This document shows, piece after piece, positions 1 through 64,000 of a stretch of 64,000 bases of DNA. Each line of letters opens with the position of its first letter. Position 1 is the first letter of the stretch. The translations under genes and the position numbers were made by a program. The notes beneath the pieces are model-generated. The model was not told the origin of the DNA. It searched no databases and saw nothing but the letters and a program-made list of their open reading frames with translations. The stretch is taken from assembly GCF_013426915.1 (NCBI RefSeq), contig NZ_AP023179.1, forward strand, positions 1,364,001-1,428,000, given 5' to 3'. This stretch comes from Paraburkholderia sp. PGU19 (GTDB lineage Bacteria > Pseudomonadota > Gammaproteobacteria > Burkholderiales > Burkholderiaceae).

Positions 1-1
1 G

Positions 2-364
2 TTTCTGTCGACGGCACTGCAGATCGGGCTGGGCGGCGCGATATCGACGCTGGTCGCGTGGGTCTCGGGCGAGCGGATGATGGACATTCACTTCCTGCCC
101 ATCGTGGCGTTCCTGTATCTGATGCTGATCGGCACGATGGCCGCGTATGTCGCGTACGGCTTTCTGATCCGGCACACGAGCCCGATCATCGCCAGCAGCT
201 GCATGTACGTGAACCCGGTGGTCGCGGTCGCGCTGGGCGCGCTGCTGCTCGGCGAGCCGGTAACGCGCGCGACGGTCGTTGCGACGGGCGTGATACTGGC
301 GAGTGTCGGGCTGTCGTTCTGGTTCGATTACCGGCGGCGTGGCTTGAAAGACGCTAGCGCATAA
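2..364 (+). CDS. EamA/DMT-family transporter, C-terminal part
   Basis: This is the C-terminal 120 residues of an inner-membrane drug/metabolite transporter of the EamA (DMT) family. The reading frame is open from the window edge, so the start lies outside. Four hydrophobic segments are visible. The stretch with residues SPIIASSCMYVNPVVA and LGEPV is the usual EamA signature near the last two helices, where the conserved glutamate follows the VNP motif. The protein ends in a short basic cytoplasmic tail. The substrate cannot be told from this fragment. It converges on the fadH-like gene only 14 bp away, and no obvious terminator hairpin lies between them. Confidence 0.85.
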   Translation, partial: FLSTALQIGLGGAISTLVAWVSGERMMDIHFLPIVAFLYLMLIGTMAAYVAYGFLIRHTSPIIASSCMYVNPVVAVALGALLLGEPVTRATVVATGVILASVGLSFWFDYRRRGLKDASA

Positions 365-378
365 AGCTATAACGGCGG

Positions 379-2784
<2,406 letters not shown>

Positions 2785-3573
2785 ATGAAGGTTATCAGGA
2801 CCATGGCGGCGCTCATCGGAGCGGCCGCGCTCGTGTCGGCGTGCGGTGGAAGCTCGAACGACGTCGGCAAAGAACTCGGGTTGCAGAATCCGTTGATCCA
2901 TTTCGTGCATGCGATTCCGAGCGGCCCCGCCGTCGACTTCCTCGTCAACGGCGGCGCGTTGCAGAAGAACATCTCGTACAAGAACGTGACGAACTTCGCC
3001 AACATCAACACGGGACAGACGTTGGTTGCGTATGCACCGACGGGGACCACGACGGCGCTGGCGAGCGGCACCTTCCCCGATGTCGCGAAGGGCCACGAGT
3101 ACACGGTGATTGCGTTGCCTGGCTCGTCGGGCGCCGATATCGGTCTGATCGACGATCCGTTCGACAAGGGTCTGCTGTCGAACAGCGCGCGCTTGCGGGG
3201 CTTCAATGCGTCGCTGAACGCGTCCAACCTCGACCTGTATCTGGTGCCCGCGAACAACACGAACATCGCGAGCGCCAGTCCGACGCTGGCAGGGGTGTCC
3301 TACAAGAACGCGGTGCCCGCGAGCGGCCAGGACTCGGTCTACGTATCGGGCGGCACGTATGTGCTGATCGCGACGACGGCGGGCAGCAAGACGCCTATCT
3401 TCCAGTCGAGTTCGTTCGATCTCGCGAACAACGCCGACTGGCTCGTGACGTCGGTGCCGATCGGCGGCGCGCTCAGCCAGTTGCTGCCGAACCAGATCCA
3501 CCTGCTCGTCGCGCAGGGCGGCAACACCACGCAACCGGCGCTTGAATTGACCAATACGTTGAACGGCCAATAA
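2785..3573 (+). CDS. DUF4397-domain lipoprotein
   Basis: This is a 262-residue exported lipoprotein. The N-terminus has a basic start, a hydrophobic core and a lipobox (LVSAC, cysteine at about residue 20), so it should be lipid-anchored in the envelope. Residues 35-250 match the DUF4397 beta-sandwich layout: a FVHAIPSGPAVDFLVNG opening, repeated short beta strands and a conserved LYLVPANNTN region. DUF4397 proteins have no established function; surface binding roles are only presumed. The GGGAGAGG site lies 8 bp before the ATG. The gene is monocistronic and followed by a clear terminator. Confidence 0.85.
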   Translation: MKVIRTMAALIGAAALVSACGGSSNDVGKELGLQNPLIHFVHAIPSGPAVDFLVNGGALQKNISYKNVTNFANINTGQTLVAYAPTGTTTALASGTFPDVAKGHEYTVIALPGSSGADIGLIDDPFDKGLLSNSARLRGFNASLNASNLDLYLVPANNTNIASASPTLAGVSYKNAVPASGQDSVYVSGGTYVLIATTAGSKTPIFQSSSFDLANNADWLVTSVPIGGALSQLLPNQIHLLVAQGGNTTQPALELTNTLNGQ

Positions 3574-3621
3574 AACAGCGACGGCATGGCCTGATGACGA
3601 TGCGGTAGCAGGGGGGACGGC

Positions 3622-3657
3622 ACGGCGGCTCATGCGAATGGGCCGCCGTTCTGTTTT
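3622..3657 (+). terminator. Rho-independent terminator of the DUF4397 gene
   Basis: The stem ACGGCGGC pairs perfectly with GCCGCCGT across an 11-12 nt loop and is followed by TCTGTTTT. It lies about 50 bp after the DUF4397 stop codon. Confidence 0.75.
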
Positions 3658-3711
3658 GCGCGCTGGCTCGTGAAATTCGTGAAGTTCGTGAAGTTTGCAA
3701 AGCACAGGCGT

Positions 3712-3740
3712 AAAAAAGCCGCCGCGTGGGACGCGGCCGC
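3712..3740 (-). terminator. Rho-independent terminator of the entericidin gene
   Basis: Read on the minus strand, a GC-only stem (GCCGCG/CGCGGC, 5 nt loop) with an adjacent GGC is followed by a run of six T. It lies about 55 bp after the stop codon of the entericidin gene and faces the DUF4397 terminator. Confidence 0.75.
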
Positions 3741-3792
3741 GAGGGGTAATGGATGAATCGGATCGGATCGAATCGACCGGGCAGGTGCGATA

Positions 3793-3930
3793 TCAGTCGG
3801 AATGCTTCTCGGCCGAATTGGTGATCGCGTTGCCGCCCTTGGAGATGTCCTGGCCGGCGCCGGCCATCGTGTTGCAGGCGGCCAGCAGTGTCGTGCCCGC
3901 GAGCAGCAGAAGTGCGATGAGTCGTGTCAT
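3793..3930 (-). CDS. Entericidin A/B family small lipoprotein
   Basis: This is a 45-residue lipoprotein. The N-terminus MTRLIALLLLAG leads to a lipobox ending LLAAC at residue 19. It is followed by NTMAGAGQDISKGGNAI, the hallmark of the entericidin (EcnA/EcnB) family. Entericidins are envelope toxin/antidote lipoproteins in E. coli. In Burkholderia a single small copy is common and its role is less clear. An AGGGAG ribosome binding site precedes the ATG by 8 nt. The C-terminus is short and charged (SAEKHSD). The family assignment is secure, the toxin activity is not. Confidence 0.85.
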   Translation of the reverse strand: MTRLIALLLLAGTTLLAACNTMAGAGQDISKGGNAITNSAEKHSD

Positions 3931-4160
3931 GAGTTTTCTCCCTATCTGGAATAGTCAGGAATCTTCGACGGTTGCTTCGATCGATTCGCGCGCGCCGGTC
4001 TGGTCAGGTGTTGCGTTCGACATCGCCCGGCGTGCGCGTCCTGTCGTCTGACCGGGGCGTCGCGCCAGCCGATCCGGTCTGATTCCATGGTAAGAGACGC
4101 ATGGCCGCGATGCTGTCAGAGGCGCCACGATTTTCGTGTCGGCGCAATCCTACGTGGACG

Positions 4161-5678
4161 TCAAAGGCGTTCGACGGGCGCGTGGCCCTGGGCACTGGTG
4201 TCGTCCGGGACGCGCCTCGGTGCTTGCTCAACGAACTGATCGACGCCCGGACTGTCTTCCTTCGCCACGCCGACGGTCGGCACGGGCAGCACGACGCGTA
4301 TGTCGGTGCCGTGCAGTTCGCCGCGCCGGATATCGAAGCGTCCGCCGCGTGCGGCCACGCGCTGGCGCATGCCCATCAGCCCATGCGTATGCGTGCGCGT
4401 CAGGTCGGCGGGCATGATACCGACGCCGTTGTCGGCGATATGCAGCGACACCTCGCCATGATCCGTGCTCAGATCGATCGTGACCTGCGTCGCGCGCGCG
4501 TACTTAGCCGCGTTGGTCAGCGACTCCTGCGCGACGCGAAACAGCGCGATCTCGGTCTGCTCGTCGAGTTGCAGTTCGTCATCGGGCAGGTGCAGGTCGA
4601 GCGCCCAGCCATTGCGTTGCGCGGCTTCGTCGGCGAGCGTGCGCAGCGCGGTGACGAGGCCGAAGTTCGCGAGCACCGTTGGCCGCATGTCCTCGATGAT
4701 GCGCCGCTTGAGCGCGATGCCCTGATCGAGCGTTTCGAGCGCGCGCGTCAGTTTTTCGGCGATCGCGGGGTCGGCGTCCTGAAGCTTGCGCCGGGCCCAC
4801 GCGACGTCCATCTTGCTTGCCGTGAGAATCGCGTGGAGTTCGTCGTGCAGTTCGCGCGCCAGCTGGGTCTTTTCGTTTTCGCTGACGGCCTGCAAGTGCC
4901 AGCCGAGCGCTTCGAGTTGCCGCGTGCGCTCGTTGACCAGTTGATCGAGTTCTGCCTGCTGCGTGATCAACTGCTTTTGCGCGCGCGCCTGGCTGTCGAG
5001 CTGAATGCCGAGGTTGCGGAACAGCAGAATGAACAACACGATATTGAGCGCGGACAGGCCCGCCGCGACGAATGTGGAGACGCGCTGGTCGGCGCGGCTC
5101 GCGTCGAGTGCGCGCTGCGCGCGGCGCTCTTCGTTGTCGCGCAGTAACGACAGCGTGCCCGTCACGAGCGACGCATCGACGTTGCTGTTTGCCGCTGCGC
5201 CGCCGCATGCGGCGAGATCGAGTCGATGCGGCGCGGCCTGCTGCAGCGCATGCGCGCCGCTGCCGATGCGCGCGCCGATCAGCGCGGCGATCTGCGTGAA
5301 GCTGGACAGTTCCGCGCTGTCGGCGGCGCGTTTGAAGTACGTGTCGAGCGAACGGATGCCGCGGCGGACCTCGGCGGCGCGCGCGCAATAGCTGCGCGCG
5401 TCGGCATCGTCCCTCGTCAGAAGAAAGCGGCTTTCATGCGATTGCAACAGCGCGAGTTGCCCGGCGAGATCGCTGAGCTGCACGCTCGCGTTGCGTGCCT
5501 CGAGCGCCGCTTCGTATTCCGACGCAGTGCGTTGCCGCGCCGTTTCCAGAATGACGAGACCCCCGCACGTGATGACGATCGCGACCGTCATCGCGATGGC
5601 CCAGCTGCGCTGATGCATCCAGTCAGTCAGCCTGGTGGTGAGTCCCGCTTCCGCGCCGTCTGACACTGCCTTCTCCAT
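4161..5678 (-). CDS. NarL-type sensor histidine kinase with CHASE3-like sensor region
   Basis: This is a 505-residue membrane kinase. A first transmembrane helix lies at about residues 28-48. A helical extracytoplasmic region with the CHASE3-like pattern (SHESRFLLTRDDADARSY) follows, then a second helix at about 205-225 and a coiled coil ending QLVNERTRQLEALG. The phospho-acceptor is in RELHDELHAILTASKMDVAWAR, the HisKA_3 form used by NarX/UhpB-type kinases. The HATPase domain has the N box, DNGVGI and a final GLMGMRQRV. The likely partner is the NarL-type regulator at 7106, reached across a divergent cluster. The signal is unknown. Confidence 0.85.
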   Translation of the reverse strand: MEKAVSDGAEAGLTTRLTDWMHQRSWAIAMTVAIVITCGGLVILETARQRTASEYEAALEARNASVQLSDLAGQLALLQSHESRFLLTRDDADARSYCARAAEVRRGIRSLDTYFKRAADSAELSSFTQIAALIGARIGSGAHALQQAAPHRLDLAACGGAAANSNVDASLVTGTLSLLRDNEERRAQRALDASRADQRVSTFVAAGLSALNIVLFILLFRNLGIQLDSQARAQKQLITQQAELDQLVNERTRQLEALGWHLQAVSENEKTQLARELHDELHAILTASKMDVAWARRKLQDADPAIAEKLTRALETLDQGIALKRRIIEDMRPTVLANFGLVTALRTLADEAAQRNGWALDLHLPDDELQLDEQTEIALFRVAQESLTNAAKYARATQVTIDLSTDHGEVSLHIADNGVGIMPADLTRTHTHGLMGMRQRVAARGGRFDIRRGELHGTDIRVVLPVPTVGVAKEDSPGVDQFVEQAPRRVPDDTSAQGHAPVERL

Positions 5679-5850
5679 GCGATGAAGTCATCGACAGTGT
5701 AGCGTCGCGCGGCGCGTTTGCGTTCGCGCGAGCGTCGCGGCGGCCCGCCAGACGCCTCGCCGAAAGGGAATGTCGGCGGATTCCCACATGAAAAACAGCG
5801 CGCGCCCGAATGCGGGTACGCAAACTGCTCCGTACGATGAGTGGCAGGCA

Positions 5851-5890
5851 TCCATAGCCACCATTAGCCACCGTTAGCCACATCAAGCCA
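5851..5890 (+). repeat. Four tandem 10 bp repeats upstream of the first DUF1328 gene
   Basis: Four consecutive 10-mers end in AGCCA (TCCATAGCCA, CCATTAGCCA, CCGTTAGCCA, CATCAAGCCA). They stop directly against the GGGAGG ribosome binding site of the DUF1328 gene. The period equals about one DNA helical turn, so they could be phased protein-binding sites. They could also be a simple slippage array. Confidence 0.7.
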
Positions 5891-5904
5891 GGGAGGTTGC
5901 CATC

Positions 5905-6081
5905 ATGCTCAAGTGGGCGTTGTTCTTCGCCGTGATTGCCGTGATCGCGGGGCTGCTCGGATTCACAGGGGTCGCGGCAGGTGCGGCGGCTATCGCGAAG
6001 TTCCTGTTCGTGGTGTTCCTGATCCTGTGCGTCGTGTTCCTCGTACTCGGCTTCGTCATCACGAAGAAGATCGTCGATTAG
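5905..6081 (+). CDS. DUF1328 small membrane protein (YtjA-like)
   Basis: This is a 58-residue protein of two hydrophobic helices (residues about 3-22 and 31-52) with the DUF1328 signature [17 protein letters not shown] and a short basic tail KKIVD. It should sit in the inner membrane. Family members are usually induced by envelope or general stress, but no biochemical function is established. A GGGAGG site lies 8 bp before the ATG. It is the first of two adjacent paralogues, which together with the ferritin-like gene and the regulators form a probable stress cluster. Confidence 0.85.
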
Positions 6082-6178
6082 CGAAGCCACCGAGGCAACT
6101 CAGGCAACTCAGGATAAAGCGCGGGCCGCCTGAACGGGTCCGCCGCCATTCATCGCTTAAACAGGAAGGAGCGTTGTC

Positions 6179-6340
6179 ATGCTGCATTACGCACTCGTGT
6201 TCTTCGTGATCGCGATCATCGCCGCTGTGTTCGGCTTCACGGGCATTGCCGCGGGCGCCGCCGAAATAGCGAAGATTCTGTTCTACATCTTCCTGGTGGT
6301 GTTCGTCGTCACGCTGCTGCTTGGCGTGTTCCGAACCTAG
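6179..6340 (+). CDS. DUF1328 small membrane protein, second copy
   Basis: This is a 53-residue paralogue of the preceding gene with the same [17 protein letters not shown] core and two hydrophobic helices, but without the basic KKIVD tail. An AGGAAGGAG site lies just upstream. The two copies are separated by 97 bp and differ mainly in the second helix and tail, so the duplication is not recent. Function is unknown. A pair of stacked two-helix peptides could form hetero-oligomers, but that is only a guess. Confidence 0.85.
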
Positions 6341-6432
6341 CGCAAGCCAGCATGGCGCACGTTGCGCCGCCGCCTATGACAGACGGCGGCCGCGTGTGCG
6401 TTTCCCACAATACCGGAACAAGGAGTCAGTCA

Positions 6433-6978
6433 ATGTCGAACGCAACGAAAGGCGAATTCGTGATGGACCTCAAGCGCATTCGTGAACAGGCCCGCAAGGA
6501 TATGGACGAGGGTCCCGTCACGCAGACCTATGGCGCGGACCGCGACACCGTGCTCAAGCTGCTCAACGGCGCGCTCGCGACGGAACTCGTCTGCGTGCTG
6601 CGCTACAAGCGCCACTACTTTATGGCGAAGGGCATCAATTCGGAAGCCGTCGCCCAGGAGTTTCTCGAACACGCGAACGAAGAGCAGGGCCATGCCGACA
6701 CGCTCGCCGCGCGCATCGTGCAACTGGGCGGCGAGCCGGACTTCGCGCCGGACAGTCTGTCGAAGCGCTCGCACTCGGAATACAAGGAGGGCAAGAACCT
6801 GACCGACATGATTCGCGAGAACCTGGTCGCGGAGCGCATTGCGATCGATACCTACCGCGAGATCATCCGCTATCTGGGTGATGGGGATGTCACGACGCGC
6901 CGGATGTTCGAAGAGATTCTGGCCGTCGAGGAAGAACACGCGGACGATATGGCCGATCTGCTGTCGGGGCGCGAGTGA
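6433..6978 (+). CDS. Ferritin-like (bacterioferritin-type) protein
   Basis: This is a 181-residue four-helix ferritin-like protein. Metal-ligand motifs are visible as ELVCVLRYKRHYF with EFLEHANEEQGHAD (E-x6-Y spacing, then ExxH) and EEILAVEEEHADD (ExxH). These are the paired di-iron motifs of bacterioferritin/DUF892-like proteins. It probably stores or detoxifies iron, or protects DNA, under stress. The ATG at 6433 is preceded by AAGGAGT and was chosen over an upstream in-frame ATG whose added residues lack similarity. It is co-directional with the two DUF1328 genes. Haem ligation cannot be judged. Confidence 0.8.
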   Translation: MSNATKGEFVMDLKRIREQARKDMDEGPVTQTYGADRDTVLKLLNGALATELVCVLRYKRHYFMAKGINSEAVAQEFLEHANEEQGHADTLAARIVQLGGEPDFAPDSLSKRSHSEYKEGKNLTDMIRENLVAERIAIDTYREIIRYLGDGDVTTRRMFEEILAVEEEHADDMADLLSGRE

Positions 6979-7105
6979 GGGCGAAGGGCGGTTGGGCGCG
7001 AGTGCGATGGGCCGTGCGATGCGATGCGCGGCGCTGTACGCGCTCGCCGCGGCCGTCTTCGCAGGCGATGAAGCAAATGCACTTGCACTGCGGTAAATCA
7101 CAACC

Positions 7106-7750
7106 ATGATTCGAGTGCTGATAGCGGACGATCACGCGATCGTTCGGGGCGGATTCAGACAGTTCGTCGCCGACGAGCCGGACATGTGCGTCGCGGCGGA
7201 AGCATCGACAGGCGACGAGACGATCCGCCTCGTGCGCGAGCAGCCGGACGACGAGCCTTTTGACGTCGTGCTGCTCGATATCGCGATGCCCGACAAGAAC
7301 GGCATCGACACGTTGCGCGTGATCCGGCAGATGCGGCCGGGGCAGGGCGTGCTGATCCTGTCGGGCTATCCGGAGAGCCAGTACGCGATCAACCTGCTGC
7401 GCGCGGGCGCGAACGGTTACCTGAACAAGGATTGCGAGCCCGACGAGATCGTGCGCGCGATCCGCTCGGTTGCGCGCGGGCATCGTTATCTGTCGGAAGC
7501 CGTTGCCGATACGCTCGCGAACAGTCTCGACAAGCCCGCTGCGACGCATCCGCATGAACAGTTGTCGGAGCGCGAGTTCCAGATCTTCTGCAAGCTCGCG
7601 TCAGGGCGGATTCCGACTGACATCGCCGGCGAACTGCATCTGTCGGTGAAAACGGTCAGCACGTATCGCGCGCGCGTGCTGGAAAAGATGCACATGACGA
7701 ACAACGCGGACATGACGTACTACGCGATCAAGAACGGCCTGATCGAATGA
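7106..7750 (+). CDS. NarL/FixJ-family response regulator
   Basis: This is a 214-residue regulator. The receiver domain shows the acidic pair (IADDHAIVRGG), the phospho-acceptor Asp in VVLLDIAMPDKNG, the switch Ser in LILSGYPES and the Lys in YLNKDCEPDE. A LuxR-type helix-turn-helix (LSEREFQIFCKLASGRIPTDIA, then LSVKTVSTYRARVLEKM) forms the last third. It is the natural partner of the HisKA_3 kinase at 4161-5678. The Shine-Dalgarno sequence is poor. It is followed closely by a stand-alone receiver, so the output may be modulated by a second phosphoryl acceptor. Confidence 0.88.
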   Translation: MIRVLIADDHAIVRGGFRQFVADEPDMCVAAEASTGDETIRLVREQPDDEPFDVVLLDIAMPDKNGIDTLRVIRQMRPGQGVLILSGYPESQYAINLLRAGANGYLNKDCEPDEIVRAIRSVARGHRYLSEAVADTLANSLDKPAATHPHEQLSEREFQIFCKLASGRIPTDIAGELHLSVKTVSTYRARVLEKMHMTNNADMTYYAIKNGLIE

Positions 7751-7777
7751 ACAAATGAACGAATGAACGAATGAACC
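7746..7777 (+). repeat. Four tandem 8 bp repeats between two response regulator genes
   Basis: The unit AATGAAC(A/G/C) is repeated four times, starting inside the last codon and stop of the NarL-type regulator. Every unit carries ATGA, a potential start/stop overlap. The array lies 31 bp before the ATG of the next gene. Confidence 0.7.
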
Positions 7778-7808
7778 CGTGATTCCCCGCGAGCATGGAA
7801 CGCAACCG

Positions 7809-8240
7809 ATGAACGCCGACTCCGTCACTGCACACACCGATTCCGGCCGCGCGCCGTTGCGTGTGCTGCTGATCGAGGATTCGCCGCTGATCCGGCGCAG
7901 CATCGTCGAAGCGATCGATGCATCAGGCGTGATGCAGGTGGCCGCGCAGGCCGAGTCCGCCGACGAGGCGATCGCGCTGCTGGATGGTGAAGCGTTCGAC
8001 GCCGTGATCGTCGATCTGCAGTTGAAGGGTGGATCGAGCGTGCCGGTGCTTGCGTATATGCAGAAAGAAGGGCTGATCGAATCGACGTTCGCCGCCGTGC
8101 TGACCAATCATGCGCTGCCCGCGTACCGCGAGCGCTGTCAGCAATATGGCGTGCGGCACTTCTACGACAAGTCGTTCGAGTTCGATCGCGTGATCGACGC
8201 GCTTCACGACTATGCGCAGGGGCGGCTGGAAGAGCGATAG
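7809..8240 (+). CDS. Stand-alone receiver-domain response regulator
   Basis: This is a 143-residue single receiver domain of the CheY type. The acidic site is LLIEDSPLIRRS, the phosphorylated Asp lies in AVIVDLQLKGGS, the Thr in AVLTNH and the Lys in HFYDKSFEFD. No output domain follows, so it probably acts by protein contact or as a phosphate sink for the neighbouring kinase. The ATG at 7809 was preferred over a GTG 30 bp upstream because the residues before the domain are not conserved-looking. The gene is probably co-transcribed with the NarL-type regulator. Confidence 0.8.
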   Translation: MNADSVTAHTDSGRAPLRVLLIEDSPLIRRSIVEAIDASGVMQVAAQAESADEAIALLDGEAFDAVIVDLQLKGGSSVPVLAYMQKEGLIESTFAAVLTNHALPAYRERCQQYGVRHFYDKSFEFDRVIDALHDYAQGRLEER

Positions 8241-8271
8241 CTGCTTCGGCGCAGCGAAACCGGCCCGACCA

Positions 8272-9486
8272 TCATTCCGTCGCGCCCGAAGCCGCCAGCG
8301 GCTCAGGACGCCCGCGCAGGTGATTGAGCCCGGCAAGCGCGGTAAACAGCAGACCGGCGACACTCACGCCGACCCAACCGAACAGCGGCCACACGAACGC
8401 GCCGACACCTGACCCGACCGCGCCGCCGATGAAATAGCAGACCATGAACACGGTGTTCACGCGGCTGCGCGCTTCGGGCTTCAGCGCGTAGATACGCGAC
8501 TGGTTGGAGATCTGCGCGGCCTGCACGCCGACGTCGAGCACGATCACGCCGATCACGAGACCAATCAGGCTCGTGCCCGACAGCGCGAACACGACGAACG
8601 ACAGCGCCGCCAGCGTGATCGACAGCGAGACGATGGCGCGCGGCCCGCGCTTGTCGGCGAACTTGCCCGCGAGCGGCGCCGCCATTGCGCCCGCCGCGCC
8701 GACGATACCGAACAGACCCGCCACCTGTGGCCCATAGTGAAACGGCGCGCCCGCCAGCAACAGCGCGAGCGTCGACCAGAACAGGCTGAACGCGGCGAAC
8801 AGCGCGGCGCCCGTCATTGACGCTTCGCGCAGGCCGCGCAGTTCGACGGCGAGATGCCACATCGAGCCGAGCAGTTTGCCGTAGGCAAGCGTCGAGGTCG
8901 GCTTGCTGCGCGGCAGCCGCGCGATGATGACGGCGGCAAGCATCAGCAGCGCAACGATCGATGCGCCGAATACCGCGCGCCAGCCAAGGTACTGGCCGAC
9001 GAAGCCGGCCGCCGTGCGCGCGAGCAGAATGCCGAGCAGCAGTCCGCTCATGACGGTGCCGACGGCATGGCCGCGTTGCGACGGCGGCGCGAGTTCGGCG
9101 GCGAACGGCACGGCCTGCTGCGCGATTGTCGCGAGAATGCCGATCGCGAGACTCGCGATCACGAGCACGGACAGACTCGGGGCGGCAGCCGCGAACAGCA
9201 GCGCGATGCACAGGGCGGCGATCTGCAGCAGGATCAGCCTGCGACGGTCGAAGCGGTCGCCGAGCGGGGCGAGCAGCAGCATGCCTGCCGCGTAGCCGAG
9301 CTGGGTCATGGTCGGCACCACGCCGATCCACGATGCGCTTTGCGGAAACGACAGACGGAAGTCGTCGAGCAGCGGCTGGTTGTAGTAGATGTTCGCGACG
9401 GAGACGCCCGCGATCGTCGCAAGCAGTAGCAGAAGGCCGCTCAGCGATCGGTCGGTTGCGGCGTGGTCGGAGGCGGGTGTGGACAT
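8272..9486 (-). CDS. MFS transporter (drug/metabolite efflux type)
   Basis: This is a 404-residue inner-membrane protein with about 12 hydrophobic helices. The DHA-type motif A appears after helix 2 as LLAPLGDRFDRRRLIL. A second copy-like loop (KFADKRGPRAIVSL) appears in the C-terminal half. It is likely a proton-driven exporter, but the substrate is unknown. The start at 9486 (MSTPASDH) was chosen because 28 upstream residues are arginine-rich and not membrane-like. It lies 97 bp downstream of the phosphodiesterase gene on the same strand and may share its transcript. Confidence 0.82.
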   Translation of the reverse strand: MSTPASDHAATDRSLSGLLLLLATIAGVSVANIYYNQPLLDDFRLSFPQSASWIGVVPTMTQLGYAAGMLLLAPLGDRFDRRRLILLQIAALCIALLFAAAAPSLSVLVIASLAIGILATIAQQAVPFAAELAPPSQRGHAVGTVMSGLLLGILLARTAAGFVGQYLGWRAVFGASIVALLMLAAVIIARLPRSKPTSTLAYGKLLGSMWHLAVELRGLREASMTGAALFAAFSLFWSTLALLLAGAPFHYGPQVAGLFGIVGAAGAMAAPLAGKFADKRGPRAIVSLSITLAALSFVVFALSGTSLIGLVIGVIVLDVGVQAAQISNQSRIYALKPEARSRVNTVFMVCYFIGGAVGSGVGAFVWPLFGWVGVSVAGLLFTALAGLNHLRGRPEPLAASGATE

Positions 9487-9583
9487 GATGCGGCGGCCGG
9501 CGTGGGGCCGGCGGGAGAGAGTCGAGCGTGCCGATGATACCGGAGTGGGGCGGATTCTGCTGGATGGCACGCCCGGCGCGGGC

Positions 9584-10411
9584 TCAGTCGATCAGCGATC
9601 CTTCGGGTTCATAGAACGGATAGGGTCCGTCCGCTGCATCGACATAAGCGTGATGCGTGACGAGGCCGTTCACGCTGTCGTAGCGGTGTAGCGCGAACGC
9701 TGGCGGCTCCATCATGAAGGCCGATGGCGCGTCGTCGCGCAGATCGAGCGCCACTTGATGCGCGGGCGCGGGCACCGCCGATGCGATTGTGCCGCCGAAG
9801 CGGACGAACATCGGGCGATGTACATGGCCGCACATCACGCGTTCTACGTTCGAGTGACGTGCGACGAGCGTCGCGAGTTTTTTTGCCGAGGTCGGTTCGA
9901 GCCGCAGCGCGTCCATGTGGCCGATGCCGGACACGAACGGCGGATGATGCAGCGCGACGATCACGGGTTTGTCGTGGGCCGTTTGCAGTTGCTGTTCGAG
10001 CCAGGCGAGGCGCGTGTCGCAGAGCAGGCCGGCGCTTTGGCCGGGGACCATTGAGTCGAGTGCGATCAGGTGGAGTGGGCCTATGTCGACTGTGTATTGG
10101 ATGAACTCGTCGCTGGTGTGGAGTTCTTTGCGGTCGATGAAGGTGGCGCGCAGTGCGGCGCGGTCGTCGTGGTTGCCTACCAGCAGGTAGTAGGGGATTT
10201 TTAGCGGTGCTAGCAGTGACTTCAGATGGACGTATTGCTCAGGCTCGCCCTGGTCGACGAGATCGCCCGTGATGATGATCGCGTCTGGCGCTGGGACGAG
10301 CGCGTTCAATCGCTCTACGCAGCGCGTCAGGTACGCCGCCGTGTCCACGCGGCGGTAGGCCAGCGCGCCCGCGCGTTTGATGTGGAGATCGCTGATCTGG
10401 GCTATTAACAT
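9584..10411 (-). CDS. GpdQ/CpdA-type metallophosphodiesterase
   Basis: This is a 275-residue dinuclear metallophosphoesterase. All metal-ligand blocks are present: DLH near the N-terminus, GDLVD, GNHD, the ALHH pair and GHVH. Length and motif order match class III phosphodiesterases such as GpdQ (glycerophosphodiesterase) and CpdA (cAMP phosphodiesterase). Which phosphodiester it cleaves cannot be decided from sequence alone. It is a soluble cytoplasmic protein with no signal peptide. The gene begins just beside the large palindromic repeat, so its promoter probably lies within or against the repeat's outer arm. Confidence 0.85.
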   Translation of the reverse strand: MLIAQISDLHIKRAGALAYRRVDTAAYLTRCVERLNALVPAPDAIIITGDLVDQGEPEQYVHLKSLLAPLKIPYYLLVGNHDDRAALRATFIDRKELHTSDEFIQYTVDIGPLHLIALDSMVPGQSAGLLCDTRLAWLEQQLQTAHDKPVIVALHHPPFVSGIGHMDALRLEPTSAKKLATLVARHSNVERVMCGHVHRPMFVRFGGTIASAVPAPAHQVALDLRDDAPSAFMMEPPAFALHRYDSVNGLVTHHAYVDAADGPYPFYEPEGSLID

Positions 10412-10605
10412 GGGGTTCCTCTGTGCTATTGGTGTCTGCGACGCTTTTCGGTTTGGTTTGGGTTTTTGCTGGCATCCGCGATTTGTCTTCGTGCTTCAGG
10501 CGTTGCCGGTCGGTGTTTTGGCCTTTGCGCTGGCATCCGCGATGCGTTAGCGTGCTTCAAGCGTCGCCCCTGTGCGGGGCGGCACCTACTTTTCTTTGCG
10601 GCGGC

Positions 10606-12079
10606 GTAACTATTCAGCGGTAACCAGAGGCGAAACGACGACTCCTGTAAAGGCCAGGGCGAGCGCGTCGATCAGCGAACGGCTCTGCTTGCGTAAGGTG
10701 GCAAGGTAGGAGCGGATCGTGCAGAACGCCTCCATACCCGATTCCGAGCGGAAGCACCCGGAGATCTTCTGTTTGAGTTTGGGCATGCGGATATCGCGTT
10801 CGGCCTGGTTGTTGTCGAACGGTACGCGGTGATCGGCAATGAAACGCCACACCTCATCGGCATACTTGTGAAGCCGTGTGAGCAGGTTGCAGGTAAAGCT
10901 TTGCCTGATCCTGCCGCGGCGTTCCCGGCGCCCGGACTCACGTGCCTGCTGCGGATTGAGCTTGCGTGCCTGGGCGATCAGGGCGCGGCTGCGCCGTGTG
11001 TAATAGCGTTGGCGCGCCTGACTCAGCGCGGTGTTTCCTGCAGCCTGACTGAGGTCGACCTCGCGCTTTGCCTGGCAAAGCAGGTCAATCATCTGCTGGG
11101 CCCAGCGTTGCTGCGTGGACTCCAGGACAAACACCAGTTCGCGCAGATGATGAGCATTGCACAGCGCATGCTCACACTCATAGCCGGCATACGGCCGCCA
11201 GCCGTCATGGACCGCGACTCCCGTAAAGCCGGGAAGAATGCCGAAGCTGTCCAGCGCCTCGCTGCCGCGCTTGCGGTGCGCGCCATACCAGCTCAACGCG
11301 TGCGTCGAGGCGACATGCAGCCAGCGGGACTCGCGCCCCACGCGCATGCAGCTCTCATCGAAATGCACCACGGGTTGCCCGCGTAGCGCCTGCCGGATCT
11401 GCTCAACGGCTGGCACCAGTAACTGCGCGGCCTGATCAATGCTGTGCTGGACGGTTCCCGTAACCACATGCAGACCAAACAGGTCCTTCAGCGCCTGGGC
11501 GGTGCGCGCAACCGGCAACTGCTGGTATTGCGTCAGATAGACGGCTGCGGCGCGAATCTGGGGGCCGTACTGAACCGCCTGGCTCACGCCCTTGGGAAAT
11601 GCGCCCGAGTGATGCTTGCCGCAGCGGCACTGCGCGATCTGCACGCGATGCTCGGTCACCTCAAAGCGCGTGGGTGGCAAATCGATCACCTGACGGCCTT
11701 CGGGCAACACGGCCACGCGGGCTGCTGCGATGCGTTGGCCACATGCATCGCACACCAGCGCCACCGGGTGAATCTCGATGTGATCGGGTTGCGCGACGCG
11801 TTTGAGCGTCTTGCCCTTGTGCCCCGGTTGCGCGCCAGGCCTGGCCCCGCTCGTGCCGCGCAATGACTTCGGCTTGCGCCTTGGACCATCGCTTGACGGC
11901 GGCTTGCTGGAGTTACGACTGTCCTTCTCAAGCTTTGCCTCGAGCTCGTTCAGACGCCTCACCAGATCAACGATGAGTGCGTCCTTCTGCTCCGGTGTCA
12001 GGTCCTTGAGGTCGGGCATCTTCGTCATGTCCCTCACTATGCACAGCCTGGTAGCAGTTTACAAGCGCTGAATAGTTAC
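10606..12079 (-). mobile_element. IS66-family insertion sequence with a single transposase gene
   Basis: A 1474 bp element is bounded by perfect 14 bp terminal inverted repeats (GTAACTATTCAGCG at 10606-10619 and its inverse at 12066-12079). It carries only the tnpC-type gene, with no tnpA or tnpB, as in the ISBst12-like subgroup of IS66. The TAG stop of the transposase lies inside the terminal repeat. It sits in the loop of a hairpin of the palindromic repeat. The flanking 8-mers are GCGGCGGC on the left and GCCGCCGC on the right, which are inverted and not direct copies. Confidence 0.88.
10610..12028 (-). CDS. IS66-family transposase (TnpC type)
   Basis: This is a 472-residue intact transposase. 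The N-terminus has a leucine-zipper-like region (LTPEQKDALIVDLVRRLNELEAKLE) and the SRNSSKPPSSDGP motif typical of IS66 proteins. A zinc-ribbon follows (CDACGQR, then CRCGKHH). The catalytic core is DDE-type, with Asp in VVHFDESCMRV, Asp in VAVHDGWRPY followed by CNAHHLREL, and Glu in NNQAERDIRMPKLKQKISG. The ATG at 12028 was preferred over a GTG three codons earlier. No frameshift is visible, so the element may still be active. Confidence 0.9.
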   Translation of the reverse strand: MTKMPDLKDLTPEQKDALIVDLVRRLNELEAKLEKDSRNSSKPPSSDGPRRKPKSLRGTSGARPGAQPGHKGKTLKRVAQPDHIEIHPVALVCDACGQRIAAARVAVLPEGRQVIDLPPTRFEVTEHRVQIAQCRCGKHHSGAFPKGVSQAVQYGPQIRAAAVYLTQYQQLPVARTAQALKDLFGLHVVTGTVQHSIDQAAQLLVPAVEQIRQALRGQPVVHFDESCMRVGRESRWLHVASTHALSWYGAHRKRGSEALDSFGILPGFTGVAVHDGWRPYAGYECEHALCNAHHLRELVFVLESTQQRWAQQMIDLLCQAKREVDLSQAAGNTALSQARQRYYTRRSRALIAQARKLNPQQARESGRRERRGRIRQSFTCNLLTRLHKYADEVWRFIADHRVPFDNNQAERDIRMPKLKQKISGCFRSESGMEAFCTIRSYLATLRKQSRSLIDALALAFTGVVVSPLVTAE

Positions 12080-12271
12080 GCCGCCGCAAAGAAAAGTAGG
12101 CAAAAGAAACCGGCTAACACCGCCAGTTCTTGTGTTTGCCTGAGGGCCCCCACAGGTTCCTACGCTTCACACGGCAATCACGTGACCCATGTTCGTTGCC
12201 AACGCTTTTGCGGTACGCCTCACCCGCTTCACGCACCCGCGTTGCGGCATGCCGCGCCAGATATTCCTCCG

Positions 12272-12408
12272 CCGCCCAGGTGGCAAACTGTGTGTAGGCG
12301 TTCGCACCATAAACGCATCACTTCGGACCGATAGCACACGCGTCCCACCCTGTAAGAGCGCCACGCTATACGACGCGACAACCTACACACAGTTTGCCAC
12401 CTGGGCGG
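12272..12408. repeat. 137 bp core of palindromic repeat, copy 1
   Basis: Perfect 27 bp inverted repeats (12272-12298, beginning CCGCCCAGGTGGCAAACTG, and its inverse at 12382-12408) flank an 83 bp centre. The same 137 bp unit occurs at 47307-47443 in the opposite orientation, with 8 differences in the 83 bp centre. Exact length conservation with perfect terminal repeats is what a MITE or a structured RNA element would show. Confidence 0.85.
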
Positions 12409-12712
12409 CACATACCAGTCGCAGCCGCTTGCCCGTGCAAATGCATTCGAAGCGGGTGAGGCGTTTATTCAAAGCGTTGGCAACACGCGCCAGCAGAGCC
12501 GTTGCCATGTGAAGCGTAAGACCCTTTGGGGGCCCTCAGGCACACACTAGAACTGGCGGTGTTAGCCGCTTTCTTTTGCCTACTTTTCTTTGCGGCGGCA
12601 AAGAAAAGTAGGTGCCGCCCCGCACAGGGGCGACGTGTGAAGCACGCTAACGAATCGCGGATGCCAGCAAAAACCCAAACCAAAACCAAACCAAAACCTA
12701 AAACCGAAAAAC

Positions 12713-13765
12713 CTACGATAACGCAATCAAAGCATCCTGCGCGACAGAAACCCCAACAACCGTCCCTCGAGCAAGTTCAACCCTTCCAGGAACATCAACG
12801 ACTAGCAAATCAGGCGCCGCATCGCGAATAGTGAGCCGCGTACGCTCACCCAGAAACGCCGCAGCATCGACAACCCCGCGCAACTGCGCATCAGAAAGAT
12901 CAGAAATCCACGCATCCTCCGGCCGAAAAAACACCTCATCACCGTGAGGCATAACCCGAGTAGCATGCGTCAGCGGCAAAGGAATCGCGCCCCCCGTCGT
13001 GGCAAGCAAACCATCCCGCGCCTGCCCCGCCACGCGATTAATCGTCCCGACAAACTGCGCAACATTCCGGTTAGCCGGCCGGTAATAGATATCCCGCGGC
13101 GTGCCGATCTGCTCGATGCGTCCCGCGCTCATCACCACGATACGGTCGCCCAGTTCCATCGCCTCGGCCTGATCGTGCGTCACATAAACCGTCGTGATCC
13201 CAAGCTCGCGCAGCAGCGCATTCATCTCGCCACGCAACGTGTCGCGCAAACGCGCATCGAGCGCCGTCAGCGGCTCGTCGAGCAACAACACCCGCGGCTG
13301 CGGCGCAAGCGCCCGTGCCAATGCGACACGCTGGCGCTGTCCGCCGGACAGTTGATCGATCGGTTTGTCAGCGTGATCGGTAAGCCGCATCATCGAGAGC
13401 AACTCGTCCACGCGCTGTCGCGCCACGTCTGCTTCCACGCGCTTGATCTTCAGCCCATAGTTGATGTTGCCGCGCACGGTCAGGTTAGGAAACAGCGCGT
13501 AACTCTGGAACACCATGCCGACCTGGCGTTTCTCGATGGGCAGCGCCGTGACGTCCTCGTCGCCAAATGCAACACGCCCGCCCGCGTCCGGCTGTTCGAG
13601 ACCGGCAATCATGCGCAACGTCGTCGTCTTGCCGCAGCCCGAAGGTCCGAGCAGCACCAGCGTTTCGCCCGCGCCAATCGACAGATCGAGCGGCTCGAGC
13701 ACGCGCGTGCCGCGAAACGTCTTCGCGCAGCGCGTCAGCGTGATGGGAATGGAAGCGAGTTTCAT
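12713..13765 (-). CDS. ABC importer ATP-binding subunit (PotA/FbpC type)
   Basis: This is a 350-residue ATPase that energises the importer encoded by the three upstream genes. Walker A is GPSGCGKTTT, the Q-loop is in VGMVFQSYALFPN, the ABC signature is LSGGQRQRVALARAL, Walker B is VLLLDEPLTALD and the switch His is in VYVTHDQAEAM. A TOBE-type C-terminal domain follows (from about residue 270), as in spermidine, iron(III), sulfate and phosphonate importers. The ATG overlaps the stop codon of the permease gene (ATGA), so translation is coupled. The gene ends next to the palindromic repeat, with no separate T-rich terminator seen. Confidence 0.9.
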   Translation of the reverse strand: MKLASIPITLTRCAKTFRGTRVLEPLDLSIGAGETLVLLGPSGCGKTTTLRMIAGLEQPDAGGRVAFGDEDVTALPIEKRQVGMVFQSYALFPNLTVRGNINYGLKIKRVEADVARQRVDELLSMMRLTDHADKPIDQLSGGQRQRVALARALAPQPRVLLLDEPLTALDARLRDTLRGEMNALLRELGITTVYVTHDQAEAMELGDRIVVMSAGRIEQIGTPRDIYYRPANRNVAQFVGTINRVAGQARDGLLATTGGAIPLPLTHATRVMPHGDEVFFRPEDAWISDLSDAQLRGVVDAAAFLGERTRLTIRDAAPDLLVVDVPGRVELARGTVVGVSVAQDALIALS

Positions 13766-14697
13766 GACTGGTCTTGTGCGGATGATGTCGTATCGATGGC
13801 GCGTGTCTTCTTCTGTCGCGTGTTGCGCTGACCCGTCGCATCGACGCCGAGCCATTGCATCGCGACGAGCAGCGGCATCGTCATGATGAAAAAGAGAATG
13901 GTGTAAGCGCTGCCGATCTCGATGCGCAGCGAAGCATAGGTATCGGCGAGACCCACGGGCAGCGTCTTCGTTTCAGGCGTGTGCAGCATCCACGTAAGAT
14001 TGAATTCACCGATCGACAGCGTGACGACAGCCAGCGCGCCCGCCACGATGCCAGGCCGCACGTTCGGCAGCACGATCGTGATGAAGCGCTGAAAGAAGCT
14101 CGCGCCAAGGCTCGCGGCGCCTTCTTCGAGCGTGCGCAGTCCCGAGCTCGCGCACACGGCGGCGACGGCGCGCACCATGAACGGCAGCGTGAACACCACA
14201 TGCCCGGCGACGATGAACGCGACGCTCATGCGGAACATCGTGAAGCCGCCATACACGACCAGCAGCGCAAGCGCGGATGCGAGGCCGGGCAAGGCGATCG
14301 GCAGCACGAGAAATTCTTCGATGATGCGCGAGACCCGCGACTCGCTGCGCGCCAGCACGTAGCCAGCGGGCACGCCCGTCAGCAGCGTGATGACGAGCGT
14401 CGCGAGCGCGATTTCGAGCGACAGGAACACTGACGCGTGATACTGCGTCCACACTTCGCCGAGCCAGCGCAACGTTAGACCGCTCGCGATGCCCTGAAAA
14501 TAGTTCACCGTGAGGCCCGCGAGTATCGACATCACGACGGGCACGATCAGAAACGCGCACAACAGCAACGTGACGAGCCATTGGCCCGCCGTGAGCCACG
14601 TGCGCAATGAGGGCAGGGCGATCGCGCGCTTGTGCTGCATCTGGGGCGCATTCGCGGTGTGAGCAACGGAATTCATGCGAGTGTCTTCATTCGACAT
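13762..14697 (-). CDS. ABC importer permease subunit (PotC/FbpB-like)
   Basis: This is a 311-residue inner-membrane permease with six predicted helices. The EAA loop that contacts the ATPase is visible as LEEGAASLGASFFQRFITIVLPNVRPGI in two pieces. The start was put at ATG 14697, 18 bp after the neighbouring permease stop. A TTG further upstream and an ATG at 14676 are also possible. It partners with the permease encoded immediately upstream to form a heterodimeric channel. The substrate is not determined. Confidence 0.87.
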   Translation of the reverse strand: MSNEDTRMNSVAHTANAPQMQHKRAIALPSLRTWLTAGQWLVTLLLCAFLIVPVVMSILAGLTVNYFQGIASGLTLRWLGEVWTQYHASVFLSLEIALATLVITLLTGVPAGYVLARSESRVSRIIEEFLVLPIALPGLASALALLVVYGGFTMFRMSVAFIVAGHVVFTLPFMVRAVAAVCASSGLRTLEEGAASLGASFFQRFITIVLPNVRPGIVAGALAVVTLSIGEFNLTWMLHTPETKTLPVGLADTYASLRIEIGSAYTILFFIMTMPLLVAMQWLGVDATGQRNTRQKKTRAIDTTSSAQDQS

Positions 14698-14715
14698 GGA
14701 AAAGAGTCGGCCCAA

Positions 14716-15540
14716 TCAGGCCGTTGCCGCCACGGCCGAGCCGCTGACGCTGCGCGCGACATACAGCACGATCCACGTGACGATCCCGAGCACGATCGAC
14801 AGTCCCGCCGCCGTCACCATGTTCGCGTTGAGCGTGAACTCGGTGTAGATGGTCATCGGCAGCACGTCGATATCTGTTGCAAGCGTGAACGCCGTGCCGA
14901 ATGCGCCCATCGCCGTCGCGAAACATACGGCACCCGCCGCGATCAGACCGGGCGACAGCGCGGGCAGCACGATGTCGCGCATGATCCGCCACGGCGACGC
15001 GCCGAGCGAACGTGCGGCTTCTTCGAGCGATGCATCGAGCTTGGTCGCCGACGCCATCACCGTGACGATCACGCGTGGAATCGAGAAGTACAGATAGCCG
15101 ATAAAGAGACCTGTCATCGAATACGCGAACACCCACTTGTCGCCCGTGAGCTTGAGCGACAGCGCGCCGATCAAACCCTGGCGGCCCGCCAGCATGATCA
15201 CCATGAAGCCAACCACGACGCCCGGAAACGCAAGCGGGAAAGTCAGCAGCGCGAGCAACGTACGCTTGCCGGGAAACTCACGGCGCGCGAGCAACAGGCC
15301 CGAGATCACCGACAGCGCGAGCGTCGTCGCCGTCACGGCAGCGGACAGCATGACGGTCGCGAACAGGCTCTTCATATAGCGCGCGTTGGCGAGCATCGCA
15401 CCATACGTCTTCAGCAGATGACCGTCGGCGCTCACCTGCACGAGGGCCGTCATCGGCAGCAGCCAGAACGCGATGAACACGGCGAGCGCCGGCGCGATCA
15501 ACGCGATGCGCCAGCGCAGCGGGAACGTGATGTCGTTCAA
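14716..15540 (-). CDS. ABC importer permease subunit (PotB-like)
   Basis: This is a 274-residue permease with six helices. The EAA motif LEEAARSLGASPWR is followed by IVLPALSPGL. The start codon is TTG at 15540, overlapping the TGA stop of the substrate-binding protein gene, so translation is probably coupled. No better start lies downstream before the first helix. It ends 18 bp before the ATG chosen for the second permease. The pair of separate permeases plus one ATPase matches polyamine-, iron- or phosphonate-type systems. Confidence 0.87.
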   Translation of the reverse strand: MNDITFPLRWRIALIAPALAVFIAFWLLPMTALVQVSADGHLLKTYGAMLANARYMKSLFATVMLSAAVTATTLALSVISGLLLARREFPGKRTLLALLTFPLAFPGVVVGFMVIMLAGRQGLIGALSLKLTGDKWVFAYSMTGLFIGYLYFSIPRVIVTVMASATKLDASLEEAARSLGASPWRIMRDIVLPALSPGLIAAGAVCFATAMGAFGTAFTLATDIDVLPMTIYTEFTLNANMVTAAGLSIVLGIVTWIVLYVARSVSGSAVAATA

Positions 15541-16583
15541 TGCATCACCTGCAGATACTGCTCGCCGAACGCCTGCTGCTTCTCAGCCATCTTTGCGAAG
15601 TCGACGGCGTGCGCGCGCGCATAGTCGCTGGCGGGCAGGAATTTCGATGCGGCGTCGGGCGTCATCGCGCTGGCGCGCACGGGGCGCAGATACGCATTCG
15701 CCCACAGCTTCTGGCCTTCGTCCGACAGCACGAAATCGAGCACCTTCTTGCCGTTCGCGTCGTGCGGCGCACCCTTCACGAGGCTCATCACGTACGGTAC
15801 TTCGATCGTGCCTTCCTTCGGAATCACGAACTCGACGTTCGCGTGATCCTTGTACTTCGCGCGGTATGCATCGAAGTCGTAGTCGAGCAGAATCGGAATT
15901 TCACCCGACAGCACGCGTGCATAGGCAGTCTGCTTCGGCACGATCGGCTGGTTGGCTTTCAGCTTCGCGAACCAGTCGAGGCCCGGCTTGAAGTTGTCGA
16001 AGCTGCCGCCCAGCGCCTGATTCACGGCAACGGCGCCTGCATAGCCGACGAACGCGCTCGACGGGTCGAGGTAGCCGATCATCCCCTTGTACTCTGGCTT
16101 CAGCAGGTCGGCCCACGAACGCGGCACCGGTTTGCCTTCGAGCGCGTCCTTGTTGACGAAAAAGCCCAGCGTGCCCGAGTGGATCGCGAACCAGTAGCCT
16201 TGCGGGTCCTTCAGGTTCGCGGGAATGTCGTTCCAGTGGGCAGGCTTGTACGGCGCGATCACGCCTTTGTCCTTCGCCTGAAACGCCGACGACACGCCCA
16301 GATACACGACGTCGGCCACCGGGCTCTTCTGCTCGGCCATCAACTGCGCGATCGACTGGCCGGAGTTCTTGTTGTCGAACGGTACGTGGACGCCGGTCTT
16401 TTGCTGGATGGCGTTGATCTGACTCGCCCAGTCTGCCCATTCGGGCGGGCAGTTGTAGCAAATCGCGGTTTCTTCGGCGTGCGCGAGTTGCGGCACAGCC
16501 AGCGTCAGCACGAACGACGATGCGACCAGCGCGGCGCGCGCGACGCGCAACGCTGCAATACCGATGGAGGAACGGCGGTTCAC
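15537..16583 (-). CDS. ABC importer periplasmic substrate-binding protein
   Basis: This is a 348-residue exported protein of the type II periplasmic binding fold (PotD/FbpA-like). A Sec signal peptide ends AHA before EETAICYNCP. Binding-protein features include the DVVYLGVSSAF strand, the YWFAIHSGTLGFFVN segment and a C-terminal DEGQKLWANAYLRPVR block. The start is GTG with a GGGAG site 7 nt upstream. Two cysteines near the mature N-terminus (CYNC) could form a disulfide. The ligand may be a phosphonate, iron(III), thiamine or another small molecule. The LacI regulator beside it hints at a carbon source, but this is weak. Confidence 0.85.
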   Translation of the reverse strand: MNRRSSIGIAALRVARAALVASSFVLTLAVPQLAHAEETAICYNCPPEWADWASQINAIQQKTGVHVPFDNKNSGQSIAQLMAEQKSPVADVVYLGVSSAFQAKDKGVIAPYKPAHWNDIPANLKDPQGYWFAIHSGTLGFFVNKDALEGKPVPRSWADLLKPEYKGMIGYLDPSSAFVGYAGAVAVNQALGGSFDNFKPGLDWFAKLKANQPIVPKQTAYARVLSGEIPILLDYDFDAYRAKYKDHANVEFVIPKEGTIEVPYVMSLVKGAPHDANGKKVLDFVLSDEGQKLWANAYLRPVRASAMTPDAASKFLPASDYARAHAVDFAKMAEKQQAFGEQYLQVMH

Positions 16584-16626
16584 GACAGGTCTCCCGGAGG
16601 TGGAAAAGAGGTGTTTTTAAAGGGGA

Positions 16627-17700
16627 TTACGCAGGCGATCGGACGATGCGGCTCGACGTTACGCCCGATGTATCTGAGATCGCCGCGACCGTCGCGCCCT
16701 CGCGCAGCGTGTGCGGCAAGGTCAGCGATAGCGACGGCGCGTGCAGTGCGTCGTCGAAGCCAGCAGGCGCCGAGCCGTCGACGCGCGCGATCAGCCGCCG
16801 CCACGCCGCGCAGCCGATCTCCCGGTTCGGCGCGCAGACGCTCGCGAGCGGCGGCGACAGCAATTCGCCCATCGCGAGGCCGTCGAAGCCGAGAATCGAC
16901 ATGTCGCCGGGCATTTGCAGACGCGCGCGGCGCAGGCCGCGCATCACGACCATCGCGAGCAGATCGTTCGAGCAGAAGAGGGCCGTCGGGCGATTCGGGC
17001 CCGTCGTCAGATGGTTCAGCACGGCGGGCGCGAGTTCGTCCGCGTTGAAATCGATTTCGAGCGCGGGTGCGGGCGCGAGGCCCGCGTGCTGCATCGCTTG
17101 CGTGTAACCGAGATGGCGCAGCCGCGCGCGGTCGGACGCGGCGAGCGTGCCCGCCAGCATCAGAATCCGGCGATGGCCGTGCGCGATCAGCATGCGCACG
17201 CCGTCGTAAGCGGCTTGCCGGTTGTCGACGGACACGGACGGGCGGCGCACGGTGTCGTTATGCATCAGCACATACAGCATGCCGTCGCGGTCGAGTTCGT
17301 CGAGCAGCGGGTGCGTGTCGGCGTCGGCCACCGTCAGGATCAGGCCTTCGACGCGCTGTTCGCGCAGCGTTTCGATGGCGTGACGCTCGCGGTCGGCGTC
17401 GTATTGCGTGGTCATCAGCATCAGCCGGTAGCCTTGCGCGGATGCCAGCTCGTCGATGCCTTGCAGGCATTCGGCGAACACGGGATTGGCGAGCGTCGGC
17501 AGCACGACGCCGATCAGGCGCGAGCGCTCGCCGCGCAACTGGCGGCCGAGCGGGCTCGGGCGGAAGTTGAGGGCGTCGATCGACTGACGCACTTTTTCGA
17601 GGGTCACCGGGTTGACCGTGTGCGGCGCGTTGATCGCGCGCGAGACGGTCGCAATCGAAAAGCCCGCGTGCGCGGCGACATCCTTGATCGTGGGCGTCAT
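16627..17700 (-). CDS. LacI-family transcriptional regulator
   Basis: This is a 357-residue repressor. The N-terminal LacI helix-turn-helix is complete (TIKDVAAHAGFSIATVSRAIN) with the hinge segment NFRPSPLGRQLR. A sugar-binding-protein-like ligand domain follows (LIGVVLPTLANPVFAECLQGI and the DMSILGFDG block). It lies directly upstream of the ABC importer operon on the same strand, 43 bp before the binding-protein gene, and probably controls it. A LacI-type operator core lies about 57 bp upstream of its own start, suggesting autoregulation. The effector is unknown. Confidence 0.88.
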   Translation of the reverse strand: MTPTIKDVAAHAGFSIATVSRAINAPHTVNPVTLEKVRQSIDALNFRPSPLGRQLRGERSRLIGVVLPTLANPVFAECLQGIDELASAQGYRLMLMTTQYDADRERHAIETLREQRVEGLILTVADADTHPLLDELDRDGMLYVLMHNDTVRRPSVSVDNRQAAYDGVRMLIAHGHRRILMLAGTLAASDRARLRHLGYTQAMQHAGLAPAPALEIDFNADELAPAVLNHLTTGPNRPTALFCSNDLLAMVVMRGLRRARLQMPGDMSILGFDGLAMGELLSPPLASVCAPNREIGCAAWRRLIARVDGSAPAGFDDALHAPSLSLTLPHTLREGATVAAISDTSGVTSSRIVRSPA

Positions 17701-17750
17701 CGTTGGGTTCCCGTCAGCGTGTGCCGCCCGCCGCGTCTAGGGGCGGGCGT

Positions 17751-17768
17751 CGTTGTAAACGTTTTCGT
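17751..17768. promoter_or_regulatory. Candidate LacI-family operator
   Basis: The sequence CGTTGTAAACGTTTTCGT contains the central palindrome AAACGTTT (17757-17764) with near-symmetric flanks. This is the usual form of LacI/PurR-family operators, which have a central CG. It lies in the promoter region of the LacI-type gene, so negative autoregulation is likely. Binding is inferred. Confidence 0.55.
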
Positions 17769-17892
17769 GGGGCGGATTATCGGGAAGGTTTGTGACGGGT
17801 CGATGAATGCGTGCCGGGTCGCGGATGGGCAAAACTGGGGTTCGCGCCGGTTTGGTCAGGCTGCGGCGCGATGGTAGAATCGCGTCCGCCCT

Positions 17893-18267
17893 GCCGGGGT
17901 GATGAAATTGGTAAACATAGCGGACTTAAAGCATTGAGTGCCCAGCCGGAAACGGCCGGTGCAGAACCCTTCAAATTCGGCGAAACCCCTGATCGCGCGC
18001 GGTTCACACCGTGCAACGAGGCAACGCCGAGCCAAGCCCGTTTTCTTTTCTGCTTACTGATGCGGGATGGAAGGCGCGGAAGGTGTAGAGACTAGACGGA
18101 GGGCGCCTAAGGCGGTGGGCGTGCAATACGCGCATCGCGATGGCGAAGGCATAGTCCAGCGCACGAACGTTTGCTTTTCTGGTTGAAGCAGACGGCGTCG
18201 AAAGACGTAGTGTGACGAAAATCCGCCGCTTAACAGCTTGCCGGTTCGAGTCCGGTCCCCGGCACCA
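17893..18267 (+). tRNA. tRNA-Leu(UAA), interrupted by a group I intron
   Basis: The exons are 17893-17927 and 18218-18267. Joined, they give an 85 nt class II tRNA with acceptor stem GCCGGGG/CCCCGGC, discriminator A and encoded CCA. It has an anticodon stem GCGGA/TCCGC, the loop CTTAAAA with anticodon TAA, a long variable arm and a TTCGAGT T-loop. The interruption falls after the first anticodon base (U34), the same site as the classical tRNA-Leu(UAA) group I introns of cyanobacteria and plastids. Without splicing the tRNA could not function. A good terminator follows at 18303. Confidence 0.9.
17928..18217 (+). ncRNA. Group I (IC3-like) self-splicing intron in tRNA-Leu(UAA)
   Basis: This is a 290 nt intron without an open frame of note. 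The 5' exon ends in ACUU, and an internal guide GAGU at 17936-17939 pairs with it, giving the required U-G wobble at the splice site. P2 has a GAAA tetraloop (GCCG-GAAA-CGGC, 17945-17956). Core elements resembling P/Q (around TTCGGCGAAACCCC, 17974-17990), R (CGCCGAGCCAAGCCCG, 18025-18040) and S (GGTGTAGAGACTAGACGGAG, from 18082) are in order. The intron ends in G (18217). No homing endonuclease is encoded. Splicing activity is inferred from structure. Confidence 0.85.
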
Positions 18268-18302
18268 GATGGTGTTCCTGCGAATTCTGTTGGATTCTGA
18301 AG

Positions 18303-18337
18303 ACCCGCGATAGCGTCACTGCTTCGCGGGTTTTTTG
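18303..18337 (+). terminator. Rho-independent terminator of tRNA-Leu
   Basis: The stem ACCCGCGA/TCGCGGGT with a 13 nt loop is followed by six T. It lies 36 bp after the encoded CCA end. Confidence 0.85.
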
Positions 18338-18447
18338 TTTCCACGGTTTCCTGAATCCGCCCAAAAGGAATGGAGCAAGCTGGATAACACGGTGCGCTCG
18401 CAGCTAACGCAAGGTGGCCGAACGGCTGGAGAACCCGCGTGAATGAA

Positions 18448-18470
18448 AGCTCGCCTCGGCGGGCTTTTTA
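18448..18470 (+). terminator. Possible second hairpin terminator before the GST gene
   Basis: A short stem AGCTCG/CGGGCT (one G-U pair) with a 6 nt loop is followed by TTTTTA. It may back up the tRNA terminator. The short stem makes the call uncertain. Confidence 0.4.
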
Positions 18471-18555
18471 TGTTGTCGGAATCAGCGCCATCGCCATCAC
18501 CCGCCCATTCGTCTACAGTATCCCGCTCAGACCAACCCCAACGGGAGAAAGCAGC

Positions 18556-19176
18556 ATGCAACTGATCGGCATGATGGATTCGCCTTACGTCCGGCGCGTC
18601 GCCATTTCACTCGCGGTGCTCGGCCTGCCGTTCGAGCACCAGAGCGTATCGGTGTTCCGGCACTTCGACACGTTCGCGAAGATCAATCCCGTGGTGAAGG
18701 CGCCGACCTTCATCGCCGACGACGGCACGCTGCTGATCGATTCGTCGCTGATCCTCGATTATCTGGACCATCTGAGCCCGCCCGATAAGCGCCTGATACC
18801 CGCCGCCCCAAGCGAGCGTCTGAAGGCGCTGAGCCTGATCGGCTTCGCGCTCGCCGCCTGCGAAAAGACGATGCAAAACGTCTACGAGCTGAACCTGCGT
18901 CCCGCCGAGCGCCAGCACCAACCGTGGATCGACCGCGTCCAGACGCAACTGTTCGCCGCGTATGACCATCTGGAGACAGCCATCGCGGGCCGCGAAGGAA
19001 ACGGCTGGCTGCTGGGCGACCGTCTGATGCAGCCAGACATCACGCTGGCCGTCACCTGGCGATTCCAGCAGTTCATGCTGCCCGATCTCGTCGATCCCGC
19101 CCGTTACCCGGCGCTGGCCGCGTTCTCGAAACGCGCCGAAGCGCTGCCGGAATTCGTCGCCACGCCGCTCGAATGA
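18556..19176 (+). CDS. Glutathione S-transferase family protein
   Basis: This is a 206-residue protein with a thioredoxin-like N-terminal domain (MQLIGMMDSPYVRRVAISLAV, and VKAPTFIADDG containing the cis-proline-like turn). The glutathione gamma-glutamyl site is LLIDSSLILDYLD. A helical C-terminal domain follows (WLLGDRLMQPDITLAVTWRF). It should conjugate glutathione to an electrophile or act as a glutathione-dependent reductase in the cytoplasm. SP(Y/F)VRR near the N-terminus is the common catalytic Ser-type arrangement. ATG 18556 has a GGGAGAA ribosome binding site, and the in-frame upstream extension overlaps a hairpin and was rejected. Confidence 0.87.
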   Translation: MQLIGMMDSPYVRRVAISLAVLGLPFEHQSVSVFRHFDTFAKINPVVKAPTFIADDGTLLIDSSLILDYLDHLSPPDKRLIPAAPSERLKALSLIGFALAACEKTMQNVYELNLRPAERQHQPWIDRVQTQLFAAYDHLETAIAGREGNGWLLGDRLMQPDITLAVTWRFQQFMLPDLVDPARYPALAAFSKRAEALPEFVATPLE

Positions 19177-19393
19177 CCGTGCTTTTACGGCTCGGCAAAC
19201 GCCCGCACAACCGGCTGCGCCGAGCCCGAAACCATATGGCGCAAGGCGTTGCGGGATTGTTCTGCTCCGTCGACAACTATCTTCGCGTTTAGCTCATTTA
19301 TCCCTAACACTCCGCTCTCTACAATCCATCCATCGAAACTTGTATGCAGATCGACACCGTGCCCGATACGCGGCGTCATTGATGGGAGTAGCC

Positions 19394-19585
19394 ATGAGAG
19401 CGATCATCGAACGACAGCTTTATCACCCGGCCGTAGTGCTGCCGATGGTGTCGCTCATCCAGATCATGGTGCAGGTCGACTTCAATCTGAGCCAGGCGGG
19501 TTTCGTCGTCGCGACGAACGGCGCACGCGCCGCGCTGCAACGCTCGCGCGAACTGATCTGCTCGCTGCATCATTGCGATGCATGA
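19394..19585 (+). CDS. Small hypothetical protein
   Basis: This is a possible 63-residue protein beginning MRAIIERQLYHPAVVL, with a GGGAGTAG site directly upstream. It has one weakly hydrophobic stretch (VVLPMVSLIQIMVQV) and no recognised domain. It lies alone between the GST and oxidoreductase genes. The good ribosome binding site and lack of a competing frame support translation. The assignment rests only on that, so it could be spurious. Confidence 0.4.
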   Translation: MRAIIERQLYHPAVVLPMVSLIQIMVQVDFNLSQAGFVVATNGARAALQRSRELICSLHHCDA

Positions 19586-19712
19586 TTCGCGCGGAATGAA
19601 CCGCTGAACGACGTCCGAACGACCGACGCTCCATCACCGGGACTCACCACTTCGAGAAACACACGGCAGGCGTAAGATGTCCGACTCGCACACGCGATTC
19701 GGGAGATCTGCC

Positions 19713-21116
19713 ATGCCACAGCATTTCGACGCCATCGTGATCGGCACGGGACAGGGCGGTTCGCCCCTCGCCGTGCGTCTTGCGGAAAACGGCCGCAAGA
19801 CGGCCGTCATCGAACGCGACAAGTTCGGCGGGACTTGTGTGAATGTCGGCTGCACGCCGACCAAGGCGTATGTGGCGAGCGCGCGCACCGCGCACGTCGC
19901 GCGCCGCGCGGCCGATTACGGTGTGCATATCGCGGGCGATGTCAGCGTTGATCTGGCGCAGGTAAAGGCGCGCAAGGACAAGATCATCGGCCAGTCGCGC
20001 GACGGCGTCGAAAAGTGGCTGCGCAATACCGGGAATGTCACCGTCTTCAAAGGCCATGCGCGGTTCACCGGCGCGCATGCACTCACCGTCACCGATCCCG
20101 AAAGCGGCAACGTGCTGGCCGAACTGCAGGCCGACGACATCTTCATCAACACGGGCACACGCGCCGTCATTCCGAAGCTCGAAGGACTCGAGCGCATCCG
20201 TTATCAAACGAACTCGACGCTGCTCGATCTGACTGAATTGCCTGACCATCTGGCTATCGTCGGCGGCAGTTATATCGCGCTCGAATTCGCGCAGGTGTTC
20301 CGCCGCTTCGGCAGCCGCGTGACGGTGATCGTGCGCGGCGAGCGCGTGCTCGCGCGCGAGGACGAAGACTTCGCTCGCAACGTGCAGAAAGTGCTCACGC
20401 GCGAGGGTATCGAATTCCGCTTCGGCGCCGAGCCCTCGCTTGTCGAGCCGTTGCACGAGAATGGCGACGGCGTGCGTCTGTTGTTCGGCGCCGATGCCGC
20501 GCCGCTCGAAGCATCGCATCTGCTGTTCGCAACGGGCCGCCGCCCGAATACCGACGATCTCGGTCTCGACGCAGCCGGCATCAATGTCGATAAGCACGGC
20601 ACGATTCCCGTCGACGGCCAGTTGCGCACGAACGTACCCGGCGTGTGGGCGATCGGCGACGCGAACGGGCGCGGCGCGTTCACGCATACGTCTTACGACG
20701 ATTATCAGATCGTGTCGGCGAATCTGTTCGACGGCGGCAAGCGCAGTGTCGACGACCGCATCATGGCGTACGCCGTGTTCGTCGATCCGCCGCTCGCGCG
20801 CGTCGGCCTGTCCGAGCACGAGGTGCGCGCGAGCGGCCGCGACGCGCTGATCTCAACGATGCCGATGACGCGCGTCGGCCGGGCACGCGAGAAGGGCGAG
20901 ACGGACGGCTTCATGAAAGTGCTCGTCGACAACGCGTCCAAGCAGATACTCGGCGCGACGATCTACGGCGTCGACGGCGATGAAGCCATCCACACGTTCA
21001 TCGACATCATGACGGCGCGCGCGCCCTACACGACGCTGCAGTTCGCGATGCATATCCACCCGACGATCAGCGAACTGGTCCCAACGCTGCTCGACGGCCT
21101 CGCGCCGCTGAAGTGA
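19713..21116 (+). CDS. FAD-dependent pyridine nucleotide-disulfide oxidoreductase (mercuric-reductase-like)
   Basis: This is a 467-residue flavoenzyme. It has an FAD-binding GTGQGGSPLA motif near residue 10 and a redox-active disulfide in GGTCVNVGCTPTK. A second nucleotide-binding fold follows (IVGGSYIALEFAQVF), then the GVWAIGD FAD motif and a C-terminal dimerisation domain with the HIHPTISE block that supplies the catalytic His/Glu. It belongs to the MerA/Lpd-like group, but there is no N-terminal heavy-metal domain and no C-terminal cysteine pair. Mercury reduction is therefore unlikely, and the physiological disulfide substrate is unknown. It is followed after 11 bp by a cupin gene, probably the same operon. 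Confidence 0.85.
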   Translation: MPQHFDAIVIGTGQGGSPLAVRLAENGRKTAVIERDKFGGTCVNVGCTPTKAYVASARTAHVARRAADYGVHIAGDVSVDLAQVKARKDKIIGQSRDGVEKWLRNTGNVTVFKGHARFTGAHALTVTDPESGNVLAELQADDIFINTGTRAVIPKLEGLERIRYQTNSTLLDLTELPDHLAIVGGSYIALEFAQVFRRFGSRVTVIVRGERVLAREDEDFARNVQKVLTREGIEFRFGAEPSLVEPLHENGDGVRLLFGADAAPLEASHLLFATGRRPNTDDLGLDAAGINVDKHGTIPVDGQLRTNVPGVWAIGDANGRGAFTHTSYDDYQIVSANLFDGGKRSVDDRIMAYAVFVDPPLARVGLSEHEVRASGRDALISTMPMTRVGRAREKGETDGFMKVLVDNASKQILGATIYGVDGDEAIHTFIDIMTARAPYTTLQFAMHIHPTISELVPTLLDGLAPLK

Positions 21117-21127
21117 GGTAGCCGCAC

Positions 21128-21460
21128 ATGCAACTGCAAACGGGCAATCTGTTTAGCGGCGAAGCGAAGCGCGACGGCGAAGAGCGGATCGACGTGCTCG
21201 TCACGGGACAACGCCTGAACGTGGAGCGCATCGTGTCGATGGGACATACGAGTCCCGATGGCTTCTGGTACGACGACTCGCGCGCCGAATGGGTCGTGCT
21301 GCTGTCGGGCGCGGCCGTGCTCGAATTCGAAGAAGACGCGACGCTGCACGACATGCGTCCCGGCGACTACGTGCTGATTGGCCCGCATTGCCGGCATCGG
21401 GTTGCGTGGACGCATGAAAACGAACAGACCGTCTGGCTCGCGATCTATCACGAGCCTTGA
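21128..21460 (+). CDS. Cupin-domain protein
   Basis: This is a 110-residue single cupin barrel. Conserved features include GFWYDDSRAEWVVLLSGAAVLEFE (cupin motif 1, with E and fewer histidines than usual) and MRPGDYVLIGPHCRHRVAWT (motif 2 with PxxxxH). It may bind a metal through the reduced His set. No catalytic role is known. The ATG follows the oxidoreductase stop by 11 bp with a GAGG site, so the two are probably co-transcribed. The role is likely accessory. Confidence 0.8.
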   Translation: MQLQTGNLFSGEAKRDGEERIDVLVTGQRLNVERIVSMGHTSPDGFWYDDSRAEWVVLLSGAAVLEFEEDATLHDMRPGDYVLIGPHCRHRVAWTHENEQTVWLAIYHEP

Positions 21461-21600
21461 GCGTTGCGTTGAAAGAGCGGCGCATTTGACCATCATCGAC
21501 AGCCCGGCCTGTGATCGCGGATAATCGGCAGCGGCGATTAGCGGTGGGGTAGGGCCTCGCCTGCGCCGATGACAAACAATCCGCAACAGGAACCGGGCAG

Positions 21601-22176
<576 letters not shown>

Positions 22177-22179
22177 CCG

Positions 22180-22968
22180 ATGCTCGCGCTCAAGCTCGCG
22201 CTCGTGCCAGGCTTTCTCGCGGCGCTGACGATGGCGGGGCGCGTGTGGGGACCGTCGGTGGCGGGTTGGCTAGCTGGATTGCCCGTCGTTGCGGGGCCGA
22301 TCGTGCTGCTGCTCGCGCTGGAGCGCGGCACGGCGTTCGCGGCGCAGGCGTCGGCGGCATCGATTGCTGCGATTGCCGCGTCGGAGGCGTTCAACTTCGC
22401 TTATGCGTGGACGTGCCGTTTCGCTCGCTGGCCTGTGGCGCTGGGCGCGGGCCTCGTCGCGTGGGCGTTGATCGCCGTGTTGCTCACGCACTTGCCGGTG
22501 AGTCTTGCATGGTCGCTGGCGGCGGTGTGTGTGGCCGTGGCCGTCTCGCAAGCCGGGTTGCCTCGCGTCGAACGCACGGTGCCGGCGGCGCGCATCGGTG
22601 TCATCGACCTCGCGTTGCGCATGCTCGCGGGTGCCGTGCTGACGCTCGTGGTAACGACGCTCTCCGCGTCGATGGGCGCGGCGTGGAGCGGCATGCTGTC
22701 TGTCTTTCCGCTACTCGGCATCGTGCTCGCGGTCTCGGCGCAACGCGCGCATGGCGCGGGCTTCGTCGCGCTGCTGATGCGCGGCATGGTGATCGGGCGC
22801 GCGTCGTTCGCGGCGTTCTTCTCGGTTGTGGCGCTGACATTGCCGACGCTTGGCGTGCTGTCCGCGTTCGCATGCGGCGCTGTCGTGTCGGTGCTCGTGC
22901 AGGGCGCGACGAAGCGGCTGCTCGCGATGTCGCGCAAGCCGCGCGCGCCGCTGGCCGCGCTCGATTGA
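22180..22968 (+). CDS. Hypothetical integral membrane protein
   Basis: This is a 262-residue protein that is mostly hydrophobic, with roughly eight predicted helices and an alanine/valine-rich composition. There is a basic C-terminal tail (KRLLAMSRKPRAP). I do not recognise a named family. It begins 4 bp after the TMEM175-like gene and ends 16 bp before the phosphatase gene, so all three may be one transcript. Its internal pattern (GPSVAGWLAGLPVVAGPIVL near the start, GMLSVFPLLGIVLAVS later) hints at an internal duplication of a four-helix unit. Confidence 0.75.
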   Translation: MLALKLALVPGFLAALTMAGRVWGPSVAGWLAGLPVVAGPIVLLLALERGTAFAAQASAASIAAIAASEAFNFAYAWTCRFARWPVALGAGLVAWALIAVLLTHLPVSLAWSLAAVCVAVAVSQAGLPRVERTVPAARIGVIDLALRMLAGAVLTLVVTTLSASMGAAWSGMLSVFPLLGIVLAVSAQRAHGAGFVALLMRGMVIGRASFAAFFSVVALTLPTLGVLSAFACGAVVSVLVQGATKRLLAMSRKPRAPLAALD

Positions 22969-22984
22969 GCTTCTTCAGGAACGC

Positions 22985-23470
22985 ATGATGACGACGCGCC
23001 GCACGCAATCTTCCCGCATCGGCCTGATTTCGGACACGCACAATCTCGTGCGTCCCGAGGCGCTGGCGTGGCTCGCGGGATGCGACGCGATCGTTCACGC
23101 GGGCGACATCTGCAATCAGGCGGTGCTCGATGCGCTCACGGCCATAGCGCCGTTGACGGTCGTGCGCGGCAACAACGACACGGGCGCATGGGCCGCGTCG
23201 ATTCCGGCGCACGCGACGCTCGACGTGCAACAGGTGAAGATTTTCATCGTTCACGATATCGCCGACTTGCCGCGCAATCTGCATGACGAGGGCGTGCGCG
23301 TCGTCGTGACGGGGCATTCGCACAAACCGTTGATCGTCGAGCGGGACGGTGTGCTGTTCGTCAATCCGGGCAGCGCGGGGCCGCGCCGTTTCAAATTGCC
23401 GATCTCAGCGGGCATGTTGACGATCGATGGGGCGGATGTCGAAGCCACGCTGCAGACGCTGACGCCATAA
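22985..23470 (+). CDS. YfcE/MJ0936-type metallophosphoesterase
   Basis: This is a 161-residue small metallophosphoesterase. The metal-ligand motifs are complete: DTHN near the N-terminus, HAGDI, GNND, HDI and GHSH. The length and compact order match the YfcE/MJ0936 family of phosphodiesterases with broad activity on artificial diesters. The physiological substrate is unknown. The ATG at 22985 is preceded by AGGAACGC. It overlaps no other gene and is followed by a strong hairpin shared with the convergent symporter gene. Confidence 0.82.
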   Translation: MMTTRRTQSSRIGLISDTHNLVRPEALAWLAGCDAIVHAGDICNQAVLDALTAIAPLTVVRGNNDTGAWAASIPAHATLDVQQVKIFIVHDIADLPRNLHDEGVRVVVTGHSHKPLIVERDGVLFVNPGSAGPRRFKLPISAGMLTIDGADVEATLQTLTP

Positions 23471-23500
23471 AAAAATCGGGTCAGCGGAAGCTGACCCGAT
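23468..23500 (-). terminator. Terminator of the proP-like gene
   Basis: A perfect 11 bp stem (ATCGGGTCAGC/GCTGACCCGAT) with loop GGAA is followed on the minus strand by seven T. On the plus strand it is followed by TCAATTC, so it is weaker in that direction. It lies about 30 bp after the symporter stop codon and next to the phosphatase stop codon. Confidence 0.85.
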
Positions 23501-23527
23501 TCAATTCAACACGTGAATCGATGTCGC

Positions 23528-24997
23528 TTATGCACGCGCCGTCACGGCGGAGGCATACGCTTCCTCGAGTTCCACGGCTTCGCGCTCGCCGCGCAGCACG
23601 GCATGCGCTTCGGCACGCGTCGCGACGCACGGACCCGAGCCGAGCAACGGCTTGCGAGCCGTTTCACGCAGCGCCAGCACCGAGACGATACCGATGATCG
23701 ACGCACCCATCAGGTAGTACGCGGGCATCATCAGATTGCCGGTGCGATCGACCAGCCATGCCGTCACCAGCGGCGTCGTACCGCCGAACAGCGACACCGA
23801 CACGTTGAAGCCAATCGCCAGCGCGCCGTAACGGATCTTCGTCGGGAAGAGGGCCGGCAGCGACGACGGCATCACGCCCGTGAACGTCGACAGCAGCGCG
23901 CCGAGAATCAGCAGGCCGCTGAACACGGGCAGCACCGTGCCCATACGGATCAGCAGCAGCGCCGGAATCGACAGCGCGAACAGACCCACGCAGCCGAGCA
24001 GCATGACGGGCTTGCGGCCGATCTTATCGGACAGATGACCCGCGTAGAGCGTCATCGGCATCATCAGCACCATCACGAGCAGCACGAGGAACAGACCGTG
24101 CGATTCGTTGAAGTGCAGCGTGGCCGACAGGTAGCTCGGCAGATACGACAGCGCCATGTAGTCGGTGACGTTGAAGATCAGCACGAGGCCGACGCACAGC
24201 AGCAACGGCTTCCATTGCTGCGCGAGCAGTTCCACGAACTTCTGCTTCGGACGCGACATCTCGTCCGCTTCACGCGCTTCCGCTTCCTTCTTGAACGCAG
24301 GCGTCTCTTCGAGCTTCATCCGGATATACAGGCCCACAAGGCCCAGCGGACCCGCGATGAAGAACGGCACGCGCCAGCCCCACGACAGCAGCGCTTCCTG
24401 CGACAGCGTCGCCGTCAGCACGGCAACCGTGCCTGCGCCGAGGATATAGCCGACCAGCGTGCCGAATTCGAGGAAGCTCCCCGCGAAGCCACGGCGCCGA
24501 TCCGTCGCAAACTCGGCGATAAAGGTAGCGGCGCCACCATACTCGCCGCCCGTCGAAAAGCCCTGCACGAGACGCGCGACGAGCAGCAGCGCGGGCGCGA
24601 GAATGCCGATCGAACCATAGCTCGGGATCAGGCCGATCGCGAACGTGCCGACGGCCATCATGATCATCGTCATTGCGAGCACGCGCTGACGGCCGATGCG
24701 GTCGCCGAGCGGCCCGAACACCATGCCGCCGATCGGGCGCACGAGGAACGCGGCGGCAAACGTGCCGAAGGTCGCGATCAACTGCGCCGACGGGCTGCTC
24801 GACGGGAAGAACACTTTGCCGAGCGTGACAGCGATATAGCTGTACACGCCGAAATCGAACCATTCCATTGCGTTGCCGAGCGCCATGGCGCCGACGGCAC
24901 GTTTGAGAAGGGAATTGTCGACGACGGTGATGTCGTCGAGAGTCAGGCTGTTGTCTTTGTTCTTATGTCGCCAGAAACCGTTGCTGGAAGCGGTCAA
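23528..24997 (-). CDS. proP: ProP-like MFS (MHS family) proton symporter
   Basis: This is a 489-residue inner-membrane symporter resembling E. coli ProP along its length. Shared blocks are LGNAMEWFDFGVYSYIA, the GDRIGRQRVLA loop, GLIPSYGSIGI, QGFSTGGEYGGA, DRRRGFAGSFLEFG, NLMMPAYYLM and ETARKPL. ProP imports proline and glycine betaine during hyperosmotic stress. The C-terminal coiled coil used by E. coli ProP for osmosensing is missing, so other MHS substrates are possible. The start was placed at TTG 24997 because AGGAG lies 8 nt upstream and TLDD-ITVVDN follows as in ProP. The frame is open further upstream but lacks a start signal. Confidence 0.75.
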   Translation of the reverse strand: MTASSNGFWRHKNKDNSLTLDDITVVDNSLLKRAVGAMALGNAMEWFDFGVYSYIAVTLGKVFFPSSSPSAQLIATFGTFAAAFLVRPIGGMVFGPLGDRIGRQRVLAMTMIMMAVGTFAIGLIPSYGSIGILAPALLLVARLVQGFSTGGEYGGAATFIAEFATDRRRGFAGSFLEFGTLVGYILGAGTVAVLTATLSQEALLSWGWRVPFFIAGPLGLVGLYIRMKLEETPAFKKEAEAREADEMSRPKQKFVELLAQQWKPLLLCVGLVLIFNVTDYMALSYLPSYLSATLHFNESHGLFLVLLVMVLMMPMTLYAGHLSDKIGRKPVMLLGCVGLFALSIPALLLIRMGTVLPVFSGLLILGALLSTFTGVMPSSLPALFPTKIRYGALAIGFNVSVSLFGGTTPLVTAWLVDRTGNLMMPAYYLMGASIIGIVSVLALRETARKPLLGSGPCVATRAEAHAVLRGEREAVELEEAYASAVTARA

Positions 24998-25055
24998 GGT
25001 ACAAGCTCCTATGACTGCGGCCGAACGCAAAAAGCGCTCCGCCACGGATTGCTGG

Positions 25056-25202
25056 AAAGTGCAGTTTCGCGAGCGGTCGATGCGAACAGGCGTAGCGCCT
25101 CGCACGGACCACGCAAAGGCGTACTGCGCAGACGTGCATAAGCACTTTGCGCAGAAAAAGTAACGCCCGTGCATCGCGAAGGTCGTCGCGAAATTGCACT
25201 TT
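25056..25202 (-). promoter_or_regulatory. Inverted-repeat region in the proP-like leader
   Basis: AAAGTGCAGTTTCGCGA at 25056-25072 is the inverse of the 17 bp at 25186-25202 except for one base. Between them lie smaller hairpins (AGGCG/CGCCT with a 3 nt loop, and GTGC/GCAC). The structure begins 59 bp upstream of the proP-like start and could fold in the 5' leader RNA. It may be a cis-regulatory RNA or a small mobile palindrome. No known riboswitch family was recognised. Confidence 0.5.
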
Positions 25203-25670
25203 GTTAGTTGCTGCTAAACGTTGGTACCCACGTGGCCTTGCAGGGGGGCAGATACCGGAGGACATGCACGCACGCGGTGCGCTCATGCCGCTTGAAAAGG
25301 CTTGAAACGAAAAAGGCCGGCGAGGCGTCGCTCTGGATCGCGCCGATCGGACCGACGCGACTTGCAACGAAACAACCGACAAGCCTTCTTGTATAAAAAA
25401 CAATTCAATCCGAACCTGGCACGCACGGCGGCCAAGGTGCAAACTGAACGCGAATGAAGGGTTAATGCTGTTAGAACGAAGCACATGATAGCACGATAAG
25501 CGAGGATCGCGCAAACCGACTGTCCGGCGCGGGGCGGGTGAGGGCGCGCAATCCGTTGCCTGGCGGGGGATTGCGGGAATTCGGCGGGTGCAGAAAAAGC
25601 GGCTCGGGATTAACGGTTTCGTTCAATCTGCCGGCCGCAGCGGAGCTGCCCGGCGGCCGGAAACAGGCGA

Positions 25671-25698
25671 AAAAAATCCGCGCACCGCGCGCGGATTC
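25671..25698 (-). terminator. Rho-independent terminator of the yggX gene
   Basis: The stem AATCCGCGC/GCGCGGATT (9 bp) with a 5 nt loop is followed on the minus strand by a T-run from AAAAAA at 25671-25676. It lies about 35 bp after the yggX stop codon. Confidence 0.8.
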
Positions 25699-25732
25699 TT
25701 CATTGCCTGTCGCGAACTGCCGCGACGAAAGC

Positions 25733-26008
25733 TCAGCCTTCCGAGGGCGGCACGTAGCCCGTAGCCTGATCGGCGCCTTCGCCGAAGAAGAATTTCTCCG
25801 TCTGCTTCATCAGATACTGGCGTGCGCGCGGGTCCGCCATGTTCAGGCGGTTTTCATTGATCAGCATGGTCTGCTGCTTGAGCCATTGCTGCCATGCTTC
25901 CTTCGAAATGCTCTCGTAGATCCGCTTGCCGAGTTCGCCCGGCAGCGGCGGGAAATCGAGACCTTCGGCTTCCTTGCCGAGCTTCGTGCATTGAACCATG
26001 CGAGTCAT
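25733..26008 (-). CDS. yggX: Iron-sulfur-linked oxidative damage protection protein YggX
   Basis: This is a 91-residue cytoplasmic protein that matches the YggX family closely: [24 protein letters not shown] and [15 protein letters not shown] are diagnostic blocks, and the length is typical (about 90). The single cysteine in VQC is the conserved one. YggX protects iron-sulfur clusters and limits oxidative damage. It begins 55 bp downstream of argA on the same strand and may share its transcript. It ends before a strong terminator. Confidence 0.93.
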
Positions 26009-26063
26009 GCTGTGCTTCTCCTGTGATCGATGTGGAACGGCGGCGCGTCGTTATTGTGAGCGC

Positions 26064-27443
26064 TCAGAGCTGTTTCATCAGCACGAGCGACTTGCGCTGC
26101 CAGTTGTAGAGGCGGCGGCGGTCTTCGGGCAGGTCGTCGACCGTGACCTTCACGAAGCCGCGCTTGAGGAACCAGTGTTCGGTGCGCGTCGTCAGCACGA
26201 AGATACGCGTCAATCCGCGCGCCCGTGCGCGCTGCTCGATGCGCTTGAGCAGCCGTTCGCCGTCGCCCGAGCCTTGTGCTTCCGGCGAGACCGTCAGGCA
26301 CGCCATCTCGCCGATGCGCTCCGCCGGATACGCATACAGCGCCGCGCAGCCGAACAGCACGCCATCGTGCTCGATCACCGAGAAATGGTCGATGTCGCGC
26401 TCGATCTGGTGACGCCCACGCCGCACCAGCGTGCCGTCGCTTTCGAGCGGCTCGATCAGCGTCAGAATGCCGCCGACGTCGTCCGGCGTCGCTTCGCGCA
26501 GGCTTTCGAGGTTCTCGTACGAGATCATCGTACCCACGCCATCGTGCAGGAACAGTTCCAGCAGCAGGCTGCCGTCGAGCGCGTACGGAATGATGTGCGA
26601 ACGCGCGACGCCGCCGCGGCACGCGCGAATGGAGTGCTTCAGATAGAAACCGGCATCGCCCGTCACGACGCCGCCTTCATGCAGGCGGTACGCGTCGTCC
26701 AGCGACAACTCGCGGATCAGCGCGCCTTCTTCGTCGAGCAGGCCTTCCGTCTCGGTGAGAAAGACGATCTTGTCGGCGCGTAGCGCAATCGCGGCGGCCG
26801 ACGCGACGTCTTCCATCGACAGATTGAATGCTTCGCCTGTCGGCGAGAAGCCGAGCGGCGAGAGCAGCACGATCTTGCCGCTCGAAAGCGTCTGGCGGAT
26901 CGACTCGGCATCGATCTTGCGCACCACGCCCGTATGCTGGAAATCGACCCCGTCGAGAATGCCTACGGGCCGCGCCGTCACGAAGTTGCCCGACACCACG
27001 CTGATGTGCGCGTGCGCCATCGGCGTGTTCGGCAAGCCCTGGCTGATCGCGGCCTCGATGTCCAGACGCACTTCGCCCGCCGCTTCTTTCGCGGATTCGA
27101 GCGCGCGCGCATTGGTGATGCGCATGCCGTGCGAAAACTCGGACTCGACGCCGTGCAGGCTCATCTGCTCTTCCACTTGCGGACGCGAGCCGTGTACGAG
27201 CACGATCTGGATACCCATCGCCTGCAACAGCGCGATATCGGACACCAGCGCGTTGAGCAGACCCTGATGCACGACTTCGCCGCCGAAGCCGACGACAAAC
27301 GTCTTGTTTCGGAACGCGTGGATGTACGGCGCGACCGATCGCATCCAGTCGACGAATTGCGCGTGTTGCAGCATGGCTTCCGAGTCGCTGGACGAGGCCG
27401 GCGAGCTGGCGGGCGTGGGGACGAGGTCGGTTTGGGAATTCAT
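26064..27443 (-). CDS. argA: N-acetylglutamate synthase (amino-acid N-acetyltransferase)
   Basis: This is a 459-residue enzyme of the first step of arginine synthesis (acetyl-CoA plus glutamate). The N-terminal half is an amino-acid-kinase fold (FVVGFGGEVVHQGLLNALVSDIALL and VLVHGSRPQVEEQ) that holds the arginine feedback site. The C-terminal GNAT domain has the acetyl-CoA loop VSPEAQGSGDGERLL. The start at 27443 matches the family N-terminus MNSQTD. There is no Shine-Dalgarno sequence, and a TATAAT lies only 7 nt upstream of the ATG. It diverges from hrpA with 23 bp between start codons. Confidence 0.93.
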   Translation of the reverse strand: MNSQTDLVPTPASSPASSSDSEAMLQHAQFVDWMRSVAPYIHAFRNKTFVVGFGGEVVHQGLLNALVSDIALLQAMGIQIVLVHGSRPQVEEQMSLHGVESEFSHGMRITNARALESAKEAAGEVRLDIEAAISQGLPNTPMAHAHISVVSGNFVTARPVGILDGVDFQHTGVVRKIDAESIRQTLSSGKIVLLSPLGFSPTGEAFNLSMEDVASAAAIALRADKIVFLTETEGLLDEEGALIRELSLDDAYRLHEGGVVTGDAGFYLKHSIRACRGGVARSHIIPYALDGSLLLELFLHDGVGTMISYENLESLREATPDDVGGILTLIEPLESDGTLVRRGRHQIERDIDHFSVIEHDGVLFGCAALYAYPAERIGEMACLTVSPEAQGSGDGERLLKRIEQRARARGLTRIFVLTTRTEHWFLKRGFVKVTVDDLPEDRRRLYNWQRKSLVLMKQL

Positions 27444-27450
27444 GCCCCGG

Positions 27451-27458
27451 ATTATAAT
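27451..27458. promoter_or_regulatory. Palindromic -10 motif between argA and hrpA
   Basis: The 8 bp ATTATAAT is its own reverse complement and gives a perfect TATAAT -10 hexamer on each strand (27453-27458 on plus, 27456-27451 on minus). The distance from hexamer to ATG is 8 nt for hrpA and 7 nt for argA. Both transcripts would therefore start at or next to their initiation codons. Neither gene has a Shine-Dalgarno sequence, which fits leaderless translation. -35 elements are weak on both sides. Confidence 0.6.
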
Positions 27459-27466
27459 GCGCCCCC

Positions 27467-30400
27467 ATGTCGAATGTACCCAAAAGCTCCGCTGGAGCCG
27501 ATACGAAAAACGCGGCTGACGCTGCCGCGAAAGACGCTGCGAGCCCCGCGCCGCGCGGCCATCAGGACGCGACGCGTGACGCGCGCGGTGACGCTTCGCG
27601 TCGTGACGTTTCCGTGAATGTTGCGAATGCGCCGCGTTCGGGCGCTTCCGCGCACGGTGACGCGAATAAACAGCAAGGCGCAAACGCAGCGAAAAGCGGT
27701 GCGCGCGGGCCACAGAACGACGCGCCGAACCGGCAGCGGGACCAGCAGGGCAAGCGTGGACGGGATCAGACAGGTGGCGCCCGCCAGCAACAAGCGCCGC
27801 GTACTCAAGGCAACCCGCCGCTCGACTCGCAAGCCAAACCGCAAGGCAACCCACGCGCCGGCAGCGAGCCGGGCGGAGAAAAACAGCGCAATGCGTCGCG
27901 GGAGCCGGGCGCCGGGAAGCAGCGCGACACGCCGCGCGAGCCGGGTGGAGAAAATCAGCGCAACACGCCGCGCGAGCCGCGCAAGCCCGCGCGCGTCGTC
28001 GTGCCGAATCCCATTCCGCCCATCACGTTCCCCGAGGCGCTGCCCGTCTCGGGCCGACGCGAGGAAATCGCGCGTGCGATCGCGGGCCACCAGGTCGTGA
28101 TCGTCAGCGGCGAGACGGGCTCGGGCAAGACGACACAATTGCCGAAAATCTGTCTCGCGCTCGGACGCGGGCTCGGCGCGGGCGGCAACGGGCTGATCGG
28201 TCACACGCAGCCGCGCCGGATCGCGGCATCGGCGACGGGCCGGCGCATCGCCGAGGAACTCGGCACGCCGTTCGGCGAAGTGGTCGGCTACAAGGTGCGT
28301 TTCACCGACAATCTCGCGCCCGGTGCGTCCGTCAAGCTGATGACGGACGGCATTCTGCTCGCGGAAACGCAGACCGACCCGCTGCTGAAGGCGTACGACA
28401 CGCTGATCATCGACGAAGCGCACGAGCGCAGCCTGAACATCGATTTCCTGCTCGGCTATCTGAAAGAGATTTTGCCGAAGCGCCCCGATCTGAAGCTGAT
28501 CGTGACGTCCGCAACCATCGATGCCGATCGCTTCGCGCGTCATTTCGGCTCCGAAGAAAAACCGGCGCCTGTGATCGAGGTGAGCGGCCGTCTGTATCCC
28601 GTCGAGGTCCGCTATCGTCCCGTCGCGGAAGATTCGCCGGCGGTGAAATCTGCGGAAGGCAATGCGGGCCGGGAGCGTGGCGATCGCCCGAAAACACAGC
28701 GGGAAACCGACCGCGATCTGATGGACGCGATCGTCGAAGCCGCCGACGAACTGTGCCGCGAAGGCCCCGGCGACGTGCTCGTGTTCCTGCCCGGCGAGCG
28801 CGAGATTCGCGATGCGGCCGAAGCGCTGCGCAAGCACCATCCGCCGCACACGGAGATATTGCCGCTGTTCGCGCGGCTGTCGGCGGCTGAGCAGGAACGC
28901 GTATTCCGTCCGTCGAACGCGCGGCGCATCGTGCTCGCGACCAACGTCGCCGAAACCTCGCTGACGGTGCCGGGCATCCGCTACGTGGTCGACACGGGCC
29001 TCGCGCGTGTGAAGCGCTACTCGTATCGCAACAAGGTCGAGCAGTTGCAGGTCGAATCGATTTCGCAGGCGGCGGCGAACCAGCGGGCAGGGCGTTGCGG
29101 CCGCGTCGCTGACGGCATCTGCATTCGTCTTTACGAGGAAACCGATTTCCAGGGGCGCGTGCGCTTCACGGACCCGGAGATTCTGCGGTCGTCGCTTGCG
29201 TCCGTCATTCTGCGGATGAAGTCGCTGCATCTGACGGCGATCGAAACCTTCCCGTTCATCGAGCCGCCGCCAGGCCGCGCGATCGCCGACGGTTATCAAC
29301 TGCTGAACGAACTCGGCGCCGTCGACGACGACAACGCGCTGACGCCGCTCGGCCGCGAACTCGCGCGCCTGCCGCTCGATCCGCGCGTCGGCCGGATGAT
29401 TCTCGGCGCGCGCGACCAGCAGGCGCTGCGCGAAGTGCTGATCATCGCGAGTGCGCTGTCCGTGCAGGACCCGCGCGACCGTCCCATCGACGCGCAGGAA
29501 CAAGCAGACCAGGCGCACCGCAAGTTCGCCGACGAGCGCTCTGAGTTTCTGCAATGGCTGAAAATCTGGGCGTGGTTCGAAGAGGCCATCGCGCACAAGA
29601 AGTCGAACCGGCAGTTGACCGATGCGTGCAAGCAGAACTTCCTGTCGCATTTGCGTCTGCGCGAATGGCGCGACGTGCATTCGCAACTGCTGACGGTGGT
29701 TCGCGAACACGGCTGGCGCGTGAACGACAGCGAAGCGACCTTCGAGCAGATTCATCTCGCGCTCCTGACGGGCCTGCTCGGCAATATCGGTCTGAAGGCC
29801 GACGACGAGCCGTACTATCTCGGCGCGCGGAGCATCAAGTTTTATCTGTGGCCCGGCTCGGCGCTCGTGAAGAAGGCGGGCAAGTGGGTGATAGCGGCGG
29901 AGCTCGTCGAGACGAGCCGGCTCTACGCGCGCTGCATCGCGAAGATCGAGCCGGAGTGGATCGAGCGCGTCGGCGCGCATCTGTTGAAGAAGTCGCTCTC
30001 CGAGCCGCACTGGGAAAAGCGTGCGGCGCAGGTTTCAGCGTTCGAGCGCGCTGTGCTGTACGGCTTGCCTGTGTATCACCGGCGGCGCGTCAGTTTCGGC
30101 AAGCAGGACCCGGCGCGAGCGAGAGAACTGTTCATCCGCGGCGCGCTGGTTGAAGGCGAGTTCGACACGAAGCTCGCGTTCTTCGCGCACAACCGCAAGC
30201 TGCTCGCCGATATCGAACAGCTCGAGCACAAGTCGCGTCGCCAGGACGTTCTAGTCGACGACGAACTGATCTACGCGTTCTACGATCAGGCTGTGCCGAA
30301 CGGTATCCATACGGGCGCCGCGTTCGAGCGCTGGTATCGCGATGAAGTGAAGAAGAGCGGGCAGCAGGAAGACAAGCTGCGCCTGCTGTATCTGTCGCGC

Positions 30401-31993
30401 GACGATCTGATGCGTCACGAGGCGGCGGGCGTCACGACCGACCTGTTCCCGAAACGGATGACGATGGCGGGCGTGGACATGACGCTGACCTATCACTTCG
30501 AGCCGGGTTCGCCGCGCGATGGCGTGACGCTCGCCGTGCCGCTGTACGCGCTGAATCAGGTGGACGCGCGGCGTGTCGAGTGGCTCGTGCCCGGCATGCT
30601 GAAGGAAAAGACGCAACTGCTGCTCAAATCGTTGCCGCAGAAGCTGCGCCGTCACGTCGTGCCGTTGCCGGAGTACGCGGCGGGTTTCGTCGAGCGGCAC
30701 AGCGGGCCTAAATTCGGCGCGGGCGGACTGCTCGACACGGTGATCGCCGATGTCCGCGAGCAGACGCAGGTCGCGACGAAGCAGTCGGACTACAAGCTCG
30801 AAACGCTCGCGCCGCACCTGTTCATGAACTTCAAGGTGATCGACGAGCACGGCCGGCAGCTCGCGATGGGCCGCAATCTCGCGCAGCTGCGCGCGGAACT
30901 GGGCGGCCAGGCGCAACAGCAGTTCCAGAAAATCGCGTCGAGCGCGGCGGGTGCGGCGCTCGCGAATGCGGGCTCGGGCGGCAGCGATGCCGCTGCGCGC
31001 GGAGCAATAGGGGGCACGGCGGGCGGCACCGCAGGCGGGGCGGCGCGTGGCGCGAGTGGGGCGAGCGGCGGTGCGCGTGGCGCCTCAGCCGCGCCGCACA
31101 CGCCCGCTGCAGGCGAAGGGGCGGCCGCGCCGGCGACAGCCCTCTACGAAAACCTGACGACGTGGAACTTCGGCAAGCTCCCCGAGCTTCTCGAAATCCG
31201 GCGCGGCGGACATACGCTGTTCGGTTATCCGGCGCTCGTCGATCGCGGCACGCATTGCGACGTCGAAGTGTTCGATTCGCCGGACGAGGCCGCGCGTATC
31301 CATCGCGCGGGCTTGCGGCGCTTGTTCGCGCTGCAGTTGCGCGAGCCGATCAAATACCTCGAAAAGAATCTGCCGGGCTTGCGCGAAATGGCGATGCAGT
31401 TCATGCCGCGCGGCACGCAGGAGGAACTGCGCGATCAACTGATCGACACCGCGCTCGACCGCGCGTGCCTGCAAGACCCGCTGCCCGACGACGACGCGAG
31501 CTTCCACGCGCGCAAGGACGAAGGCCGCAGCCGGCTGACGTTGCTCGCGCAAGAGATTGCCCGCCTTGGCGGACAGATTCTTGGCGAGTATTCGGCCGTC
31601 GTGAAGAAACTCGCGCAGGCGAAACCGTTCGCCGCTGCTTTTGCCGACATGCAGAACCAGTTGGACGCGCTGATCGGCAAACGCTTTATCGTCGATACGC
31701 CGTACGCTCAGTTGACGCATTTCCCGCGCTATCTGAAGGGCATTGCGCTGCGCATCGACAAACTGAAAGCGGACTCGGCACGCGACGCGCGTCAGTTCGC
31801 AGAGTTTCAGCCGCTCGCGCAGAACTACCAGCGAGCGCTCGCGCAGCGCGGCGGCGTGCCGGATGCCCGGCTTGCCGAGTTCCGCTGGCTGCTGGAGGAA
31901 CTGCGTGTGTCGCTGTTCGCGCAGGAACTGCGCACGCCGATGCCTGTTTCCGTCAAGCGTCTCTACAAGGTGTGGGAGTCGATGCAGCGGTGA
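27467..31993 (+). CDS. hrpA: ATP-dependent RNA helicase HrpA
   Basis: This is a 1508-residue DEAH-box helicase. Walker A is GETGSGKTTQLPK (near residue 215), the DEAH box is IIDEAHERS, motif III is SATIDADRFARHFG and motif VI is in QRAGRCGRVADG. The HA2, OB-fold and DUF3418-type C-terminal regions follow. E. coli HrpA has 1300 residues. The excess is an N-terminal charged and Ala/Gly/Gln-rich tail (about 190 residues, with REPGGExQRNTPREP-like repeats) and a Gly/Ala-rich insert at about residues 1160-1220. It acts on RNA-protein complexes and stalled ribosomes. The ATG has no Shine-Dalgarno sequence. Confidence 0.93.
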   Translation: MSNVPKSSAGADTKNAADAAAKDAASPAPRGHQDATRDARGDASRRDVSVNVANAPRSGASAHGDANKQQGANAAKSGARGPQNDAPNRQRDQQGKRGRDQTGGARQQQAPRTQGNPPLDSQAKPQGNPRAGSEPGGEKQRNASREPGAGKQRDTPREPGGENQRNTPREPRKPARVVVPNPIPPITFPEALPVSGRREEIARAIAGHQVVIVSGETGSGKTTQLPKICLALGRGLGAGGNGLIGHTQPRRIAASATGRRIAEELGTPFGEVVGYKVRFTDNLAPGASVKLMTDGILLAETQTDPLLKAYDTLIIDEAHERSLNIDFLLGYLKEILPKRPDLKLIVTSATIDADRFARHFGSEEKPAPVIEVSGRLYPVEVRYRPVAEDSPAVKSAEGNAGRERGDRPKTQRETDRDLMDAIVEAADELCREGPGDVLVFLPGEREIRDAAEALRKHHPPHTEILPLFARLSAAEQERVFRPSNARRIVLATNVAETSLTVPGIRYVVDTGLARVKRYSYRNKVEQLQVESISQAAANQRAGRCGRVADGICIRLYEETDFQGRVRFTDPEILRSSLASVILRMKSLHLTAIETFPFIEPPPGRAIADGYQLLNELGAVDDDNALTPLGRELARLPLDPRVGRMILGARDQQALREVLIIASALSVQDPRDRPIDAQEQADQAHRKFADERSEFLQWLKIWAWFEEAIAHKKSNRQLTDACKQNFLSHLRLREWRDVHSQLLTVVREHGWRVNDSEATFEQIHLALLTGLLGNIGLKADDEPYYLGARSIKFYLWPGSALVKKAGKWVIAAELVETSRLYARCIAKIEPEWIERVGAHLLKKSLSEPHWEKRAAQVSAFERAVLYGLPVYHRRRVSFGKQDPARARELFIRGALVEGEFDTKLAFFAHNRKLLADIEQLEHKSRRQDVLVDDELIYAFYDQAVPNGIHTGAAFERWYRDEVKKSGQQEDKLRLLYLSRDDLMRHEAAGVTTDLFPKRMTMAGVDMTLTYHFEPGSPRDGVTLAVPLYALNQVDARRVEWLVPGMLKEKTQLLLKSLPQKLRRHVVPLPEYAAGFVERHSGPKFGAGGLLDTVIADVREQTQVATKQSDYKLETLAPHLFMNFKVIDEHGRQLAMGRNLAQLRAELGGQAQQQFQKIASSAAGAALANAGSGGSDAAARGAIGGTAGGTAGGAARGASGASGGARGASAAPHTPAAGEGAAAPATALYENLTTWNFGKLPELLEIRRGGHTLFGYPALVDRGTHCDVEVFDSPDEAARIHRAGLRRLFALQLREPIKYLEKNLPGLREMAMQFMPRGTQEELRDQLIDTALDRACLQDPLPDDDASFHARKDEGRSRLTLLAQEIARLGGQILGEYSAVVKKLAQAKPFAAAFADMQNQLDALIGKRFIVDTPYAQLTHFPRYLKGIALRIDKLKADSARDARQFAEFQPLAQNYQRALAQRGGVPDARLAEFRWLLEELRVSLFAQELRTPMPVSVKRLYKVWESMQR

Positions 31994-31999
31994 CCGATT

Positions 32000-32030
32000 C
32001 GGGCGCGCTTCGCCAGGCGCGCCCGGTTTT
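32000..32030 (+). terminator. Rho-independent terminator of hrpA
   Basis: The stem CGGGCGCG(C)/(G)CGCGCCCG is followed by GTTTT, directly after the hrpA stop codon at 31993. Confidence 0.75.
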
Positions 32031-32150
32031 GCCGCTATCAGCAATACGTCGCAATCCGCAGATGCGGCCTGACGCCGCGTGCTCAGCGCGTCGCACGCGG
32101 AACTCACACCCTGTGATTTTTTCGCTGCTGTGCGCGAATCGCGCAGCGTG

Positions 32151-33533
32151 TTACCAGTGCATGCCGGCCCCGATCGACCCGCCCAGTTCGCCACGCGTGC
32201 TCGCCGTACCCTGCAGCTTGTAGGCCCATTTGCCCGAGTCCGAGAGTTTCGATACGCCGAGCGCCATCGCCGACTGGCCGCCATACGTGCCGGCCGCCAT
32301 CGCGACCATCCCGCGCCCCGGCAGCACGGCTTGCGGCAGGCCCGCCATCGCGATCGCCGCTGCGGCGCCCCCATAGCCGTCTTTGCGCGCCGATCGGACC
32401 TGGTCGTCGGTATAGGCTTTCGCCTGGCCGACCGCGCCGCTCAAACCCTGATTCAGCTGGTTCACGTTGACGGCATCCGTGCCCTGAGCGCCCGCCGCGA
32501 CGTTCGCGATCTGCCGTTCCTGTCCCGACGCGCCGACGGAGACCGTGTTCGAGCGATCGGCGACCGAGCCCTGACCGAGCGCCACCGAATTGTCCGCGCT
32601 TGCGTTCGAGCCGGCGCCGAGCGCGACGGCATTGGTGCCGCCCGCCTGCGCATTCGCGCCCGCTGCGATCGAGTGCACGCCGCTTGCTTGCGCCGGCTCG
32701 GTAGCGGGCGAGCCCTCGGCGCTGAACATCGGGTTCGACGTGTTGACGGTGATGTTGCCGACGGCATTGCCGAGCATCGCGGACAACTGGCCGAGGTTCA
32801 CGGCGTCGTGCGTGTCGACGGCATCGGCAACGTTGCCAATCCGCGTGCCGCCGTTCGCCGGATCACCTTGCAACGTGATGCTGTCATGATTGATCGACCC
32901 GTCCGGGTTGCGGTCGTACATCACGGCGCCATCGATCTTGCTCGCCACCGCCTTCAGTTGCGCGACGTTCACGGCGTCCTGGTCGACGCGGCCCGCCGCC
33001 ACGCCGCTGATCGTGCGATTGCCGACGTTGACCTCGCCAACAGAATTTTGCGGCGCGTCCAGCCCGAACGCGACGTAGCCCGTTTGCGCGCCGTACAGCG
33101 TCGCAGAGCCGAAACCGAGCGCCACGCTGTTGCTGAATGTCGCCATCGAATTGGCGCCCAGCGCGAGCGACTGGGCGGCGTTTGCCTGCGCGGTGTCGCC
33201 CAGCGAGGTCGCCGAGGCCGCCATCGCACGCGAATGCGCGCCGATAGCCGTGGCGTTGTTGATGCTCGCCGTCGATGTGTCGCCGACGGCCGTCGCATCC
33301 GCACCGGCAAACGACGTGTCTCCAAGCGCCACGCCAGTGGCGTCCACGGTGCTTGCGCCGTTGCCCATCGTGACGGCCGCATTGGCGTCAACCGTCGCGG
33401 ACAGCCACAAGAAACTCGCAAACGCCAACAGCGCGATGGTCGAAGTGCGTGCCGAACGCAGTACATTGCGGTCGTTCAATATGGCGCGACGGATTGCAGT
33501 TGATTCTTGCGCCATCTTATTCATTATTTTCAT
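32151..33533 (-). CDS. Trimeric autotransporter adhesin (YadA-like)
   Basis: This is a 460-residue secreted adhesin. The long signal peptide (about residues 20-53, with the hydrophobic part TIALLAFASFLWLSA and DANA-AV cleavage) is of the extended type. The head contains many left-handed repeats of the form xAxAxGxxxxA(S/T)xxNSVALGxG. Neck motifs (DAVNVAQLKAV, DAVNLGQLSAM, DAVNVNQLNQG) link short stalks, and the last 75 residues are the YadA anchor that forms the outer-membrane pore. It ends in MHW with the aromatic terminal residue. It is short for the family, so likely a compact surface adhesin. Confidence 0.93.
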   Translation of the reverse strand: MKIMNKMAQESTAIRRAILNDRNVLRSARTSTIALLAFASFLWLSATVDANAAVTMGNGASTVDATGVALGDTSFAGADATAVGDTSTASINNATAIGAHSRAMAASATSLGDTAQANAAQSLALGANSMATFSNSVALGFGSATLYGAQTGYVAFGLDAPQNSVGEVNVGNRTISGVAAGRVDQDAVNVAQLKAVASKIDGAVMYDRNPDGSINHDSITLQGDPANGGTRIGNVADAVDTHDAVNLGQLSAMLGNAVGNITVNTSNPMFSAEGSPATEPAQASGVHSIAAGANAQAGGTNAVALGAGSNASADNSVALGQGSVADRSNTVSVGASGQERQIANVAAGAQGTDAVNVNQLNQGLSGAVGQAKAYTDDQVRSARKDGYGGAAAAIAMAGLPQAVLPGRGMVAMAAGTYGGQSAMALGVSKLSDSGKWAYKLQGTASTRGELGGSIGAGMHW

Positions 33534-34056
33534 GCCTCAAACTCCGGTAAGACTGGACAGCAAATACTCGGAAACGCCGGACAAGACAAAGCATCGAAAC
33601 TGGCAAAACCCGCTTTCGTCACTGGGAAAGATGTTTGTCGCAGCGCGGACTTATTCAGTCCGTGCTGGCCGGCTCGTTTCCACATGCTGGCAAACGTCGA
33701 AGCGGGTGTTGCGTTCACGAATTCTTAAGGCGCGGAGTTTGATTCGATATGAGGTAATTCTTAATTAATAACGTTCGGAGATTTCGCTCCTAAATGGTGG
33801 AAACATGTGCTGGATAATCGCCGAATAATCTCGATTGATAATGTGGTCATATAGTGGCGTCTGATTCGTAAATGCGATAATCGTATCGATTCGGTACAAA
33901 AAATCGTGCGGCCTGGACAGCGGGCGTAGCCGCTCGCAACGCATTGCGCGCACCCTGCGGCACCGCGCCGCAACGTCTGCCTTTTCCCCGATCGAGGTCA
34001 ACCGAAGAGTCACGCAAACGTTCTACAATGGCGATTACCCCCTGATGTGAGTTTTC
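33534..34056. other. A/T-rich divergent region between adhesin and propeller genes
   Basis: No gene is supported here. The centre (about 33735-33900) is clearly richer in A and T than the rest of the window, with TTAATTAATAACG and several GATAAT repeats. This could hold promoters for both divergent genes, or a silencer-binding region. A CGGAG/CTCC hairpin around 33776 is short. The low GC alone does not prove transfer. Confidence 0.5.
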
Positions 34057-35070
34057 ATGCGCAAATTTTCCCTTCCCGGCCTGACCAGCACGTTTGCGGC
34101 AGGCGCGGCGCTCGTCGCGGCAGCAAGCTTCTTCTCCACGCCAGTTCTCGCCAACAACGTGATCGTGCTCAACTCCGGCGAAGCCACGCTGAGCCTGATC
34201 GACGAGTCGACACGTCAGGTGATCGACACGGTGCCGACCGGCAAGGAACCGCATCACCTGATGCCGACGCCGGACAATTCGTCGCTGATCGTCGCGAATT
34301 CGGTGTCGAACAATCTGATGTTCGTCGATCCGAAAACAGGCAAGCCGCAACGCTGGGTCGAGAACATCGAAGACCCGTATCAGATCGGTTTCTCGCCGGA
34401 TCGCAAGTGGCTCGTGACGACGGGCTTGCGCCTCGACCGCCTCGACATCTATCACTACGACGGCCACAACATGACGCTCGCGAGCCGCCTGCCGCTCGCC
34501 GTGATGCCGAGCCACATGGCGTTCACGAACGACAGCAAGACGGTGTTCGTCACGCTGCAGGTGTCGGGTGAACTCGCCGCCGTCGATCTCGCCACGCAGA
34601 CGGTCAAGTGGAAGATGAAAGTCGGCAAGGTGCCGGCCGGTCTGTGGATGACGCCGGGCGACAAATACCTGTTGATCGGCATGACGGGTGCGGACTATGT
34701 CGCCGTCGTCGACTGGCGCAATCAGAAGATCGTGAAGACGATCACGACGGGCAAGGGCGCGCACAACTTCCGCTCGCTCGCGGACGGCAAGCATGTGGCT
34801 GTGTCGAACCGCGTGGCCAGCACGATCAGCATCCTCGACGAAGACACGCTCACCAACGTCGGCGACATCACGGGCCTGATGCCGGGACCGGACGACATGG
34901 AACTTTCCGCCGACAAACGCTATCTGTGGGTAACGTTCCGTTTTGCGAAGCATGTCGGTGTCATCGACCTGACTACGCACAAGCTGATCCAGACGATCGC
35001 CGTCGGCCGTTCGCCGCACGGCATCTATTTCTTCAACCGCGCGCCCGTCACCGCGCCGAACGGGGCATGA
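34057..35070 (+). CDS. YVTN-type beta-propeller repeat protein, exported
   Basis: This is a 337-residue protein with a Sec signal peptide (MRKFSLPGLTSTFAAGAALV, cleaved after VLA). Repeats of about 42 residues follow, of the form xxxVxxxDxxTxxVxxTIxxGxxPHxxxxxxDxxxxxVxN, the pattern of YVTN-type seven-bladed propellers. It is periplasmic and without a lipobox. Function is unknown; relatives bind surfaces or partner with quinoproteins. No quinoprotein dehydrogenase lies nearby. Confidence 0.82.
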   Translation: MRKFSLPGLTSTFAAGAALVAAASFFSTPVLANNVIVLNSGEATLSLIDESTRQVIDTVPTGKEPHHLMPTPDNSSLIVANSVSNNLMFVDPKTGKPQRWVENIEDPYQIGFSPDRKWLVTTGLRLDRLDIYHYDGHNMTLASRLPLAVMPSHMAFTNDSKTVFVTLQVSGELAAVDLATQTVKWKMKVGKVPAGLWMTPGDKYLLIGMTGADYVAVVDWRNQKIVKTITTGKGAHNFRSLADGKHVAVSNRVASTISILDEDTLTNVGDITGLMPGPDDMELSADKRYLWVTFRFAKHVGVIDLTTHKLIQTIAVGRSPHGIYFFNRAPVTAPNGA

Positions 35071-35169
35071 TGATGCAGACGGCGTGCCTCGCCAGCGCGC
35101 CGTGAATTGCGCGGTAAAACGTATATTGAACCGCGCAGTGAAGCAGAACCGCGACGCATAAAGAGCACC

Positions 35170-36153
35170 ATGTTCCACCTGATCGCCTCCAGTCTCGATA
35201 GCTTCGTTTCTTCCGTCCAGACGCTGCTGTACGTCGACGTCGTGCAGCCGCTGCTGTTCCATTTCAACCTGATGGACTACGACGAGGACACGTACGACAG
35301 CCTGTACTGGGTGATCGTCGGCGTGCTGGAAGTTATCGCCATGTATGCGTTGCTGCGTCCGCTGGAAGCGCTGCGGCCCGTCGAGCAGTGGAAGGACCGC
35401 AAGGCGGTGCGCGTGGACGTGCTCTACACGTGGATCGCCAAGCTCGGCATTCTGAATCTGTTCTTCTTCTTCGCGCTGCAGCCGTTTTTCGACTCGGTGC
35501 AGGGCTGGCTGCGTTTGCAGGGCATCGCGAATATCGAACTCGACAATCTGTGGCCCGGTGTCACGACGCAGCCGTTCGTCACGTTCGTCATGTATCTGCT
35601 GGTGCTCGACTTCGCGGGCTACTGGTATCACCGCGGGCAGCACAGGATCGGTGTGTGGTGGGAACTGCACGCGGTGCATCACAGCCAGCAGCAGATGTCG
35701 CTGTGGGCCGACGACCGCAACCATCTGCTCGACGATCTGCTGCAAGCATGTTTCTTCGCCGTGATCGCGCTGTTCATCGGCGTGCCGCCGTCGCAGTTCG
35801 TCGTGCTCGTCGCGATCACGAATCTCGCGCAGAGCGTGCAGCACGCGAACATCCGTCTGCATTTCGGCTGGCTCGGCGAGCGCCTGCTCGTCAGTCCGAC
35901 CTTCCATCGCCGTCATCATGCAATCGGCTATGGTCATGAAGGGCTCAAGTACGGCTGCAATTTCGGTGTGCTTTTCCCGTGGTGGGACATGCTGTTCGGC
36001 AGCGCGTCGTGGAGCCGCGAAATGGAGCCGACGGGCATTCGCGATCAGCTCAGTGGCCGTCACTACGGCGAGGGTTTCTGGGCGCAACACTGGCTCGCAT
36101 TCGTGCGCATTGGACAGCGCATCGCTGGCAAGAAGCAGCGGGGCGCGGCGTAA
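35170..36153 (+). CDS. Sterol desaturase/fatty acid hydroxylase-family membrane protein
   Basis: This is a 327-residue inner-membrane protein with the three histidine clusters of the fatty acid hydroxylase superfamily: HRGQHR, HAVHHSQQ and HRRHH, plus a late HEG and HYGEGF. Several hydrophobic helices surround them. The clusters coordinate two irons and a lipid-modifying oxygenase role is expected. The substrate is unknown; bacteria usually lack sterols, so a fatty acid or hopanoid substrate is likely. ATG 35170 was chosen over an upstream ATG. An inverted repeat (TGCGCGGT, 14 nt, ACCGCGCA at 35108-35137) lies in the promoter region. Confidence 0.85.
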   Translation: MFHLIASSLDSFVSSVQTLLYVDVVQPLLFHFNLMDYDEDTYDSLYWVIVGVLEVIAMYALLRPLEALRPVEQWKDRKAVRVDVLYTWIAKLGILNLFFFFALQPFFDSVQGWLRLQGIANIELDNLWPGVTTQPFVTFVMYLLVLDFAGYWYHRGQHRIGVWWELHAVHHSQQQMSLWADDRNHLLDDLLQACFFAVIALFIGVPPSQFVVLVAITNLAQSVQHANIRLHFGWLGERLLVSPTFHRRHHAIGYGHEGLKYGCNFGVLFPWWDMLFGSASWSREMEPTGIRDQLSGRHYGEGFWAQHWLAFVRIGQRIAGKKQRGAA

Positions 36154-36368
36154 GCACGTTTTCGTTTGCGTTGTCGTTTCACCTTCGATGCCTCTTTCGG
36201 CCGGGCGCTCGCTTCTGATTATCACCGGCCGCGCAGCAACGCTCGCGCACTCGCTTGCACATTCACTGGTCAGCGCCGGCTTTCACTTTCGACGCTGACA
36301 CGCGGCGTGGTTTATCCTGTCCACGTTTCCTTCCTTTTCCTGCATTCCCATCACGTCATCGACTACGC

Positions 36369-37225
36369 ATGAATGATCTTCTGCGCTCGTTCGGGCGCGC
36401 GCTTTCTTCCGTGCTGCATCCACGCATGTTGTGGCTGACGTTCATGCCGTTCGCGGCAGCCACGATCGTCTGGGGCGTGGCGCTGTGGTTTTCCTGGCAG
36501 ACCCTGATCGGCGCGACGCGTAACTGGCTCGAAAGCTGGCCGCTCACGACCACGCTCTATGGGCTATTCGACTGGCTCGGTTTTTCGTCGCTGCATACGG
36601 CCGTGGCGCCTTTCATTGTGATTGCTGTCGCGATTCCGCTGATCGTCGTCACGGTGCTGCTGCTGATCGCAACGCTGTCGATGCCCGCCGTGATCAGGCA
36701 TCTGTCGAAGCGGCAGTTCGCCTCGCTGGAAATGCGGCACGGTGGCACGTTCGCCGGCAGCCTCGTGCATTCCATATGGACGACGCTCGTGTGCCTGCTG
36801 GTGCTCGTGATCACGCTGCCGCTGTGGCTGATTCCGCCGTTCTTCGCGCTGATTCCGCCGCTGCTGTGGGCTGGCTCACTTACCGCGTGATGACGTACGA
36901 CGCGCTGTCGCTGCACGCCAGCAGCGAAGAACGGCGCGCGCTGGTGCGCCAGCATCGCCTGCCGCTGCTGTTGATCGGCGTGGCGAGCGGGCTGCTCGGC
37001 TCGCTGCCCACGTTGATCTGGGCGTCGTCCGTGTGGCTGATCGTGCTGTTCCCTGTGATGACTGCCGTGACCATCTGGATCTATGCTTTTATCCTCGTGT
37101 TCACGGCGCTGTGGTTCGGCTACTACTGCCTGCGCGCGCTGCAGCGGATGCGCGCCGGCGAGCATGGCGGGAACGGTCACCATGGTCCCCACGGCGCGCG
37201 CGGCACAGCGCCTGTCTCCTACTGA
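36369..37225 (+). pseudogene. EI24-domain membrane protein, single-base frameshift
   Basis: The N-terminal part (from MNDLLRSFGRALSS) carries EI24/CysZ-family membrane helices up to PPLLWAGSLTA, where it meets a stop. The C-terminal part continues in another frame, with the family block GWLTYRVMTYDALSLHA. Adding one G to the run at 36869-36871 (TGTGGGCTGG to TGTGGGGCTGG) joins the two parts as LLW-GWLTYRVMTYDAL. The whole would be about 285 residues with five or six helices. This is a 1 bp deletion or a base-call error in a G run. EI24 members are of uncertain function. Confidence 0.8.
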
Positions 37226-37239
37226 TACAAGAGGCTTCA

Positions 37240-38073
37240 ATGGCATTTGGCGTCATCATCATCGGCGATGAAATCCTGTCCGGCAGACGCGTCGACAAGC
37301 ATCTGCCGAAAGTCATCCAGCTTCTGAGCGCGCGCGGCCTGTCGCTGTCATGGGCCGAATATATCGGCGACGATCCGGAGCGCATCACGGCGACCTTGCG
37401 CCGCACGTTCGCTTCCGGCGATATCGTGTTCTCGACGGGCGGCATCGGCGCAACGCCCGACGATCACACGCGCCAATGCGCCGCCGCCGCGCTTGCCGTG
37501 CCGCTCGAACTGCATCCCGAGGCAAAGGCGCTGATCCAGGAACGCATCCGCGAGATGCACCCGGCCAATTCGCCCGCGCCCGTCGATTTCAATTCGCCGG
37601 ACAACCTGCATCGTTTGAACATGGGCACGTATCCGCGCGGCGCGTCGATCATTCCGAATGGGTACAACAAGATTCCTGGTTTTTCTGTCGGAGATCATCA
37701 CTTCGTCCCGGGCTTTCCGGTGATGGCCTGGCCGATGATCGAATGGGTGCTGGATACGAAGTACCAGCATCTGCATCATTCGACGCCGCATGCGGAAAAG
37801 TCTCTGCTCGTCTTCGAGTTGCCCGAGTCGACGCTGACGCCGCTGATGGAAAAGATCGAGCATGACTTTCCGGGCGTGCGCGTATTCAGCCTGCCGAGCG
37901 TTGGTGACTCGGAGCGCGGCGGCATCTATGCGCGCCGGCATATCGACCTCGGCGTGAAGGGTGAGCCGGAAGCCGTCGCGGCCGCGTTCGTGAAGCTGCG
38001 CGAAGGCGTGCATCTGCTCGGCGGCGATATCGTCGAGCCGGAAGTGGCAGCGCAGGCGCAGTCGCGTAACTAG
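37240..38073 (+). CDS. CinA-like molybdopterin-binding domain protein
   Basis: This is a 277-residue protein with the MoaB/Mog fold found in competence-damage proteins: IIIGDEILSGRRVDKHLPKVIQLL, the GD-EP region and the STGGIGATPDDHTRQC motif that binds the pterin-like ligand. It ends without the CinA C-terminal deamidase domain. Function in beta-proteobacteria is not defined. A GAGG site precedes the ATG by 6 nt, 15 bp after the EI24 frame. The two genes are commonly neighbours and may be co-transcribed. Confidence 0.85.
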   Translation: MAFGVIIIGDEILSGRRVDKHLPKVIQLLSARGLSLSWAEYIGDDPERITATLRRTFASGDIVFSTGGIGATPDDHTRQCAAAALAVPLELHPEAKALIQERIREMHPANSPAPVDFNSPDNLHRLNMGTYPRGASIIPNGYNKIPGFSVGDHHFVPGFPVMAWPMIEWVLDTKYQHLHHSTPHAEKSLLVFELPESTLTPLMEKIEHDFPGVRVFSLPSVGDSERGGIYARRHIDLGVKGEPEAVAAAFVKLREGVHLLGGDIVEPEVAAQAQSRN

Positions 38074-38150
38074 CGCGGCGGAGAGGGGCGTGCAACGCGT
38101 CCCGGTCCTAAGAACATCATCCGCGTGTCACATCGCGCGCGGACGATTCC

Positions 38151-38186
38151 AAAAGAAAACGGCGCACGGTATGCAACGTGCGCCGT
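38151..38186 (-). terminator. Terminator of the rhodanese gene
   Basis: The stem ACGGCGCAC/GTGCGCCGT (loop about 10 nt) is followed on the minus strand by GTTTTCTTTT. A second perfect stem, GTAAGAAGCG/CGCTTCTTAC at 38191-38217, lies just upstream on that strand. Confidence 0.65.
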
Positions 38187-38239
38187 GTGCGTAAGAAGCG
38201 ACGGCTGCGCTTCTTACTCCTATGCGTGCGTGAGATCCG

Positions 38240-38704
38240 TCAAGCGCCAATCCACGGCAGTCCGCGAAAACACCAGCCCGACACCGTCTTCCGATGCCCT
38301 TGGCCATCCTTGTCGCCTTCGAAGCCTTCGAGCAGATCCAGCGCCTTCGTGAAGCCGGCCTGGGTGGCGGCGATAGCTGCCAGCTTCGAGCGCGCCGCGC
38401 TGCGGCACAGCAGCAGCACGGGCGTGTCGGGCGTCGCGACCTGGCGCAGCTGATCGATGAATTCGGCATTCGGCACGCCGCCCGGATAGCGCGTCCATTC
38501 GACATGCGCGTACTGGCCGTCGCCGACGACGGGGCGGCCGACCCAATCCAGTTCGGCGCGCGTGCGCACATCGACGAGACGGGTGCGCGGGTCGAGTTGC
38601 AGAAGCTCGAATGCCTCGGCAGGCGTGACGGCGCCCGCGTAAGGGAGCTGATTGACGACACGGCGCTTTTCAGCCTGGCTGTACAACTGTTCGAGCGTAC
38701 TCAT
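38240..38704 (-). CDS. Rhodanese-domain protein
   Basis: This is a 154-residue single rhodanese domain. The catalytic loop is LLLCRSAARSK with the active cysteine present (CRSAAR). The RLVDVRTRAELDWVG region and an FEGDKDGQGHR block before the end are typical of the GlpE/YbbB-like single-domain group. It should transfer sulfane sulfur; donor and acceptor are unknown. The start at 38704 has an AAGGAGAT ribosome binding site. Confidence 0.85.
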   Translation of the reverse strand: MSTLEQLYSQAEKRRVVNQLPYAGAVTPAEAFELLQLDPRTRLVDVRTRAELDWVGRPVVGDGQYAHVEWTRYPGGVPNAEFIDQLRQVATPDTPVLLLCRSAARSKLAAIAATQAGFTKALDLLEGFEGDKDGQGHRKTVSGWCFRGLPWIGA

Positions 38705-38806
38705 GACAGCAAATCTCCTTGGGGCCAAAAAAACATTCTAGCAAGGTGTCGTCGCGGCGCACGCCCCACCGCCACGCACAGCGCGAAATTCGGCGATGGA
38801 CGGTGT

Positions 38807-38823
38807 CGCCCGACAATGGTGCA
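38807..38823 (+). promoter_or_regulatory. NtrC-like binding site 1 upstream of glnA
   Basis: The 17 bp CGCCCGACAATGGTGCA resembles the NtrC consensus (TGCAC-N6/7-GGTGCA), with an intact TGGTGCA half and a degenerate left half. It lies about 180 bp upstream of the sigma-54-type promoter. Confidence 0.5.
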
Positions 38824-38876
38824 AAATGAGCGCTATGCACCAAAACGGAATCTTAAGCGGGCGCAGACTACGGGCG

Positions 38877-38893
38877 CGCACAATCATGGTGCA
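38877..38893 (+). promoter_or_regulatory. NtrC-like binding site 2 upstream of glnA
   Basis: The 17 bp CGCACAATCATGGTGCA matches the NtrC enhancer consensus (TGCACnnnnnTGGTGCA-like) better than site 1: GCAC on the left and GGTGCA on the right. Between the two sites, TGCACC at 38836 is a further half-site. It lies about 110 bp upstream of the -24 element. Confidence 0.65.
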
Positions 38894-39002
38894 GATGCAT
38901 CGCGTGGCCCCGGACAATTCCCGCAAACGGTGTATGCAAATTCCCTGCGAAGGCGCGTCGGCATTGGGGCTGTAACGACGTGGCGCACACGGAACACAAA
39001 CA

Positions 39003-39018
39003 TGGCACAGAAGCTGCT
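39003..39018 (+). promoter_or_regulatory. Sigma-54 (-24/-12) promoter of glnA
   Basis: TGGCACAGAAGCTGCT fits the consensus TGGCAC-N5-TTGCW except for one base at the -13 side, with invariant GG (39004-39005) and GC (39016-39017) at the required 10 bp spacing. The leader to the glnA ATG would be about 130 nt. With upstream NtrC-like sites this predicts nitrogen control by the ntrBC products encoded downstream. Confidence 0.75.
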
Positions 39019-39158
39019 TTATTGGTGCCGATCAGATTGGCCCGATGCCAGCATCATATTTCCCCACCCGTACGTATCGAGGGGTGGACGCATCGAGGCT
39101 GGTCAGCTAGATTGGGCGGCGGCTGAACCCGCCGAATTCGTTAATCAGGAGATAGGTT

Positions 39159-40574
39159 ATGAGTAAATCCGTGGCCGACGTCATGCAGCTCGTCAAGGAC
39201 GAGGACGTCAAGTTTGTCGACTTCCGTTTCACCGACACGCGCGGCAAGGAGCAACACGTTTCGGTGCCGGTGTCGGCATTCGACGAAGACAAGTTTGAAA
39301 GCGGCCATGCGTTTGACGGTTCCTCGATTGCTGGCTGGAAGGGCATCGAAGCGTCGGACATGCTGCTCGTGCCGGACGCCGACACCGCCTTCATCGACCC
39401 GTTCTACGAAGAGTCGACCCTCGTGCTGACCTGCGACGTCGTCGAACCGGCTGACGGCAAGGGCTACGAACGCGACCCGCGCTCGCTCGCAAAGCGCGCC
39501 GAAGCGTATCTGAAGAGCACGGGCCTGGGCGACACGGCCTACTTCGGTCCGGAACCCGAATTCTTCATTTTCGACTCGGTCCAGTGGGCTGCTGATCAAT
39601 CGGGCTGCTTCGTCAAGATCGGCTCGGAAGAAGCACCGTGGTCGTCGGGCAAGGAATTCGAAGGCGGCAACACGGGTCACCGTCCGGGTACGAAGGGCGG
39701 CTACTTCCCGGTTGCTCCCGTCGACACGTTCCAGGACATCCGCTCGGAAATGTGTCTGCTGCTCGAACAGATCGGCATCCCCGTTGAAGTTCACCACCAC
39801 GAAGTGGCAGGTCAAGGCCAGAACGAAATCGGCACGAAGTTCTCGACGCTGGTTCAACGCGCTGACTGGACGCAACAGCTGAAGTACATCGTTCACAACG
39901 TCGCGCACACGTACGGCAAGACGGCGACGTTCATGCCGAAGCCTGTCGTCGGCGACAACGGTTCGGGCATGCACGTTCACCAGTCGATCTGGAAGGACGG
40001 CCAGAACATGTTCGCGGGCAACGGCTACGCTGGCCTGTCGGAATTCGCGCTGTTCTACATCGGCGGCATCATCAAGCACGCTCGCGCGCTGAACGCGATC
40101 ACGAACCCGGGTACGAACTCGTACAAGCGTCTCGTGCCGCACTTCGAAGCGCCTGTGAAGCTGGCTTACTCGGCACGTAACCGTTCGGCATCGATCCGTA
40201 TTCCGCACGTTCCGAACCCGAAGGGCCGCCGTATCGAAACGCGCTTCCCGGATCCGCTCGCGAACCCGTACCTGTGCTTCTCGGCACTGATGATGGCAGG
40301 TCTGGACGGCGTGCAGAACAAGATCCATCCGGGCGAAGCCGCCGACAAGAACCTGTACGACCTGCCGCCGGAAGAGGATGCAAAGATCCCGACCGTGTGC
40401 GCCGGCCTCGATCAGGCGCTGGAAGCACTCGACGCAGACCGTGAGTTCCTGACGCGTGGTGGCGTGTTCACCGACGGCATGATCGACGCTTACCTCGAAC
40501 TGAAGGAAACCGAGCTGCAACGCGTGCGTATGACCACGCACCCGGTCGAGTTCGAACTGTACTACTCGCTGTAA
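39159..40574 (+). CDS. glnA: Glutamine synthetase type I
   Basis: This is a 471-residue enzyme that makes glutamine from glutamate, ammonia and ATP, the central step of ammonium assimilation. GSI hallmarks are [17 protein letters not shown], the metal ligands in [19 protein letters not shown], and the adenylylation region [14 protein letters not shown] with its tyrosine, which indicates control by GlnE. Length agrees with GSI-beta enzymes. The upstream region has a sigma-54 promoter and NtrC-like sites. A terminator at 40648 separates it from ntrB. Confidence 0.97.
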
Positions 40575-40647
40575 TCGCTGTAGGTGGCGCTGCGCTTCGT
40601 TCGCGAGATGCGGCGAAGCGTACGCCCCGACGCTGCGATCGGTCACG

Positions 40648-40674
40648 AAGGGACGGCGGCGCCGTCCCTTTTTC
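40648..40674 (+). terminator. Rho-independent terminator of glnA
   Basis: The stem AAGGGACGGC/GCCGTCCCTT with loop GGC is followed by TTTCG. It lies 75 bp after the glnA stop and suggests ntrB is partly expressed from its own promoter or by read-through. Confidence 0.85.
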
Positions 40675-40847
40675 GTTGGATCGAAAGTTGTGACGTTTTT
40701 GTTGCGGAACGGCTGCTGCAGCGTGTTGTTGATTTGACGTATTGAACCGCGTGCGATGAAGCCCGCCTCACCATCTCCTGTCGACGGGGGTTGGCGCTCT
40801 GGCGCTGGCTGCCGTCCCATGCAAGGCTATCGAGACCCGACTGCAAG

Positions 40848-41990
40848 ATGGTATTGAAGAACCTGATCAAGGCCAGAAAAGGGCACACCGACGCATTGTC
40901 GGATGATGCGCAACTCGTCGAATCCGGTTTGCTGCCGGGCTTCGAGGCGCTGCCCACCGTCGTGCTCGTGCTCGACAAGCGGACGCTGCGTGTTGCGTTC
41001 GCGAATCCGTCGGCCGAGTCGATGCTCGAAATGTCGCGCCGGCAGCTCACCCAAATGGCCTGGCCCGACATCTTCACGAACGGCGAAGAACTGACGGCGA
41101 CCATCGCCGCGATCGCCGCTCACCGTTTTCACGCGACCCATCTGGATGCTGTGCTCGAACGCGCCGGCCACGAGCCGCTGCACGTGCATGCGATCGTCGG
41201 CTTCCTGGAAAGCGCGCAGGACTACGTGCTGCTCGAGCTGTTCGAGAACGAGCGTCATCTAAGGTCCGACCGCGAAGAGCGCATCCATGATCTGACGGCC
41301 GTCAACAAGCAGTTGATCCGCAATCTCGCGCATGAGATCAAGAACCCGCTCGGCGGCATTCGCGGCGCGGCGCAACTGCTCGAATTCGAACTCGGCGCGC
41401 GCGAACGCGACGAGCTGCGCGAGTACACGCAGGTCGTCATCAAGGAATCGGACCGGCTGCAAACGCTCGTCGACCGGTTGCTCGAACCGCATCGTCATCC
41501 GCATATCGTCGGCGACGTGAATATTCACGAAGTCTGCGAGCGCGTGCGCGCGGTGATTCTCGCGGAGTTTCCGCGCGGTCTGACGATCGAGCGCGACTAC
41601 GACGTCAGCGTGCCCGATCTGCGCGGCGACAAGGAGCAACTAATCCAGGCGCTGCTGAACATCGTGCGCAATGCTGCCGAAGCGCTGCGCGAACGCATCT
41701 CGCAAGGCGATGCGCGAATCGAGTTGCGTACCCGCGTGGCGCGCAAGGTGACGATCGCGAAACGTCTTTGCAAGCTGGCACTGGACTTGCATATCGTCGA
41801 CAACGGGCCCGGCATTCCCGAAGACATACGCGACCGCATCTTCTATCCGCTCGTATCGGGCAGGGAAGACGGCAGCGGTCTTGGCCTGACGCTCGCGCAG
41901 ACTTTCGTGCAACAGCACGAAGGGATGATCGAAGTGGAGAGCCGTCCGGGTCACACCGAGTTTCAGATTCTGCTGCCGCTCGACAGCTGA
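40848..41990 (+). CDS. glnL: Nitrogen regulation sensor kinase NtrB
   Basis: This is a 380-residue cytoplasmic kinase. A PAS-like N-terminal domain (LPTVVLVLDKRTLRVAFANPSAESMLEMS) is followed by HisKA with the phospho-acceptor in RNLAHEIKNPLGGIRGAAQLLE. The HATPase domain has the N box (NIVRNAAEAL), DNGPGIPEDIRDRIF and GSGLGLTLAQ. It phosphorylates NtrC under nitrogen limitation and is controlled by PII. The ATG at 40848 fits the family (MVLKNLI); an upstream in-frame ATG is less likely. It lies 49 bp upstream of ntrC, same strand. Confidence 0.93.
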   Translation: MVLKNLIKARKGHTDALSDDAQLVESGLLPGFEALPTVVLVLDKRTLRVAFANPSAESMLEMSRRQLTQMAWPDIFTNGEELTATIAAIAAHRFHATHLDAVLERAGHEPLHVHAIVGFLESAQDYVLLELFENERHLRSDREERIHDLTAVNKQLIRNLAHEIKNPLGGIRGAAQLLEFELGARERDELREYTQVVIKESDRLQTLVDRLLEPHRHPHIVGDVNIHEVCERVRAVILAEFPRGLTIERDYDVSVPDLRGDKEQLIQALLNIVRNAAEALRERISQGDARIELRTRVARKVTIAKRLCKLALDLHIVDNGPGIPEDIRDRIFYPLVSGREDGSGLGLTLAQTFVQQHEGMIEVESRPGHTEFQILLPLDS

Positions 41991-42039
41991 TACTTGACTG
42001 GTTACACCACACGCAAGACAAGACTTCTGACGGACCTAT

Positions 42040-43554
42040 ATGAAGCCGATCTGGATAGTAGACGACGATCAATCGATCCGTTGGGTGCTCGAAAAAGCAC
42101 TCGCACGCGAGAACTTCGCGACGCGCAGCTTTGCGAATGTGCGCGAAGCCGCGGGCGCACTGGAACACGACAGCCCGCAGGTGCTCGTCTCCGATATCAG
42201 GATGCCTGGCGGCTCCGGGCTCGAACTGCTGCAGACCGTGCGCGACCGCGTGCCCGGCTTGCCCGTCATCATCATGACGGCGTTCTCGGATCTCGATAGC
42301 GCCGTGGCCGCGTTTCAGGGCGGCGCATTCGAATACCTCGCGAAGCCGTTCGACGTCGATAAGGCCGTCGAGCTGATTCGCCGCGCCGTCGACGAAAGCA
42401 TGCGCGGCGAACACACATGGGACGACCGCGTTGCCGAAGCGCCCGAGATGCTCGGTCAGGCGCCCGCGATGCAGGACATGTTCCGCGCGATAGGCCGTCT
42501 GTCGCATTCGGCCGCGACCGTGCTCATTACGGGCGAATCAGGCACCGGTAAGGAACTTGTCGCGCGCGCCTTGCACCGACATAGCCCACGCGCGAACGGT
42601 CCGTTCATCGCATTGAACACGGCGGCGATTCCGAAAGATCTGCTGGAATCCGAACTGTTTGGTCATGAGCGTGGCGCGTTCACGGGTGCGCAGGCGATGC
42701 GCCAGGGCCGTTTCGAGCAGGCTGAGAACGGCACGCTGTTTCTCGATGAAATCGGCGATATGCCATTCGACTTGCAGACGCGTCTGTTGCGTGTGCTGTC
42801 GGATGGGCAGTTCTATCGCGTCGGCGGACATAACCCGCTGCGCGCGAACGTGCGCGTGATCGCCGCGACGCACCAGAATCTCGAATCGCGTGTGCGGCAA
42901 GGACTGTTCCGCGAGGACTTGTATCACCGCTTGAACGTGATCCGTCTGCGCTTGCCGGCGCTGCGTGAACGCAGCGAGGACATTCCGCTGCTAACGCGTC
43001 ACTTCTTGCAGAAGAGCGCGCGCGATCTTGGTGTCGAGCCGAAGCGCGTGTCGGATGAAGCGCTTGCCTATATGACGTCGCTGCCGTTTCCGGGCAACGT
43101 TCGGCAACTCGAAAATCTCGCGAACTGGCTGACCGTGATGGCGCCCGCGCAGACGATCGAGATCAAGGACTTGCCGCCCGATCTCGTATCGACGCAGCAG
43201 GCCGGGGCGGAGTTCGCGACGTCGGCGGGATCGCTGCCGATCGACGGCTCAGTGAGCAACGGTGGCGTCACAAACGGCGTGGCGCCGATCGCGGGTGCGC
43301 CCGTCGCTGCCGGCGGCGTGGTGATACCGTCGCCTGTTGCCGCGTGGGAGAGCGGGCTGCGCACGGAAGTCGCGAAGCTGTTGCGCGAGAATGCCGCCGA
43401 TGTGATGGATGAGCTGTCGCGCCGTTTTGAAGCGGCTGTGATCCGCGAAGCGCTCGACTTCACGCGCGGGCGCAAGGTCGAAGCGGCCGAGCGGCTCGGC
43501 ATCGGGCGCAATACGATCACGCGCAAGATTCAGGAGTTGAATCTCGAACCGTAA
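42040..43554 (+). CDS. glnG: Nitrogen regulation response regulator NtrC
   Basis: This is a 504-residue sigma-54 activator. The receiver has [11 protein letters not shown] and the phospho-Asp in [13 protein letters not shown]. The AAA+ domain has Walker [16 protein letters not shown], the sigma-54 contacting GAFTGA loop and Walker [11 protein letters not shown] Gly/Ala/Val-rich linker (about residues 385-435) is followed by a Fis-type helix-turn-helix ([22 protein letters not shown]). It should activate glnA from the sites at 38807-38893. A strong terminator follows the stop codon. Confidence 0.95.
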
Positions 43555-43610
43555 GCGTTGACGCCTCAGGGCATGATGCGAGTGGTGCGGCGTTCATACG
43601 CGGCAAAGTA

Positions 43611-43655
43611 AAGCGGCTCGACGGCGCGGTGCGCCATCGAGCCGCTTCTTCTTTT
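43611..43655 (+). terminator. Terminator of ntrC
   Basis: A long stem AAGCGGCTCGACGGCGC/GCGCCATCGAGCCGCTT (one mismatch) is followed by CTTCTTTT, about 55 bp after the ntrC stop. It also faces the end of xthA. Confidence 0.85.
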
Positions 43656-43683
43656 GCGAATGCGCTTGTGCTTATGCGGCGAG

Positions 43684-44460
43684 TTACTCGGTGAGCGCGA
43701 CGACGGGCGCGTGATCCGACGGCTGATCCCACTTGCGTGGCGTCTTGTCGACGTCGCAATGCGTGCAGCTTGCGGCAAGCGGCTTCGACAGCAGGATATG
43801 GTCGATGCGCAAGCCCGCGTTGCGGCGGAACGCGAGCATCCGATAGTCCCACCACGTGAAGGTCTTCTCGGGCTGATCGAAGAGCCGGAACGAATCGACG
43901 AGACCCAGTTCGACGAGGCGGTTGAACTGCGCGCGCTCTTCCGGCGACACGAGGTTCTGTCCTTCCCACGCCTTCGGATCATGCACGTCGCGGTCTTCGG
44001 GCGCGATGTTGTAGTCGCCCAGCAGCGCGAGCTTTGGATGCTGCGCGAGTTCGCTGGCGATCCAGTCGTGCAGCGCGTCGAGCCAGCGCAGCTTGTAGGC
44101 GAACTTGTCGGTGCCGGGCGCCTGGCCGTTCGGGAAGTAGGCGCTGATCACGCGCACGCCTTCGATGGTGGCCGCGATCACGCGCTGCTGCGGGTCCTCG
44201 AAGCCGGGTATGTTGCGCATGATGCTGGCTTCGTCGACGTTCATGCCGTCGCGCACGAGTATGCCGACGCCGTTATACGTCTTCTGACCGGCGAACCAGC
44301 TGCGATAACCCTTTTCCTCGAGTTCTGCGCGCGGAAATTTTTCGTCGGGCAGTTTCAGTTCCTGAAGACACAGCACGTCGGTCTGGCTGAGTTCGAGCCA
44401 GTCGATCACATGCTGCTGACGAACCTTCAGGGAGTTCACATTCCACGTGGCTAATTTCAT
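43684..44460 (-). CDS. xthA: Exodeoxyribonuclease III (AP endonuclease)
   Basis: This is a 258-residue DNA repair nuclease that cleaves abasic sites and digests 3' ends. Family motifs are complete: MKLATWNVNSLKVR, LQELKLPDEKFP with the metal-binding Glu, YFPNGQ, LLGDYNIAPED, the W-D-Y-R block (TFTWWDYRMLAFRRN) and the final SDHAPVV with the catalytic Asp-His. The mature length is normal. It is monocistronic, placed between the ntrC terminator and the initiator tRNA. Confidence 0.93.
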   Translation of the reverse strand: MKLATWNVNSLKVRQQHVIDWLELSQTDVLCLQELKLPDEKFPRAELEEKGYRSWFAGQKTYNGVGILVRDGMNVDEASIMRNIPGFEDPQQRVIAATIEGVRVISAYFPNGQAPGTDKFAYKLRWLDALHDWIASELAQHPKLALLGDYNIAPEDRDVHDPKAWEGQNLVSPEERAQFNRLVELGLVDSFRLFDQPEKTFTWWDYRMLAFRRNAGLRIDHILLSKPLAASCTHCDVDKTPRKWDQPSDHAPVVALTE

Positions 44461-44546
44461 CGCTCGTTCTCGTTGTATCAGGTGCTGGATGGAATCTTAC
44501 CGCGATCGGGCAGCGCCGCTCAGTACGGCAACATGCATAGGCAAAA

Positions 44547-44584
44547 ACGCAAAAGCCCGCAACGCTTTGGGCGATGCGGGCTTT
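44547..44584 (-). terminator. Terminator of the tRNA-fMet gene
   Basis: The stem AAAGCCCGC/GCGGGCTTT with a 14-15 nt loop is followed on the minus strand by TGCGTTTTTGCC. It lies 65 bp after the tRNA end. Confidence 0.75.
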
Positions 44585-44648
44585 GGATGCGTAACACTAC
44601 CTGTACTGCTTGAGGCCGTGTGGAGCAGGACACGATGCCTTTGAAACT

Positions 44649-44725
44649 GGTTGCGGGGACAGGATTTGAACCTGTGACCTTCGGGTTATGAGCCCGACGA
44701 GCTGCCAGACTGCTCCACCCCGCGT
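44649..44725 (-). tRNA. Initiator tRNA-fMet(CAU)
   Basis: This is a 77 nt tRNA with the encoded CCA. It has the initiator hallmarks: a C1-A72 mismatch at the top of the acceptor stem (CGCGGGG paired from position 2) and three G-C pairs before the anticodon loop (GGGCTCATAACCC). The T-arm is GTTCAAATC. It is transcribed on the minus strand and followed by its own terminator. Confidence 0.95.
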
Positions 44726-44837
44726 CAGAGAGGCGAATTGTACGGACACCTTCGTCATGCGTCAAACATTTGATCGAAGTTTTTTCATCTTCTTCTGCTA
44801 CGTGTTGGTGGCGTAGTGTTTCATCGCGTGTTTCATC

Positions 44838-45542
44838 TCAACCATGATCGGCTTCGATCGCCCAGTCGACAGCCTTTTGCGCATGCAGCGCAGTCGTATC
44901 GAACACAGGCAGAATAGCGTCTTCCTGTCGGACCAGCAGCGTGATCTCGGTGCAGCCGAGAATGACGGCCTGCGCGCCGCGAGCCTTCAGGTCTTCGATC
45001 ACGTTTTGATAGATCGCTCGCGATGACGGCTCGATGGTCCCATGGCACAACTCGTCGTAGATGATCCGATGGACGTGCGCGCGGCCTTCGTCATCGGGGA
45101 TCAGCGTATCGAGGCCGAAGCGCTCGCGCAGGCGACCCGCGTAGAAGGTCTGCTCCATCGTATAGCGCGTGCCCAGCAAGCCGACTCGCTCGATGCCCGC
45201 CGCGCGCAGCGCTTCGCCCGTTGGATCGGCGATATGCAGAAAGGGCACCGCGATCGCCGCTTCAATCGCTTCGTGCACGCGATGCATGGTGTTCGTCGCG
45301 AGCAGCACGATGTCGGCGCCGCCGCGCTCCAGTTGTCGGGCGGCATCCGCCATCTGCACGCCGAGCGCGTGCCAGTCGCCCGCTCGCTGGTTCGCTTCGA
45401 TGGGTGCGAAGTCGACGGTCACCATCAGGCTGCGCGCATTGTGATGGCCGCCGAGACGCGCCTTCGCATAGCGGTTCAGCAGCGGGTAATACTCGGCCGA
45501 GGATTCCCAACTCATCCCGCCGATCACGCCTATCGTTTTCAT
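44838..45542 (-). CDS. Aspartate/glutamate racemase-family protein
   Basis: This is a 234-residue protein of the Asp/Glu racemase superfamily, beginning MKTIGVIGGMSWESSAEYY. The second catalytic cysteine is present (GCTEI, Cys197), but the first catalytic position is Thr83 (LLATNTMH). This Thr83/Cys197 pair is the arrangement described for the atypical E. coli L-aspartate/glutamate racemase YgeA. An ATG at 45542 was chosen over an upstream one. It may supply D-amino acids or degrade them. It diverges from codA. Confidence 0.85.
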   Translation of the reverse strand: MKTIGVIGGMSWESSAEYYPLLNRYAKARLGGHHNARSLMVTVDFAPIEANQRAGDWHALGVQMADAARQLERGGADIVLLATNTMHRVHEAIEAAIAVPFLHIADPTGEALRAAGIERVGLLGTRYTMEQTFYAGRLRERFGLDTLIPDDEGRAHVHRIIYDELCHGTIEPSSRAIYQNVIEDLKARGAQAVILGCTEITLLVRQEDAILPVFDTTALHAQKAVDWAIEADHG

Positions 45543-45720
45543 ATCGCGCTCTTGTCTGTACCCGTTGATCGCGTCGAGTATAGGCTGCGAGCCGTTGGGG
45601 TGAGCGGTACGGATCGCGCGTGGCCGGCCAGTACGGTACGGTCTTTTGTCCTTTGCCATCAGGATGCTCCCAACGCATTCCTTCCGCCGATAGAATCGTA
45701 GTCATGCAAAGGAGCCGCCC

Positions 45721-47010
45721 ATGGATCTGATCGTCCGCAATGCCGTATTGCCACGCAGTGCCCCGAAACAGAATGGCCCCGTCGATATCGGCATCGAAGG
45801 CGGACGCATCGCCGCCGTCGCGCCGAACCTCGCCGCCAGCGCACGCGAAGAGATCGACGCGCAAGGCGCGCTCGTTACGCCGCCATTCATCGACGCGCAC
45901 TTCCACATGGACGCGACGCTGTCGTATGGCTTGCCGCGCGTGAACGCATCGGGCACCTTGCTCGAGGGCATCGCGCTGTGGGGCGAACTGAAGCCGCATC
46001 TGACGCAGGAAGCGCTCGTCGAGCGCGCGCTGCAGTATTGCGACTGGGCCGTCGCGCGTGGTCTGCTCGCCATCCGCACGCATGTGGATGTATGCGACGA
46101 GCGCCTGCTCGCTGTCGAAGCACTGCTCGAAGTGAAGCGCCGCGTCGCGCCTTACATGGACCTGCAACTGGTCGCGTTTCCGCAAGACGGGCTGCTGCGC
46201 AGTGCGGGTGCGTTCGACAATCTCAAGCGCGCGATTGCGATGGGTGTCGATGTGGTCGGCGGCATTCCGCATTTCGAACGGACGATGGCGGACGGCGCGG
46301 AGTCGGTGCGGCTGCTATGCGAGTTCGCTGCTGAAAAAGGCTTGCGCGTCGACATGCATTGCGACGAATCGGATGATCCGCTGTCGCGTCACATCGAAAC
46401 GCTTGCGGCGCAGACGCATCGGCTCGGGTTGCATGGCCGCGTGACAGGCTCGCATCTGACGTCGATGCATTCGATGGACAACTACTACGTCAGCAAGCTG
46501 CTGCCGCTGATGCGCGAATCGGGCGTGGCGGCCATCGCGAATCCGCTGATCAACATCACGTTGCAAGGGCGCTCGGACACCTACCCGAAACGGCGCGGCA
46601 TGACACGCGTGCCGGAGATGCTGGCGGCGGGGATCAACGTCGCGTTTGGCCACGACTGCGTGATGGACCCTTGGTACAGCCTCGGTTCCGGCGACATGCT
46701 CGAAGTCGCGCACATGGGCTTGCACGTCGCGCAGATGACGGGTATCGACGCGATGCATGCGTGTTTTGACGCCGTCACGGTGAATGCGGCGCGTATTCTT
46801 GGGCTGGAGCGTTATGGAGTTGAGCCGGGATGCGATGCGAATCTCGTCGTGCTTGACGCGCGCGATGCTGTCGAGGCGATACGTTTGCGCGCGGCGCGGC
46901 TGGCAGTCGTGAGCCGGGGGAAAGTGGTGAGCCGCGCTCCGGCGGCACGCGCGATGTTGTCGCTGGAAGGGCGGCCTATGGAAGTGGACTTCAAACTGCA
47001 TCGCGGGTGA
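45721..47010 (+). CDS. codA: Cytosine deaminase-type amidohydrolase
   Basis: This is a 429-residue metal-dependent amidohydrolase that closely resembles E. coli CodA (427 residues). Shared blocks are PPFIDAHFHMDATLSYG (metal ligands His-X-His), RTHVDVCD, PHFERT, HCDESDDPLSRH, ANPLINITLQGRSDTYPKRRGMTRV and FGHDCVMDPWY. CodA converts cytosine to uracil and ammonia. A GGAG site lies upstream of the ATG. No CodB-like permease is next to it, so transport must occur elsewhere, or the substrate may be a related pyrimidine. It is followed by the palindromic repeat. Confidence 0.88.
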   Translation: MDLIVRNAVLPRSAPKQNGPVDIGIEGGRIAAVAPNLAASAREEIDAQGALVTPPFIDAHFHMDATLSYGLPRVNASGTLLEGIALWGELKPHLTQEALVERALQYCDWAVARGLLAIRTHVDVCDERLLAVEALLEVKRRVAPYMDLQLVAFPQDGLLRSAGAFDNLKRAIAMGVDVVGGIPHFERTMADGAESVRLLCEFAAEKGLRVDMHCDESDDPLSRHIETLAAQTHRLGLHGRVTGSHLTSMHSMDNYYVSKLLPLMRESGVAAIANPLINITLQGRSDTYPKRRGMTRVPEMLAAGINVAFGHDCVMDPWYSLGSGDMLEVAHMGLHVAQMTGIDAMHACFDAVTVNAARILGLERYGVEPGCDANLVVLDARDAVEAIRLRAARLAVVSRGKVVSRAPAARAMLSLEGRPMEVDFKLHRG

Positions 47011-47045
47011 ATAGGGTTCGTGACGGATTTGGTTTGCTTGCCTTT

Positions 47046-47705
47046 GCGCTGGCATCCGCGATTCGTTATCTAGCTTCAAGCGTTGCCCCTGTGCGGGGCG
47101 GCACCTACTTTTCTTTGCCGCCGCAAAGAAAAGTAGGCAAAAGAAAGCGGCTAACACCGCCAGCCCGTGCTCTTATCCACGGGCCCTCAAGGTCCCCATG
47201 CTTCATACGGCTGTGCCCCGGTTGGCGCGCGTTGCCAACGCTTCGAATGAACGCCTCACCCGCTTCAAATACCCATACTTAGGCCGGCGGCAGCGAATGG
47301 TTTGTGCCGCCCAGGTGACAAACTGTGTGTAGGTTGTCGCGTCGTATAGGTTGGCGCTCTTACAGCGTGGAACGCGTGCGCTATCGGTCCGGAGTGGTGC
47401 ATTTATGGTGCGAACGCCTACACACAGTTTGCCACCTGGGCGGCGGTGGAAGATCTGGCACGGCAGGCTGCAACGCGGGTGGGTGAAGTGGGTGAGGCGT
47501 ATAGAGAGAGCGTTGGCAACGAGCGCGGACTGGCGCGTTGCCGTGTGAAGCGTAAGAACCTTTGGGGGCCCTCAGGCAGGAAGAAATGTTGGCGGTGTGA
47601 GCCGCTTTCTTTTGCCTACTTTTCTTTGCGGCGGCAAAGAAAAGTAGGTGCCGCCCCGCACAGGGGCGACGCATGAAGCACGGTAACGCATCGCGGATGC
47701 CAGCG
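47046..47705. repeat. Large nested palindromic repeat, copy 2
   Basis: This is a 660 bp intact copy in the opposite orientation to copy 1. Outer arms GCGCTGGCATCCGCGAT...ATCGCGGATGCCAGCG bound it. Inside are CCCCTGTGCGGGGCGGCACC and its inverse, the CCTACTTTTCTTTG hairpins on both sides, AGCGGCTAACACCGCC-type arms, GTTGCCAACGCTTCGAATG arms (47231-47266 with 47485-47520) and the 137 bp core. A further partial outer arm lies at about 47723-47770. It separates the convergent codA and prlC genes. Confidence 0.85.
47307..47443. repeat. 137 bp core of palindromic repeat, copy 2
   Basis: 27 bp inverted repeats (47307-47333 and 47417-47443, one mismatch) flank an 83 bp centre that matches the reverse complement of the copy 1 centre at 75 of 83 positions. 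The total length is exactly 137 bp in both copies. Confidence 0.85.
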
Positions 47706-47776
47706 TAAATGCCAGAACACCACACGGCGACGCGTGAAGCACGCTAACGAAACGCGGATGCCAGCGAAAGAGCCAC

Positions 47777-47810
47777 AAAAAAGCGGGCCCGGCAACCCCG
47801 AACCCGCCCT
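47777..47810 (-). terminator. Terminator of prlC
   Basis: The stem GCGGGTTCGG/CCGGGCCCGC (two wobble pairs) with a 5 nt loop is followed on the minus strand by six T. It lies about 77 bp after the prlC stop. Confidence 0.75.
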
Positions 47811-47886
47811 TTAAGTTAACTCTGCATACACCGCGGAGCGGCAAACCAAATGCCACACAAACCCGCGCTCTACCGCATCAAAACCG

Positions 47887-50001
47887 TCAATGCGCCCCAC
47901 CTGGCACCGCATCCGGCGCCATGCCGTTGTGCCGCAGCAGCGCATCGATATTCGGCTCGCGGCCACGGAACGCCTTGAACGATTCCATCGCGGGACGGCT
48001 GCCGCCCACTTCGAGAATCTCCTTGCGGTAACGCGTGCCCGTTGCCGCATCGAGCACGCTGCCTTTGCCCGCTTGCGCGGCTTCTTCGAACGCGGCGTAA
48101 GCATCGGCGGACAGTACTTCGGCCCACTTGTAGCTGTAGTAGCCCGCCGCGTAGCCGCCCGCAAAAATGTGGCTGAAGGTATTCGGCCAGCGCGAGAACG
48201 ACGCTTGCGGAATCACGTGGAAGCGTTCGTTGATCTCACGCGCCAGATAGTTCGCGCTCTTTGCGCCCGACGTGTCGAAGTCGACGTGCAGCTTCATGTC
48301 GAACATCGAGAACACGATCTGACGCAGCGTGCCCAGCCCGCTCTGGAAGTTCTTCGCGGCGAGCATCTTGTCGAACAGGTCGCGCGGCAGCGGCTTGGCC
48401 GTATCGACGTGCGACGTCATGTCGCTCAGCACGTCCCACTCCCAGCAGAAGTTTTCCATGAACTGCGACGGCAGTTCGACGGCATCCCATTCGACGCCGT
48501 TGATGCCCGACACGCCGAGCTCGTCGACGCGCGTCAGCATGTGATGCAGACCGTGACCGAACTCGTGGAACAGCGTGATCACTTCATCGTGCGTGAAGCA
48601 CGCGGGTTTGCCGCCGACGGGTGCCGAGAAGTTGCACGTCAGATACGCGACGGGCGTCTGCACCGCGCCGTTGACGGGCTTGCGGCGCGAGCGGGCGTCG
48701 TCCATCCACGCGCCGCCGCGCTTGCCTTCGCGCGCGTACAGGTCGAGATAGAACTGCGCAACGAGCCCGCCGTCCTGATTCTCGACGCGGAAGAAGCGCA
48801 CGTCCGGGTGCCACGTCGCTGCTTCGTCGCGGCGGATCTTCACGCCGAACAGTGTCTCCGTGACCTTGAACAGGCCCTTGAGCACCGTGTCTTCCGGGAA
48901 ATACTGCTTCACTTCGTTCTCGGAGAACGAATAGCGCTTCTCACGCAGGCGTTCGGCGGCAAACGCGACATCCCACGGCTGGAGTTCGGCGAGACCCAGC
49001 TCACTCGCAGCGAACTCGCGCAGTTCCTTCCAGTCGTGCTCGGCGTGCGGACGCGCGCGCGTCGCGAGGTCTTCGAGGAACGCCATCACCTGTTCCGGCG
49101 ACTCGGCCATCTTCGGCGCGAGCGACACCTCGGCGAAGTTCTTGAATCCGAGCATGTGCGCTTCTTCTTCGCGCAGCTTCAGCGCGTCAGCGACGATGCC
49201 CGTGTTGTCCCAGTCGGTATTGCCCTTGCCGTATTGCGGCCCGAGTTCCGACGCGCGCGTGACATAAGCGCGGTACATCGTCTCGCGCATCGCGCGGTTT
49301 TCTGAATACTGCATGACGGGGAAGTACGACGGGAAATGCAGCGTGAACTTCCAGCCGCTCTTGCCTTCGCGCTCGGCTGCTTCGCGCGCGGCTTCGATCA
49401 CGTCGTCGGGCAAGCCCGTCAGTTCGTCCTTGCTTTCGGCGATGAACGCGTATGCATTCGTCGCATCGAGTACGTGATCCGAGAATGCTTTCGACAGTGC
49501 GGCCTGGCGTTCCTGCAGTTCCGCGAAACGCGGCTTCTGATCTTCAGGCAGTTCGGCGCCCGACAGTCTGAAGTCACGCAGCGAGTTGTTCAGGATCTTC
49601 TTGCGTTCGCCCGTCAGCGATTCGAAATCATCGGCGGCGGCAATGGTCTTGTACTTCTCGTACAACGCCAGATTCTGCCCGACGCTCGACCAGAACTCGG
49701 TGACGCGCGGCAGGTTCTCGCCGTACACGGCGCGCAGCTCGGGCGTATCGGCGACGGCGTTCAGGTGGCCGATCACGCCCCAGGCGCGCGACAGCGGCTC
49801 CGTCGCGCGTTCGACGGGTTCGACGACCTCGGCCCACGACGCCGGCGTCGACGGCTCGGCCGCGCGGTCGACTGCCGCGCTCGCATTCGCGAGCAGCACA
49901 TCGAGGGCAGGGGTTACATGTTCGGGGCGGATCTCGCCAAAGCGCGGCAGATCGGAGAAATCGAGGAGCGGATTGTCGGATGTCGATTGAGAGGTGGACA
50001 T
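47887..50001 (-). CDS. prlC: Oligopeptidase A (M3 zinc metallopeptidase)
   Basis: This is a 704-residue cytoplasmic peptidase of family M3A. The zinc site is complete: HEFGHGLHH with the distal glutamate in the following helix (GVEWDAVELPSQFMENF). A long N-terminal helical region precedes it. It degrades signal peptides and short peptides, and can suppress lamB signal-sequence defects in E. coli. ATG 50001 has an AGGAAGC ribosome binding site. The gene is monocistronic and ends before a good terminator. Confidence 0.94.
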   Translation of the reverse strand: MSTSQSTSDNPLLDFSDLPRFGEIRPEHVTPALDVLLANASAAVDRAAEPSTPASWAEVVEPVERATEPLSRAWGVIGHLNAVADTPELRAVYGENLPRVTEFWSSVGQNLALYEKYKTIAAADDFESLTGERKKILNNSLRDFRLSGAELPEDQKPRFAELQERQAALSKAFSDHVLDATNAYAFIAESKDELTGLPDDVIEAAREAAEREGKSGWKFTLHFPSYFPVMQYSENRAMRETMYRAYVTRASELGPQYGKGNTDWDNTGIVADALKLREEEAHMLGFKNFAEVSLAPKMAESPEQVMAFLEDLATRARPHAEHDWKELREFAASELGLAELQPWDVAFAAERLREKRYSFSENEVKQYFPEDTVLKGLFKVTETLFGVKIRRDEAATWHPDVRFFRVENQDGGLVAQFYLDLYAREGKRGGAWMDDARSRRKPVNGAVQTPVAYLTCNFSAPVGGKPACFTHDEVITLFHEFGHGLHHMLTRVDELGVSGINGVEWDAVELPSQFMENFCWEWDVLSDMTSHVDTAKPLPRDLFDKMLAAKNFQSGLGTLRQIVFSMFDMKLHVDFDTSGAKSANYLAREINERFHVIPQASFSRWPNTFSHIFAGGYAAGYYSYKWAEVLSADAYAAFEEAAQAGKGSVLDAATGTRYRKEILEVGGSRPAMESFKAFRGREPNIDALLRHNGMAPDAVPGGAH

Positions 50002-50412
50002 GATGCTTCCTGTCTGACGCGGTAAATGAACGCCCGGATGATGCGTTTCCGGGCCTGAAACGTAAGCGGCGCGCATGACGCGCGCAGCACGCGGCGCGTG
50101 CGCGCGGGTCGTGCGACGCCCTGCAAGGTGGATATTGGGGCGCCGTTCGCCGTTTCCAACTGGTTCAGCTGTTATCGGCCAATCTCCAGCCGGTTGCAGC
50201 ACAAATTATCAGAACTGCCGCTCGCGCGCAGTGGTAGCGGGCTCAGACGTATTTGTACCAGAACGAGAGGGTGGGCAAGCGCACGGTCGCGGCGCGCGTT
50301 CTCGCGCATCGTTGAGACGTCCGCACGCAGATGGCATGGCGTGCGGTTTCCGTTTCCTTCGGTGGCCGTTCACGCCCGCGTGCCGGCCCGCCAGCATCAG
50401 GTGGCTCTCGCG
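50002..50412. other. Divergent region between prlC and acyltransferase genes
   Basis: These 411 bases hold the two divergent promoters. The sequence is high in GC, with no recognised open frame, RNA gene or operator. An in-frame extension of the acyltransferase here is rich in Arg and Ser and not membrane-like. Confidence 0.5.
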
Positions 50413-51573
50413 ATGACTCCGCATCCCCAGACACTGTCGGGCGCACTTGCGCGCGACGCGAACAATTTCGATCTCGTTCGACTGGTCGCCGCGTGCGCCG
50501 TCGTCTATTGCAACGCGTACGTGATCCAGCAGACGGATGCCGGCGATGGCATCGCGGCGGCGCTTGGCTTCGGCGGCGCGGGCTATCTCGGCGTGTATGC
50601 GTTCTTTCTGATGAGCGGGCTGCTGGTGAGCGCGAGCTTCGAGCGGCAGCGCTCGGTGCCGCGCTTCGTCGCGCTGCGGCTCGCGCGTTTGCTGCCCGCC
50701 GTGGTCGGCGCGTCGCTGGTGGCGATCTTCGTCGTCGGGCCGATTTTCACGACGCTTGCGCTGCACGACTATTTCACGTCGGGTGCCACATGGCGAAACC
50801 TCGACTATTTCTCGACGCTCATGATGAAGCGCGGCTGGACATTGCCGGGTGTGTTCGAGCACAACCGTTTCGTGCGCGACATCTGCGCGCCGTTGTGGAC
50901 GCTGCCGCTCCAGATCTATTGCTATGGGCTCGTGCTGGTCGTGGGCATGGCCGGCTTGCTGTCGACGCGCTGGCGCAGCGTGATCGCGGTATTGATCGCG
51001 GTGGCCGTGCTGACGGTGCGTGTGCGTCTGCCCGATCTGCAGATCGGCTGGCGTGATTTCCCGGACAAGGCGGGCGGCTATGCGTTCTTTCCTGAGCCGT
51101 TCTTCTTTCTCGGCATGCTGCTGTACGGATGGCGCGAGCGCATCAGCCTCAGCGGCCTGACCGCGTGTGGTCTGCTGCTGGTGTTTCTGGTGTTTCGCGA
51201 TACGGCGGGCGCGCAGGCGCTGTTCTATGTCGCGTTCGTTTATGGGCTGCTATGGGTGAGCGTGACGCCGATGTTGCGTGGCTGGGTGCCGCGTCACGAC
51301 TACTCGTACGCGATCTATCTTTACGGCTTCATGGTCCAGCAATGCGTGGCAGCGCTCGCGCCGCGCATGCCGCCAATGCTGTCGATCGTCGTCAGTGCGC
51401 CGTTCATTTTTGCGCTGGCAGCGTTCTCGTCGCGCTGGATCGAGCGTCCGGTGATGAACTGGTGCCGCGCGCGCATCGCGCGCATTGACGCGCGTCAGCA
51501 AGAACGCCGTGATGCGCCCGAAGCGGCATCGATGCGCGCGTCCGACCTCGCGGTCCGCTGGCCGCCGCTTTGA
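50413..51573 (+). CDS. Acyltransferase family 3 (OafA/YrhL-like) membrane protein
   Basis: This is a 386-residue integral membrane acyltransferase with about ten hydrophobic helices. The family signature NNFDLVRLVAACAVVYCNAYV is near the N-terminus, and FFLMSGLLVSASFERQ with LRLARLLPAV follow. The usual catalytic His of H-x10-R is replaced here by Asn in VYCNAY. Such proteins O-acylate exopolysaccharide, lipopolysaccharide or peptidoglycan. No glycosyltransferase genes are adjacent, so the acceptor is unknown. ATG 50413 was chosen because the residues before it are not hydrophobic. Confidence 0.82.
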   Translation: MTPHPQTLSGALARDANNFDLVRLVAACAVVYCNAYVIQQTDAGDGIAAALGFGGAGYLGVYAFFLMSGLLVSASFERQRSVPRFVALRLARLLPAVVGASLVAIFVVGPIFTTLALHDYFTSGATWRNLDYFSTLMMKRGWTLPGVFEHNRFVRDICAPLWTLPLQIYCYGLVLVVGMAGLLSTRWRSVIAVLIAVAVLTVRVRLPDLQIGWRDFPDKAGGYAFFPEPFFFLGMLLYGWRERISLSGLTACGLLLVFLVFRDTAGAQALFYVAFVYGLLWVSVTPMLRGWVPRHDYSYAIYLYGFMVQQCVAALAPRMPPMLSIVVSAPFIFALAAFSSRWIERPVMNWCRARIARIDARQQERRDAPEAASMRASDLAVRWPPL

Positions 51574-51684
51574 TGACGGGATGATGCTGTTATGTCCGCG
51601 ATCCGCGGATGACGCGCGCCCGGCTCGTTGTGACAAGCCGGACGGCGGTTGATGACGCGCCGTGAAGCGCGTCGAGTCGATTGC

Positions 51685-52542
51685 TCAGGCGTTGCCTGCG
51701 GCGCGCTCGGCCGCTTCGATCGTATTGACGAGCAGCATCGTGATCGTCATCGGACCGACGCCGCCCGGCACGGGCGTGATATGGCCGGCCACTTCCTTGA
51801 CGTTCGCGAAGTCGACGTCGCCGCACAGCTTGCCGTTCTCGTCGCGATTCATGCCGACGTCGATCACCGTCGCGCCCGGCTTCACCATGTCGGCCGTCAG
51901 CGTGTTGCGCAGGCCCGTCGCCACCACGACGACATCCGCGTCGCGCGTGTACGCGGCGATGTCGCGCGTCTTGCTGTGGCAGATCGTGACCGTCGCGTTC
52001 GCTTCGAGCAGCAACAGCGCCATCGGCTTGCCGACGATATTCGAGCGGCCGATCACGACGGCATTCGCGCCCTTCAGATCGATGCCGTAAGCCTCGAACA
52101 TCTTCATCACGCCATACGGCGTGCACGGGCGGAACAGCGGCTTGCCCGTCATCAGCGCGCCGGCGTTCGCGACGTGAAAGCCGTCCACATCTTTCTCGGG
52201 CGCGATGGCCTCGATCACCTTGTGGCTGTCGATATGCTTCGGCAGCGGCAGCTGCACGAGAATGCCGTGGATTTTCGGATCGCGGTTGAGCGCGTCGATG
52301 CGCGCAAGCAGATCGGCTTCCGTCATCGTCGCGGGATAGCGGTCATACGACGAGAAGAGGCCGCTGTCCTCGCACGCTTTCACCTTGTTGCGGACATAGA
52401 CCTCGCTCGCCGGATTGTCGCCGACGAGTACGACGGCGAGACCCGGCTGGTGTCCACGGGCGGTGAGGGCGGCGGCACGCGTGGCGACGTCGGCGCGCAA
52501 GGTCTTGGAAAGGGCGGTGCCGTCGATCAGTTTGGCTGTCAT
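51685..52542 (-). CDS. folD: Methylenetetrahydrofolate dehydrogenase/cyclohydrolase
   Basis: This is a 285-residue bifunctional enzyme of one-carbon metabolism, converting methylene-THF to methenyl-THF (NADP-linked) and then to formyl-THF. Motifs are [13 protein letters not shown] with the catalytic lysine, [36 protein letters not shown] (dinucleotide binding) and [13 protein letters not shown]. Length matches FolD (285-290). It is monocistronic with no close neighbour on its strand. Confidence 0.95.
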
Positions 52543-52883
52543 GGTCGGTCGAGAATGGGCGTTTCGGAATGCGGGCGGGGCAGGCAGGCGCGGGGCGTGT
52601 GATCACGTTGCCGCGCATGCCGCGCGTCGTGCTGCTGCGCATGCGCTCGCGACGCTCGCTCAAGGCGGACGCAGCGAATCGCACGGATGGCGCTCGAAGG
52701 CAGGTACGGGTCGCATGCCGGAAAGCGCACGGCGCGAAAACCGCGCCGCAGCGAAGTTCGACATTATACCGTCGGGACCGCGTACGCGATGACCCACGGT
52801 GACGCGGAACGATATCGCGTGGCAGCGGCCGTCGGGGTAGCGAACGCCGCCGCCACGCGCTCAGCGCAGTTTCAACGCACAGC
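52543..52883. other. Intergenic region between folD and the DUF2950 gene
   Basis: No gene is supported in these 341 bases. They form the upstream region of folD and the downstream end of the DUF2950 gene, both on the minus strand. No clear hairpin with a T run was found, so the DUF2950 terminator is unassigned. Confidence 0.45.
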
Positions 52884-53840
52884 TCAAGGCTGTGTCGCTT
52901 GCCACGAGGCGTCGGGATTGAACGACGTGATCGTGGACGCGACATGCGGTGTCTGCGGCCCGAGATTCTTCTCGTAAACCTGGCCGTTCTGATTGACGAT
53001 GAAGCTCATCACACCCGTCTTGCCGTATTCGGCCGGCCACGCGACAAGGGCGAAGCCCTTCGACAGCACGCCGTCCTGCACGTAGTTCTGCGCGCCGCCG
53101 TCGGCCTTCGCGCCTTGCGACGTGAGAATGCGGTAGTGGTAACCGTAGTACGCTTCGCCCGGCGCGATCTGATGCGGCATCGTCGCGGCGAGTGGACCGA
53201 GCGGGCTTTCGGGCTCGCCGGGTGCTGTCGGCCAGTAAAGGCCGTCCTGCTTGCCCGGCGAACTGATGAACTTCTGCGCATAGTGCTGCATCTGCTTGCG
53301 GTAGTCGTTTTGCGCGTCGACATAGGCGAGCGACGTCAGAATCGCCGCGCGTTCGTTGCGGCCGATGCGGCGCGTGAGCATTTCATCCGTGGCGGCGGGC
53401 GTGTTGAACTGCCAGCCGCGCGCCGTCTGCACGATGGGAATGGGCAGTGTCCAGCCTTCGTCGCCGACGGCGAGATGCACGCTCTTGCGGCCCGCCTGCG
53501 GTGCCGGGTCGTCGACGATCCGGTGGCCTTTCGCCCATTGTCCGAGGAACGCGTAGATGTCGTCCTCGCCGATATTGGTGGTCGGGATGTAGCGCCCGAA
53601 GTTTTTGCCGAGCACCTTTTCCATCGCGGGATGATCGCTGGTCGCGAGCGCGTTCGCGAACGCACTTGCGGCGGCATCGGGTGTCGGGTAGACGGCCTGC
53701 GCAGAGGCGGGCTGCGAAGCCGCGAACATCGCGCTGGCGGCGACCGCAGCGAACGTGCGCGAAAGCGCCGCACGCGGCGCGCGGCGGATAGCTGCGCGAA
53801 TCGATTGGCGGGTTGGTAAGCAGGTTAATTTGCCGGTCAT
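52884..53840 (-). CDS. DUF2950 exported protein
   Basis: This is a 318-residue protein with a signal peptide (hydrophobic AAVAASAMFAAS, cleavage near AQA-VYP) and the DUF2950 layout: ATDEMLTRRIGRNERAAIL, FISSPGKQDGLYWPTA, YYGYHYRILTSQG and TGVMSFIVNQNGQVYEKNLG. It should be periplasmic and its function is unknown. It follows the DUF3300 gene after 80 bp on the same strand; the two families occur side by side in many proteobacteria and probably act together at the envelope. The signal peptide region is unusually Arg-rich before the core. Confidence 0.88.
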   Translation of the reverse strand: MTGKLTCLPTRQSIRAAIRRAPRAALSRTFAAVAASAMFAASQPASAQAVYPTPDAAASAFANALATSDHPAMEKVLGKNFGRYIPTTNIGEDDIYAFLGQWAKGHRIVDDPAPQAGRKSVHLAVGDEGWTLPIPIVQTARGWQFNTPAATDEMLTRRIGRNERAAILTSLAYVDAQNDYRKQMQHYAQKFISSPGKQDGLYWPTAPGEPESPLGPLAATMPHQIAPGEAYYGYHYRILTSQGAKADGGAQNYVQDGVLSKGFALVAWPAEYGKTGVMSFIVNQNGQVYEKNLGPQTPHVASTITSFNPDASWQATQP

Positions 53841-53920
53841 GACTGACTCCTGTCGACCAGAGCTGGCGCTTGAGCGGCTGCTTCAGGTCCAATCCAAGAT
53901 GGTTGCTGTCGATCGATCTT

Positions 53921-55255
53921 CTAGCGGCGATGGAATCCGCCACCGCCACCGCCACCGCCACGCTGGAAGCCTCCACCGCCTCCGCCGCCTCCGCCGCCAT
54001 GCTGGAAGCCTCCACCACCACCACCACCACCGGACCGGCCGCCGCCCGCCTGCGCGCCATTGAACTGCTGTCCGCCGCCGCCCGAGCCGAGCCGGTTGTT
54101 CGCGCCACCGTTGTTCGCCAGCGACTGGCGGCTCGCCTGGCCGCGCTGCAACTCCTGCCGCGAGCCCGCGGCGTCGCCCGAGCCGCGCAAAGCGTTGTCG
54201 CGGTTCAGGTTTTGCGCGCTGTTGCGGACATTGCCCGCGTTAGCGCCGCCCTGATGGATGTTCTGCACGCGCTGGCTCGCGTTGCCGCTCAGGTTCTGGC
54301 CGGTGCGGTTCTGCAGCGTCTGCTGCGCCTGCGCCCGCGACGCGTCGCGCCCGCGAAACTGGTCGCGCTGCGCAGCGACATTGCTGTTGTTGAGATTGGC
54401 GTTGTTGCGATTGAAGTTCGCGTTATTGCGGTTGATGCTCTCGTTGCGGTTCCAGTTCGCGGTTGACGTATTCGAGTTGATCCGGTTGTTGACGTTGATG
54501 TTGTTGTAGCGGTTGACGTTGATGTTGACGTCATGGTTGTTCCAGTTGAAGCCGCCCCATAGCGAATTGGCGACGGCCACGCCCGCGCCGAACGCTAGCC
54601 CTGTCATGAACCCCGATGCGATCGCGTAACCGGGAGGCGGCGGCATATAGACGGGCGGATAGGCCGGGTAGGGCCACGTGCCGTAGACGACGGTCGGGTT
54701 ATAGGTCGGCACGTAGACCACCTGCGGATTGGCGGGCACGATCTGGATCGTGCTCTGCTCGACGATCACCTTTTGCTGCTCGCTCGATTTCAGATTGCCA
54801 GACGACTGCGCCTGCTTGCGCAAGCGCTGCACCGAGTCCATCACATCGTTCGGCTGCGCGAGGAACGCGTTGCCGATCTGCTGCACCCAGTCGGGTTTCG
54901 AGTCCATCGTCGCGAGCACCTGCGGAAACGCGACCAGCGATTGCACGCTCGGGTCCCACGGTTCCGAGGCGACGGCTTTCACGGCGTCATCGCCCTTGTA
55001 CTGCGAGTTCGCCTTCGACCACGCGGCGGCCGCCGTCACGTCCTGCGGGAACGTCGATGCCATCAGCACCTGCGCGAGCAGCGCGTCGGGGTAGAGCGCA
55101 ATGGGCGCTGTCAGCGAATCGAGTTGCTGGTTCGAGACTTTCGCGGGCGTTTGCGCGACAGCGTCAGTGGGCGCGACGAAGCACGCAGCGAGCGGCATGC
55201 CTGCCAGCGCCGCGCAGACGAGCCACGTGCGCGGCCTGTAGGGTCCGTAACGTTT
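53921..55255 (-). CDS. DUF3300 exported protein with low-complexity tail
   Basis: This is a 444-residue exported protein. After the signal peptide the DUF3300 domain covers about residues 50-190, with LDSLTAPIALYPDALLAQVLMA, WSKAN, WDPSVQSLVAFPQVL and the VYVPTYNPTVVYGTWPYPAY segment. The C-terminal 200 residues are low-complexity: Asn-rich repeats (NVNRYNNINVNNRIN), then Gln/Arg/Ala and finally long Gly tracts. The GTG start was chosen because AAGGAGG lies 8 nt upstream, with VKRYGPYRP following. It precedes the DUF2950 gene. Function is unknown; a surface or matrix-binding role is possible. Confidence 0.88.
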   Translation of the reverse strand, partial: KRYGPYRPRTWLVCAALAGMPLAACFVAPTDAVAQTPAKVSNQQLDSLTAPIALYPDALLAQVLMASTFPQDVTAAAAWSKANSQYKGDDAVKAVASEPWDPSVQSLVAFPQVLATMDSKPDWVQQIGNAFLAQPNDVMDSVQRLRKQAQSSGNLKSSEQQKVIVEQSTIQIVPANPQVVYVPTYNPTVVYGTWPYPAYPPVYMPPPPGYAIASGFMTGLAFGAGVAVANSLWGGFNWNNHDVNINVNRYNNINVNNRINSNTSTANWNRNESINRNNANFNRNNANLNNSNVAAQRDQFRGRDASRAQAQQTLQNRTGQNLSGNASQRVQNIHQGGANAGNVRNSAQNLNRDNALRGSGDAAGSRQELQRGQASRQSLANNGGANNRLGSGGGGQQFNGAQAGGGRSGGGGGGGGFQHGGGGGGGGGGFQRGGGGGGGGFHRR

Positions 55256-55841
55256 CACGATGAGAACCTCCTTGCTGCGTTGTGAGCGCAACGGCTGCCG
55301 GGCGAGGCCGGCGTGCCGTCACGCGGTCTTGTGGCAATGGAGCGACAAGCGGACGATGGTGTACGGCGACTGATAATGGAAGTGGGCGGGACGCGCAAGG
55401 GCAATCTGAAGTCGCGGTGTTGTCCGCGGCCAGGGCGCTGCATGCGACGCGCATCGCGGCCAGCGATGCACGCGTCGCGCCCGCATTGCACGTTTCGGGC
55501 ATGGGTCGCTTTTTCGGTTGATCTGGTATGTAAGTTAGAAAGCGGAGCCGCGACTGTCAATGCGCGATATCAAACTCGAACGCGCACTCTCGACCCGGAC
55601 GCGCTCGCGATGCGAGGCGGGCTGAATCGAAGGCAATGCGAGTCAGTTGGGAGCGCTAATGAAATGAGGGCGACGCGCACGACGAAGAATCGTGCGGAAG
55701 AGGAGGGGAACTCTGGCGCCAGAGACAGCGCCGCGTGACGGCCTCAGCGGGCGTCAACGTTGCTTCATGTGCCTGCGCAACGAAGCGCAAGAAAATCGCG
55801 GCCATCACGCGATGACGACCGCGACGCGTATTACTGCGGTA
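55256..55841. other. Intergenic region upstream of the DUF3300 gene
   Basis: These 586 bases contain no supported gene. Open frames are arginine-rich antisense-type frames. A perfect 14 bp palindrome CTCTGGCGCCAGAG lies at 55711-55724, about 130 bp from the end of the FixJ-type gene. Nothing else is recognised. Confidence 0.5.
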
Positions 55842-56486
55842 TTACTGCGCCGGTTGCGGCTTGTTAGACAACGCGAGACGCAGCAGATCGGCGACCGTGT
55901 TCACGTTGAGCTTTTCCATGATGTTCGCGCGGTGCGCTTCGACCGTCTTGATGCTGATGCCGAGGTCGTCGGCGATCTGCTTGTTCAGGCGGCCCGCGAT
56001 GATGCGCTCGAGCACCTGATGCTCGCGCGCCGTGAGCTTGCCCAGACGCTCGGCGGCGGCGCGCTGCTGCTGCACGCTGCTGCTTTCGCTGCGCGCCTTG
56101 TCGAGCATGCGCTCGACCAGCTTGCGCAGTTCGGCTTCATCGAACGGTTTTTCGATGAAATCCATCGCGCCTTTCTTCATCGTCGACACGGCCATCGGCA
56201 CGTCGCCGTGTCCCGTCACGAAGATGATCGGGAGCAGCGTGTTGTCGGCGATCAGGCGCTCCTGCAGTTCGAGCCCGCTCATGCCCGACATCCGCACGTC
56301 GAGAATCAGGCACGCGATCTGACCGGGATGCTGATGCGGCTGCCATGCGTCGATGAACTGCTCGGCGCTGGAGAAGCACTGAACGCGGTAACCGTTCGCC
56401 TCCAGCAGCCAGCGCAGCGAATCTCGCACCGCTTCATCGTCGTCGACGACAAACACGGTTTCCTGTGTGGTAACTGGGGTGTTCAT
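55842..56486 (-). CDS. FixJ-family response regulator
   Basis: This is a 214-residue regulator. The receiver has FVVDDDEAVRDSLRWLL, the phospho-Asp in CLILDVRMSGMSG and the switch Thr in IIFVTGHGDV. The Lys is in FIEKPFDEAEL. A LuxR-type helix-turn-helix (LTAREHQVLERIIAGRLNKQIA, ISIKTVEAHRANIMEKL) completes it. Its ATG overlaps the stop of the PAS kinase (ATGA), so the two are translated together and form a FixL/FixJ-type pair. It is divergent from aceE. Confidence 0.93.
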   Translation of the reverse strand: MNTPVTTQETVFVVDDDEAVRDSLRWLLEANGYRVQCFSSAEQFIDAWQPHQHPGQIACLILDVRMSGMSGLELQERLIADNTLLPIIFVTGHGDVPMAVSTMKKGAMDFIEKPFDEAELRKLVERMLDKARSESSSVQQQRAAAERLGKLTAREHQVLERIIAGRLNKQIADDLGISIKTVEAHRANIMEKLNVNTVADLLRLALSNKPQPAQ

Positions 56487-59002
56487 AACTCTCCCGTAAC
56501 GGTTTGTGGTGTCGGCGCCTCTGACCCGCCGTTGCTCGGGCCGTCAGGCTCTCCAATAGGCAGACTGCAATGGAAAGTGGCGCCCGTGATGTGGCCGTCG
56601 GATTCGACGTTGTTGACCACCCACAGGCGTCCGCGATGCGATTCGATGATCGAACGGCAAATGTTCAGCCCCATGCCCATGCCATCGGACTTGGTGCTGT
56701 AAAACGGTTCGAAGAGACGTTCGGCCGTCGCTTCGTCGACGCCCGGACCCTGGTCGACGACGCTGAGGCACACGAAGCCGGAATCGAGCTTGACGACGAG
56801 GCGAATGACGGGATCGACGGCATTGGGCCGCGCGTCGTGCATCGCTTCCGCCGCGTTCTTCAGCAGGTTCACGAGCACCTGCTCGATCAGCACCGGATCG
56901 ACATAGATGACGGGCAGGCGCTGGCGCATGTCCGTCACGATGCGGATGCGGCGCTTGCGTGCTTCGATCTCGGCAAGGCCAACGGCATCGGCGACGATGT
57001 CGGCGACGCGGGTGGCCTGGCGTTTCGGTTCGCTGCGTTTCACAAATTCGCGGATCCGCTTGATGATCATGCCGGCCCGCACAGCCTGTTGCGCCGTCTT
57101 TTCGAGAACTGGTAACAGGTTGTCGGGAGTTGTCCGACCAGATTTAACCAGCGCTACGGCTCCAGAGCAATAGTTATTGATGGCCGCGAGAGGCTGGTTT
57201 AATTCGTGAGCGAGCGACGAGGCCATTTCGCCCATCGTCATCAGGCGGCTGGTGTGCTGGAGTTTCTCGTCCTGCTGACGCGCGAGTTCCTGCGCCTGCT
57301 TGCGCGTGGTGATGTCGGTCGCGATCTGCATCTGCGCGAGATGGCCGTCCACCCACTGGATGTACTGGCGGCGCACTTCGAACCACTTCTGGATGCCTTG
57401 CACGTAGACTTCCTGCGCGTCGGCGGAGCCTTCCGTGAGCGCTGCGGCGGGCAGGCCGGCGAAGGCGTCGACCATGTCGATCGAATCCGACGAAGCCGCG
57501 GAACTATCGAAGCCGCCACCGCCGCCCGCCAGTTCGAGGTGGCCGTCCGGGCGGATGCCGAACAGGTGCCGGTAGTAGCGGTTCGCGAACAGCAGTTCGG
57601 CTTCGTCGGCGGCGAGCACCGACACGGCGGCATCGAGGCTTTCGAGCACGGTGGTGAAGCGCTCGTGCGCGGCGGCGAGTTCTTCGCGCGCGCGTTTCGG
57701 TTCGGTGATGTCCGTCATCGACGACATCCAGCCCGTCTGCCGTCCCGAGCTGTCGATCAGCGGCGACACATACAGGCGCGCGTGGAACAGCGAGCCGTCC
57801 TTGCGGCGCACGCGCAGTTCGAACCCGGAAGAGGGCGCCTTGCCGCGCAACGTCATGTCGAGCTGGCGCTGCATCTCCGGGTACGAATCGCGCGGCCAGT
57901 ACGGGAACGGCGCATTCTTGCTGACGAGATCGCTTTCATCCCAGCCCGTCATCCGGCAGAACGCGGGGTTCACGTGCGTGATGCGGCCGTGCATGTCGAG
58001 CACACGCATGCCGATCAGCACGGAGTTTTCCATCGCGCGGCGGAAGAACGCTTCGGCGTACAGCGCCTGCTGCGCCTCGAAGCGCTGGCGCGTGTGCTTC
58101 CACAGGCTCCACAAGCTCCACAGCACGAAACACGACAGCCCCGCGACCAACCACACGAGCGTGTTGTTCGTGAAGTTGGTCATCTGCGGGTACGCGTACA
58201 CGCGCACCGACACGCCCTGGCCGGGCGGATCGAGGGGGAGATCGTAGTACGCGTCGCGCGGCAGGCGCGGGCGCGTCGACGTGGTGGCCAGCTCGCGGTT
58301 GTTGATGTCGATGATCGAAATCTTGTACTTCGCGGACAGCTCGGGCGGGATGTCGCGCTTCAGTATCCCTTCGACCGAGAACACGGCCGCGACCGTGCCG
58401 AGAAAGTCGCGGTCGCGATAAACGGGGGTTTGCAGCGTGATGTAGCCATTGCCGACGTCGTCATACATCAGCGCCGAGTAGACCTGGCGGCGCGTGTTCT
58501 TCGCTTCCGTGAAGGCGGCCTTGACGGCCTCGTCCATCTGCTGGTCGTTGGGCTTGGCGAGGCGCTGGCCCAGCACGGGCAGCGCGTTGTTCGGCCAGCG
58601 CGGCTGCTGCGCGCTGGTGTACCAGTTCATGTAGAGGATCTCGGGATGCCCCTGCATGATGTCGGCCGTCGACACCTGGAAAGAATGCGGGTCGGCGCGG
58701 CCGGAGACGAGATCGCGTGCGAGCGCCTGAAGCTGTTCCTGCGCGCCCGTCATGGACAGGCGGATCTGCTGCTGCGCCCACGCGACATTGCGGTAGAGCG
58801 TGTCTTCCTGCTGCTGCTGCTCGCGCCGGTTCAGGCTCCACAGGATCAGACTCATGACCACGAGGAACACGAGGATCGACAACAGCGGCGTCAGCAAATA
58901 GGAATTGGACCACCACGGTCCGTGGTGCCAGCGGGACGGCGACGAATCCGCCGACGTTCCGGCAGAGCGCGCCGAGCGTGCGAAAAGCCGATCGGTCAAC
59001 AT
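56483..59002 (-). CDS. PAS-domain sensor histidine kinase (FixL/DctB-like)
   Basis: This is an 839-residue membrane kinase. Two transmembrane helices (about residues 32-52 and 295-320) flank a large periplasmic sensor with a CHASE-like pattern (QQIRLSMTGAQEQLQALARDL). Two PAS domains follow (MENSVLIGMRVLDMHGRITHVNPAFCRMTGWDES, then VLESLDAAVSVLAADEAELLFANRYY with a PAC), then HisKA with SSLAHELNQPLAAINNYCSGA and HATPase (NLLKNAAEA, DQGPGVDE, GMGMGLNICRSI). The cognate regulator is the overlapping FixJ-type gene. The divergent position to aceE suggests control of pyruvate metabolism, which is inference. Confidence 0.88.
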   Translation of the reverse strand: MLTDRLFARSARSAGTSADSSPSRWHHGPWWSNSYLLTPLLSILVFLVVMSLILWSLNRREQQQQEDTLYRNVAWAQQQIRLSMTGAQEQLQALARDLVSGRADPHSFQVSTADIMQGHPEILYMNWYTSAQQPRWPNNALPVLGQRLAKPNDQQMDEAVKAAFTEAKNTRRQVYSALMYDDVGNGYITLQTPVYRDRDFLGTVAAVFSVEGILKRDIPPELSAKYKISIIDINNRELATTSTRPRLPRDAYYDLPLDPPGQGVSVRVYAYPQMTNFTNNTLVWLVAGLSCFVLWSLWSLWKHTRQRFEAQQALYAEAFFRRAMENSVLIGMRVLDMHGRITHVNPAFCRMTGWDESDLVSKNAPFPYWPRDSYPEMQRQLDMTLRGKAPSSGFELRVRRKDGSLFHARLYVSPLIDSSGRQTGWMSSMTDITEPKRAREELAAAHERFTTVLESLDAAVSVLAADEAELLFANRYYRHLFGIRPDGHLELAGGGGGFDSSAASSDSIDMVDAFAGLPAAALTEGSADAQEVYVQGIQKWFEVRRQYIQWVDGHLAQMQIATDITTRKQAQELARQQDEKLQHTSRLMTMGEMASSLAHELNQPLAAINNYCSGAVALVKSGRTTPDNLLPVLEKTAQQAVRAGMIIKRIREFVKRSEPKRQATRVADIVADAVGLAEIEARKRRIRIVTDMRQRLPVIYVDPVLIEQVLVNLLKNAAEAMHDARPNAVDPVIRLVVKLDSGFVCLSVVDQGPGVDEATAERLFEPFYSTKSDGMGMGLNICRSIIESHRGRLWVVNNVESDGHITGATFHCSLPIGEPDGPSNGGSEAPTPQTVTGEL

Positions 59003-59136
59003 GGCTGGCATTGTAGCGCAGCGCCTGACATGCAAATGACGCAAAAAAGAGGTGAAAGTCACGCAATTCGGCGCAAACTAGCCGACGTACTTGCTGATGG
59101 GCAGTCAAACTAGGGTGCGTCGCAACAATTTTCCGC

Positions 59137-59201
59137 ATTATGAGAAACTCTCTCGTAATCTGAAAATTTTCTTGCGCAGGCAATGTGGGCCTTATTACAA
59201 T
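59137..59201 (+). promoter_or_regulatory. Candidate aceE promoter and operator
   Basis: An imperfect inverted repeat ATTATGAGA-AACTC-TCTCGTAAT (59137-59159, one mismatch) is followed by a GAAAATTTTC palindrome (59162-59171). TTGCGC (59172-59177) and TACAAT (59196-59201) with 18 bp spacing form a possible sigma-70 promoter. The leader before the aceE ATG would be about 80 nt. The position between divergent genes suits a shared operator. Confidence 0.5.
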
Positions 59202-59289
59202 CGGCCGGAAGCTGCCGCGGTCGATGTTCGTCCTCGACGTTTGTCCGCGTCGCCTGTTCACAGAGCGTTCCCATATCCAGGAGACGAGC

Positions 59290-61989
59290 ATGTCCGCTGT
59301 ACCTGACGAAGTCCTGAAATACGTCGCCAACGCCAAAGACGATAGCGACCCGCAAGAAACAGCCGAATGGCTCGAAGCGCTAGATGGCGTGATTTCTGCT
59401 GTTGGACCCGACCGCGCTCACTACCTCATCGAGAAGCAGATCGAATTTGCCCGCGTGCATGGCGAGCATCTGCCGTTCTCCGCCAACACCCCGTACATCA
59501 ACACGATCCCCGTCGCGAATCAGGCGAAGATCCCCGGCGACCAGGACGTCGAGCACCGCATCCGTTCGTACACACGCTGGAACGCGATGGCGATGGTGCT
59601 GCGCGCCGGCAAGGAAACCAACGTCGGCGGCCACATCGCATCGTTCGCATCGGCGGCGACGCTGTATGACGTCGGCTTCAACCACTTCTGGCACGCGCCG
59701 TCGAAAGATCACGGCGGCGACCTCGTGTTCGTGCAGGGCCACTCGTCGCCGGGTGTCTACTCGCGCGCGTTCCTGCTCGGCCGTCTGACGCAGAACCAGC
59801 TCGACAACTTCCGCCAGGAAGTGGGCGGCGAGGGCATCTCGTCGTATCCGCACCCGTGGCTGATGCCGGACTTCTGGCAATTCCCGACGGTGTCGATGGG
59901 TCTGGGCCCGATCATGGCGATCTACCAGGCGCGCTTCATGAAGTACCTGCAGGCGCGCGGCATCGCGAAGACGGACGGCCGCAAGGTGTGGGCGTTCCTC
60001 GGCGACGGCGAAACGGATGAGCCGGAATCGCTCGGCGCGATCGGCATGGCCGGCCGCGAGCGTCTGGACAACCTCGTGTTCGTGATCAACTGCAACCTGC
60101 AGCGCCTGGACGGTCCGGTGCGCGGCAACGGCAAGATCATTCAGGAACTCGAAAGCGAATTCCGCGGCGCAGGCTGGAACGTCATCAAGGTCATCTGGGG
60201 CAGCCGCTGGGATGCCCTCTTTGCACGCGACAAGTCGGGCGCGCTGATGCGCCGGATGATGGAAGTCGTCGACGGCGAATATCAGACGTACAAGTCGGAA
60301 TCGGGCGCGTTCGTTCGCGAGCACTTCTTCAACACGCCGGAACTGAAGGCGCTGGTCGCCGACTGGTCCGACGACGACGTGTGGAACCTGAACCGCGGCG
60401 GCCACGATCCGCACAAGATCTATGCGGCGTTCAAGGAAGCGACGCAGTCCAAGGGCCAGCCGACCGTGATACTCGCCAAGACGATCAAGGGCTACGGCAT
60501 GGGCGAAGCCGGCCAGGCGATGAACATCACCCACCAGCAGAAGAAGATGCAGGTGGAGTCGCTCAAGCAGTTCCGCGACCAGTTCCGCCTGCCCATCTCG
60601 GACGACGAAATCACGCACGTGCCGTATCTGACTTTCGAGGAAGGCTCGAAGGAACTCGAATACATGCGCGCCCGCCGTCAGGAACTCGGCGGCTATCTGC
60701 CGGCGCGCCGCCAGAAGGCGGAATCGCTGCCCGTCCCGGCGCTCGAAGCATTCGAGCCGCTGCTCAAGGGCACGGGCGAAGGCCGTGAGATTTCGACGAC
60801 GATGGCGTTCGTCCGTATCCTCAACATCGTGTTGAAGGACAAGGCGATCGGCAAGCGCGTCGTGCCTATCGTGCCGGACGAATCGCGCACCTTCGGTATG
60901 GAAGGTCTGTTCCGTCAGATCGGTATCTGGAATCAGGAAGGCCAGAAGTACGTGCCGGAAGATTCCGACCAGCTGATGTTCTACAAGGAATCGACGACGG
61001 GCCAGATCCTGCAGGAAGGCATCAACGAAGCAGGCGGCATGTCGGACTGGATCGCAGCGGCGACGTCGTACTCGACGCACGGCGAGATCATGATTCCGTT
61101 CTACATCTTCTACTCGATGTTCGGCTTCCAGCGCATCGGCGACCTGGCATGGGCCGCGGGCGACATGCGCTCGCGCGGTTTCCTGCTGGGCGGCACGGCA
61201 GGCCGCACGACGTTGAACGGCGAAGGCCTGCAGCACGAAGACGGCCACTCGCTGCTGTGGGCGGCATCGGTGCCGAACTGCATCAGCTATGACCCGACGT
61301 TCGGCTACGAACTCGCCGTCATCATGCAGGACGGTCTGCGCCGCATGGTGCAGGAGCAGGAAGACGTGTTCTATTACGTCACGGTGATGAACGAGAACTA
61401 CGAGCACCCGGCGATCCCGCAGGGCGAGCACGTCGCGAAGGACATCATCAAGGGCATGTACGCGTTCCGCAAGGGCGCGAGCAATGCGAAGGCGCCGCGC
61501 GTGCAGCTGATGGGCGCGGGCACGATCTTCAACGAAGTGATCGCCGCCGCCGACCTGCTGAAGAACGACTGGGGCGTCGAGGCGGATCTGTGGAGCGTGC
61601 CGAGCTTCACGGAACTGGCCCGCGAAGGTCACGAAGTGCAGCGTCAGAACCTGCTGAACCCGCTCGCCGAGAAGAAGCTCTCGCACGTCGAGACGCTGCT
61701 GAAGGACGCGAAGGGTCCCGTGATTGCATCGACGGACTATGTGCGTGCGCTGGTCGACCAGATCCGCGCGTTCGTGCCGCAACGTTTCGTCGTGCTGGGT
61801 ACGGACGGCTTCGGCCGTTCGGATACGCGCGAAAAGCTGCGTCACTTCTTCGAAGTCGACCGCTACTGGACCACGGTCGCTGCGCTGAGCGCGCTGGCCG
61901 ATGAGGGTACGATTGAGCGCAAGGTCGTGGCCGACGCGCTGAAGAAGTACAACCTCGATCCGTCCAAACCCAACCCGATGACCGTCTAA
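59290..61989 (+). CDS. aceE: Pyruvate dehydrogenase E1 component (homodimeric)
   Basis: This is an 899-residue thiamine diphosphate enzyme that decarboxylates pyruvate and reductively acetylates the lipoyl groups of E2. The ThDP-binding motif is GDGETDEPESLGAIGMAGRERLDN. Other blocks are NTPYINTI, HASPGVYSRAF-like HSSPGVYSRAFL, ITHQQKKMQ, GRTTLNGEGLQHEDGHS and the C-terminal DGFGRSDTREKLRHFFEVD. Length matches E. coli AceE (887). ATG 59290 has an AGGAG site. It is followed by aceF after 84 bp. Confidence 0.97.
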   Translation: MSAVPDEVLKYVANAKDDSDPQETAEWLEALDGVISAVGPDRAHYLIEKQIEFARVHGEHLPFSANTPYINTIPVANQAKIPGDQDVEHRIRSYTRWNAMAMVLRAGKETNVGGHIASFASAATLYDVGFNHFWHAPSKDHGGDLVFVQGHSSPGVYSRAFLLGRLTQNQLDNFRQEVGGEGISSYPHPWLMPDFWQFPTVSMGLGPIMAIYQARFMKYLQARGIAKTDGRKVWAFLGDGETDEPESLGAIGMAGRERLDNLVFVINCNLQRLDGPVRGNGKIIQELESEFRGAGWNVIKVIWGSRWDALFARDKSGALMRRMMEVVDGEYQTYKSESGAFVREHFFNTPELKALVADWSDDDVWNLNRGGHDPHKIYAAFKEATQSKGQPTVILAKTIKGYGMGEAGQAMNITHQQKKMQVESLKQFRDQFRLPISDDEITHVPYLTFEEGSKELEYMRARRQELGGYLPARRQKAESLPVPALEAFEPLLKGTGEGREISTTMAFVRILNIVLKDKAIGKRVVPIVPDESRTFGMEGLFRQIGIWNQEGQKYVPEDSDQLMFYKESTTGQILQEGINEAGGMSDWIAAATSYSTHGEIMIPFYIFYSMFGFQRIGDLAWAAGDMRSRGFLLGGTAGRTTLNGEGLQHEDGHSLLWAASVPNCISYDPTFGYELAVIMQDGLRRMVQEQEDVFYYVTVMNENYEHPAIPQGEHVAKDIIKGMYAFRKGASNAKAPRVQLMGAGTIFNEVIAAADLLKNDWGVEADLWSVPSFTELAREGHEVQRQNLLNPLAEKKLSHVETLLKDAKGPVIASTDYVRALVDQIRAFVPQRFVVLGTDGFGRSDTREKLRHFFEVDRYWTTVAALSALADEGTIERKVVADALKKYNLDPSKPNPMTV

Positions 61990-62073
61990 GGCATCGACCC
62001 GCGAGCCCCAATGCGCAACCTCGCCGCCCGAAGCGGGCGGTCGAGGCGCGCGCGGCCCTGGAGACAGAAAACA

Positions 62074-63735
62074 ATGAGCCAAGCGATCGAAGTCAAGGTG
62101 CCGGACATCGGCGATTACAAGGACATCCCTGTAATCGAGGTGCTGGTGAAGGCGGGTGATACCGTCGATAAAGAGCAGTCCCTCGTCACGCTGGAATCCG
62201 ACAAGGCGACGATGGATGTGCCGAGCCCCGCGTCGGGCACGGTCAAGGAAGTGAAGGTCAAGCTTGGCGACACGGTGTCGGAAGGCACGTTGATCGTGCT
62301 GCTCGACGGTGAAGGCGGCGCGGCTGCCGCGAAGCCGGCTCAAGGCAACGGCGCGGCTGCGCCGGCTGCTGCCCCGGCTGCGGCGCCTGCTCCCGCTCCC
62401 GCACCTGCTGCCAAGGGTGGCGGCGTGCAGGAAGTGAAGGTGCCGGATATCGGCGACTACAAAGATGTGCCCGTGATCGAAGTCGGCGTCAAGGTTGGCG
62501 ACCGCGTCGAGAAGGAGCAGTCGCTCGTCACGCTCGAATCGGACAAGGCGACGATGGACGTGCCGAGCCCGGCGGCTGGCATCGTCAAGGAAATCAAGGT
62601 CAAGGTCGGCGATAGCGTGTCCGAAGGTACGCTGATCGTGCTGCTCGAAGGCGACAGCGGCGGCGCCGCTGCGCCCGCGCCGGCACCCGCTGCCGCGAAG
62701 CACGAAGAAAAGCCGTCGGACGCGCCCGCTGCGCCGTCGCCGGCTCCCGCGCAGCCGTCCGCGCTCGCGCAGGCGCCTGTCATTCCCGCAGGCGAAGGCG
62801 GCGCGTATCGCGTGAGCCATGCGTCGCCGTCGGTGCGCAAGTTCGCGCGTGAACTGGGCGTCGACGTGTCGCGCGTGGCAGGCACGGGTCCGAAGGGCCG
62901 CATTACGCAGGATGACGTCACCGCGTTCGTCAAGGGCGTGATGACGGGCCAGCGCGCTGCGCCCGCTGCGGCGGCAGCACCCGCTGGTGCAGGTGGCGGC
63001 GAACTCGGTCTGCTGCCGTGGCCGAAGATCGACTTCACGAAGTTCGGCCCGATCGATCCGAAGCCGCTGTCGCGCATCAAGAAGATCTCCGGCGCGAACC
63101 TGCATCGCAACTGGGTCATGATCCCGCACGTCACGAACAACGACGAAGCGGATATCACCGAGCTCGAAGAGTTGCGCGTGAAGCTGAACAAGGAGAACGA
63201 GAAGTCGGGCGTCAAGTTCACGATGCTCGCGTTCGTCATCAAGGCTGTCGTCGCGGCGCTGAAGAAATTCCCGACGTTCAATACCAGCCTCGATGGCGAC
63301 AACCTCGTGTACAAGCAGTACTACAACGTGGGTTTCGCTGCCGATACGCCGAACGGTCTCGTCGTGCCCGTGATCCGCGATGCGGACAAGAAGGGTCTCG
63401 TCGATATCGCGAAGGAAATGGCCGACCTGTCGAAGCTCGCGCGCGAAGGCAAGCTCAAGCCCGACCAGATGCAAGGCGGCTGCTTCTCGATCTCGTCGCT
63501 GGGCGGGATTGGCGGGACGAACTTCACGCCGATCATCAATGCGCCTGAAGTCGCGATTCTCGGGCTGTCGCGCGGTGCGATGAAGCCGGTGTGGGACGGC
63601 AAGCAGTTCGTGCCGCGTCTCATGCTGCCGATGTCGCTGTCGTATGACCATCGTGTGATCGACGGGGCTGAAGCGGCGCGCTTCAATGCGTATCTTGGGT
63701 CGATTCTTGCCGATTTCCGGCGTGTGATTCTTTGA
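62074..63735 (+). CDS. aceF: Dihydrolipoamide acetyltransferase (PDH E2)
   Basis: This is a 553-residue core subunit of the pyruvate dehydrogenase complex. Two lipoyl domains (each with the lipoyl-lysine motif ESDKATMDVPSP) are followed by Ala/Pro-rich linkers, a peripheral-subunit-binding domain (YRVSHASPSVRKFARELGV, GPKGRITQDDV) and the catalytic acetyltransferase domain with SYDHRVIDGAEAARF at the end. The number of lipoyl domains is two, against three in E. coli. A GGAG site precedes the ATG. It belongs to the aceE operon; E3 (lpdA) should lie beyond the window edge. Confidence 0.96.
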   Translation: MSQAIEVKVPDIGDYKDIPVIEVLVKAGDTVDKEQSLVTLESDKATMDVPSPASGTVKEVKVKLGDTVSEGTLIVLLDGEGGAAAAKPAQGNGAAAPAAAPAAAPAPAPAPAAKGGGVQEVKVPDIGDYKDVPVIEVGVKVGDRVEKEQSLVTLESDKATMDVPSPAAGIVKEIKVKVGDSVSEGTLIVLLEGDSGGAAAPAPAPAAAKHEEKPSDAPAAPSPAPAQPSALAQAPVIPAGEGGAYRVSHASPSVRKFARELGVDVSRVAGTGPKGRITQDDVTAFVKGVMTGQRAAPAAAAAPAGAGGGELGLLPWPKIDFTKFGPIDPKPLSRIKKISGANLHRNWVMIPHVTNNDEADITELEELRVKLNKENEKSGVKFTMLAFVIKAVVAALKKFPTFNTSLDGDNLVYKQYYNVGFAADTPNGLVVPVIRDADKKGLVDIAKEMADLSKLAREGKLKPDQMQGGCFSISSLGGIGGTNFTPIINAPEVAILGLSRGAMKPVWDGKQFVPRLMLPMSLSYDHRVIDGAEAARFNAYLGSILADFRRVIL

Positions 63736-64000
63736 TTGTTGGGCGTTTGTCGCGCGGCGAGGTGTGAGCGTTTTGTGGGTGCTCATGCCTTGTCGTTGAA
63801 CCTGCTTTGTCGTCTCGCTTCATGCGTTGCCCCTGTGCGGGGCGGCACCTACTTTTCTTTGTCTTGCAAAGAAAAGTAGGCAAAAGAAAGCCGCGTCCTT
63901 GGCGGACGGCATTAAGTCTGCGTTTGGCGTTGCGGGTTTTTCGAGGCGAAGGTTCTTCGCGGCTCATCGTTCAACACGGTCAATAAGAGAAGGGGACACT
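63736..64000. repeat. Partial palindromic repeat of the same family at the window end
   Basis: After the aceF stop come TGCGTTGCCCCTGTGCGGGGCGGCACC and the hairpin CCTACTTTTCTTTG-TCTTG-CAAAGAAAAGTAGG (63848-63880), followed by CAAAAGAAAG. These match the outer part of the two large repeats. The sequence then departs from the family (CCGCGTCCTTGGCGGACGG) and no gene is seen to the edge. The copy may continue outside the window. Confidence 0.75.

Follow-up and report, generated by a model that had tools for sequence, protein, structure and literature searches.

Two copies of a palindromic repeat in the window

The window, i.e. the whole stretch of 64,000 nucleotides that was analyzed, carries two copies of a palindromic repeat and a solo copy of its outer module (Table 1). 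Copy 1 lies between codirectional genes for an ABC-transporter ATPase and a metallophosphoesterase, and copy 2 between convergent cytosine-deaminase-like and oligopeptidase-A-like genes. The preliminary description of this DNA reported two copies with a common order of modules, in opposite orientation, one of them interrupted by an insertion sequence (IS), and all of this was found as first described. Its observation that the left arm of copy 1 matches the right arm of copy 2 is also real, but it merely reflects the opposite orientation of the copies, the cores of which lie on the minus and plus strands, respectively. The unit is larger than the extents given there: copy 1 reaches outward into T/G-rich skirts, with a GTCTGCGACGC motif at 10434.

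Table 1. Coordinates of the repeat copies, their parts, and the neighboring features in the window
Feature	Position	Strand	Details
Copy 1 with T/G-rich skirts, IS66-family-interrupted	10432..12712	- (core strand)	outer ends approximate
Copy 1, arms	10524-10605/12592-12673		82 nt, 91% complementary
Copy 1, left hairpin, split	10585-10605 + 12080-12100	.	hairpin search
IS66-family IS in the loop of the copy 1 left hairpin	10606..12079	-	transposase ORF 10610-12037 (-)
8-nt flanks of the IS66-family IS	10598-10605; 12080-12087		GCGGCGGC; GCCGCCGC
Copy 1, arms	12080-12177/12502-12599		98 nt, 93% complementary
Copy 1, inner inverted repeat around core, left	12271..12305	.	partner 12375-12409; 35 nt, 91% complementary
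Copy 1, oriented core motif, GGCGCTCTTACAGGGTGG type	12345..12362	-	motif scan
Copy 1, right 34-nt hairpin	12579..12612	.	hairpin search
Copy 2	47030..47766	+ (core strand)	one additional outer GCGGATGCCAGC unit at right
Copy 2, arms	47030-47190/47562-47722		161 nt, 84% complementary
Copy 2, left 34-nt hairpin	47104..47137	.	hairpin search
Copy 2, inner inverted repeat, left	47306..47340	.	partner 47410-47444; 35 nt, 89% complementary, 69 nt between
Copy 2, oriented core motif	47353..47370	+	motif scan
Copy 2, right 34-nt hairpin	47615..47648	.	hairpin search
aceF	62011-63735		lpdA begins outside the window
Solo outer module in the aceF-lpdA spacer	63745..63890	-	RF02421 match 63745-63858 (-), hairpin 63848-63880, A-rich tail

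A large repeat family with conserved modules

Both window copies are members of a palindromic repeat family of the 11.2-Mb Paraburkholderia-type genome. The 34-nt hairpin CCTACTTTTCTTTGC-NGCN-GCAAAGAAAAGTAGG was found 249 times with at most two mismatches (reversed-pattern control, 0), and the core motif 100 times (control, 0), with 60 of these matches on one of the strands and 40 on the opposite one. The proposal of a distinct interspersed family with numerous copies was thus borne out. A second search added four further core-bearing copies, giving at least 104 in the genome.

For the analysis, we took 100 loci with 101 copies, including one of the four additional core matches. The alignment set consisted of the 78 intact copies, i.e. 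those with both hairpins at normal distance. The other 23 were classed by flanks, position, and six transposase frames, only some of the transposases being profile-checked, as interrupted by IS66 (7), IS30 (6), IS5 (2), or IS630 (2) elements, as a tandem pair (2), or as truncated/degenerate (4). The 78 aligned copies are ~690 bp long, with near-constant hairpin-to-hairpin spacing and a median pairwise identity of 85% (99th percentile 90%, maximum 98%). Each copy is a palindrome of ~690 bp surrounding an oriented core of ~83 nt, and the consensus folds as a single hairpin at −562 kcal/mol.

From the outside to the inside, and mirrored on the other side, each copy consists of a T/G-rich skirt, outer GCTGGCATCCGCG units (1–3 on each side, with few exceptions), GCCCCTGTGCGGGGC, the 34-nt hairpin and its CAAAAGAAAG tail, CGGCTNACACCGCC, the variable arms, a 22-nt inner block GGTGGCAAACTGTGTGTAGG, and the asymmetric core of ~83 nt. 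The outward strand of the skirts is A- and C-rich and G-poor, and inward-reading T5 runs were present in 121 of 156 flanks, against 3 of 156 for AAAAA. Among the 78 copies, mean heterozygosity was 0.014 for each of the two 71-nt hairpin blocks, 0.016 and 0.030 for the inner 22-nt blocks, and 0.023 (left) and 0.082 (right) for the outer 13-nt motif, versus 0.16–0.23 in the stretches between the conserved modules. For a hairpin to stay conserved amid copies that vary so much, selection must act at numerous sites, or else the donation of sequence must be biased so that it comes only from copies whose modules are intact. A coding gene was considered and rejected, as the longest frames are not longer than shuffled ones (median 110.5 versus 118 aa); two frames inside the repeats had no match in Pfam, and no reading frame is conserved among the copies.

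The copies are unevenly spread, since two 50-kb stretches of one P. caribensis record contain none, and the number of hairpins across the genus is very uneven as well, ranging from 0 to 365 per genome. An exact scan of genome contigs with the core strings gave no match, a result that does not imply absence because close records may be missing from the contigs scanned, and a phage search gave no match to the repeat. Tandem forms with two cores between the outer hairpins were seen at two loci (L094, and L156 at 46867-47775). In Caballeronia sp. NK8 (L144, 3001-3573), a palindrome of similar plan (RF02421-like arms, hairpin, long arms) has a different arm sequence.

According to a home-made gene caller, the neighboring genes are convergent for 29 of the 78 copies, codirectional for 44, and divergent for five. 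The background of all 39 gaps in the window was 9, 23, and 7, respectively, so the contrast is modest.

Orthologous copies are inverted in place

Seven sites were compared among P. caribensis (MWAP64, 852011, MBA4), P. largidicola (PGU16, F2), and P. phymatum. At three of the seven, the orientation of the repeat with respect to its flanks is reversed: site 2 between P. caribensis and P. largidicola, site B2 in 852011 versus both other P. caribensis strains, and site C in MBA4 versus the other two. At site B2, the flanks of 852011 are 99.5 and 99.2% identical to those of MWAP64, while the interior is 91.5% identical when flipped and 73.1% when left unflipped. As orthologous copies with 99% identical flanks are mutually inverted, the copies flip in place, and the earlier explanation of both orientations solely by movement of the unit as a whole is not supported.

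The interiors of near-identical pairs were 88.0, 91.8, 91.5, 95.1, 96.2, and 90.4% identical, with flanks at 98–100%. Between species, at sites with a shared core, the corresponding values were 80–84% and 88–96%. Sites 1, 2, 3, and C carry the repeat in both P. caribensis and P. largidicola. At sites B2 and B3, P. largidicola has 4.5–5 kb of other DNA and no hairpin; therefore, gains or losses of copies also happen. Empty sites, raised earlier as a mark of a mobile or structured element, were seen as short, empty-looking gaps at three P. phymatum sites (2, B1, and B2), measuring 170–211 bp where the relatives have 700–900 bp; at sites 3 and B3 this species has other DNA without the hairpin. 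The P. largidicola copies at two sites (L146 and L150 at site 1, and L161) have no recognizable core motif, and at site 1 a different core sequence stands in its place.

Variants are shuffled among copies and between arms

We computed linkage disequilibrium at 188 informative sites among the 78 copies. The r2 value was 0.17 at ≤3 bp, 0.036 at 20–40 bp, 0.016 at 80–160 bp, and, at distances above 320 bp, 0.013, which equals 1/n; variant linkage falls to chance level within ~160 bp. Given this decay to 1/n, the paralogues of one genome look like a recombining population. Furthermore, the second allele was complementary between the arms at 52 of the 65 paired sites where both columns vary, versus a mean of 44% (sd 5%, maximum 60% in 300 draws) in a control with mismatched columns; thus, the same variants circulate in both arms.

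Within-copy matching of the arms, as the envisaged compensatory changes would give, was seen in part of their length. In columns 120–280, within-copy arm pairing (0.831) did not differ from that of shuffled copies (0.832, z −0.4), whereas it exceeded the shuffles in the outer 50 columns (0.836 versus 0.807, z 6.1) and in columns 50–120 (z 3.6). Some within-copy arm matching therefore exists, as expected from arm-to-arm conversion or from structural selection. Among the departures from pairing in the long arms, G-U (745) did not significantly exceed A-C (654), the bootstrap interval of the difference including 0, so nothing here indicates that one strand is selected as RNA. We read the shuffling and the flips as probable ectopic gene conversion plus inversion. 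Misassembly of repeats could mimic both; the five contigs for 11.2 Mb point to long reads and argue against it.

The hairpin module and its relation to RF02421

The inner hairpin stem with a short loop was found, as an exact match, in 20 of 369 genomes of the class, belonging to 18 genera (control, 0). In the cross-genome stem comparison, 23 of 25 hairpins from these and nearer genomes were parsed and two were not. The tail of the parsed hairpins ends in ...CAAAAGAAA or a close form, and their third foot pair is C-G, T-A, A-T, or G-C depending on the genome; some feet carry a mismatch. Among the copies listed for two genomes (G005 and G008), there is a double compensating stem change, CTTCTC/GAGAAG. 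The hairpin module is old and shows compensatory stem changes across genomes. In several genera (L163, L166, L178, L179, L181, L182, and others), the hairpin is followed by a further common block of GGTTCCCTGCGCTACTCG type, perhaps part of a wider unnamed family.

The outer module resembles the Rfam family RF02421 (Bp1_684, the Burkholderia sRNA Bp1_Cand684_SIPHT): the GCCCC-loop-GGGGC hairpin and the flanking AGAAAAGU strand of the model align on both arms of copy L002. RF02421 is, however, a single unit of 113 nt, without the TTTTCTTTG half of the hairpin that is present in the repeat here, while the palindrome combines a pair of such units, inverted to each other, with long arms and a core. 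The model scored 118.8 bits in B. cepacia and 53.9 on the solo copy of the window. On the palindrome arms, it reached 41.0 and 35.1 bits (L002) and 39.5 and 36.5 bits (Caballeronia), and window copies 1 and 2 are not listed at the gathering cut-off of 44 bits. The composite palindrome is not filed as an RF02421 member, because the tested arms score below this cut-off. The earlier statement that no named element has this structure thus stands for the composite palindrome, which is undescribed in the literature searched, but not for its outer module. That search covered open-licence full text, a scope that does not extend to sequence strings printed in figures, to supplements, or to most of the subscription literature. 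With at most ~23 candidates scored per genome, RF02421 was found in 124 of the 144 genus genomes, in 88 of them above the cut-off. A weak mir-784 match to the inner repeat, 37 bits against a cut-off of 94, was taken as a chance stem match.

The solo copies of the window and of a B. cepacia plasmid occupy the same spot, between aceF and lpdA, and each bears the foot sequence of its own genome. The loop of the window's solo module differs from that of the dispersed palindromes of this genome, with which it shares the stem foot. According to Khoo et al. (PMC3521395), the candidate Bp1_Cand684 gives an RT-PCR product in B. pseudomallei, has unrelated neighbors, and may act in trans. Operon mRNA could also yield such a product when the target lies in the spacer of an operon.

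Insertion sequences target the hairpin

The small hairpin is a landing site for two IS types, of the IS66 and IS30 families. In all 11 copies found in the genome, the IS66-family element lies in the hairpin loop, flanked by a direct 8-bp duplication in nine cases and by inverted flanks in two. The window copy belongs to the latter, its two 8-nt flanks being mutually inverted rather than directly duplicated, as expected after arm exchange. Eight of the 10 full-length IS30-family copies (one 452-nt fragment was left out of this count) occupy the hairpin foot, where a 3-bp duplication flanks them; one lies elsewhere in the repeat, and one outside it. IS5- and IS630-family elements also occur inside the palindrome (L183–L192, L114, and L046 are examples of loci with IS30-, IS5-, or IS630-family insertions). 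IS1397-type elements insert into the palindromic units of BIMEs. The IS66-family element resembles them in entering only the loop of one repeated hairpin, but belongs to another family and mostly makes an 8-bp duplication, while the IS30-family element uses the foot and 3 bp.

Candidate enzymes

A true SbcD was found above the cut-off in only 15 of the 144 genus genomes, namely in three of the 12 with at least 95 hairpins and in 12 of the 132 others; the profile search returned none above it in the window genome. We considered whether the absence of SbcCD explains the hairpin-rich genomes, or whether SbcCD breaks drive conversion, and found no explanatory link. As this genome has no true SbcD, SbcCD cleavage is unlikely as a trigger here. 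A Y1_Tnp match was present in 143 of the 144 genus genomes, regardless of hairpin number. In most of them it is a single weak match (~28 bits) in a frame of ~240–360 aa, possibly a RAYT-like gene.

Nature of the repeat

REP/BIME sequences are intergenic and palindromic, are present in many copies, lie in few divergent contexts and within operons, attract hairpin-targeting ISs, and measure tens of bp. The repeat described here shares the intergenic position, the palindromic structure, the copy number, the scarcity of divergent contexts (5/78), the occurrence within an operon, and the role as an IS target. It differs in its length of ~690 bp, its single oriented core, and its in-place inversion, and no link to a RAYT (REP-associated tyrosine transposase) was found, Y1_Tnp being unrelated to hairpin number. 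It is a composite REP/BIME-like repeat with an outer module known to Rfam; the literature searched gave no description of the palindrome as a whole, of its inversion, or of the exchange among its copies. We assign a probability of about 0.6 to its being a non-coding interspersed repeat of this kind, formed by two inverted old hairpin modules and long arms around the core of ~83 nt.

Among the alternatives, a transcribed repeat acting as a small RNA, or as a structure at mRNA 3' ends or between cistrons, deserves the most attention, even though we hold it to be less probable than not. RF02421 is a small RNA in Rfam, Bp1_Cand684 gave an RT-PCR product in B. pseudomallei according to Khoo et al. 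(PMC3521395), the stem changes across genomes are compensatory, a solo copy sits inside the pdh operon in two genera, and the consensus folds very stably (−562 kcal/mol). Against this, the RT-PCR product could derive from operon mRNA, the palindrome occurs in both orientations relative to genes, the middle arms show no covariation, and the G-U excess in the long arms has a bootstrap interval that includes 0. One long functional RNA hairpin, as suggested at first, is not supported, since the middle arms are unmatched within copies (z −0.4) and the excess of G-U over A-C is not significant. It is unlikely that the repeat is a two-way transcription boundary or terminator: the few divergent gene pairs (5/78), the inward T5 runs (121/156 versus 3/156 for AAAAA), and the A/C-rich, G-poor outward strand would suit such a role, but no stable hairpin precedes the T runs (mean −7.9 versus −7.3 kcal/mol when shuffled), and these are equally common by gene starts (43/50) and gene ends (79/106). 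Intrinsic terminators as insertion sites, hinted at by one P. phymatum locus, fail as a general rule in the same T-run tests.

We regard a MITE, i.e. a non-autonomous transposon that a cellular transposase mobilizes in trans, the shuffling being a side effect, as equally improbable. The copies are dispersed, their number varies from 0 to 365 hairpins across the genus, and three P. phymatum sites have gaps of 170–211 bp instead of 700–900 bp. However, inspection of 26 flank pairs by eye showed neither a target-site duplication nor a sharp terminus, the ends fade into T/G-rich skirts with a variable number of outer units, pairwise identity reaches only 90% at its 99th percentile, which speaks against a recent burst, four sites are common to two species, and a non-systematic look encountered no transposase with matching ends. 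The MITE-like element first suggested is not supported in its simple form. Least probable by far is mobilization of the hairpins by a RAYT. The GTAG at the hairpin foot in this genome and the mostly single, weak Y1_Tnp matches in 143/144 genus genomes would fit it, but the protein is equally common in genomes without the hairpin, and in relatives the GTAG foot is replaced by GTAA, GTAC, GTAT, or GTCA.

For the REP/BIME-like repeat that we prefer, mixing and flipping would result from homologous recombination, in the form of short-tract gene conversion between copies and between the arms of one copy. Long palindromes are recombinogenic, which would favor it, and exchange and flipping are both outcomes to be expected of homologous recombination between inverted and dispersed repeats. 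The invariance of the hairpin may be due to a host factor or nuclease that recognizes it as a structured nucleic acid; as with REPs, the most plausible places for this are the 3' ends of genes and the interior of operons such as aceF-lpdA. By this analogy, our best guess for the role is that of a spacer with secondary structure, located where genes end and within operons. A bolder version, which we advance tentatively and consider rather doubtful as a whole, is that the at least 100 palindromes form one exchanging pool, kept homogeneous, two-armed, and invertible by conversion, with the class-wide hairpin read as structured DNA by a host factor and by hairpin-specific transposases. If true, the repeat would be a selfish or domesticated element that spreads mainly through conversion and flipping, not through transposition.

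The repeat offers a clear natural example of intergenic palindromic paralogues that, within one bacterial genome, resemble a population undergoing recombination and that flip among strains which are nearly identical. It becomes directly testable whether gene conversion shapes the evolution of REP-like repeats, a long-standing question that the title of Higgins 1988, cited in PMC2267715, reportedly raises ("evolution by gene conversion?"). The repeat also shows how long palindromes persist in a genome without a true SbcD, provides two transposases with a strict hairpin target, and ties an unexplained "sRNA" of Rfam to a hairpin repeat whose range spans 18 genera of the class.
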